Assembly: GCF_014274465.1 (NCBI RefSeq)
Contig: NZ_CP060394.1
Span: forward strand, 4,588,001 to 4,652,000
Direction: 5' to 3'
From: Alloacidobacterium dinghuense
GTDB lineage: Bacteria > Acidobacteriota > Terriglobia > Terriglobales > Acidobacteriaceae
Length of the DNA stretch: 64,000 nucleotides
Part shown: positions 1 through 64,000 of the stretch, in pieces
Position numbering within the stretch: position 1 is the stretch's first letter
How the letters are laid out: every line of letters begins with the position of its first letter
Program-made: the position numbers and the translations under genes
The notes under the pieces: generated by a model
The model's input: the letters and a program-made list of their open reading frames with translations, nothing else
What the model was told of the DNA's origin: nothing
Database searches by the model: none

Positions 1-1
1 G

Positions 2-190
2 TTTGCGGCCCTCGGTGACGATACGAATTGCGTGACGTGGTTGCAGAAAGCGGTACAGGAAAAATCGAGCGCGATGATTTACTTGAATATTGATCCGGTC
101 TTTGATCGCATGCGGGCAAATCCCAGCTTTCAAGCGATTGTGAAACAGATAGGCCTCACGCCGGAAATCGACGAAAAGAAGAAGATATAA
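2..190 (+). CDS. C-terminal end of a TPR-type protein (5' end outside window)
   Basis: An open frame enters from the left edge and stops at 188-190, giving 62 residues. The tail reads WLQKAVQEKSS, then a Y-L-x-IDPVFDRMR segment and F-x-x-IVKQIGL. This is the usual closing segment of the last TPR of acidobacterial TPR proteins (winged-helix or kinase sensors with TPR tails), where a 'W-L-x-K-A-x-x-x-R' helix precedes 'DP-x-FD-x-LR-x-DPRF'. The N-terminal part that would show which family it is lies outside the window. It is convergent with the ABC ATPase gene, with 4 bp between the stops. Confidence 0.6.
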   Translation, partial: FAALGDDTNCVTWLQKAVQEKSSAMIYLNIDPVFDRMRANPSFQAIVKQIGLTPEIDEKKKI

Positions 191-194
191 AGAC

Positions 195-902
195 CTATCG
201 CGCGGCCAGTTGGCCTCTGCCGGCTTCAATGCTGGTGATCTCACCATCGCGCATATGCAGGATCCGGTCTGCAATCGCCGCAGCCTCCGGATTGTGCGTG
301 ATCATCAATACTGTCTGCTTTAGTTCCCGATTCGAACGCAGAAGCATATCAAGAACGGCGTCAGAATTCTTGCTGTCGAGATTGCCGGTCGGCTCATCGG
401 CCAGCACAATCGCGGGATGGGTGACGAGTGCGCGCGCAAGGGCCACGCGTTGCTGCTCGCCGCCGGATAGTTCGGAAGGACGATGCTGCAGCCGTCCGCT
501 GATTCCAAGCAGCTGCGTCAGATGTTCCAGATATGCACGATCGAGCGGCTCTTTGCGTCCGGAGATCTCGTAGGCAATCTCGACATTCTGGATGGCCGTA
601 AGCGTGGGCAGAAGATTAAAACGCTGAAAAACAAATCCGATCTTTGTCTTTCGCATCCGCGTACGCTCAGAGTCGGTCAGAGAGCTGAAATCGGATCCAT
701 CAATGCTGACGTGCCCCGAAGTGGGTCGTGTCAATCCGCCAAGAATATAGAAGAGCGTCGACTTCCCGCTTCCCGAGGGTCCGACAATGCTGACAAATTC
801 CCCGGACTCGATCGTGAACGAAACGTTGCGAAGGGCTGGAACATCAATTTTTCCAGTGCGATAAACCTTCGACAGGTTTTCTGCGGTGATGATGGGCTGC
901 AC
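195..902 (-). CDS. ABC transporter ATP-binding protein, LolD/MacB type
   Basis: A 235-residue nucleotide-binding subunit. Walker A GPSGSGKST is at 41-49, the signature LSGGEQQR at 145-152, Walker B IVLADE at about 165-170 and the switch histidine at 203 (MITHN). The 'PTGNLD' after Walker B and the short length place it in the LolD/MacB/FtsE-like group that works with FtsX-type permeases in lipoprotein release, macrolide export or envelope maintenance. No permease is adjacent: the next gene on the same strand upstream is a receiver protein. The exact transported substrate cannot be told. The start at 902 is preceded by no other in-frame candidate giving a better N-terminus. Confidence 0.9.
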   Translation of the reverse strand: MQPIITAENLSKVYRTGKIDVPALRNVSFTIESGEFVSIVGPSGSGKSTLFYILGGLTRPTSGHVSIDGSDFSSLTDSERTRMRKTKIGFVFQRFNLLPTLTAIQNVEIAYEISGRKEPLDRAYLEHLTQLLGISGRLQHRPSELSGGEQQRVALARALVTHPAIVLADEPTGNLDSKNSDAVLDMLLRSNRELKQTVLMITHNPEAAAIADRILHMRDGEITSIEAGRGQLAAR

Positions 903-934
903 TCTTTGATTGTAAATGCAGCCCCATCTTCCGT

Positions 935-1366
935 TTATGCGAGCGCGGCCGCCGGCTCGTGTTCTGGTACCTCATGATAGGGGCGCATCACCTTCTTCGG
1001 TCCACGCTTGCGGGCAATCATGATGCGAATGCGTTCGAGCATCTCAAGGGGCGTGCAGGCACCTTTGGGCAGAAACGCATCGGCGCGGTTCGCGCGATCA
1101 AAGGCTTTCACCGTTCCGCTGACGAGAATCATCGGCACTTCGGGCGTGATCTCCTTCATGCGGCGAACCAGTTCGTTTCCATCCATCTGCGGCATGAGCA
1201 GATCGCTCAACACAAGGTCGATTCCGCCGCTGCGGAAGATATCGAGAGCTTCTTCTGACGAAAGCGCAGTAATCACGCGGTATCCACGGGTTTCCAGGAG
1301 AAATTTACGAACGGAGAGGGCCTGTTCATTGTCGTCAACGCAGAGAATTACTTTTCTGGGCCTCAT
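935..1366 (-). CDS. Single-domain response regulator (CheY-like receiver)
   Basis: 143 residues, essentially one receiver domain with a short proline/alanine-rich tail. The acidic pair is D11-D12, the phosphoacceptor D55 (LSDLLMP), the conserved Ser in LVSGT and the lysine K101 (LPKG). No output domain. I start it at the ATG at 1364-1366 because AAGGAAG lies directly upstream on the minus strand; the longer frame to 1420 has no such site. It lies 32 bp upstream of the ABC ATPase on the same strand and could be cotranscribed. No histidine kinase is next to it, so the partner is unknown. Confidence 0.85.
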   Translation of the reverse strand: MRPRKVILCVDDNEQALSVRKFLLETRGYRVITALSSEEALDIFRSGGIDLVLSDLLMPQMDGNELVRRMKEITPEVPMILVSGTVKAFDRANRADAFLPKGACTPLEMLERIRIMIARKRGPKKVMRPYHEVPEHEPAAALA

Positions 1367-1923
1367 AAACTTCCTTACTGCTCCGCGAGCCATGGCGAAG
1401 CGGTTAATGAGGGCGAACACACTTCCAGTGTGCGAGCCCGCGGGGGGTTACGTCGGGCCGCAATCCATTTATGTAAAGACGAGGCCCGGCTTTCCGCGCC
1501 GCGTGGAGGTCTTTTTAGAAAAACAAATCATCCTCCACGCAATATGCGCGGCGCCGCGTTCCCGTCTCAAGCGGGATGCGGTTGAACCAAAGAGCGGGCA
1601 TGGTTGCCGGCGCAACAACCAGGCAACCACTGCGGTGCTTGCGCGTTTCTCGGGATACATTCCGGAAGGTGGCAGGCTATGCAATAGATGCCGCAAGCGC
1701 ACATGTCTGCGCACTCTGGCTCTCATTCAGTTGTCAGTAATCGGCGAAAGTTGCGAACCAAAATTCCGGAACGCTTGCCAAGAGTACGAAGGGCAGCGTC
1801 GCGTGTAAACAGGGAAGATGAAGCGAAGAAGCCGTGAATTTTTTACTGGAGATTCACTGAATTTTGATTTTGCAGCGTCTTTATTGACGATGCGCGATAG
1901 AAGGCCTGTTGAAAGCATGTGAA
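1367..1923. other. Gene-free stretch
   Basis: About 560 bp between the receiver gene and phzF. Short frames exist on both strands but none has a convincing start, ribosome site or recognisable protein. A weak imperfect hairpin with arms GTGAAT/ATTCAC lies near 1834-1857, downstream of the phzF stop, and could help end that transcript. Nothing else is seen. Confidence 0.4.
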
Positions 1924-2811
1924 TCATTCAAGGAAAAAGCGTCCTTTTGCTACGAAAACAGTGCTGCCTCCAACCCGCACTTCCCGAACTGAAACTCCAT
2001 CGAATTTCGCGCGCACGTCGATCATGCTCGGTCGGCCCATTTCAATGCCCTGGCGAATGTGCAACTGTTCATCCGATGCCGCAAAGCCGTGATGCACAAG
2101 ATAGGAAATTGCGCAGCCCGCGGCAGATCCAGTGGCTGGATCTTCGCCGTTATAGAACTGCATCCGCGCGCGCCAAATGCCTTTCAGCTCGGGCGCAATG
2201 CAGTAAAAGAATTTCGCATCCTTGTCGCTCAGGTACTCTTCCGCCGCAGCTGCCGGAATGCGCAATTGAGAGAGTGCGTCGACAGCGCGAAACGGCACGA
2301 TGCAGTAAGGCAGTCCCGTTGAGACCGTCTGCACCGGCATCTCCATCGCCAGGTCATCAGCCTTCACCCCAATGGCGCGCGCGACTTCGATGTGATCATG
2401 CAACTGTCCGAAGATAGGATCGGGCTGGGTCATCTCGCCATGTACTGCTCCATTCAAGGGCGGCGAAAATCGTACACTCACCGGGCCGACATTCAACTCA
2501 AGCTCGATTGATTCGCAATCAGCGTATTCGGGAAGATGCTGCCGAATAAACGTGCTGGTACCAAGCGTCGGGTGCCCTGCAAAGGGCAATTCTTCCTGCG
2601 TCGTAAAGATGCGAACGCGCACGCCGCGCAGCTTCTCCATTTCAGGAGAGCGGCGAACGATGAAGGTCGTCTCGGAGAGGTTGGTCTCCTTCGCAATCTT
2701 CTGCATTTCCTCCTGCGTCAGGTCGCCGGCATTCTCGAAGACGGCAAGCTGGTTCCCGTGAAACGGGGTATCGGTGAAAACATCGCAGAGATGGTAATCG
2801 AAAGCACGCAT
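1924..2811 (-). CDS. PhzF-family isomerase/epimerase-like protein
   Basis: 295 residues, the usual length for the PhzF family (diaminopimelate-epimerase fold). The N-terminus reads 'DVFTDTPFHGNQLAV' with the catalytic-position glutamate E47 (LSETTF). The two active-site glycine loops are visible as PFAGHPTLGT (about 77-86) and DPATGSAAG near residue 225. In phenazine producers PhzF isomerises a dihydro-hydroxyanthranilate; most genomic members, like this lone copy with no phz neighbours, act on unknown substrates. It is presumably cytosolic. The gene stands alone on the minus strand, divergent from the peroxiredoxin. Confidence 0.9.
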   Translation of the reverse strand: MRAFDYHLCDVFTDTPFHGNQLAVFENAGDLTQEEMQKIAKETNLSETTFIVRRSPEMEKLRGVRVRIFTTQEELPFAGHPTLGTSTFIRQHLPEYADCESIELELNVGPVSVRFSPPLNGAVHGEMTQPDPIFGQLHDHIEVARAIGVKADDLAMEMPVQTVSTGLPYCIVPFRAVDALSQLRIPAAAAEEYLSDKDAKFFYCIAPELKGIWRARMQFYNGEDPATGSAAGCAISYLVHHGFAASDEQLHIRQGIEMGRPSMIDVRAKFDGVSVREVRVGGSTVFVAKGRFFLE

Positions 2812-3021
2812 GCCGATAGTTTCGCAGACTCGACAAACGTTCGAACGCCGTCTTTCGGCTTAGCTAGAAAGACTACGCTGGCGCGATTGACACGCCAGCA
2901 GCCACCGGCTATCCTGATCCACAGGATGAACGGCTTGGCTCCAACCCGTATGTGTATGTGCTGCTGCTGTAGCTGCGCCATGCGGGTGTGTTCCTAGAGC
3001 GAAGTCTGAACGCCAAAGCTC

Positions 3022-3061
3022 GAAAACGCCCACCCGCAGAGACCTGCCGAGGTGGGTTTTC
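3022..3061. terminator. Hairpin with A-run and T-run, terminator-like
   Basis: Arms GAAAAC..CCACC and GGTGGGTTTTC pair apart from a GC bulge, around a loop of about 16 nt. It has A on one side and T on the other, so it could terminate in either direction. It sits between divergent genes, about 47 bp upstream of the peroxiredoxin start, so on the plus strand it would lie in that gene's leader and could act as an attenuator. Confidence 0.4.
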
Positions 3062-3107
3062 TATTTCAAAGGAAAGATAGGGATTTGCCCGAAGAGGAAG
3101 AAGCGAA

Positions 3108-3767
3108 ATGTCACTGCGGATCAACGATGTTGCACCAGACTTTATGGCAGAAACAACGCACGGCACGCTCCACTTTCATGAGTGGATCGGCGATAACTGG
3201 GCAGTGCTCTTCTCCCATCCAAAGGATTTCACGCCTGTCTGCACAACTGAGCTGGGAGCGGTCGCCGGTCTGGAGGCCCAGTTCGCGCAACGCGGAGCCA
3301 AGGTCATTGGACTAAGCGTGGATAAAGTGAGTGATCACACCAACTGGCTCAAGGACATTCATGACGTGACCGGAAACGCCGTCAATTACCCCATCATCGG
3401 AGACCCGGAACTGAAAGTTGCCAAGCTCTATGACATGCTGGCGGCGGAGGCGGGCGATAGCTGTGAAGGACGCACGCCGGCCAACAATGCTCCAGTGCGT
3501 ACAGTGTTCGTCATCGGCCCGGATAAGCGCATCAAGCTAACGCTCGCCTATCCCATGACGACTGGCCGCAACTTCGACGAGATTATCCGTGTGATTGATT
3601 CCATCCAGCTCACGGCCAAGCACAAAGTGGCGACACCGGCGAACTGGCAACAGGGCGGGGACGTCATCATTACTGGCGCCGTCTCGAATGAAGAAGCCGA
3701 TAAGATTTTCCCGGGCTACAAAACAGTTAAGCCGTACCTGCGCACCGTCGCGCAGCCGGCAGAGTAG
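3108..3767 (+). CDS. 1-Cys peroxiredoxin, Prx6 type
   Basis: 219 residues, typical Prx6 length (a thioredoxin fold plus C-terminal extension). The peroxidatic motif is TPVCTTE with CysP at 45, Thr42 in the same loop, and the conserved active-site arginine in APVRTVF. The C-terminal extension with 'PYLRTV' is the Prx6 hallmark. The enzyme reduces hydrogen peroxide, alkyl hydroperoxides or peroxynitrite in the cytosol at the expense of thiols. A second cysteine in GDSCEG is not at the resolving position of typical 2-Cys enzymes. A purine-rich stretch (GAGGAAGAAG) sits ahead of the ATG. The gene is single. Confidence 0.93.
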   Translation: MSLRINDVAPDFMAETTHGTLHFHEWIGDNWAVLFSHPKDFTPVCTTELGAVAGLEAQFAQRGAKVIGLSVDKVSDHTNWLKDIHDVTGNAVNYPIIGDPELKVAKLYDMLAAEAGDSCEGRTPANNAPVRTVFVIGPDKRIKLTLAYPMTTGRNFDEIIRVIDSIQLTAKHKVATPANWQQGGDVIITGAVSNEEADKIFPGYKTVKPYLRTVAQPAE

Positions 3768-3817
3768 TCCATTCATTTTAAAAATCCGCCGCACGCAGCT
3801 GCCGTGGCGGATCGAGA

Positions 3818-3893
3818 GCACCGGTGGCGAAGTGGCTAACGCGCTGGTCTGCAAAACCAGTATTCGCGGGTTCAATTCCCGCCCGGTGCTCCA
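3818..3893 (+). tRNA. tRNA-Cys (anticodon GCA)
   Basis: A 76-nt cloverleaf. Acceptor GCACCGG pairs with CCGGTGC; the anticodon stem CTGGT/ACCAG closes the loop CTGCAAA with GCA at 34-36; the T stem GCGGG/CCCGC closes TTCAATT. The discriminator is U, typical for tRNA-Cys, and the CCA end is encoded (3891-3893). Its 3' half serves as the left attachment site of the island that follows. Confidence 0.95.
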
Positions 3894-3895
3894 TT
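3848..3895 (+). repeat. attL: 48-bp core inside tRNA-Cys
   Basis: Covers the anticodon loop to the CCA end plus two bases. It matches 22646-22693 in direct orientation at 47 of 48 positions; the difference is A at 3859 versus C at 22657. Similarity continues as TTTAAATCAA versus TTAAATCAA after a one-base gap. Confidence 0.9.
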
Positions 3896-3988
3896 TAAAT
3901 CAATGGTTTATGTTGATTCTTGAATCGCCGCAACACCATCGAAAACCATTTTAAGATACACTTCGTCAGTTTTCCCTCAAGGACGACG

Positions 3989-4310
3989 GTGCGAATCAAG
4001 AGAAATCGCTATCAACAGGGCAGCATCCGCAAGGTGCGTCGCGCCAAGGGTTTTGCCTGGGAGTTCCGTTATTACGTCAACGAAAATGGCAAGCGGAAGC
4101 TTCGGGCGGAGACTTTTGATCCCAAGATCTACAAGACAGAATCGGATGTTCGGAAGGCGCTCGAACCTCAGATTCTGAGGCTTAACAGAGGAACGAATTA
4201 CGGACTCTCTGCTGGGGTCACCTTCGGCGCGCTTTTGGATCGATACATTGCCGAGGAGATGCCTGCTCGTAAGTCCACCCGAGAGTCCTATCTCTCACTG
4301 ATCAGAAATC
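3989..4310 (+). pseudogene. Truncated tyrosine recombinase (phage-type integrase), N-terminal part only
   Basis: From a GTG at 3989, preceded by AAGGA, the frame codes for about 107 residues. They read as the N-terminal arm-binding domain (RYQQGSIRKV, then 'WEFRYYVNENGK') followed by the start of the SAM-like core-binding domain (TFGALLDRYI, then 'KSTRESYLSLI'). The similarity ends near 4310. The frame runs on to 4732 but only as the shadow of the minus-strand regulator. The whole catalytic domain (R..H-x-x-R..Y) is missing. The position right after tRNA-Cys identifies it as the element's own integrase. Confidence 0.75.
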
Positions 4311-4368
4311 AATCTTCGACCTCAATGGGGCAGCCATCTTTTGCTAGAGATAAAGTAGCGAAGCGGCT

Positions 4369-4932
4369 TCAATGGTCGGATTGCTTTCTTTTCTTAGGTA
4401 GGCTTCGTGGCAGACTTTCAGCCATGGCGAGAGCCGCCTGCGATTCTCCTTTCAGCAGGGCCTTCGCAGCAGCGGATCGCAGCGTGCGATACCACCTAGC
4501 AAGTGGAGCGGACGCATCTGACGAATCGTCCTCTTCGATCGACTCAATCGCGTCAGTTTTCTTATGTGCAGATTCCCGAAGGAACTCGATGGCAAGGCGT
4601 CGTTCCCCACCCGCCCATAAAGCCACAAGCGCCACGCGAAGGTCGGCATCGAGATCGCCGCTGGGCCCATCCTCGAGCAAGGTACGCCAGCCAGCGTTGA
4701 GGAGTTTTTTTCCCGTTGCTGTGATTTTGTGATCCGTGCGGCCCCGAGGGCCGGGCTTTCCCTGGCGTACGCATCCCGCGTCCAAAAGTCTCTGTAGTGC
4801 AGGGATCGTTGCACCAGGGGAAAGTCCGGCCATCTTTTGTAGATCGTACGGAGTCGAAATGCCGCTATCGATCAATGCCAACACAAATAGGTCGAGGTCA
4901 GTTCGGCGGCGCCTGTCACGAGTCTCAGACAT
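4369..4932 (-). CDS. PadR-like winged-helix transcriptional regulator
   Basis: 187 residues. Residues 12-75 look like a PadR-type winged helix: 'DLFVLALIDSG-x-x-TPYDLQK-x-AGLSPGA' followed by a recognition-helix region and 'GPRGRTDHKITATGKKLL' as the wing. The C-terminal 100 residues are helical with an acidic insert (EDDSSD), like the PadR dimerisation tail but longer than usual. It probably binds DNA as a dimer, targets unknown. It lies antisense to the dead end of the integrase frame, suggesting that a rearrangement brought it in and cut the integrase. Confidence 0.65.
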   Translation of the reverse strand: MSETRDRRRRTDLDLFVLALIDSGISTPYDLQKMAGLSPGATIPALQRLLDAGCVRQGKPGPRGRTDHKITATGKKLLNAGWRTLLEDGPSGDLDADLRVALVALWAGGERRLAIEFLRESAHKKTDAIESIEEDDSSDASAPLARWYRTLRSAAAKALLKGESQAALAMAESLPRSLPKKRKQSDH

Positions 4933-4959
4933 GTGCCACCAGTATACGAAGCTGAGCGA

Positions 4960-5715
4960 TTATGTCCGAGCCCAGAGTGATGTTTCCTGTAGCACCCTAT
5001 TCTGAAGCTCCTCCTGTCGTGGGAGACAAAGAACCAGCCAGCGAGCCAGCCATTCCGCCCAGTAGTCTGGATTGGGTATGAAATCTCCCCATTTTGACTT
5101 GTCAGGACAGGCGGCAGGAAGCAGTTGGGTAGGCGTCGCGGTCGGTACGGGATAGTGCTGGATCGATGAGCGCCCCTGATAAAGATGCTTGCCAGCTTCG
5201 TGCAATACGTATTCGAGTTCGTTCAGCACCATGCGCTCGTCCGCGACCCAGAGCTTCAGTGCCTTCAGGATGCGGCGCACGTGAAGCTCGAGGCTTTCAG
5301 TGTTGTCAGGGTTATATGCCGGCCTGATCTTCTTGGGCTTCTTCGGTCGTTCTTTCTTAACTGGCCGCTCGTGTTCGGGGGTTTCCAGATACTTCCGATC
5401 GCGGCGAACAGTGCCCTCATCGACGGCGAGTTCCTTGCCAATAGCACGATTTGATTTGCAGCTCTAATCAGTACTTGTCGTTGTGCCAGCGAAGTGCTGT
5501 TCAAGAAGACACGTCATACGAGACGGATCGGAGAGATCGGCATGGCAAAGGCGATTTGTGTTCCAGACGGTTACAAGATCCGCTGCCACACCGCGCGGCG
5601 TCGGCGGTTGGGGACAGTAGCGAGCCAAGGCTGCAGATGCGTAAATGAAAAACAGTGCTCGGGCTTCAATTGGAAGCCGATCAAAAGGCAAATGCGAAGA
5701 AGTGGTGTTCACCAT
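4960..5715 (-). pseudogene. Helix-turn-helix protein interrupted by an in-frame TAG
   Basis: One minus-strand frame from an ATG at 5715 to a stop at 4960 is broken only by a TAG at 5464-5466. After the stop it gives 'KSNRAIGKELAVDEGTVRRD', a clear helix-turn-helix of the type seen in ParB-like or phage regulators, then a lysine/proline linker and a helical C-terminus (LKLWVADERMVLNELEY) with tryptophan-rich end. Before the stop are 83 residues without recognisable features. TAG differs by one base from CAG (Gln), so this may be a recent nonsense mutation or an alternative start lies downstream of the TAG. No good ATG or GTG with a ribosome site is seen between the TAG and the HTH. Confidence 0.5.
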
Positions 5716-6021
5716 ACTGCGATTGTGACCGATTACTGATTTTCACCAAATACTCGCGCCATTCGCATTCCATACATCGCGTTCGCATTGCTCGATCTAG
5801 ATGCAGGTTGCCTATCCAGGCAACTGATCCCCTGAGATCAATAACACCCTTCTCAAACCCTATAAAACCTCAACTCCCCGGCATCCTGCGTGCCTATTCA
5901 CTTCAACCATTCCGCGGTGAGATCACCGCGGAATGATGGACATTATTCGCGGGCCGGAGGGGAATCCCAGCGCATTGACATTGCTTCAGCCTTCTCTCGG
6001 ACCCATCCGCTAAAGAGCGCG
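5716..6021. other. Gene-free stretch with a perfect palindrome
   Basis: About 300 bp without a supported gene. Its only clear feature is the inverted repeat at 5908-5935. A hexanucleotide-scale repeat (GCATTCCATACATCGCGTTCGCATTGC region, about 5766-5792) looks like chance. Confidence 0.4.
5908..5935. repeat. 13-bp perfect inverted repeat, 2-nt spacer
   Basis: CATTCCGCGGTGA at 5908-5920 and TCACCGCGGAATG at 5923-5935. There is no T-run, and the spacer is too short for a normal hairpin loop, so it is more like a dimeric protein site or a remnant element end than a terminator. Confidence 0.6.
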
Positions 6022-6318
6022 CTATCCGTTGCCCATCTGGAAGACGTTTTCGATGTAGTTCTTATCGCCGCCGGCGGTGACCGGGTTGCCGTTGATGTAG
6101 CCGAGGATTGCCTGCTCACCGTTCTTGAGCCCGAGAACCTCTTCGATGGACTTGCCCTGGAAGCGCTCCCAGCCATGAACGCGCGACTCAACCACATCGT
6201 ATTCGGCCATACGCTCTACGTTCATGCCGTAGAGGTTGTTGCGCATCAGGAAGCCGCCTTCACCGAGATAGCGTGTCTTGCGCAAGAGTTTGGATCCGTC
6301 GTTGTAAGGGGGAAACAA
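6022..6318 (-). CDS. Unrecognised fragment partly inside the inverted repeat
   Basis: 98 residues, not recognised. The N-terminal 25 codons (PYNDGSKLLRKTRYLGEGGF) lie in repeat copy A and recur at copy B (13240-13324, plus strand), where the frame is cut off after 'GGFLMP'. The rest is polar and acidic with 'RMAEYDVVESRVHGWERF' and 'GYINGNPV'. There is no signal peptide or membrane segment. The coding pattern looks real but the start is uncertain and the protein is probably the tail of a larger gene that lost its 5' part when the repeat formed. It is divergent from the recombinase, with the palindrome at 6326-6344 between them. Confidence 0.4.
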   Translation of the reverse strand: MFPPYNDGSKLLRKTRYLGEGGFLMRNNLYGMNVERMAEYDVVESRVHGWERFQGKSIEEVLGLKNGEQAILGYINGNPVTAGGDKNYIENVFQMGNG

Positions 6319-6325
6319 ACTCTTT

Positions 6326-6344
6326 ACATATCTCAGATATATGT
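6326..6344. promoter_or_regulatory. Palindrome upstream of recombinase (possible res/operator site)
   Basis: ACATAT and ATATGT, separated by 7 nt, lie 22 bp before the recombinase ATG in an AT-rich patch. Serine resolvases bind such imperfect palindromes (res subsites) next to their own gene and repress themselves there. It is identical in copy B (13223-13241). Confidence 0.4.
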
Positions 6345-6365
6345 GATAACCTGGTTTCCTTTTAT

Positions 6366-6812
6366 ATGAAGCGCGCCGCCCTGTACATGCGGGTCTCCAC
6401 CCTCGATCAGCACCCCGAAACCCAGCTCTACGAGCTCCGGCAGATGGCTCAGCAGCGCGGCTTCCATATCGTCGAGGAGTACACCGACAGGATTTCCGGT
6501 GCCAAGGCCAGGAGACCGGGCCTCGATGCCCTGATGCGTGATGCCCGCCGCGGCCGCTTCGACGTCATCTTGGTCTGGGCCTCGGATCGCATCGCCCGGT
6601 CGGTGAAGCATCTCCTTGATCTGCTCGATGAGTTCAATCGGCTCAACATCGAGTTCGTCAGCTTCCGCGAGCAGATCGACACCGGCGGTCCGCTGGGCCG
6701 CGCCATTGTCGTCATCATCGGGGCCATCGCAGAGCTCGAACGCAACCTCATCCTCGAACGGGTGCGCTGTCTCAAACGGCCTCCAAAAACCCGCCCGCTA
6801 AACCCCGCCTAA
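6366..6812 (+). CDS. Serine recombinase, catalytic domain only (copy A)
   Basis: 148 residues of the resolvase/invertase catalytic domain. The nucleophile serine is in 'MRVSTLDQ' (Ser10), followed by the conserved 'ISGAKARRPGLDAL', the arginines of 'WASDRIARS', and the E-helix 'GRAIVVIIGAIAELERNLI'. Family members continue after 'ERV-R-A-G-' into a linker and a HTH domain. Here the sequence turns into 'RCLKRPPKTRPLNPA' and stops, so the DNA-binding part is missing. The start ATG is internal to the repeat. Copy B is identical in protein sequence. Without the HTH it probably cannot recombine by itself. Confidence 0.85.
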   Translation: MKRAALYMRVSTLDQHPETQLYELRQMAQQRGFHIVEEYTDRISGAKARRPGLDALMRDARRGRFDVILVWASDRIARSVKHLLDLLDEFNRLNIEFVSFREQIDTGGPLGRAIVVIIGAIAELERNLILERVRCLKRPPKTRPLNPA

Positions 6813-7072
6813 TCCATACCCCAAACTCCCCCTCCCGCCTGTTTCAGAAGGTGTGGGTTGTGTTACAGCATGAATCTTTGGCTTGCACCGAGCCGAGAAT
6901 TACTCTGAGCCTCCAAACAGTGGGAATTTCACTGACGTCCTCACGCGTTTGCATCTTTGTTGGCAGTTGATCGCACATCGGTGCTATCGCATCGAAACGT
7001 GTCTTTGGGACAAAGAAGATTGCGGAGCCAGGAAATAGCATCAAAGAAAGTCGAGAAGCGATAAAGTCCTTG

Positions 7073-7584
7073 ATGCCTCCTACACGATTTACGCGCCGAG
7101 ACCTGCTGAAGATCGGAGTCGCAGCTGGTGCAGCAGAGATGCTAGGAGGGATCCTTTCTGGATGTGGTGGGCACAGGTCCCGGAACCGTCTGTAGTGGGG
7201 AACCCAGCGATAGCCGGTCCCCTTGGACTCGGCTTTCGAGTGCCAATGTTGATCATCTCTCCCTTCAGCCGAGGCGGTTTTGTTTCATCGGACCTGTTCG
7301 ATCACACCTCGGTTCTTCGCTTTCTTGAGACACGATTCGGGGCTGAAGTGCCGAACCTGACTGCATGGCGTCGCTCAACAGTAGGCGATATGACGAGCGC
7401 CTTCAACTTCATCAAGCCTGACACATCCATTCCCACATTGCCCTCAACCGTCGCAGGCCTTCCGTCAACCATCGCCGAATGCGTTAACAACCTGGCGGCC
7501 TTTTCTGCGTACCAACTTCCCACTCCGCAAGTTATGCCAACCCAAGAAGACGGTTCGGCAATTCGGCCGAGTGGCGCCTGTTAA
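7073..7584 (+). pseudogene. Phospholipase-C-type phosphoesterase with internal deletion
   Basis: From the ATG at 7073 the frame gives a Tat signal (TRRDLLKIG, then an Ala-rich segment and GGILSGCGG) and stops at 7193. From about 7165, in another frame, comes the C-terminal segment of the alkaline-phosphatase-like phospholipase C family: 'GLGFRVPMLIISPFSRGGFV', 'FDHTSVLRFLETRFG', then 'LTAWRRSTVGDMTSAFNF', ending at 7584. The roughly 350 residues normally between them, with the metal and catalytic threonine sites, are gone. Intact relatives are exported by Tat and cleave phosphate esters. Non-functional here. Confidence 0.75.
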
Positions 7585-7970
7585 GTAAATCGACCTTGAA
7601 TGGCCGATCTACATGGGGTTGAGTCCGCAGCCGATTAGGTCTATCCAAACGTCCGCACGCGGGAAAAATGACCAGACCGGTCGTTGAAATCTCGCAGCTC
7701 GCCCTGGCATCAGTTGCCGAAAAGAAAACTCTTCTCATCTGAGCTTGTGAACAGCAGGTGAATTTCAGATGAAACAATTGCGAACGGCCACTCTCCTTAA
7801 CTTTCACTTAAGTTAAACCTCCCTACGCTGAAACCACGCCACTCACAGTAAAGCGTTTGTCCTGGGGATCCGCCGCCACTGCTAATCCAAGAGAGGCTAC
7901 CAAGACAGAGATAGATCCAAACAAGACTCACGCAATGAACCCGGCAACCTTTTGGGGAGGTTAATCGAGT
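7585..7970. other. Upstream region of the TonB receptor
   Basis: 386 bp without a supported gene. It holds an inverted repeat at 7797-7816 and, just before the receptor ATG, GGGGAGG as ribosome site. No convincing -35/-10 pair was found. Confidence 0.4.
7797..7816. promoter_or_regulatory. Inverted repeat, possible operator for the TonB receptor
   Basis: TTAACTT (7797-7803) and AAGTTAA (7810-7816) with a 6-nt spacer, about 155 bp before the receptor start. Symmetry and AT-richness fit a dimeric regulator site; the regulator is unknown. Confidence 0.3.
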
Positions 7971-10940
7971 ATGCGCAAATGTTTCCAACAGACGTTCTCC
8001 GTTCTCATACTTATCTGCTTGCTGACTTCGTTCCGAGTGCCCGCACAAACGGCTCCCGGCGGTATAGCCGGAAATGTTCAAGATTCAGCTGGCGCGGTTC
8101 TTGTCAGCGCGAGAGTAGAAATCGAACCGTCCGATCGCCAGGCAGCCACCGACAATCAAGGGACATTTCGTATCCCGAACCTTCCTCCTGGGCAGTACAC
8201 GCTCAGGGTTTCCTATGTGGGGTTCAACCCATTTGAAACAACTGTGACCGTCGCTTCAAGTCAAACTGCAAATGTGACTGCGACGCTCCAGGTGGGATCT
8301 GACGCCGACACTGTCCTTGTCACCGCACCTCGACTTGAGGGCGAAGCGGAAGCCGTGAACGTCGAGCGCATGTCGGCACAAATTGTGCAGGTTGCGCCAC
8401 AGGGAGTGATCACCAGTCTTCCCAACACCAACATCGCCGATGCCATAGGGCGCTTGCCCAGCGTGTCTCTGGAGAGAGATGAAGGTGAAGGCAAGTACGT
8501 ACAGATTCGCGGCACGGAACCGCGCTTGTCGAATCTTACCGTCAACGGCGTCAACGTGCCGTCGGTTGAAGTGACGGTGCGCAACGTCAAGATGGACGCG
8601 ATCCCCTCCAACGGAATTGAGCGCATCGAGGTCTACAAGACTCTCGCTGCCGATCAGGACGCCGATGGCGTAGGCGGTACGGTGAACCTGGTAACCCCGA
8701 CGGCACAGGACAAGCCAACGTATTCGCTGAACGGTACGGCAGGATACAACCCTCTGCAAACCGGCTACTGGCGCGGAGGCTTTGACGGAACTTTCGGGAA
8801 GCGATTCGGACCCGGCAAAAAGTTCGGGTTCCTGTTGGGTGGAACATGGGATCGCACCAACCGTGGTATCGACGATCTTGAACCGAGCCAGACCTTCGGC
8901 ACCCTCGCCAACGGTCAAAATGTTGCCTATGTCAGCAGCGAGGACTTTCGCTCGTACGATTACTATCGCACCCGGTACGGCTTCGATACCGGAATAGACT
9001 ACAAAATTACCCCCACTCTGACGACCTATGTGAAGGGCCTTTATGCCGACTTTCACGATTTCGGTGAAACCCATGTTTACACGCCAAGCACAGCAAACAT
9101 GATCGATTCCGCCAGCGGCTCGACGGTAAATTTCTTCACTCCCGCTCAATGCGATGCGTATAACGCGCAGAATCCGAATGCGAGCACACCTTGCAGCTAC
9201 GGGAATTGGGTCTATCGCCACTACATCCGCAGGCCCGATCAGCAGGTTTTCAGCTTCCTGGCCGGCGCCAGCCAAGCTTTGCCCAAGGATTTGATCACTG
9301 TCAACCTTGCTGTATCGCGCGGCCATAACATCGGCGGACAGGACTTCCCAACGACTTATTTCAGCGGGCCGCCTGCCGTGACTTTCAGTGAGGACCTGAG
9401 CAATCCTTACCGCCCAAGGCTTTACGCTACAGACGGTACAAATGGCTTTAACACCACTCAGTACACGGTCAATGAATCCGACACCGGTAGTTATCACGCT
9501 ACGCAGCTCAACATCCAGGGATCGGCAGATCTCGCGCATAACTACAATTTGTCAGGGCATGCAAGCACCTTCTCAATGGGGCTGAAGTTTCGTAACTCCT
9601 ACTCCACACAACGCGAGAACGACACGCATCTCGCTTTCACGGGAACGAATCCCTTCACCCTGGCCAGTGTAGGGGGAAACTATACGAATCCGACCTACTA
9701 CAACAAATCGTTTGCGATTAACGGACAGGCGTATGGGCCTACCTCCTCGTACAACAAAATACTGAGCGCTGTGGCGGCCAACTCGGGCGCTTTCACTGAA
9801 GACGTCGTAGGCGATTCCAACACATATGCTTCGGCATTCTTCAATGCCGATGAGCTGATCTCCGCAGGTTATCTGGAAGACGTAATTTATTTCAATAACG
9901 TGCGCCTGGAAGGTGGCGTGCGTTTTGATTCTGGCAGCACTCACTTTCTTGCGAATACGATCGACAACGGCGCGAATGGGCCCTGCTACAAAGACCCAAG
10001 CCAGAGTTGCCCTGCCGTTACGCCCAATCGGCAGGATGCCAACTACTTCAATGCGCTTCCCAGTGTGGCGTTGCAATGGCAGTTCCAGAAGGACAGCAAT
10101 CTGCGTGTCGTCTACAGCCGCGGACTTGCGCGGCCCAATATCGGAGACCTGGTGCCAGCCACCGTGGTCGATCCAAACCAGACTCCGTATCCAACGGTTT
10201 CTACAGGCAATCCAAATCTGATTCCGACCTTGTCAGACAACTTCGATGTTCTGGCCGAACACTATCTCAAACCGTTGGGTATTGTGCAAGCCGGGTATTT
10301 CTTTAAAGAACTCCATAACCCGATCTATCCGGTTGCAACTCTTCTTCCGAATTACAACAACACTGGCAGGACATATCAGTTGACACAGTCCATCAATGGA
10401 CCGAACGCGCACATTCAGGGAATTGAGCTGCAATGGGAGCAGCGTTTCTCCTTTCTCCCTGGCATCTTGAGCGGATTTGGCATCGATGCGAACTACAGCT
10501 ATTCGGCTTCGCAGGTCACTTTCCCATCAGGATTCGACGGCGGCCGCACCGATCATCCTGGGTTGGACCGTACTGCGCCCAACAACTACAACTTCAACCT
10601 GACTTACGATAAGAGCCGCTTCTCAGGACGTTTTGCTATCAGCCACAACGACCCGAACATTGCGGCCTACCAGTGGAACGCGACAACCGGCCCGACGAAC
10701 GATCCGATTCTTGGACTAAAGGGCCCAACAGGCGATAACTACTTCTACGGGCACACGCAGTTTGATGTGCAGGGCAGCTATCGCATCTATAAGGATTTGC
10801 GGGTAGTGGCGTCGGGACTGAATCTCAGCAATGAGGTCTTCGGGTTCTACAACGGTAGCGGCATCTACCCGGTACAGCGCGAGTATTACAGACCCACCGT
10901 CTCGTTTGGTTTGCGCTGGACGCTAGCGGGTGAACAATAA
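7971..10940 (+). CDS. TonB-dependent outer-membrane receptor with carboxypeptidase-like N-domain
   Basis: 989 residues. A signal peptide (to about residue 27, VPAQT) is followed by a carboxypeptidase-regulatory-like beta-sandwich (GGIAGNVQDSAGAVL, 'PPGQYTLRVSYVGF', about 30-110), then the plug domain with 'IADAIGRLPSVSLERDEGEG' and 'YVQIRG' (about 160-240), and a beta-barrel ending in the aromatic 'VSFGLRWTL' plus a few residues. The plug wording matches the Xanthomonas/Caulobacter-type receptors used for plant-polymer oligosaccharides; siderophores are possible. The ligand is not shown by the context. It lies inside the segment bounded by the 626-bp inverted repeats, convergent with the YncE-like gene. 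Confidence 0.92.
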   Translation: MRKCFQQTFSVLILICLLTSFRVPAQTAPGGIAGNVQDSAGAVLVSARVEIEPSDRQAATDNQGTFRIPNLPPGQYTLRVSYVGFNPFETTVTVASSQTANVTATLQVGSDADTVLVTAPRLEGEAEAVNVERMSAQIVQVAPQGVITSLPNTNIADAIGRLPSVSLERDEGEGKYVQIRGTEPRLSNLTVNGVNVPSVEVTVRNVKMDAIPSNGIERIEVYKTLAADQDADGVGGTVNLVTPTAQDKPTYSLNGTAGYNPLQTGYWRGGFDGTFGKRFGPGKKFGFLLGGTWDRTNRGIDDLEPSQTFGTLANGQNVAYVSSEDFRSYDYYRTRYGFDTGIDYKITPTLTTYVKGLYADFHDFGETHVYTPSTANMIDSASGSTVNFFTPAQCDAYNAQNPNASTPCSYGNWVYRHYIRRPDQQVFSFLAGASQALPKDLITVNLAVSRGHNIGGQDFPTTYFSGPPAVTFSEDLSNPYRPRLYATDGTNGFNTTQYTVNESDTGSYHATQLNIQGSADLAHNYNLSGHASTFSMGLKFRNSYSTQRENDTHLAFTGTNPFTLASVGGNYTNPTYYNKSFAINGQAYGPTSSYNKILSAVAANSGAFTEDVVGDSNTYASAFFNADELISAGYLEDVIYFNNVRLEGGVRFDSGSTHFLANTIDNGANGPCYKDPSQSCPAVTPNRQDANYFNALPSVALQWQFQKDSNLRVVYSRGLARPNIGDLVPATVVDPNQTPYPTVSTGNPNLIPTLSDNFDVLAEHYLKPLGIVQAGYFFKELHNPIYPVATLLPNYNNTGRTYQLTQSINGPNAHIQGIELQWEQRFSFLPGILSGFGIDANYSYSASQVTFPSGFDGGRTDHPGLDRTAPNNYNFNLTYDKSRFSGRFAISHNDPNIAAYQWNATTGPTNDPILGLKGPTGDNYFYGHTQFDVQGSYRIYKDLRVVASGLNLSNEVFGFYNGSGIYPVQREYYRPTVSFGLRWTLAGEQ

Positions 10941-10950
10941 GGGTTAAGTT

Positions 10951-10982
10951 TGTGGAGCGTTGCTCAAGGACAACGCTCCACA
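10951..10982. terminator. Strong hairpin between convergent genes
   Basis: Arms TGTGGAGCGTTG and CAACGCTCCACA (12 bp, perfect) with an 8-nt loop, 10 bp after the TonB receptor stop and 11 bp before the stop of the opposing gene. There is no clear T-run, but placement suggests a shared bidirectional terminator. Confidence 0.6.
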
Positions 10983-10992
10983 TGTTCCCTGA

Positions 10993-12015
10993 TCACCGCT
11001 GTCCAACCACAACAATCATAAAGGTGCCCGGCTTCGGCTTTGGCCGACCCGTTGTTGCTGGCTCAAGCTCGGCTGTAGGTAAATAGATCAATTGTGAAGT
11101 CTCATCCACGCCCATTGTTCGCGCACCTTCAGGTGTCTTGACGACCTGTTCTACTTCGAACTTGCCCGCCTTCTCCGCAGCCACAACGAGCGATCCGTCG
11201 CGGCAGCTCGCGAAGGACTTTTCTGCCATGACCTTTGTGGCATCTACACCCGCGCCAATAGGCAACGATGCTTCCACTTTGCCATCGTCCGCGCTCATCA
11301 CGATCAGCTTTTGCGGATTCCGGCAGCCGATGAAGAGACGACGTGATTTTGTATCCATCGACATGCCGACCGGATGTCCACCCGGAGCGACTGGCCAGCG
11401 TGCGGTCACTTTTCGCGAATTCAGGTCGACGACAGCAACGGTATCCTTATCTTCCAGGTTGATGTAGACCTTGCCTGCACCGTCAGAGGCGAGGAACTCC
11501 GGCGCTCCGCCCAGCATAATGGGAGGATCGATCTTGCCATTCTTCGGATCGATGTCGGGCTTGAAGGTCATCAGCACGCCGCCGTCGCCTGAGACAGCAA
11601 GAACGCGGTCAAGCGCCCCGTCGTAGATGATGCCGTCGGAGTCGGGCATGGTGGGGATCGTCCCCAGCACTGCGTAGGTCTTCAGGTCGAAAACCACGAT
11701 AGCGCCGCTACCGCCGCCATCGGTGATGAAGCCACGTCCAACCTTGGGAGCGATCGCTACGCCATGTGCGGTTTTCTGGCCGGGTATGTCTCCGAGCACC
11801 TTCCCTGAATCAGCATCGATGACCATAGTGTGAGTGGATCGCGGCACAAACAGCCGGTGCGTGGAGCGGTCGACTGTGAGATAGTCCCAGCCGCCGTCTC
11901 CGCCGATATGAAATGTTTTCGTAACTCCCCAGTTGGATTGTGCAAACGCATGCGATGCACTTCCAGATAACAGGAGCACAGTGGACGCAACCATGAGTTG
12001 GATGGTGTTCTTCAA
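10993..12015 (-). CDS. Secreted YncE-like beta-propeller protein
   Basis: About 340 residues. I prefer the TTG at 12015, which follows AAAGGAACGG and gives a normal signal peptide (KNTIQLMVASTVLLLSGSASHA, cleavage near AFAQ). An ATG at 12066 would add 17 residues but lacks a ribosome site. The mature part has recurrent 40-50 residue blades such as 'DYLTVDRSTHRLFVPRS', 'GKVYINLEDKDTVAVVDLNS' and 'SMDTKSRRLFIGCRN', as in the YncE/lactonase-like propellers. These are periplasmic; YncE binds DNA in vitro and is iron-regulated in E. coli, others are of unknown role. It probably forms an operon with the PepSY-like gene 75 bp upstream. Confidence 0.8.
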   Translation of the reverse strand: MKNTIQLMVASTVLLLSGSASHAFAQSNWGVTKTFHIGGDGGWDYLTVDRSTHRLFVPRSTHTMVIDADSGKVLGDIPGQKTAHGVAIAPKVGRGFITDGGGSGAIVVFDLKTYAVLGTIPTMPDSDGIIYDGALDRVLAVSGDGGVLMTFKPDIDPKNGKIDPPIMLGGAPEFLASDGAGKVYINLEDKDTVAVVDLNSRKVTARWPVAPGGHPVGMSMDTKSRRLFIGCRNPQKLIVMSADDGKVEASLPIGAGVDATKVMAEKSFASCRDGSLVVAAEKAGKFEVEQVVKTPEGARTMGVDETSQLIYLPTAELEPATTGRPKPKPGTFMIVVVGQR

Positions 12016-12090
12016 GGGATTTTCCGTTCCTTTCTTAGACAAAATGAATACCTGGATGCTTAACATCTGCGCAGGTGATTCACCACACTT

Positions 12091-12549
12091 TCAGTTCTGT
12101 TCGGGCGCTCGAGTGCCATCGGCATGCACACGGACTTCTCGGTGTTTCCCATGGTTTAAAATCTGGGCTTCATAGGCAGTCTCGGAGTCAGATTTCACTT
12201 CCTCTACCATCCGAATCGAACCGCCTTCGGCTCCCTTTTGGATGGCGGCCATGGCTGCTGCCGGCACTGCATCGAGTGACACCTGCTGCTCAACTTCGAT
12301 CACCTTTCCAGAAGGATCAATCGAGACGTCTTTCGACATGCCGTTGAGCATCATCTCCACTTCATACTCGACCCGGCCGTTTTCCACTTCCTTCGAATAG
12401 CCTTTGACTGTAGCCCCCAGAGATTCTCTCTGCGCCGTCTCCTTTACAGCAGGAGGCAGATCACCAAAGTTCACGCGCTTAGCCTCCGCATGGCTGTTTA
12501 TGGACAGAGCGGTTGCGGCACCTATTGCAACAATAAGAGCATTCTTCAT
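12091..12549 (-). CDS. Periplasmic PepSY-like (BLIP-like fold) protein
   Basis: 152 residues from the ATG at 12549, chosen because GAGGAGGGA lies just upstream. A signal peptide (KNALIVAIGAATALSINSHAEA) precedes two related segments of about 60 residues, 'LPPAVKETAQRESLGATVKG' with 'VEYEVEMMLNGMSKDVSIDP' and 'VPAAAMAAIQKGAEGGSI' with 'TAYEAQILNHGKHREVRVH'. Each has the helix plus beta-strands 'Y-E-x-x-...-V-x-x-G' of PepSY domains. PepSY proteins often inhibit or sense at the membrane; no partner peptidase is adjacent. First gene of the pair with the propeller protein. Confidence 0.7.
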   Translation of the reverse strand: MKNALIVAIGAATALSINSHAEAKRVNFGDLPPAVKETAQRESLGATVKGYSKEVENGRVEYEVEMMLNGMSKDVSIDPSGKVIEVEQQVSLDAVPAAAMAAIQKGAEGGSIRMVEEVKSDSETAYEAQILNHGKHREVRVHADGTRAPEQN

Positions 12550-12698
12550 GAGTCCCTCCTCGCAATCATCATGCAATCAGTCACCTTAAACCGGGCTTAA
12601 TTTGATAAGATCCGGCTACTCCTATTTGTTGACACTCATCCCAAATTGCTTACCGAAGCACGGTTTCTACGAATGATTCTTGCGCTACCTCGTGAGAT

Positions 12699-13324
12699 CT
12701 GTAACACAACCCACACCTTCTGAAACAGGCGGGAGGGGGAGTTTGGGGTATGGATTAGGCGGGGTTTAGCGGGCGGGTTTTTGGAGGCCGTTTGAGACAG
12801 CGCACCCGTTCGAGGATGAGGTTGCGTTCGAGCTCTGCGATGGCCCCGATGATGACGACAATGGCGCGGCCCAGCGGACCGCCGGTGTCGATCTGCTCGC
12901 GGAAGCTGACGAACTCGATGTTGAGCCGATTGAACTCATCGAGCAGATCAAGGAGATGCTTCACCGACCGGGCGATGCGATCCGAGGCCCAGACCAAGAT
13001 GACGTCGAAGCGGCCGCGGCGGGCATCACGCATCAGGGCATCGAGGCCCGGTCTCCTGGCCTTGGCACCGGAAATCCTGTCGGTGTACTCCTCGACGATA
13101 TGGAAGCCGCGCTGCTGAGCCATCTGCCGGAGCTCGTAGAGCTGGGTTTCGGGGTGCTGATCGAGGGTGGAGACCCGCATGTACAGGGCGGCGCGCTTCA
13201 TATAAAAGGAAACCAGGCTATCACATATATCTGAGATATGTAAGAAGTTTGTTTCCCCCTTACAACGACGGATCCAAACTCTTGCGCAAGACAGGCTATC
13301 TCGGTGAAGGCGGCTTCCTGATGC
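12699..13324 (-). repeat. 626-bp inverted repeat, copy B
   Basis: Reverse-oriented partner of 6243-6868. The two copies face each other across 5.83 kb (6869-12698) and could support inversion of that segment by homologous recombination. The flanks differ immediately outside. Confidence 0.92.
12755..13201 (-). CDS. Serine recombinase, catalytic domain only (copy B)
   Basis: The translated protein is identical to copy A over all 148 residues: catalytic Ser10 in MRVSTLDQ, conserved arginines, E-helix, then the same truncated tail. Both copies being cut at the same codon means the truncation predates the duplication. The upstream palindrome is conserved too. The two intact catalytic copies could in principle still form dimers but lack the HTH that would find the crossover site. 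Confidence 0.85.
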   Translation of the reverse strand: MKRAALYMRVSTLDQHPETQLYELRQMAQQRGFHIVEEYTDRISGAKARRPGLDALMRDARRGRFDVILVWASDRIARSVKHLLDLLDEFNRLNIEFVSFREQIDTGGPLGRAIVVIIGAIAELERNLILERVRCLKRPPKTRPLNPA

Positions 13325-13746
13325 CGTAATCCCTCCCCTTGCGCACAGATATACTCCCCAATTCCTTGCAAAATGCGGGCCAGTTCGCTATCTTTTAGTC
13401 GGCTTCCCCGCAAGATTCTGATTCAACTGCCCATAGATGTCTCGCGCGGATCAGCTGGACGGTTGCCTACTCAAATCCCATTTGGCCCCCGCAGAGCGAC
13501 ATCTTATCTCATCGGACTGAAGGCGAAAGGGAATTACGATCGTTTATTTATTAATAGTTGGGGCCTCTTTGTAGGTAGCATTACGCAATCCATTAGTAAG
13601 CATGGTGGGGATTCACAGGCGGCCCGGTGGTCAGCCCAGGATAAGGGCAGACTTACTTCTCTTGGACCTTTTCTGCCGTTCTCGCCTGCCAGATGAACCA
13701 GGGATCTAGACAGTTGCGTCGGTGAGTACTCGGACGAGGCTTGCGG
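13325..13746. other. Gene-free stretch upstream of the kinase
   Basis: About 420 bp with no supported gene. A minus-strand frame (13198-13413) carries 'LKDSELARILQGIGEYICAQ', which could be a fragment of a lost gene joined to copy B, but it has no start context. The 3' end supplies GAGG seven bases before the kinase ATG. Confidence 0.35.
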
Positions 13747-16539
13747 ATGGCTGAATCACGTCGGGAAATCGTGGCATTGCTGTTTGAAGCGGCATTGGAG
13801 CAGCCGCCTGAACAGCGACAGGCTTACCTCAGTCAGGCCTGTGGGGGTGACAGTGATTTGCAAGGCGCAGTCGAACAACTGCTTCGTGATTATGAAGCAG
13901 CCGGAAGTTTTCTCCAGAAACCACTACTAAATAGTGGGTCGGATAGTACGAAGGATATCAGCGCACTGGGACATCACCCCGTGCGGGCAGGTGAATCTTT
14001 CTTTCGTCCTAGCGACATCATTGCGAATCGGTTCCATGTGGTTCGATTTATCGACCGAGGTGGAATGGGTGAAGTGTACGAGGTCGAAGATCGTCACCTC
14101 CACGATGTACATGTTGCTCTCAAGGTGATTCGGCCGGAGATTTCCGGAGACCCGGCGATGCAGGCCCGTTTCGAGCGCGAGGTACTCGCGGCGCGCCAGG
14201 TAGTCCATCCGCATCTTTGCCCCATCTACCACATTGAGCGCTGCACCGATTTACGAGGCCCGTTGTGTTTCCTGACGATGAAGTTGTTGCCTGGCGAGAC
14301 GGTTGCCGCCCGGCTAAGGCGGCAGGGCGTACTCCCGCTTCAGGAAGCAACAATCATCGTGCACCAGATCGGGTCTGGACTGGCAGCCGCGCATAAAGCG
14401 GGCATCATCCATCGAGACATAAAGCCAGGCAACATCATGCTCCAAGGATCCGGTGAAGCTGTGAATGCATGCCTGATGGACTTCGGCCTGGCGCGCAGCC
14501 TTTACTTTGATACGACCCGGATCAGTGTCACTGAAATAGCCGGTACTCCGGGATATCTTGCGCCGGAGCTCTTCCAAGGGCAGTTTCCATCTCCGGCAAG
14601 CGATATCTATTCATTTGGCGTCGTCGCTTACGAAATGCTCCTGGGGCGCCTACCGGTGTTTCCGCTCCAGTCGGAAGGGCAAAACAGAAAAAAGCCCGAT
14701 TTTCATGATCTTCCCACAGCGTGGCAGAGGCTGATTCGAGGCTGCCTGGAGGCAGATCCATCGCGGCGATTCTCAAATGTGCAACAGCTGCTGGACGAAC
14801 TTGACGAAGGCCACCATAAGATTTCACGTCGGACCGCAATCCGTCTTGGGGCTGGCGCGGGCATCGCTTTGGGAGGCATGGTCTGGATCGAGTGGCCTCG
14901 CATCGATTTTCTCTTCAACCCCCTTCCGGCTAACCGATCAGTGGCCCTGATGGCATGGCCCACTCCGCGAAGTGAAGATACAGCGCTCCTTTCGACTATC
15001 ATTGAGTCCATCAAGGGCAGACTTGCCCGGGCAGAAGCGTATGTCAAGAATCTACTGGTCGTCTCGGAGGCAGACAATCCGGACTCGCCAAGCAAGTTAT
15101 CGACACCGACAGACGCGCGAAATACTTTGGGCGCCAATCTGGTCTTAGCAGCCGCGCTTCATGACCAAAGTTCCGCCGTTACTCTTAGTCTTCAGTTGTT
15201 GAACTCAGCTACGCAAAAGGTACTTCGCAAGGGTCATGTCGAGTCCTCGTCATCTCAATTGAGCAGGCTCGCGGACGAGGGATATGCGCTGGCGGCGCGG
15301 GTCCTCGACCTGCAGGAGCGCAAGGACTCACTTGAGGATTCAGAGGAGATACGAAACCTACCTCCCGAAGCCTATAGGGAGTTTACGGAGGCTGAGCGCC
15401 TCTCCAATGAGCCGAATAACACAGGGCTGGATGCCGCCATTGACAAGTATGAAAAGGTGTTGGCGCTCGTGCCGAAGTTCTCTCTTGGCTATGCACAGAT
15501 CGCAATCATATATGTCCGTAAGTTCCTGCTTGACGGCGGACAGCCATGCCTCGATCTGGCAGCCCGGAACGCCGATCTTTCTCTGAGTAATCCAAGATCA
15601 GTTAGATCTCTGCTGAGCAAAGCACTCGTTTATTCCTACACAGGAAAAACCGAGCAGGCCATCCAGTACTTCGAAAAGTCATTGAAACTCGATCCGGACA
15701 ACCCCGAAGTGATGATCTACAAGGCTGAGACCTTCCGCGATCTGGATCGCTGGGCGGATGAAGAAAAGGCATATCGGGAACTGCTCACAATCAGGCCGAA
15801 TTACTGGGTGGCACACAATGAGCTTGGCTGGGTCCTCTCCCGGCAGGCCAGGTATAAAGAGGCTGCTGCCGAGTTTGAAGCGGCCTCTGTATGTGCCCCG
15901 ACGGTAGCGCTGCCGCTCGCCAACTTAAGCACGATGTACATCGAGGAGGGTGATTTTGAAAATGCTATCGACGCTGCCCGCCGCAGCCTGGCCAAACATC
16001 CCAATGCGAATGCCTACAACAATCTCGGCAATATTGCATTCACCAAAGGGAACTATCGCCAAGCCCTCACTCAATACCAAAAGGCCGTGGAGCTTAGCCC
16101 AAAGAACAATCTTCTCTGGAGGAACATTGGAGATTGCTACGCAATGTTTGGTGACAAATCGATGGTCCGGGCCAAATATGCAAGAGCCGCCGAGTTACTG
16201 GCCGATGATCTGAAGACCAATCCCCAGGCAGGCTATAACTGGATGACGCTGGCCTTTTACCACGCGAAGATCGGAGACTTCGCCGATGCAGAACACGAAC
16301 TTGAAAATGGAGATTCTCGTGGTGCCAGTGATGTCGACTCACAGTTCATGAAAGTCCAGGCATTAGCGCTGCTTGGGAAGAAGGATGAGGCCTTGGCAAT
16401 TCTCCTCCGTTGCCTAGACAAGGGCTTGGCGCCTCTCGATGTTGATCTCGCCCTCGATCTGGCGGATCTGCGCAAAGACCCACGATACAAATCGCATGTA
16501 GCCATGCTTACCTCCCCCGCTCACAAGACGCATTCCTGA
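13747..16539 (+). CDS. Membrane Ser/Thr protein kinase with C-terminal TPRs
   Basis: 930 residues from the ATG at 13747 (GAGG upstream). The first 60 residues ('ALEQPPEQRQAYLSQACGGD') are the short helical leader common to acidobacterial and planctomycete kinases. The kinase domain runs about 95-353: glycine loop DRGGMGEVYEV, catalytic lysine in VALKVI, HRDIKPGNI and DFGLA, all intact, so it should be active. A membrane segment follows (about 363-383, GAGAGIALGGMVWI), then an alpha/beta region and at least six TPRs (about 540-900; 'YEKVLALVPKFSLGYAQIA', 'YFEKSLKLDPDNPEVM'). The TPRs would be periplasmic ligand or protein sensors. It heads the signalling block of the island. Confidence 0.92.
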   Translation: MAESRREIVALLFEAALEQPPEQRQAYLSQACGGDSDLQGAVEQLLRDYEAAGSFLQKPLLNSGSDSTKDISALGHHPVRAGESFFRPSDIIANRFHVVRFIDRGGMGEVYEVEDRHLHDVHVALKVIRPEISGDPAMQARFEREVLAARQVVHPHLCPIYHIERCTDLRGPLCFLTMKLLPGETVAARLRRQGVLPLQEATIIVHQIGSGLAAAHKAGIIHRDIKPGNIMLQGSGEAVNACLMDFGLARSLYFDTTRISVTEIAGTPGYLAPELFQGQFPSPASDIYSFGVVAYEMLLGRLPVFPLQSEGQNRKKPDFHDLPTAWQRLIRGCLEADPSRRFSNVQQLLDELDEGHHKISRRTAIRLGAGAGIALGGMVWIEWPRIDFLFNPLPANRSVALMAWPTPRSEDTALLSTIIESIKGRLARAEAYVKNLLVVSEADNPDSPSKLSTPTDARNTLGANLVLAAALHDQSSAVTLSLQLLNSATQKVLRKGHVESSSSQLSRLADEGYALAARVLDLQERKDSLEDSEEIRNLPPEAYREFTEAERLSNEPNNTGLDAAIDKYEKVLALVPKFSLGYAQIAIIYVRKFLLDGGQPCLDLAARNADLSLSNPRSVRSLLSKALVYSYTGKTEQAIQYFEKSLKLDPDNPEVMIYKAETFRDLDRWADEEKAYRELLTIRPNYWVAHNELGWVLSRQARYKEAAAEFEAASVCAPTVALPLANLSTMYIEEGDFENAIDAARRSLAKHPNANAYNNLGNIAFTKGNYRQALTQYQKAVELSPKNNLLWRNIGDCYAMFGDKSMVRAKYARAAELLADDLKTNPQAGYNWMTLAFYHAKIGDFADAEHELENGDSRGASDVDSQFMKVQALALLGKKDEALAILLRCLDKGLAPLDVDLALDLADLRKDPRYKSHVAMLTSPAHKTHS

Positions 16540-16573
16540 TTCAGGCATATCTGCTGTAGCAAAGGAGATGGAG

Positions 16574-17800
16574 ATGAACATAGCAGCAAAGACACAGGAA
16601 CTGGGGCAGAAGCCCAAGAAAAGGTGCTGGATCCTAGTCATTTGTGCTTTTGTCATTGGTGTGATCGGCGGGATTCTGATTGGAATATATAGGCCCAACG
16701 AAATTACGTTCATCATCAGAACGAACGGCGAGGTCAACCTTCACCCGCTACCTCGAGATGTCGTTCGCTGGCTTGTGGAAGACCCCGAAGAGCCGGATGA
16801 TCCGAAAAACCCTGTATACGGACAAGTAACTTTTTACAGCAAGGATCAGAAAGGTGTTCCCTGCGAACTTACCCCTGATCCAAGCACAGCCGCCACTTAC
16901 ACGATTAGGACATGTAGAGTTACTACGGTCCCTCTGGACTACTACTATACATGTCAAAATCATGGCCGCCCTTGTAAAGATCCAGGAAAAGGCCCAGGAA
17001 GCGTCCCTGGTCCGCACTCGACGATGTATCAGCAAACTGTGGGGTTCGTATGGGACGAAGTCCTCCATAACCTGGAGTTCGCATGGGATGACTTCCGCGA
17101 CTTCAGATACGACAAAATTGCCGAAGTTAGCACGGAACACAAAGATGTCAAATCTTTGCCAGCCAATGTAAACACGGCGGCGCTTCAACCTCCTCCGAAT
17201 GGAAGCATTTTTTGTGGTTCCGATAACAAGCCTAAAGTCTCGGACATTGCGTATAAGGCTAATAGCGGCGACGCGATCGAGTGGAGTTCTTCGCTCGCGA
17301 ATCCACCCTCTGGCAATCCAACTTACAGCTTCACCCTTCAACCGCCTCTGGGCTGCAGGGAAAAGCAACCTCCTTCTTTTTCATCGCAGCAGCCACACGC
17401 AATATGTACGCTGACAGGCTGGACTGTCGATCAATCCTATAATTACCCCGTTACTGTCAATGATACGAAGTGCCCGGGAACTACTAATGGGAAAATAACC
17501 ATATATCAACCGATCAATCCGCAGATCAGCTGTAATGGGGGTGCTGCCAGCGTTACGCCGATTCAATACACGGCTGGTAGTATCGATCCTATTCAGTGGA
17601 ATGCGTCCGTTTCAAACTATAGCTTTGATCTCGGCAGCGCCACGCCGAGCCCACTGACCTGCGCAGAGGGAGTCTCCGCCTTTTCGGATGCCAACCCTTA
17701 TGCGACGTGCACGCTGACAAGCGCGGCGAAGGGTAACTATACATACACGGTTTCCGTTCCGGGCTGCTCAGCAGCCACTGGACAAATAACCGTGCAGTAG
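16574..17800 (+). CDS. Membrane-anchored protein with two tandem cysteine-bearing repeats (unknown)
   Basis: 408 residues from the ATG at 16574, six bases after AAGGAG. A cytoplasmic basic stretch (KPKKR) leads into one membrane helix (about 17-39, WILVICAFVIGVIGGILIGI), so the rest is extracytoplasmic. The C-terminal 200 residues hold two tandem modules of about 95 residues. Each has a Cys near the start (SIFCGS / QISCNG), a 'G-x-x-I-x-W' element (GDAIEWSS / SIDPIQWNA), a 'PLGC/PLTC' cysteine, a 'A-x-CTLT' cysteine, and a closing Cys (DTKCPG / VPGCSA). They look like Ig-like beta-sandwiches with disulfides. No family recognised. The 34-bp gap to the kinase suggests cotranscription. Confidence 0.6.
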   Translation: MNIAAKTQELGQKPKKRCWILVICAFVIGVIGGILIGIYRPNEITFIIRTNGEVNLHPLPRDVVRWLVEDPEEPDDPKNPVYGQVTFYSKDQKGVPCELTPDPSTAATYTIRTCRVTTVPLDYYYTCQNHGRPCKDPGKGPGSVPGPHSTMYQQTVGFVWDEVLHNLEFAWDDFRDFRYDKIAEVSTEHKDVKSLPANVNTAALQPPPNGSIFCGSDNKPKVSDIAYKANSGDAIEWSSSLANPPSGNPTYSFTLQPPLGCREKQPPSFSSQQPHAICTLTGWTVDQSYNYPVTVNDTKCPGTTNGKITIYQPINPQISCNGGAASVTPIQYTAGSIDPIQWNASVSNYSFDLGSATPSPLTCAEGVSAFSDANPYATCTLTSAAKGNYTYTVSVPGCSAATGQITVQ

Positions 17801-17814
17801 CTCGATTGTGGGAC

Positions 17815-17843
17815 GTGGTCTTTGGTAACCCGCCGAAGGCCAC
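17815..17843. terminator. Possible terminator between convergent genes
   Basis: Arms GTGGTCTT and AAGGCCAC (one wobble pair) between the stop of the repeat protein and that of the ECF sigma gene. No strong T-run. Confidence 0.3.
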
Positions 17844-17881
17844 GCAAAGTCGAAATAGCAGTTCAGCATTCTCGGCGCCAT

Positions 17882-18457
17882 TCAGGCGTTACGTCCGCGA
17901 CGGCTGATCTCCCCATACAGCCTTGTCCGCGCGACAGCCCAGTCGCGCTTGACCGAGCGCGGAGCTATGCCCAGAACCCGCGCCGTCTCTTCGACTGAGA
18001 GCCCCGCGAAATAGCGCAGTTCTACAACTTTCGCCTGTCGTGGATTTTCTTTTTCGAGCCTGAGCAGTGCTTCATCTAGCGCGAGGAGATCCGGGGACGT
18101 ATTTCCCGATACGATAAAACCCTCGTCGAACTCCACCCTTTGAAGATCACCTCCACGGACGCGGGCCTTGTGCGCCCGGGCATGATCGATTAACACTTGG
18201 CGCATAACATTCGCAGCGATCCCGATGAAATGAGCCCGGCTCTGCCAGTCGGTGGAATCATGAGCGAGCCGCAAGTACGCTTCGTTGATAAGGGCGGTTG
18301 GCTGAAGGGTATGATCACGTCGTTCGCGGCGCATGTAGGATTTCGCCAGACGATGCAGTTCCTTGTAGACGAGAGGCAATAACTTCTCGTTCGCCGTGAC
18401 ATCTCCACGCGTCATAGCTTTCAAAAGAGCCGTAACATCTCCCTCGCTCGCGCTCAT
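17882..18457 (-). CDS. ECF-type RNA polymerase sigma factor (acidobacterial Ser/Thr-kinase-linked type)
   Basis: 191 residues from the ATG at 18457 (a GTG at 18466 is possible). Region 2 covers about 20-90, with 'LLPLVYKELHRLAKSYMRRE', 'ALINEAYLRLA' and 'FIGIAANVMRQVLIDHAR'. Region 4 covers about 125-185, with 'VVELRYFAGLSVEETARVLG' and 'SVKRDWAVARTRLY'. This wording is that of the TIGR02999-like ECF group, which in these phyla usually sits next to TPR-fused Ser/Thr kinases and is thought to be controlled by phosphorylation rather than an anti-sigma factor. No anti-sigma gene is adjacent. It is divergent from the large membrane protein and convergent with the kinase block. Confidence 0.92.
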   Translation of the reverse strand: MSASEGDVTALLKAMTRGDVTANEKLLPLVYKELHRLAKSYMRRERRDHTLQPTALINEAYLRLAHDSTDWQSRAHFIGIAANVMRQVLIDHARAHKARVRGGDLQRVEFDEGFIVSGNTSPDLLALDEALLRLEKENPRQAKVVELRYFAGLSVEETARVLGIAPRSVKRDWAVARTRLYGEISRRGRNA

Positions 18458-18726
18458 ATCACTCACTCACGCCGTAGCTGAGAATCTTACGAGGAATTCC
18501 CCAGATGGGACAATTTTCTCACCATTTCGCGACCATCTAGGACCAAGAAACCGTGAGGCTTTGACAATCGGATGACTAGCCTAGCGGTATCACGGAATCC
18601 TGGTTGCCGACATGTCCCTCCACACCTCCGAATTCCGCATTCTCAGATGACGAGAAAATTGGTGCTGGCCGGGAAGGCGCGGAGTATCCAAATCCTGCTT
18701 CCCGTTCCAGCTAGATGGAGGGGGTT

Positions 18727-21700
18727 ATGGATCGTTCTGGCGGTGGAATGGTGGCGGCGGCGGTGTTGCTGGCCGTCTTTGCGGGCGGAGGGATTCGAGG
18801 CTCGCAGAGCTCTCAGCCGAATGCCTCGACGGACACGGCCGTAACTGCAGGAATGTCAGCGCATAGCGCGGAAACGGCAGCCCCAGCCGGGGAACAGTCC
18901 AACAACAAGAGAGATGGCTACGCTGATGAGATCCGTCGGCTGACGGCTTTCATCGCCGACGCGAAGCGGAATACTTCGGTACTTAATGAGGATCAGCAGG
19001 CCGATCCAAACTCTGAAGCAGAGAGGGCCGAAAGCCGGACTGCCTTCATGATTGCACTGGTGCCTGATCCGGCAAAAACGCACCTCTCGCTCGTTTTCGA
19101 CCGCTATGTGGATGCGCTCGAACAGGCGATTCAGGATGGCGGTTTCGATTTCGATCGTGCTCTGCTGCCTTGGGACGAGCACGACCATCCGGAGTCGAGC
19201 AACTTCGGCACGCGTCTTGATGAACGCGAGTATGTGCGCGGGGAGCAGCAGGCGCCCGGCGTACTGGTCTTCCGCAGGCACTATTTCGCCAACGAGAAGC
19301 CATCGTCTGAGTCTATTGAGACCCTGGTGGTGTTCGTGGTGGGCGAAAGCCCGACAGCTGGGATCAATCGGGGGCAGTTCGTCACCGCGATCGGGTTGGC
19401 GAAGCGACTCGCTCCGAAGACGGAGGGCGCGCAGCCTCTTACGATCGCAGGGCCAAGCTTTTCTGGCTCGCTGTATTCACTGGCTGCTCTGCTCAAGTCT
19501 GAGGGCCACAGCTTTTCCCGAATCGCGATTGCCAGCGGAACGGTATCGGACCCTGACTCGGTGGAAAGCTTTCGCGCTTCGATCGGCCAGACGTTCGGGA
19601 AAGACGGGCAAGCGAACTTTGCAATCTTTGAGGAAAACAGCAGAGTGAAATTGCGTGCATTTGTTAGCTTCGCATGCCAGAACTGGAATCTTCAGCCTTC
19701 AAACATCGCGGTGATCAGCGAAACGGAAACGGCCTTCGGCAGACAACAGAACGACGACGACAGAGAACTTTGTCCCGATTCATCGGGCGAAAACGCCAGA
19801 CATGTGAGGTTGTATTTTCCAAGAGGCATATTCCATGTCCGTAGCGCATACGAACAGCAGTTTCCCGGTGGTAACAGTGCAGATGACGATCGGCCCCCAT
19901 TGCGGACCACGCTCCGGCCCAATCTTGAGGAAAAGCACGGCAGCGCCGACTCTGTGCCCGAGTTCTCGCCGCAGCTGCCAGTCTCGCAGGATGCAGTCTT
20001 GACAGGCCTCGTCGACCAATTGCACAGGCGAAGGGTAGGGGTAATCGTGTTGCTGGCGTCCGACCCTCTGGACACTCTCTTTCTGGTGCGGTATTTCAAA
20101 AAGAATTATCCATATGCGCACCTCGTGACGATGGGTTCTGATCTGCTACTCCGTCACGAATCGCCCGATCCGGCGATGCTGGGTGTCCTAGCGCTAACCA
20201 CCTATTCGTTGCAGCCAGCCGAGTCCAAAACAGACGTAAATTCGCCGAACGGGATTGTGTTTCCTGACGATGGTTCCGCGGGGTTATACAATGCCACCGC
20301 CGCTCTGTTGTGGTGCATCCTAAGCCCAAGCACGTCTTGGTGTCTCAATGGTCCTTCCAGTGAGAAGCTACCATCAGAACTTGGCCTGATGGGATTTACG
20401 CAAGTTGGCAAAAACGATTACGCCACTCCCGCGCTCTATTTGGATGCTCTAGGCCGGGACGGGTTCTTGCATGTCGCCATTCTCCAGACAACAGAGAGTT
20501 GGCTGCCTCAGCAGAAGCTCACCGCAACCGGTTCCGGTAGCGAGTTTCGGCGTGAAATGAGTCTGCCGAGTTCGTGGAAGGTACTGGCGATCGCGGTGCT
20601 CAGCGGCATCGGGCTTTTCATATTTTGCCTCTGCCGCGCTTCCATCGTCAGCACGATCGAGGCGGAAATCCTGCTTGCTCCTGCCGATACAATGGAGAAC
20701 GATTTCACCCGTGTTGGGCGGAAGTCGCTGATTGTGTTTCTAGCCTGTGCATGGATGGCCGTGCTCATGCTGGTGTATCGTCCGGCATTCATGACCGGGG
20801 CGTGGCCAAATGGAGAATTCCGGCTTTACGTTTTCGCGGCGCTCATCGCCGGTAGTGGACTGAGCGGCGTTATGGTGCACAGGTTCTCGGGAAGCATTCG
20901 GTATCTTCCGGTGATCTCGTTTGTTGCTTGCGTTCTGACATGTGTTGGTATTGCCGTCAAGGGACAATCGGTCGAACTGCGGCGTTACATCGATGTTTTT
21001 TCCCAGATCAGCCCGGTGATGCCGCTGTTTCTCCTGGCTTTGTCGGTCATTTGGTGGCTCTGGTACAACATTGCGGCGTGCGTGCTGACGGACTCCCGCC
21101 GTCCGCTTCTGCCTGCCCGGAAAATCCACGGCGGAGTTCCCATTGACATCAGCGCGGAGGAGCAAAAGGGTCTCGAGTCCGCCATGGCTCCGGGACACTT
21201 GGACCGGAGACTCTGGATTCCGGCGATCCTGCTCGGAGTCTTTACTTACTTGTTTATCGGGCCTAAGCCGTTGGTGTGGAGCGTGGAGGGGCGAGGCTAC
21301 AACTGGCTGGTTACTCTGGCGCTAGTTGTCTCCTTCGGGCTGCTGGCAGAATCCGTCGTGCGGATCCTGGTGGTGTGGAAGGAAGCCAGACATCTGCTGC
21401 GCGGGCTGAATCAGCAGCCTTTCCGCACGAAGATGTGTACGGTCGGCGGAATTACCTGGAATGCGATCTGGAAGGTGGGCATCGCAGCGGTCAGCATGGC
21501 ACATTCTTTCTTTTCGCGGCAGTCAGAGGCGCTGTGTCTGCTCCTGAGGAGTCGTGCAGAAGCCCAGGAGACTGTGGCCGGGCCGGTGCCACCCAGCGGC
21601 GAAGTCGTCACGGCAGACAAGCCGGAGTACAAGCTCCTTTACAGCTTTCGCGCGCTGATGCAGGGAGTGACATTTCCAGAGAATGAGCAGCAAACAAAAG

Positions 21701-22422
21701 CAAACGGAGACATGGAACTCTCAGAGGAGATGTACAAGAGCGCAGAGGCGGTAAAGAAACAGGGCGGATTGGTGTGGCGCAAGTATGAAGAATTGTTGGG
21801 GAAGGGGAGAGAGCACGGCAGCGATCGGAACGAGATTCAGCGGAGGAAGGAGATGCGGCTGCTTGCAGCGTATAGTCGCGCCCAGGGCAAGTTCGCCGAT
21901 GCCGCCGGCAGTCTGATGGATGGCCTTATGCGCCACTATCCCACCCATCCGGAGATTGTGCGCGAGTTGGATGCGGATGCCATCAAGCAGGCGCAGAAGG
22001 ACGCGCCGCGGAGCGTGAGAGAAATTAGTGAATACTTCGTGAACATGCTGTATATGAACTACATCGTCACAATACTTCTGCGCATCCGAAGCCTTGCTGC
22101 CGCAACAGCCGGGATCTTCGTTTTCGAAGTACTGGCGTTGAATTCATATCCATTCGAGCCGAGGGCGTTTCTCCGGGCGGCGATGTTTGCAATTCTTATT
22201 CTGATTACTACTTGCTTCGCCGTTGTTTATGCGCAGATGCATCGAGATCCAGTCTTGAGCCGAATGACGGATACCAAATCCGGCGAACTAGGTGGAGACT
22301 TCTGGATGCGTATGTTGAGCCTCACCGGATTACCGATCGTCAGCCTTGTGGCCACGCAATTTCCCTCAGTCGGTAACTTCCTGTTCTCATGGGTTGGCCC
22401 ACTGATGAAGGTTGCTAGGTAA
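18727..22422 (+). CDS. Large membrane protein with periplasmic-binding-like N-half (unknown)
   Basis: 1231 residues from the ATG at 18727, preceded by GGAGGGG. After a signal-like segment (MVAAAVLLAVFAGGG) comes a soluble N-half of about 590 residues with alpha/beta character: 'TAFMIALVPDP', 'ETLVVFVVGESPTAGI', 'LTIAGPSFSGSLYSLAALL' and 'VGVIVLLASDPLDTLFLVRY', reminiscent of type-1 periplasmic-binding folds. Then about eight membrane helices (roughly 617-930), a cytoplasmic helical stretch (about 985-1110) and two to three further helices at the end. No catalytic motif recognised. With the divergent ECF gene and the kinase it may form a transmembrane sensing unit; that is inference. Confidence 0.65.
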   Translation: MDRSGGGMVAAAVLLAVFAGGGIRGSQSSQPNASTDTAVTAGMSAHSAETAAPAGEQSNNKRDGYADEIRRLTAFIADAKRNTSVLNEDQQADPNSEAERAESRTAFMIALVPDPAKTHLSLVFDRYVDALEQAIQDGGFDFDRALLPWDEHDHPESSNFGTRLDEREYVRGEQQAPGVLVFRRHYFANEKPSSESIETLVVFVVGESPTAGINRGQFVTAIGLAKRLAPKTEGAQPLTIAGPSFSGSLYSLAALLKSEGHSFSRIAIASGTVSDPDSVESFRASIGQTFGKDGQANFAIFEENSRVKLRAFVSFACQNWNLQPSNIAVISETETAFGRQQNDDDRELCPDSSGENARHVRLYFPRGIFHVRSAYEQQFPGGNSADDDRPPLRTTLRPNLEEKHGSADSVPEFSPQLPVSQDAVLTGLVDQLHRRRVGVIVLLASDPLDTLFLVRYFKKNYPYAHLVTMGSDLLLRHESPDPAMLGVLALTTYSLQPAESKTDVNSPNGIVFPDDGSAGLYNATAALLWCILSPSTSWCLNGPSSEKLPSELGLMGFTQVGKNDYATPALYLDALGRDGFLHVAILQTTESWLPQQKLTATGSGSEFRREMSLPSSWKVLAIAVLSGIGLFIFCLCRASIVSTIEAEILLAPADTMENDFTRVGRKSLIVFLACAWMAVLMLVYRPAFMTGAWPNGEFRLYVFAALIAGSGLSGVMVHRFSGSIRYLPVISFVACVLTCVGIAVKGQSVELRRYIDVFSQISPVMPLFLLALSVIWWLWYNIAACVLTDSRRPLLPARKIHGGVPIDISAEEQKGLESAMAPGHLDRRLWIPAILLGVFTYLFIGPKPLVWSVEGRGYNWLVTLALVVSFGLLAESVVRILVVWKEARHLLRGLNQQPFRTKMCTVGGITWNAIWKVGIAAVSMAHSFFSRQSEALCLLLRSRAEAQETVAGPVPPSGEVVTADKPEYKLLYSFRALMQGVTFPENEQQTKANGDMELSEEMYKSAEAVKKQGGLVWRKYEELLGKGREHGSDRNEIQRRKEMRLLAAYSRAQGKFADAAGSLMDGLMRHYPTHPEIVRELDADAIKQAQKDAPRSVREISEYFVNMLYMNYIVTILLRIRSLAAATAGIFVFEVLALNSYPFEPRAFLRAAMFAILILITTCFAVVYAQMHRDPVLSRMTDTKSGELGGDFWMRMLSLTGLPIVSLVATQFPSVGNFLFSWVGPLMKVAR

Positions 22423-22645
22423 ATGGGCCATTTACCGTGCCGAGCTATGAAGTTGGTGGCGTTTGCGCGTTCATCAGCGATGGTCGTAGGTCTGAACACT
22501 TTGTTGGTATGGGAGAGAGACTATGTCTTTTGTGATCGATGACAACACCATTTTCACACCATCGAGAGAATTCCTCTCGGTCCTTTCAGTACTTTTGAGG
22601 ATGTTGCAGTTTATTTACGTAATTGAAAATAAAAGATGTCGACGA

Positions 22646-22693
22646 TCTGCAAAACCCGTATTCGCGGGTTCAATTCCCGCCCGGTGCTCCATT
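22646..22693 (+). repeat. attR: 48-bp copy of the tRNA-Cys 3' half
   Basis: Direct repeat of 3848-3895 with one mismatch, giving the right end of the island. It lacks the 5' half of the tRNA and is not a functional tRNA gene. Confidence 0.9.
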
Positions 22694-22748
22694 AAATCAA
22701 CTCGCCATAACGTCGCTGATCACGGCCGAACCGCAGCTTTCTGATTGG

Positions 22749-22964
22749 TCACGGTGGCCGGATTGATCGGGGTAGCGGTCGCGATTTGGACGCAATGGCT
22801 CTCCGGCGACCCAGCATATACCGGGTTTCCCCCGGGGCTTTCTCTTTATTGCTGTAGCAGGAATCATTGTTCTCGGAGCATCTGCCCCGGTCGACTTCAC
22901 CATCTTCGTTGAGCGTGCAGTAATGGCTCCGGGCATCCCCAAGGTCGATGCCTATCGTTATCAA
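22749..22964 (-). pseudogene. IS110-family transposase remnant (N-terminus)
   Basis: From a TTG at 22964 the frame reads ITIGIDLGD, then SHYCTLNEDGEV, the opening of IS110-type DEDD transposases with the first catalytic Asp. About 25 residues on, the sequence loses the family pattern and the frame ends at 22749. The remaining 300 residues are absent. It lies 56 bp outside the right island border. Confidence 0.55.
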
Positions 22965-23105
22965 CCTGAGAGCAACCCCATGGTACTTCCGCGATAAGGT
23001 CCTGCGTATCCTTTTCATCCGCTTAGGCTCTCTTCTCGGAGCGACCGCCTCATCCCAGTTTCTATAACTTGCTCCGAAGCTGTTGGACGGATGACAAGTT
23101 TCCAA

Positions 23106-23758
23106 AAGCCGCTTTTTGACGCACTATCGGGGCCACTTGTCCGAGTAGCGAACTAACAGACAAGTGAATTTGCAGACAAGTGAATTTGCGGCTATCAAAA
23201 TAAGACGCTCCCATTCAGTCGAGCGAGTGGAACTTCGGACGCGAACGCGCTACCACTCTGGTGTGAATACGAGGCGAACAGCCCTCACCACACAGTAATG
23301 GTATCTCCTGGCTCCTCTACAGTGGTAGGTAAAAAACCTCTTAGTTGGTGATGTCAGGCCGTATAGAAAACAAGTAGTATGTGCACCAACTAAAAATTAC
23401 GCGCGCGACGTCGGTGGAACCTGCAAGCCTCCAGAAAAGGGGAAACGAGATGTTTGTTCTCCTTGGCGTAATTGGGATCATTAATCTTGTTCAACTTCTC
23501 CTCGTGGGGAAGGTCGCCTATACATGGTGGTCCCTCCAAACTACCCCTGTGCTTGAGTCTGCGATAACAGCACGCAAAGCGAACCATCGCAGCGAGCAGT
23601 TACAAACCGCGAACAACTCGCCAAATCGGCGGCATCCCAACATGCAGCCATCGTTACGTTCACTCGATCCTCAACGCTGCATGCATACCAACACTCATGG
23701 GGCTGAATTTCCCGATGCAGCGACCTCCCCTGGGGAATCTGCTCGCCTTCGTTCTTGC
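23106..23758. other. Mostly gene-free stretch
   Basis: About 650 bp. A frame starting at an ATG at 23450 after GGGGAAACGAG begins with a plausible membrane helix (MFVLLGVIGIINLVQLLLVG) but then turns polar and runs antisense through the HxlR gene, so it may be a decayed small membrane-protein gene. A tandem repeat lies at 23157-23188. Nothing else is supported. Confidence 0.35.
23157..23188. repeat. 16-bp tandem duplication
   Basis: CAGACAAGTGAATTTG occurs twice in direct succession. An opposing CACTTGTC at 23134-23141 pairs with GACAAGTG in the repeat, giving an 8-bp inverted arm. Confidence 0.7.
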
Positions 23759-24082
23759 CTAAAGCAGATACTCTCGAGCCCAGGAATCGAGCTCCTCAAG
23801 AACAGGCCGGAGCTTTCGTCCGAACGCGGTCAGCGAGTATTCAACACGCACAGGCATTTCGGGAAACATCTCTCTTTTGACAAGTCCGTCCCGCTCAAGT
23901 TCTCGCAGCTGCTGCGTCAATACCTTCTGCGAGATTCGAGGCATGCTTTGCCGGAGGATTTTGAACCGGAACGGCTTTTCGGTGCTCATAAGCCACCAGA
24001 GAATGACTGGCTTCCAGCGGCCCCCGATCAGGACAAGCAATTCCTCGATCGGACACATGCTGACAATACGTTTAGCGCTCAT
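23759..24082 (-). CDS. HxlR-family transcriptional regulator
   Basis: 107 residues, the normal size of HxlR winged-helix proteins. The family line is clear: 'CPIEELLVLIGGRWKPVILW', 'FRFKILRQSMPRISQKVLTQ' (recognition helix), 'QLRELERDGLVKREMF' and the wing 'RVEYSLTAFGRKLRPVL'. The near-N-terminal Cys10 is the redox- or aldehyde-reactive position in relatives such as HxlR, HypR and QorR. It is divergent from the hydrolase operon at 24278-30361 and is its probable regulator, with a candidate operator between them. Confidence 0.92.
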   Translation of the reverse strand: MSAKRIVSMCPIEELLVLIGGRWKPVILWWLMSTEKPFRFKILRQSMPRISQKVLTQQLRELERDGLVKREMFPEMPVRVEYSLTAFGRKLRPVLEELDSWAREYLL

Positions 24083-24095
24083 TTCAATTTTGGTG

Positions 24096-24120
24096 ACCAG
24101 GTATCCATTTGGTTCCTGGT
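24096..24120. promoter_or_regulatory. Candidate HxlR operator
   Basis: ACCAGG (24096-24101) and CCTGGT (24115-24120), each followed by TATCC, lie 14 bp upstream of the HxlR start in the 195-bp divergent region. The dyad fits a dimeric winged-helix regulator. Site assignment is inference. Confidence 0.3.
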
Positions 24121-24277
24121 ATCCCCTTCGTAGTACAAAGTGATTTCGATCTTACATCGAAGAAAGCGAAATTCCTCAACACGACACCACGTTTAGCAGC
24201 GGCGTAACCACCTTTCGGATGTGTTGAAGGCGGAGACGTCTTACATCATCCATTCACCTCTAAGAGGAGAGAAAGTC

Positions 24278-24988
24278 ATGGTTCAGAACAACGGTCGTCC
24301 AAAACTGAGCGAAAAGGGGCTTTTGACGCCGGACAATTGCGTTGTGGCGTTGATTGACCATCAGGGACAAATGATTTTCGGAACGAGCAATTTCGATCGT
24401 CAGGGAATCATCAACAACACCGTCGCAATTGCGAAAGCTTCCAGAGTGTTTGATGTGCCTGTGGTACTCAGCACAGTAGAAACGAAGAGCTTTAGTGGCA
24501 ACATGTGGCCGCAGCTGCGAGCCGTATTTCCGGGCCAAGAACCCATCGAGCGGTCTTCCATGAACTCGTGGGACGACAAAAACTTTGTCGACGCGATCGA
24601 AAAAAGCGGACGCAAGAAGATCGTGTTGGCCGGACTGTGGACGGAGACTTGCGTGGCGCTTCCGACGATACAGGCGATCCACGACGGCTACGAAGTCTAC
24701 GTGCTGGAGGATTGTTGCGGTGACGTGAGTCAACTCGCTCATGACAACGCTATGAAGCGAGTAGTCCAGGCGGGAGCGAAACCCGTGACGTCACTCTCAA
24801 CCATGCTGGAGTGGCAGCGCGACTGGGCGCACAAGGAAACTTACGACGCCGTGATGGACATTGTGAAGACCCACTATGGAGCCTACGGGATCGGAGTCGA
24901 GTACGCGTACACGATGGTGCACGGCGCTCCCCCAACCAAATTTCCTGAATATGTAATTCCTGCGGCGCTCGCTGGCGCACACAAGTAG
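24278..24988 (+). CDS. Isochorismatase-superfamily hydrolase, YcaC-like
   Basis: 236 residues from the ATG at 24278, chosen for AGAGGAGAG upstream. A cysteine-hydrolase fold: catalytic Asp in 'VVALIDHQGQM', catalytic Cys in the 'AGLWTETCVALPT' motif, and the central 'VVLSTVETKSF'. The long C-terminal segment with 'LEWQRDW' and 'YGIGVEYAY' is typical of YcaC-like members, octameric enzymes of uncertain substrate, rather than true isochorismatases. First gene of the cluster controlled by HxlR. Confidence 0.88.
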   Translation: MVQNNGRPKLSEKGLLTPDNCVVALIDHQGQMIFGTSNFDRQGIINNTVAIAKASRVFDVPVVLSTVETKSFSGNMWPQLRAVFPGQEPIERSSMNSWDDKNFVDAIEKSGRKKIVLAGLWTETCVALPTIQAIHDGYEVYVLEDCCGDVSQLAHDNAMKRVVQAGAKPVTSLSTMLEWQRDWAHKETYDAVMDIVKTHYGAYGIGVEYAYTMVHGAPPTKFPEYVIPAALAGAHK

Positions 24989-24999
24989 GCACACTCAGA

Positions 25000-25020
25000 G
25001 GGCAAGAGTCTTTCTTGCCC
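25000..25020. other. Intercistronic hairpin
   Basis: GGGCAAGA and TCTTGCCC with a 5-nt loop, between the hydrolase stop and the amidohydrolase start. No T-run; it may protect or separate the messages rather than end them. Confidence 0.45.
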
Positions 25021-25051
25021 CCTGACAACACAGTCCTGTGAGGAAAATCTT

Positions 25052-26887
25052 ATGGCAACGGACACTATCCTGCACAATGCAAAGATCGCGACGAATTCCA
25101 CTCCTTCCTTTGTTGAAGCTCTCGCGATTACGGACGGAAAGATCGTCGCCACGGGCACCGAGCAAGATATCTTACGGCTGCGCGGCCCTGCGACCAAAGT
25201 GATTGATGCAAAGGGCCGAACCATCATTCCTGGCCTCAACGATTCCCACATGCATCCGATCCGCGGCGGACTGAATTACAACATGGAGCTGCGCTGGGAC
25301 GGCGTACCTTCGCTCTCCGATGCGCTGCGAATGCTCAAGGAGCAAGCGGCGCGAACTCCCGCACCGCAGTGGGTGCGCGTCGTTGGCGGGTGGACGGAGT
25401 TTCAATTCGCTGAACGCCGCATGCCGACGCTCGATGAAATCAACGAGGCAGCGCCGGACACTCCTGTTTTCGTTCTGCACCTGTACGATCGTGCTTTGTT
25501 GAATGGGGCAGCTTTGCGTGCAGTTGGCTATGGGAAAGATGCGCCGGACTTTCCTGCCGGCGAAGTTCAGCGGGACCGGCACGGCAATCCCACGGGTCTT
25601 CTGCTGGCAATGCCGAATGCGAACATACTCTATTCAACGCTGGCCAAGGGGCCAAAGCTATCGCGCGAAGATCGACTCAACTCTTCGCGGTTGTTCTTTC
25701 GCGAGCTAAACCGCTTTGGCATCACCAGCGCCATTGATGCGGGTGGAGGGTTTCAGAATTACCCTGACGATTACGGGGTCGTGAACGAACTCCATAAAAA
25801 GGGTGAGCTCTCGATTCGCCTGGCCTACAACCTATTCACTCAGAAACCAAAGCAGGAACTCCAGGACTTTCAAAATTGGACGAAGATGACAAAGCCTGGC
25901 GAGGGCGATGACTTCTACCGCGTCAACGGCGCGGGAGAAATGCTTGCTTTCTCTGCCGCAGACTTCGAAGACTTCCTGCAGCCGCGTCCTGATATGGCGC
26001 CTTTCATGGAGAGTGAACTGAAGGCAGTGATCCGTCACCTGGTCGAGAACCGCTGGCCATTTCGCTTACATGCGACATACAACGAGACGATCGAGCGGGC
26101 ATTGAACGTTTATGAAGAAGTGAATCGAGAGATTCCGTTTGACGGCCTGCACTGGTTCTTCGATCACTGCGAGACAATCACCGATCGCAATATCGAGCGT
26201 GTGAAAGCGCTGGGCGGTGGCATTGCAGTGCAGAACCGCATGGCATTCCAGGGCGAGTATTTCGTCGAACGTTACGGCGCGCAGCAGGCGAAGCGCACAC
26301 CACCGATACGGCGGATGTTGGAGATGGGTGTTCCCGTGGGAGCAGGGACCGATGCAACCCGCGTCTCCAGTTACAACCCATTCCTCTCCCTCTACTGGCT
26401 TATCACCGGTAAGACAATTGGTGGTTTGAACCTTTATCCGGAAGAAAATCGCTTCGACCGATCGGCAGCGCTGAAGCTTTACACCATGGGAAGCAGTTGG
26501 TTCTCCACGGAAGACGGTAAGAAAGGAGCACTCGCACCAGGGCAGCTCGCTGATCTGGCCGTTCTCTCTGCCGATTATTTCTCGATCCCGGAGGAAGAAA
26601 TTAAAGATCTCGAATCGGTGCTGACCATCGTCGGTGGCAGGGTTGTGTATGCCACTGAAGAGCACGCAAGCCTTGCTCCTCCCGAGCTTCCTGTCAGTCC
26701 TGACTGGTCGCCCGTCGCGCACTATGGCGGCTATGCCAAGGCTTCAAAATCACTCGCTGGAGCCTCTCATTCCGCCTTTTGCCAGCACTCAGGGCTGAGT
26801 CACGCGGAGGAGGGCCCAAAGGGGCACGTCCGTTTATTCGGAAAATCCGGGCTTTGGACTCTCGGCTGTGACTGTTTCGCGTTCTAA
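25052..26887 (+). CDS. Amidohydrolase, YtcJ-like
   Basis: 611 residues. After an N-terminal beta strand ('TILHNAKIAT') comes the metal motif 'IIPGLNDSHMHP', where N replaces the more usual D before 'SH'. Further metal or catalytic positions are in 'FRLHATYNETI', 'HWFFDHCETI' and 'GAGTDATRVSSYNP'. The 'WVRVVGGWTEFQF' and 'NPTGLLLAMPN' segments are those of the YtcJ/AepA-like family (metal-dependent, substrates mostly unknown). The last 50 residues are cysteine- and glycine-bearing and atypical, perhaps a read-through tail. AGGAAAATCTT precedes the ATG. Follows the hydrolase by 63 bp. Confidence 0.9.
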   Translation: MATDTILHNAKIATNSTPSFVEALAITDGKIVATGTEQDILRLRGPATKVIDAKGRTIIPGLNDSHMHPIRGGLNYNMELRWDGVPSLSDALRMLKEQAARTPAPQWVRVVGGWTEFQFAERRMPTLDEINEAAPDTPVFVLHLYDRALLNGAALRAVGYGKDAPDFPAGEVQRDRHGNPTGLLLAMPNANILYSTLAKGPKLSREDRLNSSRLFFRELNRFGITSAIDAGGGFQNYPDDYGVVNELHKKGELSIRLAYNLFTQKPKQELQDFQNWTKMTKPGEGDDFYRVNGAGEMLAFSAADFEDFLQPRPDMAPFMESELKAVIRHLVENRWPFRLHATYNETIERALNVYEEVNREIPFDGLHWFFDHCETITDRNIERVKALGGGIAVQNRMAFQGEYFVERYGAQQAKRTPPIRRMLEMGVPVGAGTDATRVSSYNPFLSLYWLITGKTIGGLNLYPEENRFDRSAALKLYTMGSSWFSTEDGKKGALAPGQLADLAVLSADYFSIPEEEIKDLESVLTIVGGRVVYATEEHASLAPPELPVSPDWSPVAHYGGYAKASKSLAGASHSAFCQHSGLSHAEEGPKGHVRLFGKSGLWTLGCDCFAF

Positions 26888-26937
26888 AACACAACCGGAC
26901 GAAAGAATGGCTTGAAAACTGGAAGGGAGAGCGACTG

Positions 26938-27204
26938 ATGAAAGTACTGCTCATTTCATTTGCGGTAGGTTTGTTTGTCGGCATTTTGTACGGAGTGATT
27001 CGCGTAAAGAGTCCGGCCCCGCCAATCGTCGCTCTGCTCGGCCTTCTGGGAATGGTGCTCGGAGAACAGCTAGGCAGTTGGATTCTTACGAAACATGTCA
27101 GCGTGACACATGCTGCATCCGTTTGTCTTGTGGGTAAGCACTGGGATCAGCGAGCGAATGTGCAATCTGTAGTATCAGTTCAGCCTCACGCGACTGAGGA
27201 ATAA
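26938..27204 (+). CDS. XapX-domain small membrane protein
   Basis: 88 residues. Two membrane helices, 'LLISFAVGLFVGILYGVIRV' and 'IVALLGLLGMVLGEQLGSWI', connected by 'KSPAPP', the pattern of XapX family proteins. The last 30 residues are soluble and not part of the family core. GGAGAGCGACTG precedes the ATG. XapX proteins have no established function and often sit in small catabolic clusters next to amidohydrolases and regulators, as here. Confidence 0.8.
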   Translation: MKVLLISFAVGLFVGILYGVIRVKSPAPPIVALLGLLGMVLGEQLGSWILTKHVSVTHAASVCLVGKHWDQRANVQSVVSVQPHATEE

Positions 27205-27262
27205 GTTGCTGCCGAGGCGTCGCACGGATTCTAACCCCGTTGATGGCAAAAGGAGATATTGA

Positions 27263-28189
27263 ATGCGTACCATTCGGCCGCTTGGCGTAATCGCTATTGC
27301 AGTTCTTTTGAGTGCGGGAGGCTGGGGTCTATTCCCGTCGCTGGGAGTCGCCAACGCCGCTACGCCAACGCCCAACGTGGCCGTGGGGGCGCAATACGAT
27401 ACGACCCACGTCTACGTCGCGCCCGAGGACTTCGACCGCTTCGTCGCCAGCCTTGTAGCAACCTTCGGCGGGACCACATCCAAACAGGGTGTCTTCACCG
27501 TGACGCCGACTCCGAGCAGCACCATGTCCCAGCTGGTGCTGACTCCCGTAGGAACCCTGTCGGTTTTCGGGTTCAAGACGCCGGTTCCGTATCCGTTTGG
27601 CGCAGAGCGAACGGGTTACCTCGTGACCGATTTCGATGCGGCGGTTCAGGCCGCCCGCACGACAGGTGCCGACGTTCTCGTGACTCCATTCCCTGACCCA
27701 ATCGGACGAGATGCCATTATCCAGTGGCCGGGCGGCGTGAACACGCAACTCTATTGGCACACGACCGCGCCGTCCTATAAAGCTCTTCAAACCATTCCGG
27801 AAAACCGGGTCTATGTGTCTGCCGATCGCGCGGCTGCCTTCGTAGACAGCTTTCTTGCCTTCAGTCATGGGAATGTTATCGCTGATGATGCGCACGCTCC
27901 CGGTGTTGAGATCGGACGGCCGAGTGACACTTATCGGCGAGTCCGTATCCAATCCAACTTCGGCAAGCTGACGGTTCTCGTAACCGATGGCCATCTTCCG
28001 TATCCATACGGGCACGAGATGACGGGCTACGAGGTTTCGGATCTCGCGGCTACCCTTGCCAAGGCCAAGGCGGCAGGAGTCCAGGTACTGGTTCCTCCCT
28101 ACACTGCCGACCAGCGCGAAGCAGCCATAGTGCAATTTCCCGGCGGATACATTGCCGAGATCCACTCGATCGCTAGCAAACCGAACTGA
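27263..28189 (+). CDS. Secreted VOC/glyoxalase-like two-module protein
   Basis: 308 residues. A signal peptide (to about residue 32, GVANAA) is followed by two related halves of about 125 residues: 'DTTHVYVAPEDFDRFVASLVATFGG' with 'GYLVTDFDAAVQAARTTGAD' and 'ENRVYVSADRAAAFVDSFLAF' with 'GYEVSDLAATLAKAKAAGVQ'. Each ends in an 'A-IIQ/IVQ-x-PGG' strand. This is the VOC (glyoxalase/dioxygenase) layout. Export of a VOC protein is unusual. AGGAGATATTGA precedes the ATG. Substrate unknown; fourth gene of the cluster. Confidence 0.75.
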   Translation: MRTIRPLGVIAIAVLLSAGGWGLFPSLGVANAATPTPNVAVGAQYDTTHVYVAPEDFDRFVASLVATFGGTTSKQGVFTVTPTPSSTMSQLVLTPVGTLSVFGFKTPVPYPFGAERTGYLVTDFDAAVQAARTTGADVLVTPFPDPIGRDAIIQWPGGVNTQLYWHTTAPSYKALQTIPENRVYVSADRAAAFVDSFLAFSHGNVIADDAHAPGVEIGRPSDTYRRVRIQSNFGKLTVLVTDGHLPYPYGHEMTGYEVSDLAATLAKAKAAGVQVLVPPYTADQREAAIVQFPGGYIAEIHSIASKPN

Positions 28190-28207
28190 CGTTGAGCAAA
28201 TACCTTG

Positions 28208-29626
28208 ATGCGATTTTTCCCAATGCTAGCGGCAGCTGTTTTGCTCGTCACACGACTGTCCGCTGGAGCCCAGGCCATATCGTCTGCCTTGCCTGACGCA
28301 CCAGACAGGACGATCAAGTTACTGCGGGAAGACGAGGACTGGAGCTTTCTTGCGAATCCTGCCAACCGTGATTTCTGGGACCCGGTCAAATATATCCGGC
28401 TTCGAAGGGGGCGCGATGATTGGTTCATGACGATCAGTGGAGAAGCCCGAGAGGTATGGGAGCAGATCGGCAACGATTATTGGGGACAAGCTCCTTACTG
28501 GAACGGGTACCTCAATGAAAGGTACATGTTGGGTCTCGATGTTCATTATGGACAGCATGTTCGCACCTTTGTCGATTTTAAAAGCGGCATAAATTCCTAT
28601 CGGCAGGGCGGCCCGCGTCCGATCGACGAGAAGAAACTCGACTTTCAAGCCGCCCTCCTACAGGTTGGAACTGCAGAAGGTCAGAACTTCATCGAACTAA
28701 GGGCCGGAATACAGGAACTCGAGTATGGATCTGGCCGGCTTATCGACGTCCGCGAGGGGCCGAATGTCCGCCTGAGTTTTGTTGGCTTCCTGGTCAAAAG
28801 CAAAATCAATGCATGGAGCGTGGACGGATTCGCCATGCGTCCACGCCTGGACAAGCCTGATTTCTTTGACGATCGGCCAAACAGCCAGGTAAGTTTCTGG
28901 GGCGTATATGCTACTCGACCCACGCTGTCGAAAACGTCCTTAGAACTGTACTACCTGGGGTTGGATAGAAAGCAGGCCACATACCAACGAGGCACGGCTC
29001 AGGAGGTGCGTCACTCCATCGGCGGACGGTTCTCCCGTCCCATTGCGACCGAGCGGCCCGGGTGGGACTTTGACAATGAAGCTCTGTGGCAGTTCGGCAC
29101 CTTTGGTTCGGTAAACATTCGAGCGTGGACGGTCGCTACAGAAACGGGCTATCGATTTCCGAATGTGCCTCTAAAGCCACGCTTCAGCGTGAAGGCTGAT
29201 ATCTCAAGCGGGGATCATCCAGCCTCGAACACTTTGGGCACTTTCTATCCTCTGTTCCCGAAGGGCGACTATTTCGGTGTCCTGGCTACAACGGGACCGG
29301 GCCCAATCAATTTTATCGATGTTCATCCTCATGTCGAGTTAGCACTGCCCCACAACGTCTCTGCCTCGTTTGATTGGATCGTGCAGTGGCGCCAAACCAC
29401 TCAAGATGGTGTCTATAACGTGCCCGGATTTCTGATCCGAGCTGCCGATGGAAGCGCAGCCCGATATGTCGGAGACAGACCGGGCACGCAGATCCGCTGG
29501 CAGAAGAGTCGTCATCTATGGTTTCAAGGCGACTACGGGATCTTTTATGCGGGCAGCTTTATAAAGCAGACGCAGCCTGGGCGCAACCTCAACTACTGGG
29601 CTTTGTGGACCGGCTACAAGTTTTAG
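28208..29626 (+). CDS. Alginate-export-type outer-membrane porin
   Basis: 472 residues from the ATG at 28208. After a signal peptide (LLVTRLSAGAQA) come 'YIRLRRGRDDWFMTISGEAREVWEQ', then alternating beta strands with 'YMLGLDVHYGQHVRTFVDFKSG' and 'LLQVGTAEGQNFIELRAGIQEL', and a C-terminal 'YWALWTGYKF' ending in Phe as outer-membrane barrels do. The wording matches the alginate_exp domain of AlgE-like 18-strand barrels. In non-alginate bacteria such proteins serve as ligand-specific pores. Here it would take up or release the small molecule handled by the neighbouring hydrolases. Confidence 0.85.
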   Translation: MRFFPMLAAAVLLVTRLSAGAQAISSALPDAPDRTIKLLREDEDWSFLANPANRDFWDPVKYIRLRRGRDDWFMTISGEAREVWEQIGNDYWGQAPYWNGYLNERYMLGLDVHYGQHVRTFVDFKSGINSYRQGGPRPIDEKKLDFQAALLQVGTAEGQNFIELRAGIQELEYGSGRLIDVREGPNVRLSFVGFLVKSKINAWSVDGFAMRPRLDKPDFFDDRPNSQVSFWGVYATRPTLSKTSLELYYLGLDRKQATYQRGTAQEVRHSIGGRFSRPIATERPGWDFDNEALWQFGTFGSVNIRAWTVATETGYRFPNVPLKPRFSVKADISSGDHPASNTLGTFYPLFPKGDYFGVLATTGPGPINFIDVHPHVELALPHNVSASFDWIVQWRQTTQDGVYNVPGFLIRAADGSAARYVGDRPGTQIRWQKSRHLWFQGDYGIFYAGSFIKQTQPGRNLNYWALWTGYKF

Positions 29627-29650
29627 TCTGACGAGCAGAGGTGTTGATTT

Positions 29651-30361
29651 ATGTGGAAAGCGCTGACTGCGGACTCAATCCTCCCCTATGCGCTGCTTGG
29701 GATGACCGCCGTTACCGGTCTTGTCGATGCAGTGAGCTTCCTCTCTTTCGGGCACGTATTCACAGCCAACATGACTGGAAACATCGTTCTTCTTGCATTT
29801 GCGAGTACGGGCGTACCCCAGGTTTCCCTGGCTGGTTCAATGACTGCTCTCTTGGGGTTTCTTGCAGGCGCCGCGGTTGGCGGTCGCATCATGGCTGGCG
29901 CAAGCGCAGTGGTGCAGCTTCGTGCGGCCAGTTCGGTCTTTGCATTGGAGATTGTTTTCTTAGCTGGTGCGACACTGGCCGCACTTGGCTATAGTGTCGT
30001 TTCATCTCCGCATTTCCTACGGCTTTACGCGATGATCGCTTGCACAGCCATAGCGATGGGGATGAGAAATGCCGCCGTACGTAAGTTAGCCGTTCCTGAC
30101 CTGACAACGACAGTGCTGACGTTGACCATTACTGGCCTTGCTGCGGATTCGTCTCTGGCAGGCGGAACCAATCCCCGTTGGCAGCGGCGCATTGCAGCGG
30201 TGGTGGCGATGTTTGCTGGTGCGGCGTTAGGGTCGATAACCTTAAGACACTCCGTCTTCATGGCTCTCGCTTTTTCCGTCGTACTGTCGTCACTTTGCAG
30301 CCTCGCATTGCTGATATCGTCGCGGCTGCCTTGCGCAAAAAAACGCACAGAAAAGGACTAG
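29651..30361 (+). CDS. DUF1275 (YoaK-type) membrane protein
   Basis: 236 residues with six predicted membrane helices. The family opening is clear ('YALLGMTAVTGLVDAVSFLSFGHVFTANMTGNIVLLAF'-like, here in blocks), and 'GMRNAAVRKLAVPDLTTTVLT' is the second conserved motif. DUF1275/YoaK proteins are of unknown function, possibly transporters. It closes the six-gene run and is followed by a strong terminator at 30406. Confidence 0.88.
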   Translation: MWKALTADSILPYALLGMTAVTGLVDAVSFLSFGHVFTANMTGNIVLLAFASTGVPQVSLAGSMTALLGFLAGAAVGGRIMAGASAVVQLRAASSVFALEIVFLAGATLAALGYSVVSSPHFLRLYAMIACTAIAMGMRNAAVRKLAVPDLTTTVLTLTITGLAADSSLAGGTNPRWQRRIAAVVAMFAGAALGSITLRHSVFMALAFSVVLSSLCSLALLISSRLPCAKKRTEKD

Positions 30362-30405
30362 AAGTAGTCTCACAGATGTCTCAAGAGAATCAACGTGCAC
30401 CCGAG

Positions 30406-30433
30406 GGGAAAGAGCAAAGGCTCTTTCCCTTTT
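30406..30433 (+). terminator. Rho-independent terminator of the 24.3-30.4 kb operon
   Basis: Stem GGGAAAGAGC/GCTCTTTCCC (10 bp, perfect), 4-nt loop AAAG, then TTTT. It is the clearest terminator in the window and argues that the six upstream genes are one unit. Confidence 0.85.
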
Positions 30434-30456
30434 GCATTGGTGGCGACCATGTGTAC

Positions 30457-30987
30457 TTAGCTTTCTAGCTGATACGGAAAGGTGAAGCGACCAATCTGGA
30501 TGAGGGATTTATCGGCTGGCGGCCAAATGCGAAACGACTCAACCCGCGTCGTCGACGCGTTCTTTACCGCCTCCACACTACCAAGAAATTTGCCGCTGGC
30601 AGCTTCATAGAAATTGACCGTGAGCGACTCTTCATTGTGCTTCCAGCCAATGAGGTATTCACCAGCACTAAGTTGTATGTTACCGATTTTCATCGGCACC
30701 TGCGCGATGAAATAGTGCGAATACTTGCCTTCGGCGGAATATCCCGCAGTAATCAGAACGACGCCGGCCACAAACTTGCCCTTGCCATCTGTAATTCCTG
30801 AAGCCGTGCGCAATTCCGTCTCAATGCGTTCCTGAATCACCGGCGCCCGGGGCGGAATGAGGGCTTTCAATTCTCCATCGGTGGCGGCGCGCCACGATCC
30901 GGATCTGGGTTCCTGCGCAGACATTCCCACAACGGTGAGAACCGCAAATAACGCGACCAGCCATTTGTATTTTCTGCTGTTAGTCAA
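30457..30987 (-). CDS. Small secreted protein downstream of the response regulator (unknown)
   Basis: 176 residues if started at the TTG at 30987, which overlaps the stop of the response-regulator gene (TTGACTAA) and has GGGGGA upstream; a longer frame to 31038 would overlap more. A signal peptide (KYKWLVALFAVLTVVGMSAQ) precedes a region beginning 'LIPPRAPVIQERIETELRTA' and then beta strands 'YFIAQVPMKIGNIQLSAGEYLIGW', 'LTVNFYEAASGKFLGSV'. The latter resembles acidobacterial DUF2911-like or 'lipocalin-like' secreted proteins. Translational coupling suggests it belongs to the two-component operon. Confidence 0.6.
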   Translation of the reverse strand: MTNSRKYKWLVALFAVLTVVGMSAQEPRSGSWRAATDGELKALIPPRAPVIQERIETELRTASGITDGKGKFVAGVVLITAGYSAEGKYSHYFIAQVPMKIGNIQLSAGEYLIGWKHNEESLTVNFYEAASGKFLGSVEAVKNASTTRVESFRIWPPADKSLIQIGRFTFPYQLES

Positions 30988-31606
30988 GGTGCACAATCCC
31001 CCGCTGTAACGCCGTCGTTGCCGCCTGCGTTCTGTCATTTACGCCAAGCTTGCTGAGAATGCTATTGATATGCGTCTTCACCGTCGCTTCAGAAATGAAC
31101 AAGTCTCCCGCAATTTCCTTGTTGCTGCGACCGCCCACAATCCGCTTTAAAACATCCAGCTCTCGCCCTGTGAGCGAGGGCCCACCCATCCGCTCTGCCA
31201 GCCGTTCTGCCACGACTGCCGGAATGCGCGACTTCCCGGCGTGTACCGTTCGTATCGCTTCAGTCAGCTCATCGGCGTTCATACCTTTGAGCAAGTACCC
31301 TTTCGCTCCCGCCTGCAGAGCGCGATAGATATCCTCGTCCCCGTCAAATGTCGTCAGAACAATGATGCGGGCTCCCTGAAATTCCCGGCGAATGTCTGTG
31401 ATCGCATCTACGCCGTTCTTATTCGGCAGTCGAAGATCCATAAGCGTAACGTCAGGTTGGTGCTTGCGAAACAAGTCGACCGCCTGCACGCCATCGGCCG
31501 CCTCTGCAACCACCCTCATATCGGGAATCGTCGCGATCAGAGCGACTAGCCCCTTCCGCACAATGTGATGATCATCGACGACCATGATCTGAATCGATTC
31601 AGTCAT
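30980..31606 (-). CDS. NarL/LuxR-family response regulator
   Basis: 208 residues. The receiver domain has DD at 11-12, phosphoacceptor D57 (LMDLRLP), Thr in 'IIVLTTFDGDEDI' and Lys in 'GAKGYLLKG'. The output is a LuxR-type HTH (about 143-203): 'LTGRELDVLKRIVGGRSNKEIAGDL', 'FISEATVKTHINSILSKL'. It should be phosphorylated by the propeller kinase encoded 10 bp upstream on the same strand and act as a DNA-binding transcription factor. Confidence 0.95.
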   Translation of the reverse strand: MTESIQIMVVDDHHIVRKGLVALIATIPDMRVVAEAADGVQAVDLFRKHQPDVTLMDLRLPNKNGVDAITDIRREFQGARIIVLTTFDGDEDIYRALQAGAKGYLLKGMNADELTEAIRTVHAGKSRIPAVVAERLAERMGGPSLTGRELDVLKRIVGGRSNKEIAGDLFISEATVKTHINSILSKLGVNDRTQAATTALQRGIVHLD

Positions 31607-31616
31607 AGGCTCCTTC

Positions 31617-34600
31617 TCAAATTGCGACTTCTACCTGAATCTCGGTGCCTTGATCCCGCTCGCTTTTCACTGTGATACGCGCACCGATCTGCTCCGCGCG
31701 CTCACGCATACCCGTGAGACCAAAGTGTCCATTTTGCATTTGTTCTTTCGGTTCGCGTTCAAATCCGCGCCCGTCGTCCTTCACCGTCATGCGCAGCAGC
31801 TTATCCTGAAACAGCAACGTGATGTCGGCGTGCTGCGCCTCTGCATGTCGAACGACATTCGTAATCGCTTCCTGCCCGATGCGAAGCAGCTCCGCTTCAA
31901 TGCGCGAGTCAATCGGCCGAAATGTCCCACTCACCTTTACCCGCGCTTTCACATGGCTATTGGCAGTGATGCGTTCAGCCGCCTGGGTCAATGCCGAAGC
32001 CAGATCATTTTGCGCAGAGACCTGTGACCGCAGGTTCCAGATAGAGCTTCGCGCCTCCGCAAGGCAATCACGTGTCATTGTTCGCGCCTGTTCCAGATGC
32101 TCCCGAGCAGCATCGGTCGATGTCGCCAGCAATCGCGCTACAACTTCCAGTTGAACAGAGACTGCAACAAAGCCTTGCGCCAGCGTATCGTGAATTTCTC
32201 GCGCGATGCGGCTGCGCTCCGCCAGCACAGCGCTGAATTGCGACTCTACCGTACGTACTCTCCACCGGTACGCCGCATAACCAAGAAGCGATACAGACGC
32301 GACCAGCAGCAGATAGAACCAGTATGTCTGATAGAAGTGCGGAAGTAGGCGGAAGTTAAAGGCAGCATCCTCTTCGCTCCAGATGCCGTCATTGTTGCAT
32401 GCCATCACGTGAAACGTGTGGCGTCCCGGAGGAATGTTCGTGTAGTATGCGATTCGCCTCGTGCCTGCGTCTACCCAATCCTTGTCCAGCCCATCGAGCT
32501 TGTAGCGAAAGCGGACCTTTTGTGGCGCAACAAAACTTAACCCCGCATATTGAAAAGCGAGCCTGGTATGACCAGGCCCGATTTCAAAGTCACGAGTCAT
32601 TGGCGACGAAGCATCATCCACCAGCACTTGTTCGATCACTGCCAGCGGACGCACCTGGTTCACAGGCATGTGCGCAGGATCTACCGTTGTCACCCCTCGC
32701 AATGTCGCAAACCAAAGCGTCCCGTCCTTCGCACGCCATGCCGCAGGATGGCCTCCACTGCTGCACTCACTGATCCGCATCCCATCCGCTGTACCGTAAA
32801 CGTCCGGAGAGATTGCGCCCGCATTCGCCGACGCCATTGCAATGAGCTGTGCTTTGCTGACGCGAAAGATACCTTTACTCGAACCCAGCCACAGATTCCC
32901 ACGGTCATCGTCGAGAATTCCAAAGATATCTTGAGGCAATGCTTTCGCCGGCAGAAAATTCACGAACTTCCCATTCACGCGCGCATTCAATCCACCGCCG
33001 TTAGTCCCAATCCACAGCGTTCCGTCAGGATCCAGTTGCAGCGACGTAATCACATTGCTCGAAAGTCCCTGCGCGCTGGTGAAGTTTGTGAAACTGCCAT
33101 TGGCAAAGTGCGTGAGACCGCCCAGCGTTCCAATCCAGTAGCTGTTGTCTCTATCTTCCAGAACAACTCCCACCAGATCGCTCCCCAGGCCATCCGTCGC
33201 GGCATACGACGTGAATTCCCCATTCTCGTAGCGCGACAGCCCGTGACGCGTCCCGATCCACACAGCCCCATTGCGATCCGTGTAGAGTGAGCGAACAAAG
33301 TCATCGGCGAGTCCGTCAGCCGATGTGAAGACCGCGGAGCGGCTTCCGTTGATGCGATTCAGGCCGTCGGGAGTTCCCACCCAAAGATTGCCGCCGGCAT
33401 CATCGGTTAAAGCAAGCGCCACGTTGCTCGATAAGGCATTGGCTGTCGACAAGGACGCGAATCTACCGCCCTCATATCGATCGACCCCGCCACTGTTCGT
33501 GCCCACCAACAAGGTTCCCTTGCCATCCTGAAACACGGAGCGTACGAGATCATCCGTCAATCCATCTTGCGTTGTATATGTTGTGAATTTCCGATCCCGC
33601 AATATGCTTACGCCGCCCGACTCAGTACCCAGCCACAAACTGCCTTCGCGATCTTCGTAAAGGGCAAGCACAAGGCTGCTCGACAAACCTTCTTTTGAGT
33701 TCAACCCTGAGACATCTCCTTTTGCGATGCGACCGACTCCGCGATCCGTGGCAGCCCATATGGCATTCTCGCGGTCCTCAAACAGATTGGTGATACGGTT
33801 CCCAGGTAATCCATCACGAGTCGTGATCACGCGCGTGGCCTTGCCATCAAACTCGCCCAGCCCGTTTGATGTACCTATCCATAGATGACCGTCCGAAGCG
33901 CCAAGCAGGCACGTAATGTCGCTCCCAAGCCCTGTGGGCAAATGAAACGTGTTCTGCGTACCATGCGAAGAAATAACTCTCAGTCCAGAGCGAGATCCAG
34001 CCCAGATCCCCCCATGGCCATCGGACGCCAGGGCCTGTATCTGTTCCCCACCTGCAATAACGGTGACGACGGAAGCGCCACTGGAATCAACCCGCAGCAC
34101 GCTATTCCCGGAGTTCACCCACAGCGAGCCATCGAGCATTTCTACAATCGTGCTCGCAGCCGAGAGGCCTTGCGGAAAAACCGCAGGCTGAAAATGCCCG
34201 CTCACCAACTTGCCCAGGCCCGCATTCGTGAGGACCCACAGACTTCCATCGCGGCCCTGGTAAACCGACCAGATAGCATTCGCAGGCAGCCCGTCATTCG
34301 CACTAAACAGCTTAAACTCACCGTTTTCGAAGCGGGTAAGCCCTCCGGCGGTACTGATCCACAGCGCACCCTGTTCGTCCTGAAACAGGCCGTAAATCAT
34401 ATCGCTGCCCAGCTGCGGCGTGTTCTTCCTGTCGAAGACGGTGAACTGCGCACCATCGAATCGCACCAGCCCCGCCTCAGTGGCTAACCATATATAGCCA
34501 TCTCGTGTCTGCAACACGGCATGTACCGTATTTTGAGGAAGCCCATCGTCGGTCTGCCATGATTGGTAGCCATAGTGCTGCAAGGGATAGTGCGGGTCCA

Positions 34601-34673
34601 GCGCAACGGAGTCGCGGCTGGCCAGAAGAAGACCCGCAACGCAGAGACCCCACAAATGGCGACGAATGAGCAT
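31617..34673 (-). CDS. Beta-propeller sensor histidine kinase (HisKA_3 type)
   Basis: 1018 residues from the ATG at 34673 (MLIRRHLWGL, then a signal peptide ending near SVALD). A periplasmic double seven-bladed propeller with many 'G-x-LWIGT-x-x-GL-x-R/F' repeats covers about 30-660, then a Y_Y_Y domain (FRYKLDGLDKDWVDAG, about 700-770), one membrane helix (WFYLLLVASVSLLGYAAY), the dimerisation/phosphoacceptor helix 'EIHDTLAQGF' with His near 828, and a HATPase domain (GQEAITNVVRHAE; DDGRGFE; GLTGMRERAE). This layout resembles periplasmic polysaccharide sensors of Bacteroidetes hybrid systems but lacks the receiver, which is supplied by the separate NarL-type gene. Confidence 0.95.
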   Translation of the reverse strand: MLIRRHLWGLCVAGLLLASRDSVALDPHYPLQHYGYQSWQTDDGLPQNTVHAVLQTRDGYIWLATEAGLVRFDGAQFTVFDRKNTPQLGSDMIYGLFQDEQGALWISTAGGLTRFENGEFKLFSANDGLPANAIWSVYQGRDGSLWVLTNAGLGKLVSGHFQPAVFPQGLSAASTIVEMLDGSLWVNSGNSVLRVDSSGASVVTVIAGGEQIQALASDGHGGIWAGSRSGLRVISSHGTQNTFHLPTGLGSDITCLLGASDGHLWIGTSNGLGEFDGKATRVITTRDGLPGNRITNLFEDRENAIWAATDRGVGRIAKGDVSGLNSKEGLSSSLVLALYEDREGSLWLGTESGGVSILRDRKFTTYTTQDGLTDDLVRSVFQDGKGTLLVGTNSGGVDRYEGGRFASLSTANALSSNVALALTDDAGGNLWVGTPDGLNRINGSRSAVFTSADGLADDFVRSLYTDRNGAVWIGTRHGLSRYENGEFTSYAATDGLGSDLVGVVLEDRDNSYWIGTLGGLTHFANGSFTNFTSAQGLSSNVITSLQLDPDGTLWIGTNGGGLNARVNGKFVNFLPAKALPQDIFGILDDDRGNLWLGSSKGIFRVSKAQLIAMASANAGAISPDVYGTADGMRISECSSGGHPAAWRAKDGTLWFATLRGVTTVDPAHMPVNQVRPLAVIEQVLVDDASSPMTRDFEIGPGHTRLAFQYAGLSFVAPQKVRFRYKLDGLDKDWVDAGTRRIAYYTNIPPGRHTFHVMACNNDGIWSEEDAAFNFRLLPHFYQTYWFYLLLVASVSLLGYAAYRWRVRTVESQFSAVLAERSRIAREIHDTLAQGFVAVSVQLEVVARLLATSTDAAREHLEQARTMTRDCLAEARSSIWNLRSQVSAQNDLASALTQAAERITANSHVKARVKVSGTFRPIDSRIEAELLRIGQEAITNVVRHAEAQHADITLLFQDKLLRMTVKDDGRGFEREPKEQMQNGHFGLTGMRERAEQIGARITVKSERDQGTEIQVEVAI

Positions 34674-34746
34674 GTTTGGTGCGCTACCACGAATACTACA
34701 CACCCATCGGGCGGTGGCACACTCCACCAAAAGGTGGAGAAGGCGT

Positions 34747-35421
34747 CTATCCCTTGCCCCGGCGACGCCTTACCCAGACCTTTTGTGCCGCAGGAGCGCC
34801 GATCGTAAAGCTGCCTTTCGCAGTTTCAATCGCGACCGTCTGATCATAGTTCTTCTTCACGATGCGGACCGCGCCCTGTGGCTCAATCCCTACTTCGTTG
34901 AGAAATTGCAACAGCTTAGGATCCCGCTCATACAAGCTGCACACCGTGTATTCGGTTAGCTCCTTTGCTTCAGAAAGCAACGCGAGACCCTGCCTTCCTC
35001 GCTGCACAGGCGTCTCCGGCAAGACGGAATTCCCATGCGGGCAGGTTCCCTTTTCCCCTAATTTTTCCAGGAGCCGAGCTTCGAAAGCGGGAGATACAGC
35101 ATGCTCCAACCGCTCCGCCTCGTCGTGCACCTCATACCACGGCATCCCAAACATTTCAGACAGCATGCGTTCGATCAGGTGATGCCGAAGAGCCGTACGA
35201 TAAGCAGTTTCTTTCCCCTTCGGCGTTAGCCGGACAATGCCATCTGCCTTTACATCGACAAACCCGTCGCGCTTCAATCGGCGGAGAGCCATCGAGACGG
35301 CTGGTGGAGACACATCGAGCCAGTGTGCAAGTGTGGCGGAAATGACGGTTTGGCCCTCGCTCTCGGCTTCGAGAATCGCCTTAAGGTAGTCTTCTTTGGA
35401 AACGCTGATGAACGTCTTCAC
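34747..35421 (-). CDS. DtxR/MntR-family metal-dependent repressor
   Basis: 224 residues with three domains: an N-terminal winged helix ('EDYLKAILEAESEGQTVISATLAHWLDVSPPAVS', seen in two pieces), a dimerisation/metal domain with 'ALRHHLIERMLSEMFGMPWYEVHDEAERLEHAVS' residues and the 'GTCPHGN' cysteine/histidine site, and a C-terminal SH3-like/FeoA-like domain ('VCSLYERDPKLLQFL', 'IEPQGAVRIVKK'). It has the residues for Fe2+ or Mn2+ binding and should repress metal uptake genes. No transporter is adjacent. It is 74 bp upstream of the kinase on the same strand. Confidence 0.93.
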   Translation of the reverse strand: MKTFISVSKEDYLKAILEAESEGQTVISATLAHWLDVSPPAVSMALRRLKRDGFVDVKADGIVRLTPKGKETAYRTALRHHLIERMLSEMFGMPWYEVHDEAERLEHAVSPAFEARLLEKLGEKGTCPHGNSVLPETPVQRGRQGLALLSEAKELTEYTVCSLYERDPKLLQFLNEVGIEPQGAVRIVKKNYDQTVAIETAKGSFTIGAPAAQKVWVRRRRGKG

Positions 35422-35475
35422 TCAGAGCAGAATACCGTTTGAAGAAGCCCGGAGGCCAGCCTCGGCGTGGGATCG

Positions 35476-36291
35476 CTAGTCACGTTTCTCAGCAATCATT
35501 TGCTGAAATTCCGGCACGTCCTTCAAAATGGCGAATTCCTTGTCTGCGAGCAGCTTCTTGCGGTCATTGAATCCTTCGTCTATCGCCTTGCGCAAATAAA
35601 GCAGCGCTTCGGCCTTTCTGCCTGCCTGGGCATAAGTCTTGGCCAGCAGATAATTGAGTGTCGCAATCTCTTCCGTGGGACCAGTCTCAGCAATTCTCGT
35701 TGCGGGATCGCTATCGAAAACATTGGGATCGAGAGCAAGTGCTGTTCGATAACATTCGGCGCCCTTCTTGAACTTGCCTTCCGCAAGATAGGCCGTACCT
35801 AAATTGCTATAGAACATGGCAGACTTCGGGCTGAGCTTGATGGCCTTCTTGTACGTGTGCTCAGCATCATGGAATTGCTTCTGTCCGTAATACACCGCCC
35901 CCAGATTATTCAGCGCCTCCGGATAAGTCGGCTTCAGCTTGAGAGCCTTCTCATAATCCTTCTGCGCTTCCCGCAAATTGAACATGTGATGGTTCGCTAT
36001 CCCCATTTTGTTCCACAACACAGCCGAATCCATCGGCCCCTGCCGGTAGGCATCGAGGGCGGCAATGTACCGCTGATGCGCCATCATGATGTCTCCCATC
36101 ATCTCCGGACTCAGCGCAAAATGCGGCGCCTCATCCATCGCCTTCACCGGAGGTTGCTGAGCATAACTACCTATGGCGAACAATGACATCGGTGTTTGCG
36201 CCTGAGGCTGCAATGTCAGTGCAAAGAGGAGCGACAAGGCGGCGAGAACTGCGAACGTGTGTGAGGTCACCGAGGAACGAAGGGCTTTCAT
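35476..36291 (-). CDS. Secreted TPR protein
   Basis: 271 residues from the ATG at 36291, selected for GGGGGAGG upstream. A signal peptide (LAALSLLFALTLQPQAQ) precedes a Met/His-rich segment and three to four TPRs: 'AVLWNKMGIANHHMFNLREAQKDYEKAL', 'PEALNNLGAVYYGQKQFHDAEHTYKKAI', 'AMFYSNLGTAYLAEGKFKKGAECYRTAL' (each seen in parts), plus 'LAKTYAQAGRKAEALLYLRKAI'. It is periplasmic and probably a scaffold; partner unknown. 54 bp upstream of the DtxR gene, same strand. Confidence 0.85.
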   Translation of the reverse strand: MKALRSSVTSHTFAVLAALSLLFALTLQPQAQTPMSLFAIGSYAQQPPVKAMDEAPHFALSPEMMGDIMMAHQRYIAALDAYRQGPMDSAVLWNKMGIANHHMFNLREAQKDYEKALKLKPTYPEALNNLGAVYYGQKQFHDAEHTYKKAIKLSPKSAMFYSNLGTAYLAEGKFKKGAECYRTALALDPNVFDSDPATRIAETGPTEEIATLNYLLAKTYAQAGRKAEALLYLRKAIDEGFNDRKKLLADKEFAILKDVPEFQQMIAEKRD

Positions 36292-36865
36292 GACTGCCTC
36301 CCCCTGGACATCTATCCAGATGGATGCCGAAAAACCATTCTGCATCCAGCCAGGCGGCCCGGAAATTTGGGGGTCACAGCCATCTCGTCCGGCAAGCAGC
36401 GACAGGCGGAACGGTGTGGCGTCCGGGTGAACCCGGCCTTTGGGCAAAGATTGTAGCGCGAATCAACGGCAGAAAGCGAACCGACTGAGCGCAAAAATCG
36501 AACTTGGGAACAGCGATTTCTGTCCCCTCGTCATCCTAAGTGCAAGCACCATTTAGGAATCCGTATTCTCCAACGGAGTGAGCCAGGAGCACCAGCTGGC
36601 TTGAAAATGAATCCCTGATCAATAGCCCTACGGCTCGAACATCGGTCACAGAACTTGCTTCCTCCAGGTTGTTCAGCCCATTCCGATAGTGGGTGCCGTC
36701 AACCACAAATCACAAACGACTGCCCTGGGCGCATTCACGCTCCAACGCCGGCATCGAAAGTTGCGCGGCCGGTTTGGTTACTTTTGGTACGCAAAGGAGT
36801 TTTGTCAAAATCGTAACGTCACATTGATGGCATGTTGTTCGAATCAGGCTATCTTGGTCCGCGAG
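36292..36865. other. Divergent intergenic region with long structured leader
   Basis: About 570 bp. The first 190 bp upstream of the TPR gene are GC-rich and full of short complementary arms, for example GGATGC/GCATCC near 36322-36347 on the minus strand, so the message may start with a structured leader. I cannot match it to a known riboswitch. From 36480 to 36865 no gene is supported; a long plus-strand frame from 36689 precedes the membrane protein but has no ribosome site. Confidence 0.3.
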
Positions 36866-37426
36866 ATGCAGACGAAGAGTGACAACCGCCGGTGGCTGTT
36901 TGCCCTTACGCATTGGAACTGGAAAGCTGCTCTGATCACTGCAATTTTCCGCGGCGCGGCATGTATTGCAGCGCTACGGCATGTCCATCCGCATGAGCGG
37001 CAGCACTTCAGTGCCGTCGAGATGATTTATGTGTTGCTGACTGCGGGTATTTTCTCAGCATGGCAGCAGCAAGCGCTCGTCATCAAGCCCCGTTACTGCG
37101 CGTGGACAGTCGTGGTGGTCCTCGTCCCACTTACTTCGCTGGGCCTGGATGCAGTCTTACATTCGCTGCTGGACCACGTCGACGCGCATGCTCTCGGTAT
37201 CGGCGCGCTCATCTTCACGCTGGTTTCTGCGATGTTTCATTGGCATGCCATGGAAAGTGGAGCCATGCTCGTCGGAAAGCAGAGCCGCTCTCTCTCATCC
37301 GATCTCAAACAGTTGCCCGGCCTGCTGCTTTCCTTCGTCACTGCGCCAATAATCTGGCTACGGGAACTGCGCGTCGCGAACCCAATCGACGCGGTCGAAG
37401 AGAACGACCTCGAAGCCGCCGCGTAA
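36866..37426 (+). CDS. Membrane protein of unknown function
   Basis: 186 residues from the ATG at 36866 (CGCGAG upstream; a frame extends further up to 36689 but is not protein-like). Four membrane segments are visible: 'AALITAIFRGAACIAAL', 'VEMIYVLLTAGIFSAWQQQAL', 'WTVVVVLVPLTSLGLDAVLHSLL' and 'HALGIGALIFTLVSAMFHWHAM', followed by a re-entrant or fifth segment 'LPGLLLSFVTAPIIWL'. The many histidines in 'RHVHPHERQHF' and 'LDHVDAHALG' could bind metal. The acidic C-terminus (VEENDLEAAA) is cytoplasmic. I do not recognise the family. Closed by the terminator at 37433. Confidence 0.65.
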   Translation: MQTKSDNRRWLFALTHWNWKAALITAIFRGAACIAALRHVHPHERQHFSAVEMIYVLLTAGIFSAWQQQALVIKPRYCAWTVVVVLVPLTSLGLDAVLHSLLDHVDAHALGIGALIFTLVSAMFHWHAMESGAMLVGKQSRSLSSDLKQLPGLLLSFVTAPIIWLRELRVANPIDAVEENDLEAAA

Positions 37427-37432
37427 GAAGTG

Positions 37433-37457
37433 GAGCAGCAACCAGCCGCTCTTTTTT
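37433..37457 (+). terminator. Rho-independent terminator after the membrane protein
   Basis: GAGCAGC and GCCGCTC (one A-C mismatch) with a 5-nt loop, followed by six T. It ends at the stop codon of the convergent lysine-rich gene. Confidence 0.65.
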
Positions 37458-37726
37458 CAGGCAGCCTTGCTCGACTTCTTCGCCGAGCTTTTCTTTTTCG
37501 TACTTTTCTTTTTAGCGCTTTTTTTCTTAGGTGGACTCGGAACCTTAGCCCCCGCCTTGCGCGCCTCCGAAAGGCCAATAGCAATAGCTTGCTTGCGACT
37601 CGTGACCTTTTTCTTGCTGCGGCCGCTCTTCAGTTTTCCCTTTTTCATGGCGCGCATCTCGCGCTCAACGGACTTCGAGGCCGCCGTCCCATATTTACGG
37701 CTGCTCGCCTTCTTTTTAGTCGGCAT
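37457..37726 (-). CDS. Small lysine-rich DUF6496-like protein
   Basis: 89 residues from the ATG at 37726, selected for AGGAGGAGAG. The first half has 'RKYGTAASKSVEREMRAMKKGKLKSG' in two blocks and 'KKVTSRKQAIAIGLSEARKAG', the core of a widespread small family found in acidobacteria and proteobacteria. The C-terminal 30 residues are a KKKS/KKSA low-complexity tail. Very basic, so nucleic-acid binding is likely; function not established. It lies 55 bp downstream of purF on the same strand. Confidence 0.8.
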   Translation of the reverse strand: MPTKKKASSRKYGTAASKSVEREMRAMKKGKLKSGRSKKKVTSRKQAIAIGLSEARKAGAKVPSPPKKKSAKKKSTKKKSSAKKSSKAA

Positions 37727-37781
37727 GGACTCTCCTCCTGAAGATGGGAAGCAGCAGATGTGCGGTGGGTTGCGTGTCAGT

Positions 37782-39302
37782 TTACTGCGCGACGACTGCA
37801 GGCAGAATGTCTTCCGCGTCCACCCATTGCGTAGGATAGTTCCCCGTGTAACACGCAACGCAGAAGTGATTGCCCTCACCGCCCTCGCATGCCTTCTGTA
37901 ACCCTTCTAGTGACAAATAAGCAAGCGAGTCAGCTTCAATGAAGCGACGAATCTCTTCGATGGAATTATTGGCTGCGATCAATTCCTGTTTACGAGGCGT
38001 ATCCACGCCGTAGAAACAGGGCGAGATCGTTGGCGGGCAACTGATGCGCAAGTGAACTTCCTTCGCACCCGCCGAGCGCACCATGCGCACAATCTTTCTG
38101 CTCGTAGTCCCGCGAATAATCGAGTCGTCGATCAGGATGATGCGCTTGCCTTCAAGCAGATTGCGGACAGGATTCAGCTTGAGCTTCACGCCAAAGTCGC
38201 GCACGCGCTGTTCCGGTTCAATAAACGTCCGGCCCACATAGTGATTTCGAATCAGCCCGAAACGAAACGGCAAGCCGCTCTCAGCCGCATAACCAATCGC
38301 AGCCGTAACACCGCTGTCCGGCACAGGAACCACGAGATCAGCATCCACATGCGACTCGCGCACCAGCTGACGTCCCATTTCTTCGCGGCTCTCCTGCACC
38401 CACCGATTGAAGATCTTGCTGTCCGGCCGCGCAAAGTAGACATGCTCGAAAATGCAACTCGATTGCGGAATGCCCGTCGAATAGTGCCGTGAGGTGACAC
38501 CGTCGCGCGTAACCATGACAAGTTCGCCCGGCTGCACGTCCCGCTCAAATTTGGCTCGGAGCAAGTCGAAGGCGCAGGTCTCCGAAGCAAAGACAATCGT
38601 ATCCGGACCATCCGGATTCGTAATGCGCCCCATCGACAACGGACGGAAGCCCCGCGGATCGCGCGCCGCAAACACCCGGTCACGCGTCATCATAACGATC
38701 GAGAAGGCCCCATCAACCTGGCGCAATGAATCCGCGATCGCATCAACCAGTGTGCCTGCCTTCGAGTGCGCAATCAGCTGCACGATAATTTCGGAGTCAC
38801 TCGTAGTCTGAAAGAACGCGCCTTCGCGTTCGAGCTTCGCGCGCACATTGCCAAGGTTTACCAGATTGCCATTGTGCGCAATCGCAATAAGCCCCTTGGT
38901 CGAATCCACACGAATCGGCTGCGCATTCAAAAGCGCCGAATCGCCGGTCGTCGAGTAGCGCGTGTGGCCAATAGCCATGTCACCATGCAGCTTTGCGAGA
39001 ACTTCTTCCGTAAAGATGTCGGCTACAAGACCCATTCCCTTGATGTTTGAAAGATTCGTGCCATCGGCAGTCGCTATCCCAGCAGACTCCTGCCCACGAT
39101 GCTGCAAAGCATAGAGCCCGAGATAGACCTGGCGCGACGCATCTGGATGGCCGTGGACCGCTACGACGCCGCACTCCTCGCGCAGCTTGTCATCCTGCGT
39201 GCTATCCGGGTGCCCCGGAGCCTGGCCTGAACTCGTCGAAGGGTTCGTGGAGCTAACCCGGGTTTCTTCCTCGGAAATGCCTTCGATCAGCAAACCGCTC
39301 AC
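37782..39302 (-). CDS. purF: Amidophosphoribosyltransferase (purine biosynthesis)
   Basis: 506 residues. PurF makes 5-phosphoribosylamine from PRPP and glutamine. The catalytic cysteine, exposed after propeptide cleavage, is C44 (REECGVVAV). The glutaminase domain has 'GHTRYSTTG' and 'AHNGNLVN', the PRPP loop is '[17 protein letters not shown]', and 'ISCPP' plus '[10 protein letters not shown]' are iron-sulfur cysteines of the B. subtilis type. The start is a GTG overlapping the purL stop (GTGA). The 43-residue propeptide is much longer than usual and its middle (NPSTSSGQA) is encoded by a dispersed repeat. Confidence 0.97.
39188..39243. repeat. Dispersed repeat embedded in the purF propeptide
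   Basis: On the plus strand: TGTCATCCTGCG (39188), GGGTGCCCC (39208-39216) and CCTGAACTCGTCGAAGGG (39226-39243). The first two blocks recur in the same order at 59105 and 59169. Reverse translation gives the STSSGQA peptide that such repeats produce when they land in coding DNA. Confidence 0.6.
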
Positions 39303-41635
39303 GCAAGCACCTCATCGTAAAGTTTGGCTTCAAGAGCGTTGGACCACACATGCCGCAATCCCTTCACACTTTCGGTGATTACCGCTCTGCCATTGACCTC
39401 GATGCGGAAATGATCTTTCGTCGTCTCACCCACGTCCTGCACCAGCAGGCCTGCATACTTGCCGACAACAGCTTTAATCTTCGCAACATCTGAAGCGTCG
39501 CAGGTAACGATGACTTGCGTCGGCGTCTCGCCAAAAAGCTGCCACGCAACCGGAAGGTCCGGCCCTTCGAGAAGATGTGCGCTCACGCCAACACCATCCC
39601 CAAAGGCGCCTTCACCCAGCGCAACGGCAATGCCGCCGTCAGAAATGTCGCGCGCCGAATGCAGCAGTCTCAAATCCGCCAACTCCGCCAGACATTTCTG
39701 CAGTGCCGCCTCCACGCTCAGATCAAGAGCCGGCGGCGTCCCCCAGATTTCCCCAAGCACCGTCTTGGCATATTCCGAAGAACCGAATTCCCGCATGCGC
39801 TCTTCAATCGTCGGCAGTTTCGCCTGGCCGATAACCAGAACGATGTCACCCGCTTTCTGAAAATCTGCCGGAACCGCCTTCGTTACATCTTCAATCAGAC
39901 CAACAATTCCAAGCACAGGCGTCGGATAAATGCCTTCGCCACGCGTCTCGTTGTAGAGCGAAACGTTTCCGCCCGTGATCGGCGTGCCCAGCGCGATGCA
40001 AGCCTCCGAGATGCCGTCTATAGCCGCCGAAAGTTGCGCCATGATCTCCGGCTTCTCTGGATTGCCGAAGTTCAGACAGTTCGTCGCCGCAATCGGAGTC
40101 GCTCCTGTGCAAGCCACTTTGCGCGCCGCTTCCGCAACCGCATGTTGCGCACCCAGCTTCGGATTGAGATAGCACCACCGCCCATTGCCGTCGAGCGCCA
40201 TCGCCAGCCCGCGCTTTGTTCCCTTGATTCGCATCACGCCGCCTTCGCCGCCCGGCCCCTGCACCGTGTTCGTCTGCACCATCGAATCGTACTGCTCATG
40301 CACCCACCGCTTCGAGCACACATTGCTGGAAGCAAGCAGCGTACGCAGATCATCGGTGTAGTTACGTGTCGAAGTCTTATCCTCGTACCCGAGTTTTGCT
40401 AACGCACTCTTCGTCGGTTCCGCGGGAACCGGAGCATTCCACTCGCCCACAGGACGGTGGTACACAGGCGCATCATCCGTAAGCGACTGATTCGGAATAT
40501 CCGCGAACAGCTCACCATGGTGCAGAATGCGCAGTCGCGGCTCCGGAATCACCGTGCCGACGACAGTCGCATCCAGTCCCCACTTGGCGAAGACATCGAG
40601 CACTTCCTGCTCGCGGCCCTTGTCGGCGACGAGCAGCATGCGCTCCTGCGACTCGCTGAGCATCATTTCATAGGCGGTCATGCCGGTTTCGCGCTGCGGG
40701 ACGTGATCCAGATTCATTTTGAGTCCGACACCGCCGCGCGCTCCCATTTCGCAACTCGAAGAGGTGAGCCCGGCCGCACCCATGTCCTGAATACCGACAA
40801 TCGCACCAGTCTTCATCGCTTCGAGGCAAGCCTCAAGCAGCAGCTTCTCCATAAATGGGTCGCCCACCTGCACATTCGGCCGCTTCTGCTCTGAACCTTC
40901 CTTGAACTCTTCGCTGGCCATCGTCGCGCCATGAATGCCGTCGCGGCCAGTCTTGGCCCCGACATAAATCACCGGATTCCCAACGCCCGTAGCCTTCGCG
41001 TAGAAAATCTCATCGCGCCGCACCAGCCCCAACGCAAAGGCATTCACCAGCGGATTCCCCGAGTAACACTCTTCGAATCGTGTCTCGCCGCCAAGGTTTG
41101 GAACGCCAAAGCAATTGCCATATCCCGCGATGCCGTGCACCACTCCTTCAACAATCGAGTGATTCTTATGCACGATCTCCCGCGGCGTATCCTTGTCTTC
41201 CGAAATTGGCCCGAAGCGCAGCGAATCCATCACCGCCAGTGGGCGCGCTCCCATGGTGAAAATGTCGCGTAGAATGCCACCGACGCCGGTTGCCGCTCCC
41301 TGAAACGGCTCAATATACGAGGGATGATTGTGCGACTCGATCTTGAAAGCGCAGGCCCAGCCATCGCCCACGTCGATAATGCCGGCGTTCTCACCCGGCC
41401 CTTGCACCACGCGATCGCTCTTGGTCGGCAGCCGCCGCAGATGCACGCGCGACGACTTATAGGAGCAGTGCTCGCTCCACATAACGCTATAGATACCAAG
41501 CTCCGTTAGGCTCGGCGTACGCCCCAGAGCGGCCGTAATCCGCTCGTATTCATCCGGTGTAATGCTGTGTTGAGCCAAAAGCTCAGGGGTTACCGAGGCA
41601 GCTTGTGGAGCTACAGGGAGAGATTCTGATTTCAT
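39299..41635 (-). CDS. purL: Phosphoribosylformylglycinamidine synthase subunit PurL
   Basis: 778 residues from the ATG at 41635, the length of small-type PurL, which works with PurQ and PurS (not in the window). Recognisable are '[16 protein letters not shown]' with the catalytic His, '[14 protein letters not shown]', '[20 protein letters not shown]', '[14 protein letters not shown]', '[15 protein letters not shown]' and '[14 protein letters not shown]'. It converts FGAR to FGAM with ATP and ammonia in step four of purine synthesis. It is translated ahead of purF with a 4-bp overlap. It is divergent from the arsR-like gene. Confidence 0.97.
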
Positions 41636-41741
41636 GACGGTTACTTCTATATTGTCGCATGGATGAGTGAGCCAAGGCCGCCCCGGAATGCCCTGAGAAC
41701 CCCCGTCCTGACAAGCGTCGAAAAATTCCTGAAGAGCACCC

Positions 41742-41783
41742 TTGACATATCTCGTCACCTTTGCATATAACCTATACGTTATA
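41742..41783 (+). promoter_or_regulatory. Sigma70-type promoter with overlapping palindrome
   Basis: TTGACA (41742-41747), 18-bp spacer, TATAAC (41766-41771). The -10 box is also the left arm of TATAAC-N6-GTTATA (41766-41783). Such a dyad over the -10 of an arsR-type gene is the usual autoregulatory operator. The start codon is at 41805. Confidence 0.6.
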
Positions 41784-41804
41784 TAACCATGATGTTATAA
41801 AGAG

Positions 41805-42164
41805 ATGACTTCAGCAAATCTGGATGCAACATTTTCGGCCCTTGCTGACCCCACCCGGAGAGCAATTCTCGCTCGTCTCGCCGATGGCGAAGCCTCGGTG
41901 ATGGAACTGGCTGAGCCATTCGCCATGAGCCAGCCCGCCATCTCCAGGCACCTCAAAGTGTTGGAGCGCGCCGGCCTCATCTCGCGCGGACGCGATGCAC
42001 AGCGGCGGCCATGCCGCGTTGAAATCGAGCCCCTGGTCGAGGCAACTGACTGGCTGGAGGGCTATCGCAACACACTCGAAAGCAGCTTTCAGCGTCTCGA
42101 TGCGCTGCTCGAAGAAATGAAAGCGAAGGAAAAGAGAGCGAGACATACCCGTCCCAGGAGATAA
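41805..42164 (+). CDS. ArsR-family transcriptional regulator
   Basis: 119 residues. The winged helix covers about 8-85: 'FSALADPTRRAILARLADGE', 'MSQPAISRHLKVLERAGLIS' as recognition helix, 'RDAQRRPCRVEIEP' as wing. Metal-site cysteines of the ArsR/SmtB type are absent. It belongs to the group that is routinely paired with AHSA1-domain proteins, the next gene 3 bp downstream. Probable repressor of this trio through the dyad at 41766. Confidence 0.93.
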   Translation: MTSANLDATFSALADPTRRAILARLADGEASVMELAEPFAMSQPAISRHLKVLERAGLISRGRDAQRRPCRVEIEPLVEATDWLEGYRNTLESSFQRLDALLEEMKAKEKRARHTRPRR

Positions 42165-42167
42165 ATC

Positions 42168-42650
42168 ATGAAGAATACCGGAACCCTGCAAGTGACCACG
42201 CCGAACGACCGCGAAATTGTCCTCACGCGGGTCTTCAATGCACCGCGCCATCTGGTCTTCGAAGCATTCAGCAAACCTGAACTGCTCAAACGCTGGTTTG
42301 GGCCACACGGCTGGTCTTTGCCAGTCTGCGAAGTTGACTTCAGAGTAGGCGGAGGCTTTCGCTTCGTCATGCGTGGCCCCGACGGCCAGGAGATGGGCAT
42401 GCGCGGAACCTACAAAGAGATCACGCCGCCAGAAGGTTCCGTGCACATGGAGTCGTTCGACGACTTCCCCGGCAGCGAGTCGCAGGTAACATCCGTTTTC
42501 GTCGAGAAAGATGGCAAAACGACGATGACCGCCACGGTGCTGTATGCCTCGAAAGAAGTCCGCGACGCCGTCATCAAGTCAGGCATGGAGCACGGAGCAG
42601 CCGAAACCTACGACCGTCTCGCGGAAATGCTCGAACCAAAAGCCGCCTGA
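42168..42650 (+). CDS. AHSA1/SRPBCC-domain protein
   Basis: 160 residues. START-like fold: '[30 protein letters not shown]', '[21 protein letters not shown]', '[23 protein letters not shown]' and the closing helix '[17 protein letters not shown]' (each as separate blocks). These proteins bind hydrophobic small molecules; partners with ArsR are of unknown function. It is cytosolic. Follows the regulator by 3 bp, so translation is probably coupled. Confidence 0.92.
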
Positions 42651-42675
42651 CAAACCCCACTCTAAGGAGACTCCT

Positions 42676-43149
42676 ATGCAGAAAATCACGCCATTCTTGT
42701 GGTTCGACGACAAGGCAGAGGAGGCAATGCATTTTTATGTCTCCATCTTCAAGAACTCGAAAATCGGCACCATCAGCCGCTACGGAGACGCAGGCCCCGG
42801 CCCGAAAGGCTCTGCCATGTCCGTCACCTTCGAGCTCGAAGGCCAGCCATTCATGGCCTTGAACGGCGGCCCTTACTACAAGCTCTCGCCCGCCATTTCG
42901 CTCTTCGTAAACTGCGAAACGCAGGAAGAAGTCGATGAACTATGGGCGAAGCTCACCGCTGGCGGAAAAGAAGACCACTGCGGCTGGCTGGTCGACAAAT
43001 ACGGGTTGTCGTGGCAGATCATCCCGAGGGCGCTCGGCGAAATGCTGAGTGACCCGGATCCCGAAAAATCGCAAAGAACTATGAAGGCCATGCTGCAGAT
43101 GGGCAAGATCGATATCGCGGCTCTGAAACGAGCCTACGAAGGCAGTTAA
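42676..43149 (+). CDS. PhnB-like VOC-family protein
   Basis: 157 residues from the ATG at 42676 (AAGGAGAC upstream). '[28 protein letters not shown]', '[17 protein letters not shown]' and '[23 protein letters not shown]' are the line of the PhnB/3-demethylubiquinone-methyltransferase-like VOC domain (not a real methyltransferase). The common ArsR-AHSA1-PhnB trio is thus complete here. Catalytic role unknown. Its stop overlaps the stop region of the opposing mmuM gene. Confidence 0.92.
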
Positions 43150-44087
43150 CGCGCAGCGAGACTCGCTGCAAGGCTCTCCCGAATCGCGCGCACATGTTCA
43201 GGCCCCGTGCGGCAGCAGCCGCCGATAATCTGCGCTCCAGCTTCGTTCCATTCGCGGGCAAGACTCCCGAAGCCCGCTACATCGGAGGCACCCGTCCAGC
43301 AGCGGTGTTCAGCATCCCAGCCTTCACCGGAATTGGGATAAACAACAATCAGCTTGCGCGTCGCTCGCTTCAATTCACCAATCAACGGTCGAATGAACTT
43401 CGGCTGTGTGCAATTGATCCCCACCGCGATGACCTGCTTCTGCTTGTCGAGAAACTCCGCGCAGCGCACCAGCTTCTCACCGTGGGAAACATGCTGCTCA
43501 TCCTTGCACGTAAAAGAAATCCACCCGCAAACAACGGGATGCTGATGCAGTGCCTCGACAATTGCTTCCGCCTCTTCGAGCGAAGGAACAGATTCAAGCG
43601 CAACAAAATCAGCTTCCGTGCTCTCAATGACTGCCAGCCTCTCCGCGTGAAACCGGACCAACTCAGCAAAGTCGACGTTGTAATTGCCGTGATACTCCCC
43701 TCCGTTGTGCAAAGCCGCGCCATAAGGCCCCAGCGACGCCGCAACCCATACCGGCCGCGCAGATTGCCTCCGATACCGTTCTCGCGCAGCGAGAGCCAGA
43801 TCCACCGACCGCCGCAGAGCAGCAGCGGCAGCAGCGGCAGCTTCCGGAGGCTGGCCCAGCTCTGCATATCCCATCGCCGAAACCTGATAGCTGGCCGTGA
43901 GAATGCAGTCGGCCCCGGCGTCCAGATAGCTCAGATGAACCGCCGCAATCGTCTCCGGACTCTCATCCAGCACATGCGCCGACCACAGCGGCCCGCTGAT
44001 ATTGCAGCCGCGCCGCTCAAGCTCCGTCGCCATCCCGCCATCCAGAATGCGCAGCTTGGCAATATCGAGTTGATCGCACGACTTCAT
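43146..44087 (-). CDS. mmuM: Homocysteine S-methyltransferase
   Basis: 313 residues. A zinc-dependent TIM barrel: '[14 protein letters not shown]' at the N-terminus, zinc cysteines in 'GINCTQP' and 'GGCCRTGP', and '[10 protein letters not shown]'. Enzymes of this size use S-methylmethionine or S-adenosylmethionine to methylate homocysteine to methionine. The MmuM/YagD-type wording ('[13 protein letters not shown]') supports the call. Last gene of the folD-coaE-protease-mmuM run, five bp after the protease stop. FolD and MmuM both serve one-carbon/methionine metabolism. Confidence 0.9.
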
Positions 44088-44092
44088 AATTC

Positions 44093-45241
44093 TTAGACCG
44101 ACCGGTCTCCAGCTTCGCCCAGCGTCAACCGAGTCGTCAGCTTGCGGCGGCCGCGGAAGAACGTAATCGTCACCACATCGCCCGCCTGATGATGGTCCAT
44201 GATCTCGTCAATGTCCTGTGTGCTTGCCACCTGCTGATCGTCGACGCCGACAATCAGGTCACCGCCAAGATAAATCTGCATGTTGCCGAGGTATGCCGTC
44301 TGATTCCCGCCATGCAGCCCTGCGTGCTCCGCCGGACCGCCCGGCAACACACGCTGAATCAATACGCCATAATCAGCAGCCAGCCCCATCTGGTCAGCGA
44401 GATCAGGGCCGATCGGATAAGACACAATCCCCAGCGAAGGCCTGCGCACCCGGCCATAGCGCTGGAAATCGCTCAGCACAGCCTTCGCCGTATCGATAGG
44501 AATGGCAAAGCCAATACCAGCATTCTGCTCCACATCCTGGTTCGGATTGGTGGCAATCAGCGAAGTAATACCGATCACCTCGCCACGCGAATTCAGCAGC
44601 GGGCCACCGGAGTTGCCGGGATTGATGGCCGCATCCGTCTGGATCGCATTGTCGATCAGATCGCCGCTAGGCCCGCGAATCGACCGCTTGGCGCTGATAA
44701 TGCCCGTAGTCATCGTGCCGCTCAGGCCAAATGGATTGCCAATCGCATAGACCTTCTGCCCCACAACCAGATTGCGCGAATCAGCCAGCGTGGCGGGCAC
44801 AAGATTCGGTGCGCTGATCTGCAGCAGCGCTAGATCATGGTGTCGGTCCTTACCAATCACACGCGCCTTGTAGCGATGCTTGTCAGAAGTGGTGACCTCT
44901 ACCTGCGTCGCATCGGCAACCACGTGGTAGTTGGTAAGAATCTGGCCTTCTTTGTTGAGAATGAACCCGGAACCCTGCCCCTGCTGCGGCACCGCGCCCC
45001 AGAAGAAATCGAAGGCAACCGCAGAAGCCGTGATATTTACCACAGACGGTAGCGCCCTCTTGTAAACAGAAATATTATTCAGCTCTTCGGAGTCGTACTC
45101 CGGAGCGGCGTGCGCCTCTGTCAGATGCAGCGAACCGGGAGCAATCGACGGCGGCATTTGGTTCGCCGGCCGAGTTCGATTGAGAACCAGCCAGAAGCCG
45201 CCAACCAGAACGAGCACCAAAACAATCCTGCGAAAAATCAT
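44093..45241 (-). CDS. Membrane-anchored Deg/HtrA-type serine protease
   Basis: 382 residues. One N-terminal membrane anchor or signal (RRIVLVLVLVGGFWLVL) is followed by the trypsin-like domain with the triad His in 'LTNYHVVAD', Asp in 'HHDLALLQI' and Ser in 'NPGNSGGPLL', then a single PDZ domain ('GVLIQRVLPGGPAEHAGL', 'DLIVGVDDQQV'). It acts in the periplasm on misfolded proteins. With one PDZ it is closer to DegS/HhoB than DegP, but no RseA-type partner is nearby, so I give no symbol. Confidence 0.93.
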   Translation of the reverse strand: MIFRRIVLVLVLVGGFWLVLNRTRPANQMPPSIAPGSLHLTEAHAAPEYDSEELNNISVYKRALPSVVNITASAVAFDFFWGAVPQQGQGSGFILNKEGQILTNYHVVADATQVEVTTSDKHRYKARVIGKDRHHDLALLQISAPNLVPATLADSRNLVVGQKVYAIGNPFGLSGTMTTGIISAKRSIRGPSGDLIDNAIQTDAAINPGNSGGPLLNSRGEVIGITSLIATNPNQDVEQNAGIGFAIPIDTAKAVLSDFQRYGRVRRPSLGIVSYPIGPDLADQMGLAADYGVLIQRVLPGGPAEHAGLHGGNQTAYLGNMQIYLGGDLIVGVDDQQVASTQDIDEIMDHHQAGDVVTITFFRGRRKLTTRLTLGEAGDRSV

Positions 45242-45331
45242 TGCGACATCATCCGTTCAAATGTGATTGCCTGGCTGTCGGCATCCGGGGGACAAGGGCA
45301 GCCGGAAAAGCATTGCTTCTATTTTATCGAG

Positions 45332-45982
45332 TCAGGCACTGCGCAATCGGCCAAAGACCTCGTCAACCTCTTGCCGCGTGCGCTCCAGCGATCCGCTGTT
45401 GTCAATCACGTAGTCCGAAAACGGAATCTTCTCGCTATCCGGAATCTGTGCCGCAAGCCGCGAGCGCGCATCCTCTTCGAATAGCTTGAGTTGCTCCGCG
45501 TTCACCTGCATACCAGTGCCAATACGCTCAAGAAAACGCTGGATCTTCACGTCGTCCGGAGCCGTCACCAGCACGATCTTGTCAAAACGATCCTTCCATC
45601 CGGGAACGCTGCCGGAAACCCCTGCCTCAAAGATCAACGCCGATTCGATCATGGCAATCGCATCCGGCTCGCGCGCCTCCAGATCGTTTGCCCACTCCTC
45701 CTGCGCGGCAATCACCGCGGGATGAACGATTCGATTCAGCTCGTCCAGCCTGCCTTGGCGAAATGCCAGCTCGGCAAGTAGCGGGCGATTCAGCGTACCA
45801 TCAGCACGAACCACTTCCTTGCCGAACTGCTCAACAATCTGCCGATATACTCCCTCGCCCGGCTGCATCAGTCTGCGCCCAACTTCGTCTGCCGATATGA
45901 CGTGAACGCCACGCGCCGCAAACATCTCCGCGACGGTGCTTTTGCCGCTGCCCAGACCTCCTGTAAGCCCTACGCGCAGCAT
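45332..45982 (-). CDS. coaE: Dephospho-CoA kinase
   Basis: 216 residues. P-loop GLTGGLGSGKST at 5-16, 'HVISADEVGRRLMQPG', 'RPLLAELAF', 'IVHPAVIAAQEEW' and the lid/adenine region 'KIVLVTAPDDVKIQRFLERIG'. It phosphorylates the 3'-OH of dephospho-CoA, the last step of CoA synthesis. Five bp after folD on the same strand, 90 bp before the protease. Confidence 0.96.
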   Translation of the reverse strand: MLRVGLTGGLGSGKSTVAEMFAARGVHVISADEVGRRLMQPGEGVYRQIVEQFGKEVVRADGTLNRPLLAELAFRQGRLDELNRIVHPAVIAAQEEWANDLEAREPDAIAMIESALIFEAGVSGSVPGWKDRFDKIVLVTAPDDVKIQRFLERIGTGMQVNAEQLKLFEEDARSRLAAQIPDSEKIPFSDYVIDNSGSLERTRQEVDEVFGRLRSA

Positions 45983-45987
45983 CGGTC

Positions 45988-46926
45988 TCAGGCCGCAAGC
46001 CCGCGCCGCAGTTTCGCCGCGCGCACAGTGTTCGCCATGAGCATGGCAATCGTAAGCGGCCCAACGCCACCGGGGACAGGTGTATACGCGCCTGAAGCCT
46101 TGAACGCCTCGGGATGCACATCGCCCACAATCGTCGATCCTTTCAGAACAAACATCTCTTCGCGCTTGGCGTCACCGGCAAAATACTTGTCGAATTCCTC
46201 GCGCGTTGTGACGCGGTTGATCCCGACATCGAGAATCGTCGCGCCCCGCTTCACCAGATCAGGTGTCACATATCCCGGCCTTCCAATCGCCGCCACCAGA
46301 ATGTCCGCATTCCGCGTGTAGCTGCCCAGGTCGCGCGTCTTGCTGTGGCAAATGGAGACTGTCGCGTTCTCGTGCAACAGGAGAATTGAAATCGGCTTAC
46401 CCACAATATCGCTGCGCCCAATCACGACCGCATTCTGCCCCGCAATCGGCAGATTGCTCCGCTTCAGCATCTGAATCATGCCCGCCGGCGTGCACGGCAC
46501 AAGCCCCGGCTGCCCCGCCTGCAGTCGTCCCACGTTCACGGGATGAAATCCATCCACATCCTTTGCCGGAGAAACCGCCTCCAGCAGCAGCTTCGCATTC
46601 ACCTGTTTCGGCAGAGGCAGCTGAATGAGAATGCCGTCAATATCCTCGCGCGCATTCAACTGCGCCACCAGCTCAAGCATCTCCTCCGTCGTGACCGTAT
46701 CAGGAGGCGTAATCAGGTCCGAAAAGATTCCAAGCTGCCCGCTGGTGCGAACCTTACTGCGTACATAAATCTCAGAAGCCGGCACATTGCCCACCAGCAC
46801 CGCAGCCAGACCGGGGCGAATGCCCTGCACAGCTAACTGCTCAACCTCCGCCGCAACTTCCGCCTTGATCTGCGAGGCGATTGCATTTCCATCAAGAACA
46901 CGTGGTGTAGTCATCTCTCTGTTCAT
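45988..46926 (-). CDS. folD: Bifunctional methylenetetrahydrofolate dehydrogenase/cyclohydrolase
   Basis: 312 residues including a few extra N-terminal ones (a second ATG at 46914 is equally possible). Catalytic lysine in 'ASEIYVRSKVR', 'GILIQLPLPKQVN', 'DVDGFHPVNVGRL', 'PCTPAGMIQML', the Rossmann 'VVIGRSDIVGKPIS' and 'VHPEAFKASGAYTPVPGGVGP' (in blocks) are all present. It interconverts methylene-, methenyl- and formyl-THF with NADP, feeding purine synthesis (purL/purF nearby) and methylation. Confidence 0.96.
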   Translation of the reverse strand: MNREMTTPRVLDGNAIASQIKAEVAAEVEQLAVQGIRPGLAAVLVGNVPASEIYVRSKVRTSGQLGIFSDLITPPDTVTTEEMLELVAQLNAREDIDGILIQLPLPKQVNAKLLLEAVSPAKDVDGFHPVNVGRLQAGQPGLVPCTPAGMIQMLKRSNLPIAGQNAVVIGRSDIVGKPISILLLHENATVSICHSKTRDLGSYTRNADILVAAIGRPGYVTPDLVKRGATILDVGINRVTTREEFDKYFAGDAKREEMFVLKGSTIVGDVHPEAFKASGAYTPVPGGVGPLTIAMLMANTVRAAKLRRGLAA

Positions 46927-47052
46927 GGTAAAGGATGGGTGCTAGGGTGGTGTTGCTCAATCCGGACATGCGCTGGTTAAATCGCGGAGGTCACTTGCTA
47001 GAGACTTGGGTAAAGGCGCAAAACGTTGTAACAATACGTTAGTCAAGTTTAA

Positions 47053-48123
47053 ATGGAGTGGATTCGAATGAGGCAGGCGATCGAGAGGAATACGTCTTCA
47101 GAGCGGACGGCCAATGCGCAAGAAGGCTCCGTTAAGCGGCCGTATGTGGAGCTAGTAAGCCGAGCACAAGTTTCCTTCCTCATACCATTGAACGACGCAG
47201 ATCCTGGGGCGCTGGAAATCTATCGTGAAGCTAACAATCACTACCGGACGGTGCCCTGGCCTGCCCCTTTTGACAAAACTACACACCGGTTGCGACTTGG
47301 GGATGCAAGGGACCTCTCCTGGATACCTGATAGTTCTGTTCATTTAGTGGTGACATCACCGCCTTATTGGACCTTAAAGGAGTATGTTCGGGACAACCAA
47401 TCACAACTCGGGGATATCGCGGATTACGAGCAATTCCTGGTTGAACTGGATAAGGTCTGGAGACACTGTGCTCGCGTACTTGTACCGGGCGGGCGAATCT
47501 GTTGTGTAGTTGGTGACATTTGCGTATCGAGAAAGCGTGGAGGCCGACATCACGTGATGCCGTTGCACGCTGATATTCAAGTCCGGTCTCGAAAGCTAGG
47601 GCTCGACTGCTTGACACCAATCTTGTGGCAAAAAATCACCAACGGTGCCACAGAGGCGGAAGGAAATGGTGCCGGTTTCTACGGGAAGCCGTATCAGCCA
47701 GGTTCCATTGTAAAAAACGACACGGAATTCATCTTGTTATTGCGGAAAGGTGGAGAATATCGTTCCGCCGAACCAGTGCAGAAGGTGCTCTCCATGTTGA
47801 CAAAGGATGAGATGCAAGGATGGTTGCGTTCCGGTTGGGCCGATCTTCCGGGGGCATCGACCACCAAAAGTAAACACCCTGCGCCTTATCCCATCGAACT
47901 GGCCGAACGGCTTATCAAACTTTTTTCATTTGCTGGCGATACAATTCTCGATCCGTTCCTTGGAACGGGTTCTACAACTGCTGCTGCTATAAGGACCGGT
48001 CGTAATTCCATCGGCATCGAAATTGAACCGTCATACCTAGAAGTAGCTCGACAGAAAATATCGGCCTTGTCCCGGGTAAAACGCATGGCGGGGGCCACGT
48101 CATGCGAGGTAATTTGTGGCTGA
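47053..48123 (+). CDS. DNA methyltransferase, beta class, probable N4-cytosine
   Basis: 356 residues (an ATG at 47068 after GGAG may be the true start). Motif IV is TSPPYW at 101-106, and motif I follows later as 'DPFLGTGST' from D300: the beta-class order. Serine before PPY is typical of m4C enzymes, Asp/Asn of m6A. 'IGIEIEPSYLEVA' is motif II. The region between, 'KITNGATEAEGNGAGFYG', is target recognition. AT-richer than its neighbours. It overlaps by 8 bp the next gene, its probable restriction partner. Confidence 0.85.
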   Translation: MEWIRMRQAIERNTSSERTANAQEGSVKRPYVELVSRAQVSFLIPLNDADPGALEIYREANNHYRTVPWPAPFDKTTHRLRLGDARDLSWIPDSSVHLVVTSPPYWTLKEYVRDNQSQLGDIADYEQFLVELDKVWRHCARVLVPGGRICCVVGDICVSRKRGGRHHVMPLHADIQVRSRKLGLDCLTPILWQKITNGATEAEGNGAGFYGKPYQPGSIVKNDTEFILLLRKGGEYRSAEPVQKVLSMLTKDEMQGWLRSGWADLPGASTTKSKHPAPYPIELAERLIKLFSFAGDTILDPFLGTGSTTAAAIRTGRNSIGIEIEPSYLEVARQKISALSRVKRMAGATSCEVICG

Positions 48124-48715
48124 TTACAGGCTGCTAAAGGAGTTTCGCAGGCTTTTTGACGGTAAGAAATACGAGCACCGTCGTTCGAATTTGGGCGACT
48201 TTGTGGCCATACACCTCTATGAAGATTTAGTGGCTGTAAACAAGTCAGAGAGATATGTTCTCTCTGTCGAGAGAATGTCTAGCGTGCTCAATGTTCAGAA
48301 CAAGCGGAAAGGCATCGAAGCAAGGCGAGGCGACGGAACATTCGGAGAGCTTATCGACAGGGTCAAGAGTGATCTCGCGCATCAGATGCAGAACTTCAAG
48401 CACCGTGCCGGATCGAGCAAGCCAATCTGCTTCGGAATAGTCGGAATAAATTACGCAGCTGTGACTACGAGCTACGAGGGAGAACGCTGCTACCGAACCG
48501 ATGGAGGGAAGTACAAACACCCTATCCAAGAAGCAGAGCAAGCCCGTTCACGGCTCGCAGAAGTTGCACCTCTCTATGACGAGTTTGTGATCCTGAAATA
48601 TCGAGCAACCAATGAGCCGCCGTACTCGTTTGAATGGGTGAATGAGAAGGACACTAAACTCGACTACGGAGCAGCTCTCATGCGTATCAGCAACGAATAT
48701 CAGAGACGATTCTGA
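48116..48715 (+). CDS. Unrecognised protein overlapping the methyltransferase; candidate restriction endonuclease
   Basis: 199 residues from a GTG at 48116, inside the methyltransferase's last codons. Not recognised by motif. Visible: 'VAIHLYEDLVAVNKSERY', a helical middle ('GELIDRVKSDLAHQM'), the strand 'ICFGIVGINYAAVTTSYEGE' and, after 'HPIQEAEQARSRLAEVAPLYDEFVILKYRA' (in blocks), an aromatic 'YSFEWVNEKDTKLDYGAAL'. Acidic and lysine residues in strand context ('DEFVILKYR') could form a PD-(D/E)XK-like site but this is a guess. Function inferred only from tight coupling to an m4C methyltransferase. Confidence 0.6.
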   Translation: MADYRLLKEFRRLFDGKKYEHRRSNLGDFVAIHLYEDLVAVNKSERYVLSVERMSSVLNVQNKRKGIEARRGDGTFGELIDRVKSDLAHQMQNFKHRAGSSKPICFGIVGINYAAVTTSYEGERCYRTDGGKYKHPIQEAEQARSRLAEVAPLYDEFVILKYRATNEPPYSFEWVNEKDTKLDYGAALMRISNEYQRRF

Positions 48716-48767
48716 GCGGCGGAAGCTCGCCAATAGACACCTTGCGGCCTCGAAGTACACTGTTGAC

Positions 48768-48959
48768 ATGAAAGCCAAGGCGTCTCCCGGACCTATTTCT
48801 CCTGATCTGCTGACCATGCTTGCCTGTCCCGTGTGCCACGGCAATCTGCTCCTCGAAGGCGATCAGATTCGCTGCACCCAGTGCCAGCGCAGGTATCCAA
48901 TCGAAGACGGTATCCCCGTCCTGCTCGCAGACCGTGCGCAGCAGCCGTCCTCCAGTTAG
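48768..48959 (+). CDS. Trm112-like small zinc protein
   Basis: 63 residues. 'LLTMLACPVCHGNLL' and 'IRCTQCQRRYPIEDGIPVLL' give a C-x2-C/C-x2-C zinc ribbon and the 'YPI-x-DGIPVL' signature of the Trm112/YcaR family. Bacterial members are small and function is mostly unknown; eukaryotic Trm112 activates methyltransferases. The start at 48768 lacks a strong ribosome site. It is convergent with the 42-residue membrane protein. Confidence 0.85.
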   Translation: MKAKASPGPISPDLLTMLACPVCHGNLLLEGDQIRCTQCQRRYPIEDGIPVLLADRAQQPSSS

Positions 48960-48973
48960 CGATGGACCTACGG

Positions 48974-49102
48974 CTAGCGATGTATGTATGGATAGATCAG
49001 CAGGTAGGCAATTCCGCTGGCGACAAGAATCGCCAGAAAAAGCAGTGCCAGCATCAGTCCCCATGAGGGGCCGCTGTGTTCTCGGGGTTGTTCCTCAGAC
49101 AT
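48974..49102 (-). CDS. 42-residue single-pass membrane protein
   Basis: An ATG at 49102 opens a 43-codon frame: a hydrophilic start (MSEEQPREHSGPS) and one strong membrane helix (LMLALLFLAILVASGIAYLL) ending in a short basic/aromatic tail (YPYIHR). Amino-acid composition and the clean helix argue for a real gene despite its size. The ribosome site is weak. Position between a Trm112-like gene and the HAD-UbiA gene gives no hint of role. Confidence 0.55.
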   Translation of the reverse strand: MSEEQPREHSGPSWGLMLALLFLAILVASGIAYLLIYPYIHR

Positions 49103-49298
49103 GAACCGTCAGTCTCAATCTCCCGTCGTCGGCGCATGATTCTACGAATGAAAAAGGCCGAAAGGGTTTCTACTGAACACTTTACTCTTCCGCTCGCGCA
49201 ATCAAAACGTCCGCAGACATCGCTGATTTAACAGCATTACCAAAGCAGTCTTGCTTTCCCGTGCATCCTACAAGCGATAATCAACACAGGAGAAGGAT

Positions 49299-50762
49299 TT
49301 GCAGGAGCAAGCACAAATTCAGCTGCAGCACCCGGATTCCGGCCTGCTCCGGCCTCTGTGCGTCGACCTCGACGGAACGCTCGTCAAGAGTGACACGCTG
49401 GTGGATTCCCTGCTTGTTCTGCTGCGCACTCACCCGCAAAGCATCCTGAAGACCTTCCGCTGGGTGCTGCAGGGCAAAGCGGCCCTCAAGGCGCAGGTAG
49501 GCAACATCGTCACACTCGACGTGACGCATCTCCCCTACAATCGCCCTCTACTTGAATATCTCCAGCAGGAGCGCGGGCTGGGCCGCCGCATTTATCTGGC
49601 AACCGGCGCCGACGCGAGACTCGCCGAAAAAATCGCAGCCCATCTCGGAATCTTCGATGGGGTGCTGGCGAGCGACGGGAATACCAACCTCACCGGCGGC
49701 AATAAGCTGGCCAGCCTCAAGTCTGAATTCCACGGCGAAGACTTCGATTACATCGGCAATGCCCGTCCCGATCTGCCACTGCTCGAGCACGCAGGAGCGG
49801 CGATGCTTGCCAATCCGCACGCTTCTCTGCGCACGCTGCTCAAATCCCGCAAGATTCCTATCCACCGGCATTTCGAAGACCGCGCTTCGCACAGAAAAGC
49901 ATTCCTCAAAGCCATCCGCCTCCACCAATGGGCAAAGAATGTCCTGATTTTCGTGCCGCTGCTGCTCGCCCATTCGCTGAAATTGCCACTCGTCCTCAAC
50001 GCAATTATGGCGTTTTTCTCCTTCAGCCTCTGCGCCTCGGCCACCTACATCGTCAATGACCTGCTCGATATAGAAACCGACCGCAGGCACCCGAAAAAGC
50101 GCTTTCGTCCATTCGCCGCCGGCGACCTTCAGGCCTCCACCGGAGTCGCGATCATCGTTGCCTTTCTCGCAGCCGGATTTGTGGGAGCATACTTCCTGCC
50201 CGCTGCATTTCTCGGATGGCTCCTGCTCTATCTCGTCGTTACCCTCAGCTATTCACTAGCGCTCAAACGAGTCGTGCTCGTAGACGTGATCCTTCTCTCC
50301 GGCTTGTACACCGTGCGGATGCTTGCCGGAGGCGCAGCCACAAGCATCTTGATTTCCACCTGGCTCGCCGGATTCTCCGTCTTCCTCTTCTTCAGCCTTG
50401 CCATGGTCAAGCGCTTCAGTGAGTTGCTGAATCTGCAGGAACGTGGCAATGCGCCTTCGAACGGTCGCGGCTACCTTATCTCAGACATCGAACAACTGCG
50501 CAGCTTCGGCACAGCCAGCGGCTACGCGGCCATCGTTGTCTTTTCCCTCTACATCAGCGGAACGAACGTCACGCAACTCTACGCTCATCCCGTGCGCATG
50601 TGGCTCATCGTGCCTCTCATGCTGCTTTGGATCAGCCGTGTCTGGCTGCTCGCTTCGCGCGGTGAGATGAACGAAGATCCTGTCATCTTCGCCGTCACCG
50701 ACCGCATGAGTTTGCTCATCGGCTTGGCCGTCGTCCTCATCGCCATAGTCGCCGCCCTTTGA
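49299..50762 (+). CDS. HAD-UbiA fusion: decaprenyl-phosphate phosphoribosyltransferase-like prenyltransferase
   Basis: 487 residues from a TTG at 49299 directly after GGAGAAGGAT. The N-terminal HAD phosphatase domain (about 1-190) has 'LCVDLDGTLVKSD' and 'GNARPDLPLLEHAG'. The C-terminal UbiA domain has the first Asp motif 'NDLLDIETDRRHPKKRFRP' and about nine membrane helices. HAD-UbiA fusions next to DprE1/DprE2-like genes match 5-phosphoribosyl-1-pyrophosphate:decaprenyl-phosphate transferase plus the phosphatase that would remove the 5-phosphate. Such a fusion makes polyprenylphosphoryl-ribose, substrate of the next two enzymes. Confidence 0.85.
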   Translation: MQEQAQIQLQHPDSGLLRPLCVDLDGTLVKSDTLVDSLLVLLRTHPQSILKTFRWVLQGKAALKAQVGNIVTLDVTHLPYNRPLLEYLQQERGLGRRIYLATGADARLAEKIAAHLGIFDGVLASDGNTNLTGGNKLASLKSEFHGEDFDYIGNARPDLPLLEHAGAAMLANPHASLRTLLKSRKIPIHRHFEDRASHRKAFLKAIRLHQWAKNVLIFVPLLLAHSLKLPLVLNAIMAFFSFSLCASATYIVNDLLDIETDRRHPKKRFRPFAAGDLQASTGVAIIVAFLAAGFVGAYFLPAAFLGWLLLYLVVTLSYSLALKRVVLVDVILLSGLYTVRMLAGGAATSILISTWLAGFSVFLFFSLAMVKRFSELLNLQERGNAPSNGRGYLISDIEQLRSFGTASGYAAIVVFSLYISGTNVTQLYAHPVRMWLIVPLMLLWISRVWLLASRGEMNEDPVIFAVTDRMSLLIGLAVVLIAIVAAL

Positions 50763-50798
50763 TTTCTCCACAACACGCATCCTTTACGATGGAGAAGA

Positions 50799-52139
50799 AT
50801 GCCACGTAACTCGCAGCCGAAGTTTCAGTCCCCGAAGTTCGAATCATGGGGGCGTTACCCAAAACTGGAAGCCGATCTGGTTCCACTGAGTTGGACCACG
50901 GATTTCCCGCTCACGCAGCCTCCGGCAACAAAGATCCTGCCCGTTGGCGCAGGGCGCAGCTACGGCGACGTCTGCCTTCTCGGGCACGGAACGCTGCTTC
51001 AGGCGCGCGGCCTCGACCGCTTCCAGCACTTCGATCCTCAAACCGGCATCCTCAGATGCGAAGCCGGAGTTACACTCGCCGAAATTCTCGACTTCGCCGT
51101 GCCGCGCGGCTTCTTTCTCCCCGTCACGCCCGGAACGAAATATGTGACCGTAGGCGGAGCAATTGCCAACGACATTCACGGCAAGAACCACCACATCGCC
51201 GGAACCTTCGGTTGTCACGTGCTGCGCTTCGAGCTGGTCCGCTCCGATGGCGCCCGCTTCGAGTGCAGCCCGTCCGAAAACTCCGATTGGTTTTCAGCAA
51301 CCGTCGGCGGCATGGGACTCACCGGACTGATCGCGTGGGCCGAGATCCGCCTGCGCCCCATCGTGTCCCGCAGGATTCAATACAAGGGAACCAAGTTCGT
51401 CGGCATCGACGAATTTGTGGCGATTTCAAAAGCAAACACGCATTCCGAATACACCGTCGCATGGATGGACTCTGTCGCCACCGGCAACAACTTCGCCCGC
51501 GGCATCTTCATGCAGGGCGATCACAATCCGCAGCCCGAGCCGCTCACGCGCAGCAAAGAGCCGTGGCTCACGCTACCGCTCGACCTGCCGGAGTTCGCCC
51601 TGAACCATCTCTCCATCGGCCTCTTCAACACCCTTTACTACAACAAGCAATTCAGCAAGGAAAAGACGGCACTCGTCGACTACGAGCCATTCTTCTATCC
51701 GCTCGACAGCATCCTCCACTGGAACCGCATGTACGGCAAAAGCGGCCTGCTGCAATTCCAGTGCGTGCTTCCCTGGGAAGAGAATCAGCAGTTCGGCATC
51801 ATTAACATGATGAAGGCGATCACCGCGTCGGGACTCGCTTCGTTCCTCACCGTCATCAAAGTCTTTGGCGATGCGCCATCCCCCGGCATGCTCTCTTTTC
51901 CTATGCCCGGAATCACGCTCGCGCTCGACTTCCCCATTCGCGCCGAACTCAGCTTCGATCTCGTCGACCGTCTCGCGCGCATTACGCAGGAGCATGGAGG
52001 CCGCATGTACCCGGCCAAGGACGCGCGCATGACCGCCGACCGCTTCCAATCCTTCTACCCGCAGTGGCAGGAATTCGCGCGCTATGTCGACCCGGCATTC
52101 GACTCTGCGTTTTGGCAGAGGGTCACAGCCCGTGGCTAG
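50799..52139 (+). CDS. DprE1-like FAD-dependent decaprenylphosphoryl-ribose oxidase
   Basis: 446 residues. The FAD-binding (PCMH-type) domain shows 'GAGRSYGDVCL', 'PVTPGTKYVTVGGAIANDIHGKNHH' (in blocks) and 'GGMGLTGLI'. The C-terminal substrate domain ends with 'GGRMYPAKDARMTAD', where the lysine corresponds to the catalytic one of DprE1. It should oxidise the 2'-OH of polyprenylphosphoryl ribose. Where mycobacterial DprE1 has its benzothiazinone-reactive cysteine ('G-x-x-x-C-x-DFPI'), this protein has Ala375 (GITLALDFPI). The stop overlaps the start of the DprE2-like gene. Confidence 0.88.
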   Translation: MPRNSQPKFQSPKFESWGRYPKLEADLVPLSWTTDFPLTQPPATKILPVGAGRSYGDVCLLGHGTLLQARGLDRFQHFDPQTGILRCEAGVTLAEILDFAVPRGFFLPVTPGTKYVTVGGAIANDIHGKNHHIAGTFGCHVLRFELVRSDGARFECSPSENSDWFSATVGGMGLTGLIAWAEIRLRPIVSRRIQYKGTKFVGIDEFVAISKANTHSEYTVAWMDSVATGNNFARGIFMQGDHNPQPEPLTRSKEPWLTLPLDLPEFALNHLSIGLFNTLYYNKQFSKEKTALVDYEPFFYPLDSILHWNRMYGKSGLLQFQCVLPWEENQQFGIINMMKAITASGLASFLTVIKVFGDAPSPGMLSFPMPGITLALDFPIRAELSFDLVDRLARITQEHGGRMYPAKDARMTADRFQSFYPQWQEFARYVDPAFDSAFWQRVTARG

Positions 52140-52893
52140 CAAGCGTCAGCAGCTTCCTTCTCGCGTTCTCGTTCTCGGCGCCACCTCGGCCATCGCCAAC
52201 GGCGTCATGCGCCCGCTCGCGGAACAAGGCGCCCGTTTCTATCTGGTAGCACGCAGTCCCGAGAAACTGAAGGCGGTAGCCAGCGACCTGGAGACCCGCG
52301 GCGCATCCGCTATCTTCACTTGCGTCATGGACCTCGACGACACCGCATCTCATGAGGCAATGCTCGCGGAAGCCGCTGAAAAGCTCGATACAATCGACCT
52401 CGCGCTCCTCGCTCACGGTGTGCTCGGCGATCAGGAGCGAGCGCAGACCGATTACGCAACAGCGGAAGCCATTCTGCGAACAAACTTCCTCTCCGCTGTC
52501 TCGCTGATCACCTGGCTCGCAAATTACTTCGAAGCAACGCACCAGGGAACGCTCGCCGTCATCTCCTCCGTCGCAGGAGACCGAGGACGCAAAAGCAACT
52601 ACGTCTACGGCACATCCAAAGGCGCGCTGAACATCTTCCTCGACGGCGTGCGCAACCGCATCGACCGCAGCGGCGTGCACGTGCTGACTATCAAGCCCGG
52701 ATTCGTCTCCACACCAATGACCGCGCACCTGCCGCAAACTGGGCTCTTCGCACATCCCGCAGCCGTAGGCCGATGGATCCTGAAAGCCATCGAGAAACGC
52801 AAAGACGTAGCCTATGTGCCGCCGATATGGGCAGTGATCATGCTAATCATCCGCTCCATCCCCAACTCGATCTTCAAGAAGTTAAATCTCTAG
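52132..52893 (+). CDS. DprE2-like short-chain dehydrogenase
   Basis: 253 residues from a GTG at 52132 (GAGGG ten bases upstream), overlapping the dprE1-like stop by 8 bp. Nucleotide motif 'LVLGATSAIANGV', then 'DLALLAHGVLGD', catalytic Ser in 'AVISSVAGDRG', 'YVYGTSKGAL' with Tyr and Lys. The C-terminal hydrophobic helix (WAVIMLIIRSIPNSIFKKL) is a membrane-associating tail as in mycobacterial DprE2. It would reduce the keto intermediate to polyprenylphosphoryl arabinose. With the two genes before it, a complete epimerase unit. Confidence 0.88.
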   Translation: MASKRQQLPSRVLVLGATSAIANGVMRPLAEQGARFYLVARSPEKLKAVASDLETRGASAIFTCVMDLDDTASHEAMLAEAAEKLDTIDLALLAHGVLGDQERAQTDYATAEAILRTNFLSAVSLITWLANYFEATHQGTLAVISSVAGDRGRKSNYVYGTSKGALNIFLDGVRNRIDRSGVHVLTIKPGFVSTPMTAHLPQTGLFAHPAAVGRWILKAIEKRKDVAYVPPIWAVIMLIIRSIPNSIFKKLNL

Positions 52894-52952
52894 AGACTTT
52901 AGCAGTGGCCACAAAAGATGGCTCCCGTCACTCTGACGACCAGCGGGAGAGC

Positions 52953-52973
52953 CTGTCCTGAGCGGAGCCGAAG
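52953..52973. repeat. Dispersed repeat (TCCTGAGCGGAGCCGAAGG type)
   Basis: Located between the dprE2-like and PIG-L genes. Related to the repeat blocks at 59105 and 39226. Such short repeats are common between genes in these genomes. Confidence 0.55.
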
Positions 52974-53075
52974 GAAAGAATCTGAACGATATTTGGTGAC
53001 CAGGACCACTGGTCGGCGACAACATTTTGATTATCCTTACTGGCAGGATTCCAAGAACTACTCCGCACGAGTCAA

Positions 53076-53813
53076 ATGAAAAATCTCACGAGAAGAGAAA
53101 TGCTGGCAACCGCAACAGCCACCGCCATCGCTCTTGGAGCACCGCAGGCGGAGGCACAGAGCAATCAACCCAAACTGAAAATCGTGGTTTGCGGCGGCCA
53201 TCCCGGAGATCCCGAATACGGATGCGGCGGTACAGTAGCCCGCCTGACAAGCCTTGGCCATGAAGTTGTCTTGCTTTACCTGAACAACGGTGGCTGGCCA
53301 CCAACATCACCAACCGAGAGAATCGCTGAAGCAAAGAAGGCCTGCGAAATCCTCAAAGCGCGTCCTCTATATGCAGATCAGGAAAATGGCCACGCCATCG
53401 TCGACAACGCCCACTACGAGTCCTACGCAAAGCTGCTCAACGCCGAAAAGCCGGACCTCGTCTTCACCCAGTGGCCCATCGACAATCACCGCGATCACCG
53501 CGCCCTCACCATGCTCACCTACGACGCATGGAAGAATTCGAACCAGAGTTTCGCGCTCTACTATTACGAGGTCTCAAACGGAGAAGACACGCTGCAGTTT
53601 TCCCCAACGCATTACATCGACATCACCGACCAGGAAGCGATGAAGCGCGCCGCCTGCTACGCGCACGCCAGCCAGACTCCCGACCGCTACTACAAATTGC
53701 AGGATGACGTAGCCGCCTTTCGCGGCATCGAAGGTGGCTACAAAAGAGCCGAGGCTTTTATTCTGCAGCTGAGAAGTCCAAACGATCCCCTGCGACTGCT
53801 CATGCGGCCCTGA
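53076..53813 (+). CDS. Secreted PIG-L/LmbE-type deacetylase
   Basis: 245 residues. A Tat-like signal (NLTRREMLATATATAIALG) precedes the domain with zinc motif 'GGHPGDPEYGCGG' (family AHPDD-E; here Gly for the first Asp of DD and Pro shifted, so activity needs care) and the second histidine motif 'IDNHRDHRALT'. PIG-L enzymes remove acetyl groups from GlcNAc conjugates. The location after the polyprenylphosphoryl-arabinose genes suggests envelope glycan work, but it is preceded by a 180-bp gap. Confidence 0.85.
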   Translation: MKNLTRREMLATATATAIALGAPQAEAQSNQPKLKIVVCGGHPGDPEYGCGGTVARLTSLGHEVVLLYLNNGGWPPTSPTERIAEAKKACEILKARPLYADQENGHAIVDNAHYESYAKLLNAEKPDLVFTQWPIDNHRDHRALTMLTYDAWKNSNQSFALYYYEVSNGEDTLQFSPTHYIDITDQEAMKRAACYAHASQTPDRYYKLQDDVAAFRGIEGGYKRAEAFILQLRSPNDPLRLLMRP

Positions 53814-53816
53814 GTG

Positions 53817-54131
53817 CTACTCGCTCTTCGTCGTCGATTTGGACGCGGGCTTAGAATCTGAAGAACTGCTCTCACTCGAAGCAGCCGGCTTGCTTTCAGC
53901 CTTGCTGCCATTGCCATCGGCAGTGCTCGGCGCAGGAGATTTACTCGCGCTCTTCGCCGCGTAGTCGGTCACATACCATCCTGACCCCTTGAACTGCACA
54001 GCCGGCGCAGAGATCAGCCGCTCCACCTCGCCGCCGCACACCGGACACACCTTCTCTTCCGGAGCGCTGAAGCTTTGAATCTTTTCAAATTGATGCCCGC
54101 AGGCCTTACACCGATATTCATACAACGGCAC
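53817..54131 (-). CDS. FmdB-type zinc-ribbon protein
   Basis: 104 residues from a GTG at 54131 with GGGGAG upstream. 'PLYEYRCKACGHQFEKIQSF' and 'EKVCPVCGGEVERLIS' form the C-x2-C pairs of the FmdB/CxxC_CxxC_SSSS family. 'FKGSGWYVTDY' is the conserved end. The last 45 residues are Ser/Lys/Ala low complexity. Function not established for the family. Convergent with PIG-L, 4 bp between stops, and 40 bp downstream of the DsbA-like gene. Confidence 0.88.
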   Translation of the reverse strand: MPLYEYRCKACGHQFEKIQSFSAPEEKVCPVCGGEVERLISAPAVQFKGSGWYVTDYAAKSASKSPAPSTADGNGSKAESKPAASSESSSSDSKPASKSTTKSE

Positions 54132-54171
54132 GGATAACTCCCCCTCAAAAAACAAATTCTTTCAGTGCGAA

Positions 54172-54879
54172 CTATCTCCCGCTCGCATGGTGCGCGGCGG
54201 CAGGCGCAGCCTTCGTCTCCGCCATCGCCTCATCGATCAACTCATACAACCGCGTCCGGTCCACAACCTCTACAAATGGTGTGCCGCTCGTCTTGTTCGT
54301 AACGATCCAGATCGTCGGCGTGTGCTGAATCCCGATGCTCTGCCCAAGGTCGTAATCCGCCTTCACCTCAGCCGCCAGCTTTCCCTGCGGATCGACGACA
54401 AAAGGAAACGCCAGCTTGTGATCGTCAGCAAACTTCTGCGCAAAGGCGCGCAGCTGATCCTGCGAGGTAATGCTTACCTGGTTCGCAAACACCGCATCGC
54501 GGAAGTCATCGCCCAGCTTCTTCGATTTCGTATCGAACCACCGCGCCGCTACCGCCGCATCAAAGCTCCAGGTGTGAAACGGCAAAGGAAAATCATGCCG
54601 CACCCAGGGAATGTTGTATTTGGCCGCAGCGTCCTTCAGCAGCGGATTCGCCCGTGCGCAATCCGGACACTCCAGATCTTCAAACTCATAGATGGCAACG
54701 CGCGCCCCGGCAGGTGGACGCAGAGCCTTGGCGTTATGCACCGGCGTACCCGGGCCAGCACTGGGATTTGAAAACTGCCCCATCGCGGGCAAAGCAACCA
54801 AAGCAGCAACCCCAACTGTCAATGCCGTCAAGAACCTGAAGGCATAGCGTGAGAAAAAATGCATGCGGATCGAATTCAT
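54172..54879 (-). CDS. DsbA-like periplasmic thiol oxidoreductase
   Basis: 235 residues. A signal peptide (FLTALTVGVAALVALPAMG) leads to a thioredoxin-fold domain with 'YEFEDLECPDCARANPLL' (redox CPDC), a helical insert 'FDAAVAARWFDTKSKKL' and 'SIGIQHTPTIWIV' with the cis-proline. The layout is that of DsbA/DsbG-like 'thioredoxin_4' proteins. It would introduce or isomerise disulfides in exported proteins. No DsbB is adjacent. Confidence 0.88.
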   Translation of the reverse strand: MNSIRMHFFSRYAFRFLTALTVGVAALVALPAMGQFSNPSAGPGTPVHNAKALRPPAGARVAIYEFEDLECPDCARANPLLKDAAAKYNIPWVRHDFPLPFHTWSFDAAVAARWFDTKSKKLGDDFRDAVFANQVSITSQDQLRAFAQKFADDHKLAFPFVVDPQGKLAAEVKADYDLGQSIGIQHTPTIWIVTNKTSGTPFVEVVDRTRLYELIDEAMAETKAAPAAAHHASGR

Positions 54880-55020
54880 TCCAACTTAATTTTAACGGAA
54901 AGTCGTACAACAAAGCGCTTTCCGTCGTCGGCTGACCCGCTTGCGCCGAAACGGGGCCCAAGACGCGGTCCCTTTGCGTGATGGGGTGGGAAGGCGCTGT
55001 CTCTGCGGTATCCTGACCCC

Positions 55021-55359
55021 ATGGACTGCATCTTCTGCAAAATCATCGCCGGACAGATTCCCTCAAAGAAGATCTACGAAGATGATCTCACCTATGCCTT
55101 CATGGACATCGATCCGAAAGCGCCTGTGCACTTGCTGATCGTGCCCAGGAAGCACATCGCGTCGCTTGCAGAAGCCGACGCGAGTGATACAGCCTTGCTC
55201 GGCCACATGCATGCAGTCGCAAAAAAAATCGGCGCCGAACATAACCTCAGCGCCGGCTATCGAACTGTCATCAATACTGGTCCCGATGGAGGCCAGACCG
55301 TTTCCCATCTTCACATGCATCTGCTTGGCGGACGCCAGATGCACTGGCCTCCCGGCTAG
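55021..55359 (+). CDS. HIT-family nucleotide hydrolase (HinT-like)
   Basis: 112 residues, full HinT length. 'CIFCKIIAGQIPSKKIYED' is the family N-terminus, 'APVHLLIVPRKHIASL' follows, and the histidine triad is 'HLHMHLLGG'. These cytosolic enzymes hydrolyse AMP-lysine or phosphoramidate nucleotides. The ribosome site before the ATG is weak (GGTATCCTGACCCC). The stop is one base from that of the convergent binding protein. Confidence 0.95.
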   Translation: MDCIFCKIIAGQIPSKKIYEDDLTYAFMDIDPKAPVHLLIVPRKHIASLAEADASDTALLGHMHAVAKKIGAEHNLSAGYRTVINTGPDGGQTVSHLHMHLLGGRQMHWPPG

Positions 55360-55360
55360 C

Positions 55361-56350
55361 CTACTTTTGCGCCGCAGCCGCTGAATTGCTGAACAGATCC
55401 ACATTCACCTTGTCTACGACCGCTGTTCCTGTATCGATGAAGACCGGGAACGGCGAGAACGTATCCACACTGTAGTCGCTGCTGAACGTCTTCAGCCCAT
55501 CATGAAAGACCTGATCCAGCGCCTTCAATCCGATGTACCCCATCGTGTAAGGCTTTTGTGCAATCGTCGCATCGATCACCCCGCTCTTGATCAGATTCAG
55601 CGTATCCGGGTCGACATCCATCGCCACCAGCAGACGATTCGAATTGTCGTTCTTCAGCACCGCGGCCACTTCTTTGCCCGCCGAGGCCTCAAGACAAATG
55701 AAGGCATCGATCTTCTTGTCGCCTGTCTGCGTCATGAATTGCTGTGCTCTATCAAATGCGGCTGTGGATTGCCCCTTGATGTCAACCACCTCCACCGTCT
55801 TGATTCCCGGGTGGTCAGCGAAAACCTCCTGGTACCCCTTGAAGCGGTCATCCAGATTCGGCTGACCCGGCATCGAGAAAAACACGACGTTGCCCTTGCC
55901 GTTCGGCAGCTTATTCACCACTCGTTGTCCGCCCAATCGTCCCGCTTGCAGATTGTTCGTCCCGATAAAAAACAGCCGATGGCTGTGCGGAGCATCCGAG
56001 TCCATCGTGATAATCGGAATCCCCGCGTCAATTCCTGCGTTGATTTCCGATTGGAATAGCGTTGCATCCGCAACTGAAATGAGGATCCCTGCAGGCTTTG
56101 CCGCAATGGCGTGCTGCAACTCGGTCAGTTCAGCCTGCGGGTCATACGTATCAGGACCCACGACCTTCGCCTGCACATGGTACTCAGCGGCCGCCTTGTT
56201 AAATCCCTCTACTGCCGTCTGCCAGTAAGTGAGCTTCAGATTGTTCGAGATGAGGTAGTAGGTCTCGTCATGGGAATGACGCTGGCACCCTGTAACAGCT
56301 AGCAGTGCGATGGCCATAAACGGCAGGAGCATTGTTTGTGCTTTACGCAT
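55361..56350 (-). CDS. Sugar-type ABC substrate-binding lipoprotein
   Basis: 329 residues from the ATG at 56350 (GCGAGG upstream; a longer frame to 56572 has no export signal). Lipobox 'LLAVTGC' puts it in the envelope as a lipoprotein. The fold is the type-1 periplasmic-binding (RbsB-like) one: 'YYLISNNLKLTYWQTAVEGFNKAA', 'GILISVADATLFQSEINAGIDAGIPIITMDSDAP', 'GTNNLQAGRLGGQRVV' (in blocks). Ligand probably a monosaccharide. No permease or ATPase gene is adjacent, so it may feed a distant transporter or a sensor. Confidence 0.88.
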   Translation of the reverse strand: MRKAQTMLLPFMAIALLAVTGCQRHSHDETYYLISNNLKLTYWQTAVEGFNKAAAEYHVQAKVVGPDTYDPQAELTELQHAIAAKPAGILISVADATLFQSEINAGIDAGIPIITMDSDAPHSHRLFFIGTNNLQAGRLGGQRVVNKLPNGKGNVVFFSMPGQPNLDDRFKGYQEVFADHPGIKTVEVVDIKGQSTAAFDRAQQFMTQTGDKKIDAFICLEASAGKEVAAVLKNDNSNRLLVAMDVDPDTLNLIKSGVIDATIAQKPYTMGYIGLKALDQVFHDGLKTFSSDYSVDTFSPFPVFIDTGTAVVDKVNVDLFSNSAAAAQK

Positions 56351-56563
56351 AGGGACCTCGCAATTCAAATTGCGCGCCGCGTTGCCGGCCCTGCTTCGGA
56401 ACCTTGATTTAATCAGCCCAACAATGATGCATCCATGGCCCTTGCAAGCCCAATCCAACGCTACGCGATACGACGAGGAATTGTACTCCTGTTCTCCGGA
56501 CTTTGCGCAATGCATCTGCTTTATCTGCGCCGAGATACCATCGTTGATCGCCGCAAGAACAAA

Positions 56564-56582
56564 GGCCCGCACATGGCGGGCC
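56564..56582 (-). terminator. Terminator downstream of the R-rich receiver-like gene
   Basis: Stem GGCCCGC/GCGGGCC with a 5-nt loop; reading on the minus strand it is followed by TTTGTTCTT. It lies 30 bp after the stop at 56612. Confidence 0.7.
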
Positions 56583-56611
56583 TCTCACTTCTACAGCAAA
56601 AATTGATTTAC

Positions 56612-57442
56612 TCAGGCTTCAGCTGCTTCGAGTTCCTCATCTAGACCATGACGCCGCAGCAGGTTCGGCAGGTTCTGCGAGAATGCAGAGCGCGGCATAA
56701 CCATGTCGCATCCCGCTTCCAGCGCCTTCACCTTCAGATCGCCCTGCAGATGCGAGAGAAATCCAATGATCGAAGTTCCCCGTTTCAGCTTCGCCTTGAG
56801 TTTCGGAATGAGCGTAAGCGGCTTCGCATTTGCATTGTTGAGATCGAAAACGATCAGCGATGGCCGCTCATCATCTTTCGCGCTGGTCAGCTTACTGACA
56901 ACTTCCTTGTCCGCCTTCACAAAGCCAACCTTCACGCCCAGCTTGCGAGCAGTTTCCTGAATCTTAGCCAGGAAGAATAGATCGTCAATGAAGCAGAAGA
57001 TCCGCGTCGGCGCATCTTCGCGCACCGGGGCTGGCGCTTCCGCGACAGCTTCTGCCGGATGATAGCCGTTCGGATTGCCGTTCCCGTTTCGGTATTCGAT
57101 CGTCGAAGGAGGCCCGTCCGCTACATTGCCATTCGCCACGCGGTAGCTATGGTCCATCGGGCCGACGAAAACCTGCTGCCGCCTCTGCTTATTTTTGCGG
57201 CGCCCTCCACCCTGACCGTTGCTACTCCCGTTCTTCTGGTATTGCCGGTTTTGGTTGGAATACTTCGGTTTTTGTCCCTGTTGCTGCTGGTTCTGGTTGG
57301 CTTGGCCATTCGCCTGGGGAGCGTTCGGCTGGCCTTTCGCGCCCTTCCGTCTGCGACGTCTGCGGCGATGCCCCTGGGGCTGGCCTTGCGGCGCGGACCC
57401 CTGAGGCGCTTGTGCCTGGGGCTGGTTCTGCTCTGTTGTCAT
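56612..57442 (-). CDS. Arg/Gln/Asn-rich protein with degenerate receiver-like C-domain
   Basis: 276 residues. The first 115 are low complexity and basic (HRRRRRRRKG, runs of Q, N and G, and RRKNKQRRQQ), suggesting RNA or DNA binding. From about 150, 'RIFCFIDDLFFLAKIQETARKLG', 'PSLIVFDLNNANAKPLTLI', 'IIGFLSHLQGDLKVKALEAG' and 'MVMPRSAF' follow the CheY order: acidic pair, Asp, Ser and then Arg in place of the conserved Lys. The missing lysine suggests a pseudo-receiver. I do not know the function. Terminated by the hairpin at 56564. Confidence 0.75.
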   Translation of the reverse strand: MTTEQNQPQAQAPQGSAPQGQPQGHRRRRRRRKGAKGQPNAPQANGQANQNQQQQGQKPKYSNQNRQYQKNGSSNGQGGGRRKNKQRRQQVFVGPMDHSYRVANGNVADGPPSTIEYRNGNGNPNGYHPAEAVAEAPAPVREDAPTRIFCFIDDLFFLAKIQETARKLGVKVGFVKADKEVVSKLTSAKDDERPSLIVFDLNNANAKPLTLIPKLKAKLKRGTSIIGFLSHLQGDLKVKALEAGCDMVMPRSAFSQNLPNLLRRHGLDEELEAAEA

Positions 57443-58200
57443 GCTTGCACTTCCTGGTGCGTTGACTTGGTTGCAGCGAAATTCCGGCGGAAAGCCGCTG
57501 CTGCTTTCGTTTCATCCGAATTGCCGGGAGATCGGTTGATTCATACTCCTGCACATGTGCCGACATAAACTGGGTTGTCGAGGGAGGAACCGGGTCCTGG
57601 CCTGCACTGTGTCACGGAGTCCAATATTTGAACTTTCAACTCGCTATCGCTAAGTTTGGGTGTTTCACCTTGAACCGCCATCGTTTCCGCAATGCGAAGA
57701 CATACCTACATCAAGGTGATACGCGCCAGTTGAATTCTTGACTGTCGAGAAATGCGGCGAACTTTCCGGTTTTACCTTCCGGCATCAGCCGCTCGATAGG
57801 CAAAGACGATACTACTCGTTATTGATACTTCTGGCAAGTAGTTGGATGCAGGAATTTAATTCGGGGTATAAAACCGAACGGCCGCCTCGTTGGGGCGGCC
57901 GTTCTGCCTTTCAAAGGCCAATCACTGGCCTCCCTGAAAAGCCCGTCCGCCATCAGGCATCTGGGCAACGACCTCGGCTGGGGTGAGCCTCTTACGGCTC
58001 CAACTCTCTTGTACCGAGGTCTGTCCTTTCGTGCTCCAGTTCGAATCCCGGAACACGTACGTCGCTGGCACTCTCTTAATAAGCAATTCTTATGCCGCAC
58101 GTTCATATATTTAGAATGAATAACTTACATAGAACGCGATACGCGCGACCTTCAGATTATGGAAGGCTGAATCCTGCTTGCTTCACAAATTCATACATCA
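57443..58200. other. 758-bp intergenic region between two minus-strand genes
   Basis: No supported protein gene. It holds a strong hairpin (57876-57904) that on the minus strand is followed by a T-rich stretch. Between it and mutM (58105-57910) there could be a short untranslated RNA, but I see no known family. A GTTCGAATC motif at 58041 looks like a tRNA T-loop but the stems do not pair. Confidence 0.4.
57876..57904 (-). terminator. Strong hairpin, terminator-like on the minus strand
   Basis: GAACGGCCGCC and GGCGGCCGTTC (11 bp, perfect), 7-nt loop. On the minus strand GGTTTTATA follows. It lies about 300 bp after mutM, so it ends either a long mutM message or a small unannotated transcript. 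Confidence 0.6.
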
Positions 58201-59025
58201 CTACTTCTGGCAGGCTGGGCAATAATGCGTTCCGCGTCCCCCCAGAACCATCCTGCGAATCGGCGTGCCGCACTTCAGACATGGTTCCCCACCCCGCAAA
58301 TAGACCCGGTGCTCCAGCTGGAAAAATCCCTTCACCCCATCCGCATCCACATAATCTGACACGGACGACCCGCCCAGCTCAATCGCGTGCTTTAAAACCT
58401 CCTGCAGCGCCGCGCGCAACCGCTCCAGCCGGTCCTTATTCAGCCGCCCAGCTATCCGCGTCGGCCGGATCCCCGCCCGAAACAGGCTCTCGTCGGCATA
58501 AATATTGCCCACCCCATGCAACAGCTTCTGATTGAGCAATGCGGCCTTAATCGATGTCTTCCGTCCCCGAAAAAGCGCCGCAAATTCCTCAATCGAAATC
58601 GTTAACGGCTCGCGCCCTGATCCCTGAAAGCCATCGCCTGACGCCCGCCAGTGAATCGCCAGCCGCCCAAACCGCCGTGCATCGACAAACCTCACCTCAC
58701 GCCCCGAAGCGAGCCTCAAAACGGCGTGTGTATGCGCCGGAACCGCCACCTCGGCGGTGGAGACCAGCAACCGCCCAGTCATCCCAAGATGAACAATCCA
58801 TTGCGGTTCCGCCTTGCTATTCTCGCCGGAAAGATCGAAGACAATATGCTTGCCGACGCGATACACGCGCTCGATCCGCCGCCCGGCCAGCGCCTCCGCC
58901 ATCTCCACAGGATCAGTCTTGAACGGCTCCGGTTTCGAACCCAGCCACACCGACTCAATCACCTCGCCTCGCACCCGCTGGTTGACCCCATTGGCAACCG
59001 TCTCAACTTCAGGAAGTTCCGGCAT
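58201..59025 (-). CDS. mutM: Formamidopyrimidine-DNA glycosylase
   Basis: 274 residues. After the initiator Met come catalytic Pro and Glu (PELPEVETV), with the lysine of 'KHIVFDL' in the beta-region, the helix-two-turn-helix 'GVGNIYADESLFRAGIRP' and the C-terminal zinc finger (CLKCGTPI ... YCPACQK). It excises 8-oxoguanine and ring-opened purines from DNA. The zinc-finger arginine region 'IRRMVLGGRGTHYC' is intact. Monocistronic. Confidence 0.97.
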   Translation of the reverse strand: MPELPEVETVANGVNQRVRGEVIESVWLGSKPEPFKTDPVEMAEALAGRRIERVYRVGKHIVFDLSGENSKAEPQWIVHLGMTGRLLVSTAEVAVPAHTHAVLRLASGREVRFVDARRFGRLAIHWRASGDGFQGSGREPLTISIEEFAALFRGRKTSIKAALLNQKLLHGVGNIYADESLFRAGIRPTRIAGRLNKDRLERLRAALQEVLKHAIELGGSSVSDYVDADGVKGFFQLEHRVYLRGGEPCLKCGTPIRRMVLGGRGTHYCPACQK

Positions 59026-59104
59026 AGCCTATATTTTCGCAGAATGAGAAACAAAGCCGCCGTTCCCGACAGCGCACAACTCAAAAGCTGCACAACCCAA
59101 AGGC

Positions 59105-59207
59105 TGTCATCCTGAGCGAAGCGCAGCGAAGTCGAAGGATCTGCTTTCGCCGAAAGCGGGCACGAAATGGGTGCCCCATCCTATCGCGCAGTTTGCGATA
59201 GGGTGGG
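59105..59207. repeat. Composite intergenic repeat with REP-like hairpin
   Basis: TGTCATCCTGAGCGAAG (59105) leads through CGAAGTCGAAGG to GGGTGCCCCA (59169) and a 13-bp hairpin, arms 59175-59187 and 59195-59207, with one G-T pair. The GGGTGCCCC head is shared with the REP hairpins around the RAYT gene and with 39208 and 63113. Confidence 0.65.
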
Positions 59208-59316
59208 CAGCACAACCGTCAACTCCGGGGATTTACTTTCCGTTCTGTCGGCGCCCATCCGAGCAAACACCACCACATCCGTGATAGATATTTGTGGAGC
59301 TTCCGAGGACAACTAT

Positions 59317-61464
59317 ATGTCTGATTCAAAAACGCTAAGGGCCGCAACCATCCTCACCACCCTCTTCGCCACCACCGCCCTGGCCCAGACCACCAAACCC
59401 CAGCCCTACAACGCCGTCCCTTGGGAAAACGTTCTCTACGGCGTTGCCTACTATAACGAATACATGCCCGCAGACCTGCAACCGGGCCGCCTCGACAAAG
59501 ACGTCGCCCTCATGAAGCAAGCCGGCATCTCCGTCGTCCGCATGGGCGAATCCACATGGAGCCTCTGGGAACCCGAAGACGGCCGCTTCGAATACGCCTG
59601 GATGGACCGCGTCGTCGACGCCATGACCAAAGCCGGGATCAAGGTCATCATGGGCACGCCCACCTACTCCATCCCTACCTGGCTCTACCATGAGCACCCC
59701 GAGGTCCTCGCCGAACAACTCGGCGGCGCCAAGCCTTTCTACGGCATGCGCCAGAACATGGACACCGACAGCCCTGTCTACCGCTTCTACTCTGAGCGCC
59801 TCATCCGCAACCTCGTCGAGCACTACAAGAACAACCCCAACGTCATCGGCTGGCAGATCGACAACGAAACCTCATCCTACGGTGCCGCTAACCGCGACGT
59901 CTTCATCGGCTTCGTCAACCACCTCAAGCAAAAGTTCGGAACCACTGACAACCTCAACAAAGCCTGGTTCCTCAACTACTGGGGCGAGGACGTCAACTCC
60001 TGGGAAGACATGCCCACCCGCGACAGCGCCTCCAGCACCAGCTACAAGCTCGAATGGTCCCGCTGGTCACAGATGCGCGTCACCAACTTCCTCGACTGGC
60101 AGGCAAAGCTCGTTCGCGAGAACCGCGGCCCGCACCAGTTCGTCACCACCGACTTCGGCGGCGGCATGAAAAGCGAGGTCAACGAGTTCGAAGTCGCCAA
60201 AGCCCTCGACATCCCTGCCATGAACAACTACCACGGCATGCAGGACCACATGGACGGCGAGTCCGAAGCCGAAGCAGGCGACTACACCCGCTCCCTAAAG
60301 CACAGCAATTACCTCATCACCGAAACCAACGCGCAGACCACCGACTGGACCTCCGCCTACCAGTACCCGCCCTACGACGGCCAGCTCCGCCTCGACGTCT
60401 ACACCCACCTCTCCAGTGGCGCCAATATGGTCGAGTACTGGCACTGGGCCTCCATTCACGCCGGTCAGGAGACCTACTGGAAAGGCGTCCTCTCCCACGA
60501 CCTCGAACCAAACCGCGCCTACGCTGAAGTCTCAAAGACCGCGCACGAACTCCAGAAGATCGGTCCGCACCTCGTCGACCTCAACATCAAGAACAAGGTC
60601 GCCATCCTCTGGAGCGTCGATTCGCTCAACGCCATCAGTTTCATGCCCTTCACCAGCAATGGCCCGCAGTGGGCCTTCGCGCCGCCCATCGTCGGATACG
60701 GCAACCTCGTCCACCAGATGCATCGCGCCCTCTACGATCTCAACATCGGCACCGACTTCGTCTTCCCCGAGAACCCCGACTTCTCGCAATACAAAGTCCT
60801 CATCGTCCCCGCGCTCTACATCTCCGACGACGCGCTGTTACAAAAAATCTCTGACTTCGTTAAAAACGGCGGCCACGTCCTTATGACCTTCAAGAGCGGA
60901 TTCGCCAACGAGAACTCAGCCGTCCGCTGGGTCCGCGCCCCCGGCCCCCTGCGGGAGGCCGCCGGCTTCAGCTATCAGGAATTCTCCAACCTGGAAAAAC
61001 CATTAGCCCTCAAAGACGACCCGTATCACGTAGGTGCCGACCAGAGCAAAGTCAGCTACTGGGCCGAATTCCTCATGCCCGAACACGCCAAAGCATTGGC
61101 CTACTATGACCACCCATTTTTCGGAAAGTGGCCCGCCATCACCGAAAACAACTACGGCAATGGCACGCTGACCTACGAAGGAACCTACTTATCCGACACC
61201 CTGCAAAAAGCCGTCGTCGAACAAGTCTTAAAAGAAGCGAACCTGACCGGTCCCGACCAGCAACTCCCCGCGCCAGTCCACGTAAAACACGGAGTCAATC
61301 GCGAAGGCAAACAACTCCACTACTACCTCAACTACTCAAGCAACGAGCAGACCTTCACCTACCCCTATAAAGCAGGAACCGAACTGCTCACAGGCAACGC
61401 GATCACTTCATCCGGTAAGATCACGTTGCAACCGTGGGATGTTGCCATCGTTGAGGAGAAGTGA
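59317..61464 (+). CDS. Secreted GH42 beta-galactosidase
   Basis: 715 residues from the ATG at 59317 (GAGGAC upstream). A signal peptide (AATILTTLFATTALAQT) shows export. The TIM barrel begins 'GVAYYNEYMPADL'; acid/base Glu184 is in 'WQIDNETSS', nucleophile Glu336 in 'LITETNAQT', and 'VEYWHWASIHAGQETYWKG' is family-typical. A trimerisation domain (about 440-640) and a C-terminal beta domain (LQPWDVAIVEEK) complete GH42. It should release galactose from plant galactans outside the cytoplasm. The unusually high GC at third positions suggests strong expression or transfer. Confidence 0.93.
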   Translation: MSDSKTLRAATILTTLFATTALAQTTKPQPYNAVPWENVLYGVAYYNEYMPADLQPGRLDKDVALMKQAGISVVRMGESTWSLWEPEDGRFEYAWMDRVVDAMTKAGIKVIMGTPTYSIPTWLYHEHPEVLAEQLGGAKPFYGMRQNMDTDSPVYRFYSERLIRNLVEHYKNNPNVIGWQIDNETSSYGAANRDVFIGFVNHLKQKFGTTDNLNKAWFLNYWGEDVNSWEDMPTRDSASSTSYKLEWSRWSQMRVTNFLDWQAKLVRENRGPHQFVTTDFGGGMKSEVNEFEVAKALDIPAMNNYHGMQDHMDGESEAEAGDYTRSLKHSNYLITETNAQTTDWTSAYQYPPYDGQLRLDVYTHLSSGANMVEYWHWASIHAGQETYWKGVLSHDLEPNRAYAEVSKTAHELQKIGPHLVDLNIKNKVAILWSVDSLNAISFMPFTSNGPQWAFAPPIVGYGNLVHQMHRALYDLNIGTDFVFPENPDFSQYKVLIVPALYISDDALLQKISDFVKNGGHVLMTFKSGFANENSAVRWVRAPGPLREAAGFSYQEFSNLEKPLALKDDPYHVGADQSKVSYWAEFLMPEHAKALAYYDHPFFGKWPAITENNYGNGTLTYEGTYLSDTLQKAVVEQVLKEANLTGPDQQLPAPVHVKHGVNREGKQLHYYLNYSSNEQTFTYPYKAGTELLTGNAITSSGKITLQPWDVAIVEEK

Positions 61465-61517
61465 AGAGAAAACCGAGGATTACTTTGGTCTGCCACCAAA
61501 ATCTAAAACGTGGGTGC

Positions 61518-61543
61518 CCCAGGTCTCGCTTTTGAGACCTGGG
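61518..61543 (+). repeat. Left REP hairpin
   Basis: CCCAGGTCTC and GAGACCTGGG with loop GCTTTT; preceded by GGGTGC. 15 bp before the RAYT ATG. Confidence 0.85.
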
Positions 61544-61558
61544 ATATAGGCTGAGGGC

Positions 61559-62110
61559 ATGCCACGAAACCTGGTCCGGTACCACCAATCAGGCGACCTG
61601 CATTTCATCACCTTCAGTTGTTACGGAAGAAGGCCCTATCTCAATACCGCAGAGGCTCGTGATCGTTTCGAGAAATCACTAGAGGCGATGCGACTCCGCT
61701 ACGACTTCTGGATAACCGGATACGTGGTGATGCCGGAACACGTACACCTTCTCGTCGGCGAGCCTTCAGATATCTTGCTGAACAAGGCCCTGCAGGCACT
61801 AAAGCTGTCGGTTGTCGCAAAGCGAAGGGAACGGCCGTTCTGGCAGGCACGATATTACGACTTCAATGTTTACACGGAGAAAAAGCACGTCGAAAAACTC
61901 CGGTACATGCATCGCAACCCAGTAAAGCGAGGACTGGCAAGCAAGCCGTGGGATTGGCCGTGGTCCAGCTTCCGGCATTACCTAACCGGACATATAGGCA
62001 CTGTCGAAATCGAGTCCGAATGGACGGCAACACGCCGAGAACGTGCCACGCCGGAATCCCACGTCTCAAAAGCGAGACGTGGGGCACCCATGGTTTCCCA
62101 AGAACAGTGA
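61559..62110 (+). CDS. REP-associated tyrosine transposase (RAYT, IS200-like)
   Basis: 183 residues. The HUH motif is in 'VVMPEHVHLLVGEP' (H-V-H), the catalytic tyrosine in 'KLRYMHRNPVKRGLA', and the N-terminus 'GDLHFITFSCYGRRPYLN' is the family opening. RAYT enzymes nick single-stranded REP DNA and are thought to spread REP hairpins without being mobile themselves. The last 15 codons (HVSKARRGAPM) are translated from the right REP sequence itself. It is intact and presumably active. Confidence 0.93.
   Translation: MPRNLVRYHQSGDLHFITFSCYGRRPYLNTAEARDRFEKSLEAMRLRYDFWITGYVVMPEHVHLLVGEPSDILLNKALQALKLSVVAKRRERPFWQARYYDFNVYTEKKHVEKLRYMHRNPVKRGLASKPWDWPWSSFRHYLTGHIGTVEIESEWTATRRERATPESHVSKARRGAPMVSQEQ
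62058..62083 (-). repeat. Right REP hairpin (inverted)
   Basis: CCCACGTCTC and GAGACGTGGG with the complementary loop. Compared with the left copy, one stem base pair is exchanged on both arms, so pairing is kept. It overlaps the 3' end of the RAYT reading frame. Confidence 0.85.
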
Positions 62111-62120
62111 GATCTGGGCC

Positions 62121-62249
62121 ACCGCCAGCGAGCAGACCATCGCCTTCTCTTACTAAGAAAGCGCTGACCTGCTAACAGGAACCAAGATTAGCTCATCCGG
62201 CAAGATCACGCTGCAGCCATGGAATGTTGCTATCATCGGGGAGAAGTGA
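62121..62249 (+). pseudogene. 3' remnant of a second beta-galactosidase gene
   Basis: The frame ending in TGA at 62247-62249 reads SEQTIAFSY, stop (TAA, 62154-62156), then DLLTGTKISSSGKITLQPWN and VAIIGEK. This matches the end of the GH42 protein (NEQTFTYPY ... ELLTGNAITSSGKITLQPWD, VAIVEEK) with several changes. So it comes from a diverged paralogue, not from a recent copy. The rest of that gene is absent. Confidence 0.8.
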
Positions 62250-62300
62250 GACTTACTCTAAATACAACAATAATTGGAGACTCAAATCCTAAAGGAATCT

Positions 62301-63101
62301 ATGCCCCCAGATGAAGAAGTGGAGCAGACAAAAGAAGATTACTCCGAGTGGTCCAAAGGGGCCATATGGGCAGACCCAGGAATACACATTGCTGTTGTGA
62401 CTGCTGCAAATGACGTCGTGACAGCATTGCGCGCCCTATCGGCCAAAATAAAAGACGGTCTCCACGCGACCGCTGGCCAATCGGGAGAAGATCAAATGCA
62501 CATGTTCGATCACCATATCCACAAGGAAAAGGAGCTCACATCTATCCGAATAGAGTTATTCCATCTTTTAACTGCTATATCTTCGGAGGGATTGATCAAT
62601 CGCTTTTGCTACTTTGAACTACCCAATGAGGTATCCGAGACGCTCGAGAAACTTCAACCAACAGAAAAACTTTTGGTGGCAGCAACCTTTCTAGGCCAGT
62701 CAAATATAAAGTCTTCCCATGTCTATGGAAGCCTAAAGTATCTCGTAGGATGGAGAAACCTATACGCCCACGGGCACAATCCAGGCCGATCAGCAAGATC
62801 GCTACACAAGAACCACGCGGTTTTTCCCGATCCGGAAGAAATCTCGACACTAGAGGACGAGTTAAGTTCCCTGAGGAAAGCGGCAGGGTGTTACCGAAAT
62901 GTGACCGCTTGGCTCAAAGAAACCGGGACGAGCATGATGACCAAGATTAGCTCGTTCGACAATGAAGCGGCCCGAATCATCGAGATGATTGAGGGCTTCA
63001 GTGTGACTAGAAAATGGCTATCGCCAGATTCGAGAGGAGTGCGCTTTCAGTTTTTCGAGTTACATGTCGATCTTGAAAAACTAAGTAGGCTCGGGAATTA
63101 G
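62301..63101 (+). CDS. Unrecognised soluble protein with an RNLYAH (HEPN-like) motif
   Basis: 266 residues from the ATG at 62301 (AAAGGAA upstream; a TTG at 62274 is possible). Mostly helical, charged, no export signal. 'YLVGWRNLYAHGHNPG' carries R152-x4-H157, the spacing and style (RN-x-x-AH-G) of HEPN-type RNase or structural domains. Another cluster, 'QMHMFDHHIHKEKE', is His-rich. Lower GC than the beta-galactosidase and location among mobile DNA suggest transfer. I cannot name it; a toxin or phage-defence part is one possibility. Confidence 0.6.
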   Translation: MPPDEEVEQTKEDYSEWSKGAIWADPGIHIAVVTAANDVVTALRALSAKIKDGLHATAGQSGEDQMHMFDHHIHKEKELTSIRIELFHLLTAISSEGLINRFCYFELPNEVSETLEKLQPTEKLLVAATFLGQSNIKSSHVYGSLKYLVGWRNLYAHGHNPGRSARSLHKNHAVFPDPEEISTLEDELSSLRKAAGCYRNVTAWLKETGTSMMTKISSFDNEAARIIEMIEGFSVTRKWLSPDSRGVRFQFFELHVDLEKLSRLGN

Positions 63102-63188
63102 ATAGGGCGGGCGGGTGCCCCATTCAAGCCTTCTTTTTGTCAAGTTACACGACATCGTTTGCAGTTTGTCTCTGGACATTCTTTCCAG

Positions 63189-64000
63189 TTAGGGTCGAGG
63201 GTTTTGAGCTGGTATCCAACGCTCGACGATCGTCGAGCGTTGGATGGCGGGATCGAGTTCCCGGATCAGGGTGTTGCAGTAATAGACCTGGAGCCGCTGT
63301 TCGACAGGGAGGATCTGCACCCATTCACCGGCCAGAGCGCGACCGATGCGCCACTTGGTATCGGCGATCTCCAGCTTGCCTTGACAGTCGACCTTCAGTA
63401 CCCAGGCTCCCTCGGGGTACTGCCAGCGCGGCGGGTTGGGATCGTAGCGCCGCTCACTGGGGCGCCAGCGGCTGGCTGGAGTCTGCATGCCCAGGGCTTC
63501 GTGCGGACGCAGATGGTTGTGCTCCCAGCGATAGCGGTCCAGCCACTGCTGGGGCGCGTGGCCACGCAGTCCACGCCGGGTGAGCGCGCGTTCCAGCGCG
63601 CCGTGAAAGCGCTCCACCTTGCCTTGCGTCTGCGGATGCCCGATGCCGCTCCAGCAGAGGCGTATGCCCTGTTTGATCAGCCACAGCGCCAGTCCTGTCG
63701 TCGCCGCCTGTGGTCCGGCCCAACTCCACCAGGGCACGCCGTGATCCATCAGCATGGCCTCGGGCAGACCGCACTCTTGAAAGGCATGCTCCAGCCGCAC
63801 ACGGACCGGCTCGGCCTGGGTGCTGCCCACCGCCTCCAGCGCGATCACATAACGGCTGTGATCATCCAGGATGGAAAGCGGTCCGATCGGCTGGTGCCAC
63901 GACTTGGGACCCTTGAAATCCATCTGCCACAGCTCGTTGGGCGCGGCCCGCTCGAAGCGCCTGGGCGCGGGGCGATGCCGGTCCTCGGGGCGCACCAGTT
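63189..64000 (-). CDS. IS481/IS3-type DDE transposase (N-terminus outside window)
   Basis: At least 270 residues; the frame continues off the right edge, so the N-terminal HTH is not seen. The integrase core has 'PNELWQMDFKGPKSW' (first Asp), 'DDHSRYVIALEAV', 'MDHGVPWWSW' (second Asp) and 'HPQTQGKVERFHGALERAL' (Glu), plus 'RWEHNHLRPHEALGMQTPASRW'. This is the line of IS481-family elements. GC is clearly higher than in its neighbours, pointing to a recent arrival. The left end of the element is probably near 63150-63200. Confidence 0.9.
   Translation of the reverse strand, partial: LVRPEDRHRPAPRRFERAAPNELWQMDFKGPKSWHQPIGPLSILDDHSRYVIALEAVGSTQAEPVRVRLEHAFQECGLPEAMLMDHGVPWWSWAGPQAATTGLALWLIKQGIRLCWSGIGHPQTQGKVERFHGALERALTRRGLRGHAPQQWLDRYRWEHNHLRPHEALGMQTPASRWRPSERRYDPNPPRWQYPEGAWVLKVDCQGKLEIADTKWRIGRALAGEWVQILPVEQRLQVYYCNTLIRELDPAIQRSTIVERWIPAQNPRP
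63214..63245. repeat. 32-bp perfect palindrome inside the transposase 3' end
   Basis: ATCCAACGCTCGACGA is followed immediately by its reverse complement. It lies in the last codons of the transposase (IQRSTIVERW), about 25 bp from the stop. Confidence 0.9.

Follow-up and report, generated by a model that had tools for sequence, protein, structure and literature searches.

The usual tasks of small serine recombinases are the inversion of a single fixed segment and the resolution of transposon intermediates. The serine invertases Hin, Gin and Pin act on a segment bounded by inverted short palindromic sites, in systems that have a Fis-bound enhancer, and Tn3-type resolvases act at a res site of three subsites located by the start of the gene. 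Recombinase-bound sites around exchangeable cargo are characteristic of the staphylococcal cassette chromosome (ccr) and of integron cassettes, and engineered recombinase-mediated cassette exchange places cargo between two inverted sites of one specificity. The abstract of PMC12529663 reports that PinQ, from the cryptic prophage Qin of E. coli, inverts 1797 bp belonging to another prophage. Our analysis of the window, by which we mean the whole 64-kb stretch of DNA studied here, makes it probable that the two inverted repeats it contains (Table 1) represent the arms of a decayed element, one of a family of serine-recombinase elements in the Acidobacteriaceae whose intact members would invert the cargo between their sites.

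The family resembles Hin, Gin and Pin in pairing a small serine recombinase with two inverted, short palindromic sites that bound a segment, and the best PHROGs match of the recombinase from G277a, one of five elements in the closed genome G277, is 'DNA invertase' (phrog_125, E 7.9e-49). It differs from Hin and Gin in that the recombinase gene is doubled, one copy in each long inverted arm outside the segment, and in that the segments comprise ~6-25 kb of differing cargo. With ccr and integrons it would share recombinase-bound sites around exchangeable cargo, exchange being putative in the family; ccr, however, are large serine recombinases, whereas the G277a protein has 199 aa and scores 93.8 bits with the NCBIfam CcrB model, for which the cut-off is 900, and integrons use tyrosine recombinases in place of the serine recombinase found here. 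Recombinase-mediated cassette exchange has the same two-inverted-site design, there as a laboratory construct, here as a presumed natural reaction. PinQ is similar as a serine recombinase that inverts DNA and thereby affects infection by phage, though the abstract mentions neither twin arms nor exchangeable cargo (PMC12529663). In the portion of the open-licence PubMed Central literature covered, we recognized no description of the twin-arm layout, and the words 'resolvase' and 'invertase' are both absent from the text of PMC3174227.

Table 1. Features of the element and its surroundings in the window.
Feature	Position	Strand	Remarks
tRNA-Cys	3818..3893	+	edge of enclosing island
tRNA-end direct repeat, left copy	3848..3903	+	
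Gene fragment, left flank into left arm	6020..6312	-	open frame
Left arm (inverted repeat)	6243..6868	+	recombinase reading inward
Truncated serine recombinase, 148 aa	6366..6812	+	PF00239 on identical right copy
30-bp crossover-like site, left arm inner end	6839..6868	+	score 34.4
Phosphoesterase (phospholipase C-type) remnant, cargo	7162..7584	+	Pfam PF04185 positions 310-354 of 356 only
TonB-dependent receptor, cargo	7971..10940	+	Pfam Plug + barrel; NCBIfam TonB-Xanth-Caul above cut-off
Beta-propeller-like protein, cargo	10993..12066	-	sub-threshold NCBIfam propeller matches; no Pfam match
Small protein, weak PepSY match, cargo	12091..12576	-	below Pfam cut-off; no NCBIfam match
30-bp crossover-like site, right arm inner end, inverted	12699..12728	-	
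Right arm (inverted repeat)	12699..13324	-	recombinase reading inward
Truncated serine recombinase, same protein	12755..13201	-	Pfam PF00239
tRNA-end direct repeat, right copy	22646..22700	+	96% over 56 columns

The original prediction had described the repeats as equal in length, opposite in orientation and nearly identical, and comparison of the pair bears this out: both are 626 bp long and they differ only at positions 6273, 6322, 6323 and 6349 (99.4% identity). With a 20-base seed, no other inverted pair of 60 bp or more was reported in the window. Across the whole genome (6.27 Mb, one contig) there is no third full copy, the one match elsewhere being 64% identical and covering part of the repeat, and the three other genomes of the genus hold no copy of the element for comparison. 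Each repeat contains a truncated serine-recombinase gene and a 30-bp site at its inner edge, neither of which was part of the prediction. The open frame that enters the left arm from its flank has no match in Pfam or PHROGs, and ~60-70 bp of it is also present in the right arm. Both recombinases keep the catalytic domain (Resolvase PF00239, E 4.1e-40) and both have lost the helix-turn-helix region, with ~185 bp missing relative to locus L034; the intact proteins of G277a and G277d carry PF00239 (E 1.4e-41 and 1.7e-42, respectively) together with the C-terminal helix-turn-helix DNA-binding domain. With this domain missing from both copies, and with no intact recombinase of the site-bearing group found in the window's genome, the window element is probably locked, barring an action of RecA on its repeats, and a recombinase-driven flip of the segment appears unlikely.

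Relatives in other Acidobacteriaceae share a layout in which two inward-pointing recombinases of ~190 aa lie in long inverted arms; differing cargo fills the space between the arms, and each arm closes on the cargo side with a crossover-like site. Within 30 kb, all 11 same-contig pairs of the recombinase subfamily are convergent, and these occur in seven of the 13 genomes searched in depth, which were chosen largely for several copies shown beforehand. In G277 all ten recombinases of the subfamily stand in such pairs. The inverted arms of its five elements and of the G035 element are 2.1-2.5 kb long and 98.8-100% identical within an element, and arms of different elements are mostly 71-80% identical. 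Seven different cargoes are represented (G277a, G277b, G277c, G277d/e, G035, G156 and the window). Some same-contig matches were left out of the pair count because the copies are distant: a second copy of 44% identity 248 kb away (G024, contig C38), three copies of 35-45% identity in mixed orientation (G138, C111), a stop-containing copy of 39% identity that lies 12.8 kb beyond the right arm of G035, and a 55% copy 272 kb away (G370, C2). Several copies in the 13 genomes stand outside any same-contig pair (in G363, G433, G338, G018 and G024, and most of those in G138), and there are single-copy genomes in the window's family, such as G033 and G041. In a phylum-wide sample, 3 of 396 genomes match at E<=1e-60, namely the window's own genome and two more from the same family; viral contigs gave no confirmed relative, and in none of the best 5000 plasmid records did the best place reach 60% identity.

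The 30-bp site is near-palindromic, and its two inverted copies bound the segment in the manner of Hin and Gin. Within the window only the two arm-end sites score at least 10 with our weight matrix, though both are one sequence that is itself in the training set. The matrix finds the site at both inner ends of eight elements (G277a-e, G156, G432 and the window); those of G035 lie in the same place and were found by the core pattern, with a matrix score below 0. Among 63 recombinase entries, 38 have a site scoring at least 18 within 750 bp downstream, lying 25-345 bp past the matched end of the gene, and for 16 of these (15 loci) the sites are outside the training set. In the midpoint-rooted tree these 38 all group within a single branch, which has 48 entries and a support of 0.85; the 25 entries with no such site comprise 15 outside the branch and 10 within it. 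In 11 arm comparisons, identity between partners runs up to the site and ends there: it is 97-98% over the last 60 bp of the arm and 23-30% in the cargo beyond the site, with the arm-side outer half-site identical at 99 of 99 positions and the cargo-side outer half-site at 70 of 99. The likely point of exchange is the inner-end site rather than the whole 626-bp repeat, and discovery of this site and of the paired relatives led us to abandon a simple flip by the repeat alone. The repeats could instead be ordinary inverted duplications, the segment flipping, if at all, through RecA-dependent homologous recombination, for which 626 bp of such high identity offers ample homology and with which the broken state of the window's recombinases agrees. 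We regard this as unlikely, as it leaves unexplained the conserved palindromic site at each repeat end, the related and identically oriented genes around seven different cargoes, and the halt of partner identity at the site.

In an intact element of the proposed family, the inward-facing resolvase/invertase-type recombinase would cut the core of both sites that bound the one cargo block, and because the sites are inverted, a reaction within an element would invert the cargo and not delete it; cargo replacement could follow from exchange between two elements. The cargo block is inverted between G277d and G277e, two diverged elements of the same genome, though the second breakpoint of the presumed inversion in G277e has no recognizable site. 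Contigs L116 and L117 differ by 15 mismatches in 5598 bp of flank and arm (99.7% identical), and their DNA differs once the site is passed. Apart from arm and short repeat matches, the cargo of the other contig was found in neither genome (88% and 87% complete). This difference may reflect inversion instead of exchange, and as these are metagenome contigs, a mis-join at the repeat is possible. In the tree, the right arm of G156 groups with L116 and L117 and not with its own left arm. We conclude from these comparisons that the family probably represents site-specific inversion elements, perhaps exchanging cargo too. The original prediction of an invertible segment was thus right about the kind of locus, given the relatives with inverted recombinase arms, inverted sites and comparative signs of inversion, but recombination through the repeats themselves gives way to the inner site, and the window's enzymes lack their DNA-binding domain.

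More tentatively, and with somewhat less than even confidence, we propose that the family is a natural cassette-exchange platform, combining flips within an element with cargo swaps between elements, in which arms would be kept alike by copying, the swapped cargo would be defence systems, toxin-antitoxin loci and capsule and receptor genes, and the window's slot would have been frozen by enzyme loss. The layout hints at a mechanism, so far little known, by which blocks of genes are flipped or swapped. If this is true, a mirrored enzyme and site around interchangeable cargo would constitute a distinct route to gain, flip and keep gene blocks, anti-phage systems among them, and the family would supply short-site recombinases ready for testing.

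The framed genes were broadly as first described, a TonB receptor, a propeller-like protein and a protein with a PepSY match, the last below the Pfam cut-off. A surface receptor in the window and a capsule-assembly Wzi gene in the cargo of G277c would suit a true phase-variation switch, in which a flip turns the receptor genes on or off. This is nevertheless quite improbable: ~1.1 kb separates the site from the receptor start, with the phosphoesterase remnant in between, a terminator-like hairpin lies by eye between recombinase and site in 7 of 9 elements (G156 and the window being the exceptions), and the cargo of other elements includes defence-type or toxin-antitoxin-type genes. The distance and the remnant likewise leave the predicted switching of the receptor by outside promoters without support. 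As the window's sites look intact and both its enzymes are broken, the receptor block is probably locked in the orientation it has now.

Inverted, gene-bearing ends around varied cargo, with a copied-arm history in the window and G277c, also recall a composite transposon, that is, two inverted insertion-sequence-like units around cargo. We give this reading very little credence, however, as no transposase was recognized in the arms, the longest anchored match at the outer ends is 0-2 bp in eight elements, short of a target duplication, and it is the inner end that is conserved, the outer ends not being generally common to elements despite ~1 kb of outer arm shared by G277a and G277b. The motif AACTGG[TC]CC was considered as a general outer terminus and dropped, as it occurs in only 7 of 75 recombinase-upstream stretches: both arms of G156 and the locus L039 that duplicates it, both arms of G277a, the right arm of G277b and, as a variant counted within the seven, 184 bp upstream of the window's right copy. 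It may be lineage-specific or due to chance.

The window element is nested in a tRNA-Cys island, the 3' end of the tRNA being duplicated at the far island boundary as in tRNA-associated genomic islands. Close to the tRNA, the open reading frame at 3920-4732, which has no Pfam match, has a start that by eye resembles a tyrosine integrase.

The original prediction described a pair of inverted 626-bp repeats, and we indeed find both at this length and in this orientation, with mismatches only at 6273, 6322, 6323 and 6349, as the sole inverted pair of at least 60 bp reported within the 64-kb window. The genome, a single 6.27-Mb contig searched throughout, holds no third full copy, and a match is absent from all three other genomes of the genus. 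Both repeats encode the same 148-residue protein with a serine-recombinase catalytic domain (PF00239, E 4.1e-40 in Pfam); full-length relatives have about 190-200 residues, and in both of the two scanned with Pfam a helix-turn-helix follows the catalytic domain. Alignment with the comparison locus L034 shows that about 185 bp, the part encoding the helix-turn-helix, are missing from the window arms, which keep sequence resembling the gene end and the stretch beyond. The deletion is identical in both arms, so the damage to the recombinase probably came first and one arm was then copied from the other. A flanking-gene fragment that extends outside the left arm is continuous across its boundary, and about 60-70 bp of it recur in the right arm, so the right arm looks like the copy.

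Related elements recur in the Acidobacteriaceae. In a survey of 398 genomes of the family (E<=1e-45, with up to eight candidates scored per genome), 65 had recombinase matches. A deeper search, in which every candidate was scored in 13 genomes chosen largely for holding several copies, returned 11 same-contig subfamily pairs within 30 kb: five in the closed genome G277 (elements G277a-e) and a single pair in the window genome, G035, G156, G432, G293 (where one copy is partial) and G131 (where both are, at contig ends). In each of the 11 the genes converge and point inward, where random orientation would give one quarter. In G277 all ten subfamily copies are paired, and two further matches are distant (39% and 31% identity). 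No same-contig subfamily pair was found in G138, G363, G433, G338, G018 or G024, most of which are fragmented assemblies. Distant same-contig recombinases (on G024 C38, G138 C111 and G370 C2, and a 39% copy near the G035 element) depart from the convergent layout. In the G277 elements and G035 the arms measure 2.1-2.5 kb and are 98.8-100% identical within a pair (88.6% in G156 and 81% in G432); from one G277 element to another they are mostly 71-80% alike where aligned at length. Both arms of G277c contain part of an acyltransferase-like gene (label by inspection), the longer frame of which crosses the left boundary only, an asymmetry resembling that of the window arms; the second arm of such elements may have been made by copying the first together with some flank.

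On the cargo side the arms terminate in a 30-bp near-palindrome; a weight matrix built from 20 of these sites gives the symmetric consensus CTGTTTCAAAACGTATACGTTTTGAAACAG. Exactly two places score at least 28 in G277a-c, G277e, G156, G432 and the window, all at inner arm ends; G277d likewise reaches this score twice and has a weaker place (23.4) within its cargo; G156 has a weak third place at 16.3, and the maximum in shuffled sequence was 11.0 (five mononucleotide shuffles per element). Both window sites score 34.4 and every other place in the 64 kb scores below 10. The G432 sites, the internal G277d site and a G293 site (26.3) lay outside the training set; in G035 three sites, one of them internal, fit the core pattern but do not fit the matrix. 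A site scoring at least 18 follows within 750 bp downstream in 38 of 63 recombinase entries; 16 of these 38 (15 loci) have sites that played no part in training. On the tree the 38 share a single branch that comprises 48 entries (support 0.85 with midpoint rooting); of the ten branch entries without such a site, L094 and L097 have at most 76 bp of sequence left and two are those of G035. None of the 15 entries outside the branch, including the second recombinase of the window genome, has one.

The end of arm identity was located in nine pairs within elements and in two comparisons between contigs. Across these 11, identity is 97-98% in the last 60 bp of the arm, 99/99 in the arm-side outer half-site, 64/66 and 61/66 in the core halves and 70/99 in the cargo-side outer half-site, falling to 100/330 and then 76/330 in the cargo. 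The break lies at or just beyond the core in G277a, d, e and the G363 comparison. Most others break at or near the site end; in G432 identity extends about 30 bp further. These positions broadly match what exchange at the core would predict.

Layout, site and breakpoints can be read directly from the sequences, and their best account is site-specific recombination by the serine recombinase at two inverted sites, an activity that we infer. Acting on such sites, the enzyme would invert the cargo, and recombination between elements would perhaps exchange it. To our knowledge, the twin arms set this family apart from known inversion systems, and we found no description of the arrangement in the open-licence PubMed Central literature. 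The original prediction also held that the 5.8-kb TonB-receptor segment might be invertible through recombination between the repeats. The window copy does share the inverted-site layout of DNA-inversion systems, both sites being kept, but it lacks the intact enzyme that these require. With both recombinases broken and no intact partner of their group found in the genome, the window member is most likely a frozen remnant.

Cargo varies among elements, except between G277d and G277e and between G156 and the metagenome contig L116, whose cargo ends in sequence sharing 77% identity with that at the right end of the G156 cargo. In the window the enclosed TonB-receptor, propeller-like and PepSY-like genes are broadly as first described.

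Coordinates and contents of elements and neighbouring features
Feature	Location	Description
G277a cargo		McrBC-type genes; PADLOC candidate matches weak
G277b cargo		Ion-channel-type and CsgG-type genes
G277c cargo		Wzi capsule gene
G035 cargo		ThsB-like TIR proteins; PDC-M65A/B candidates
G156 cargo		Fic (SoFic model), PIN; MqsA-like match weak
L117 cargo		AbiE-like by inspection; no NCBIfam match
G277c acyltransferase-like gene parts	L087/L088, 3427487-3428116 and 3454543-3454905
Large shared cargo block	G277d 3937842-3946320; G277e 5546578-5557974
Outer gene pair	L103:10886-12501; L085:1727-3309	Immediately beyond one arm in both G277d and G277e; no NCBIfam match (G277d copy tested)
Stretch homologous to outer gene pair	L101:1695-3363	Upstream of L101 recombinase; 64% identical DNA
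Small HU-like protein (by inspection)	L083:6024-6515; L082:17993-18403	Similar proteins just outside one arm of G277a and G277b
Distant serine recombinases, L104	G138 C111, 1139-9547	Three in 9 kb, mixed orientation; 35-45% identical to query
Phospholipase C-type gene remnant	window 7074-7584	Signal-peptide-like start (by inspection) and last ~50 profile positions left
Relative of this remnant	G000:C1:5578389-5578642
tRNA-Cys 3' end duplication	window 3848-3903 and 22646-22700	56 columns
Gene outside left arm	window 4369-4932	1.3 kb from arm; no Pfam or NCBIfam match; 65% identical relative 8.7 kb outside G156 element
Strong hairpin CCATTCCGCGGTGAGATCACCGCGGAATGATGG	window 5907-5939	Between decayed left-flank genes (seen by eye)

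The cargos of G277d and G277e are 82-90% identical in pieces over about 8.5 kb of the former. With the outer gene pair as reference, the large block has the opposite relative orientation; the other cargo block contributes one small shared piece, which is oriented like the reference. In G277d the large block lies between the internal and right-arm sites; in G277e it begins after the left-arm site, and no site is recognisable at its far end. Contigs L116 and L117 come from two metagenome genomes; their flank and arm show 15 differences in 5598 positions, seven of them within the last 81, and the contigs diverge at the site. Since neither genome was found to hold the other's cargo beyond arm or short repeat matches, the difference suits exchange better than inversion, although both genomes are incomplete and mis-assembly is possible.

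Among 32 contigs of fragmented assemblies with fetched length (closed genomes and any contig bearing both arms were excluded), 17 end within 1.5 kb of the recombinase against 9.5 expected, a count reached in 87 of 200,000 simulations; a 1-kb limit gives 11 against 6.5 (4,800/200,000), and contigs of at least 15 kb give 6 of 17 against 1.5 (343/200,000). This excess fits arms collapsed as repeats. Self-matches were sought in 14 single-recombinase contigs. Four (L098, L099, L114 and L100) open with an inverted repetition, 140-254 bp long, of their own arm end and site; L109 opens with 99 bp that repeat, inverted, the sequence just beyond its site, L115 has an internal 49-bp self-match, and the other eight have no such self-match.

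The duplicated tRNA-Cys end bounds about 18.8 kb containing the window repeats, which is probably a genomic island. Of the three other genomes in the genus, two have a conserved block (about 75%) ahead of tRNA-Cys, and in the stretches compared the island content does not follow it. A 107-bp stretch of G002 matches the right tRNA-end repeat and about 50 bp past it at 78.5%.
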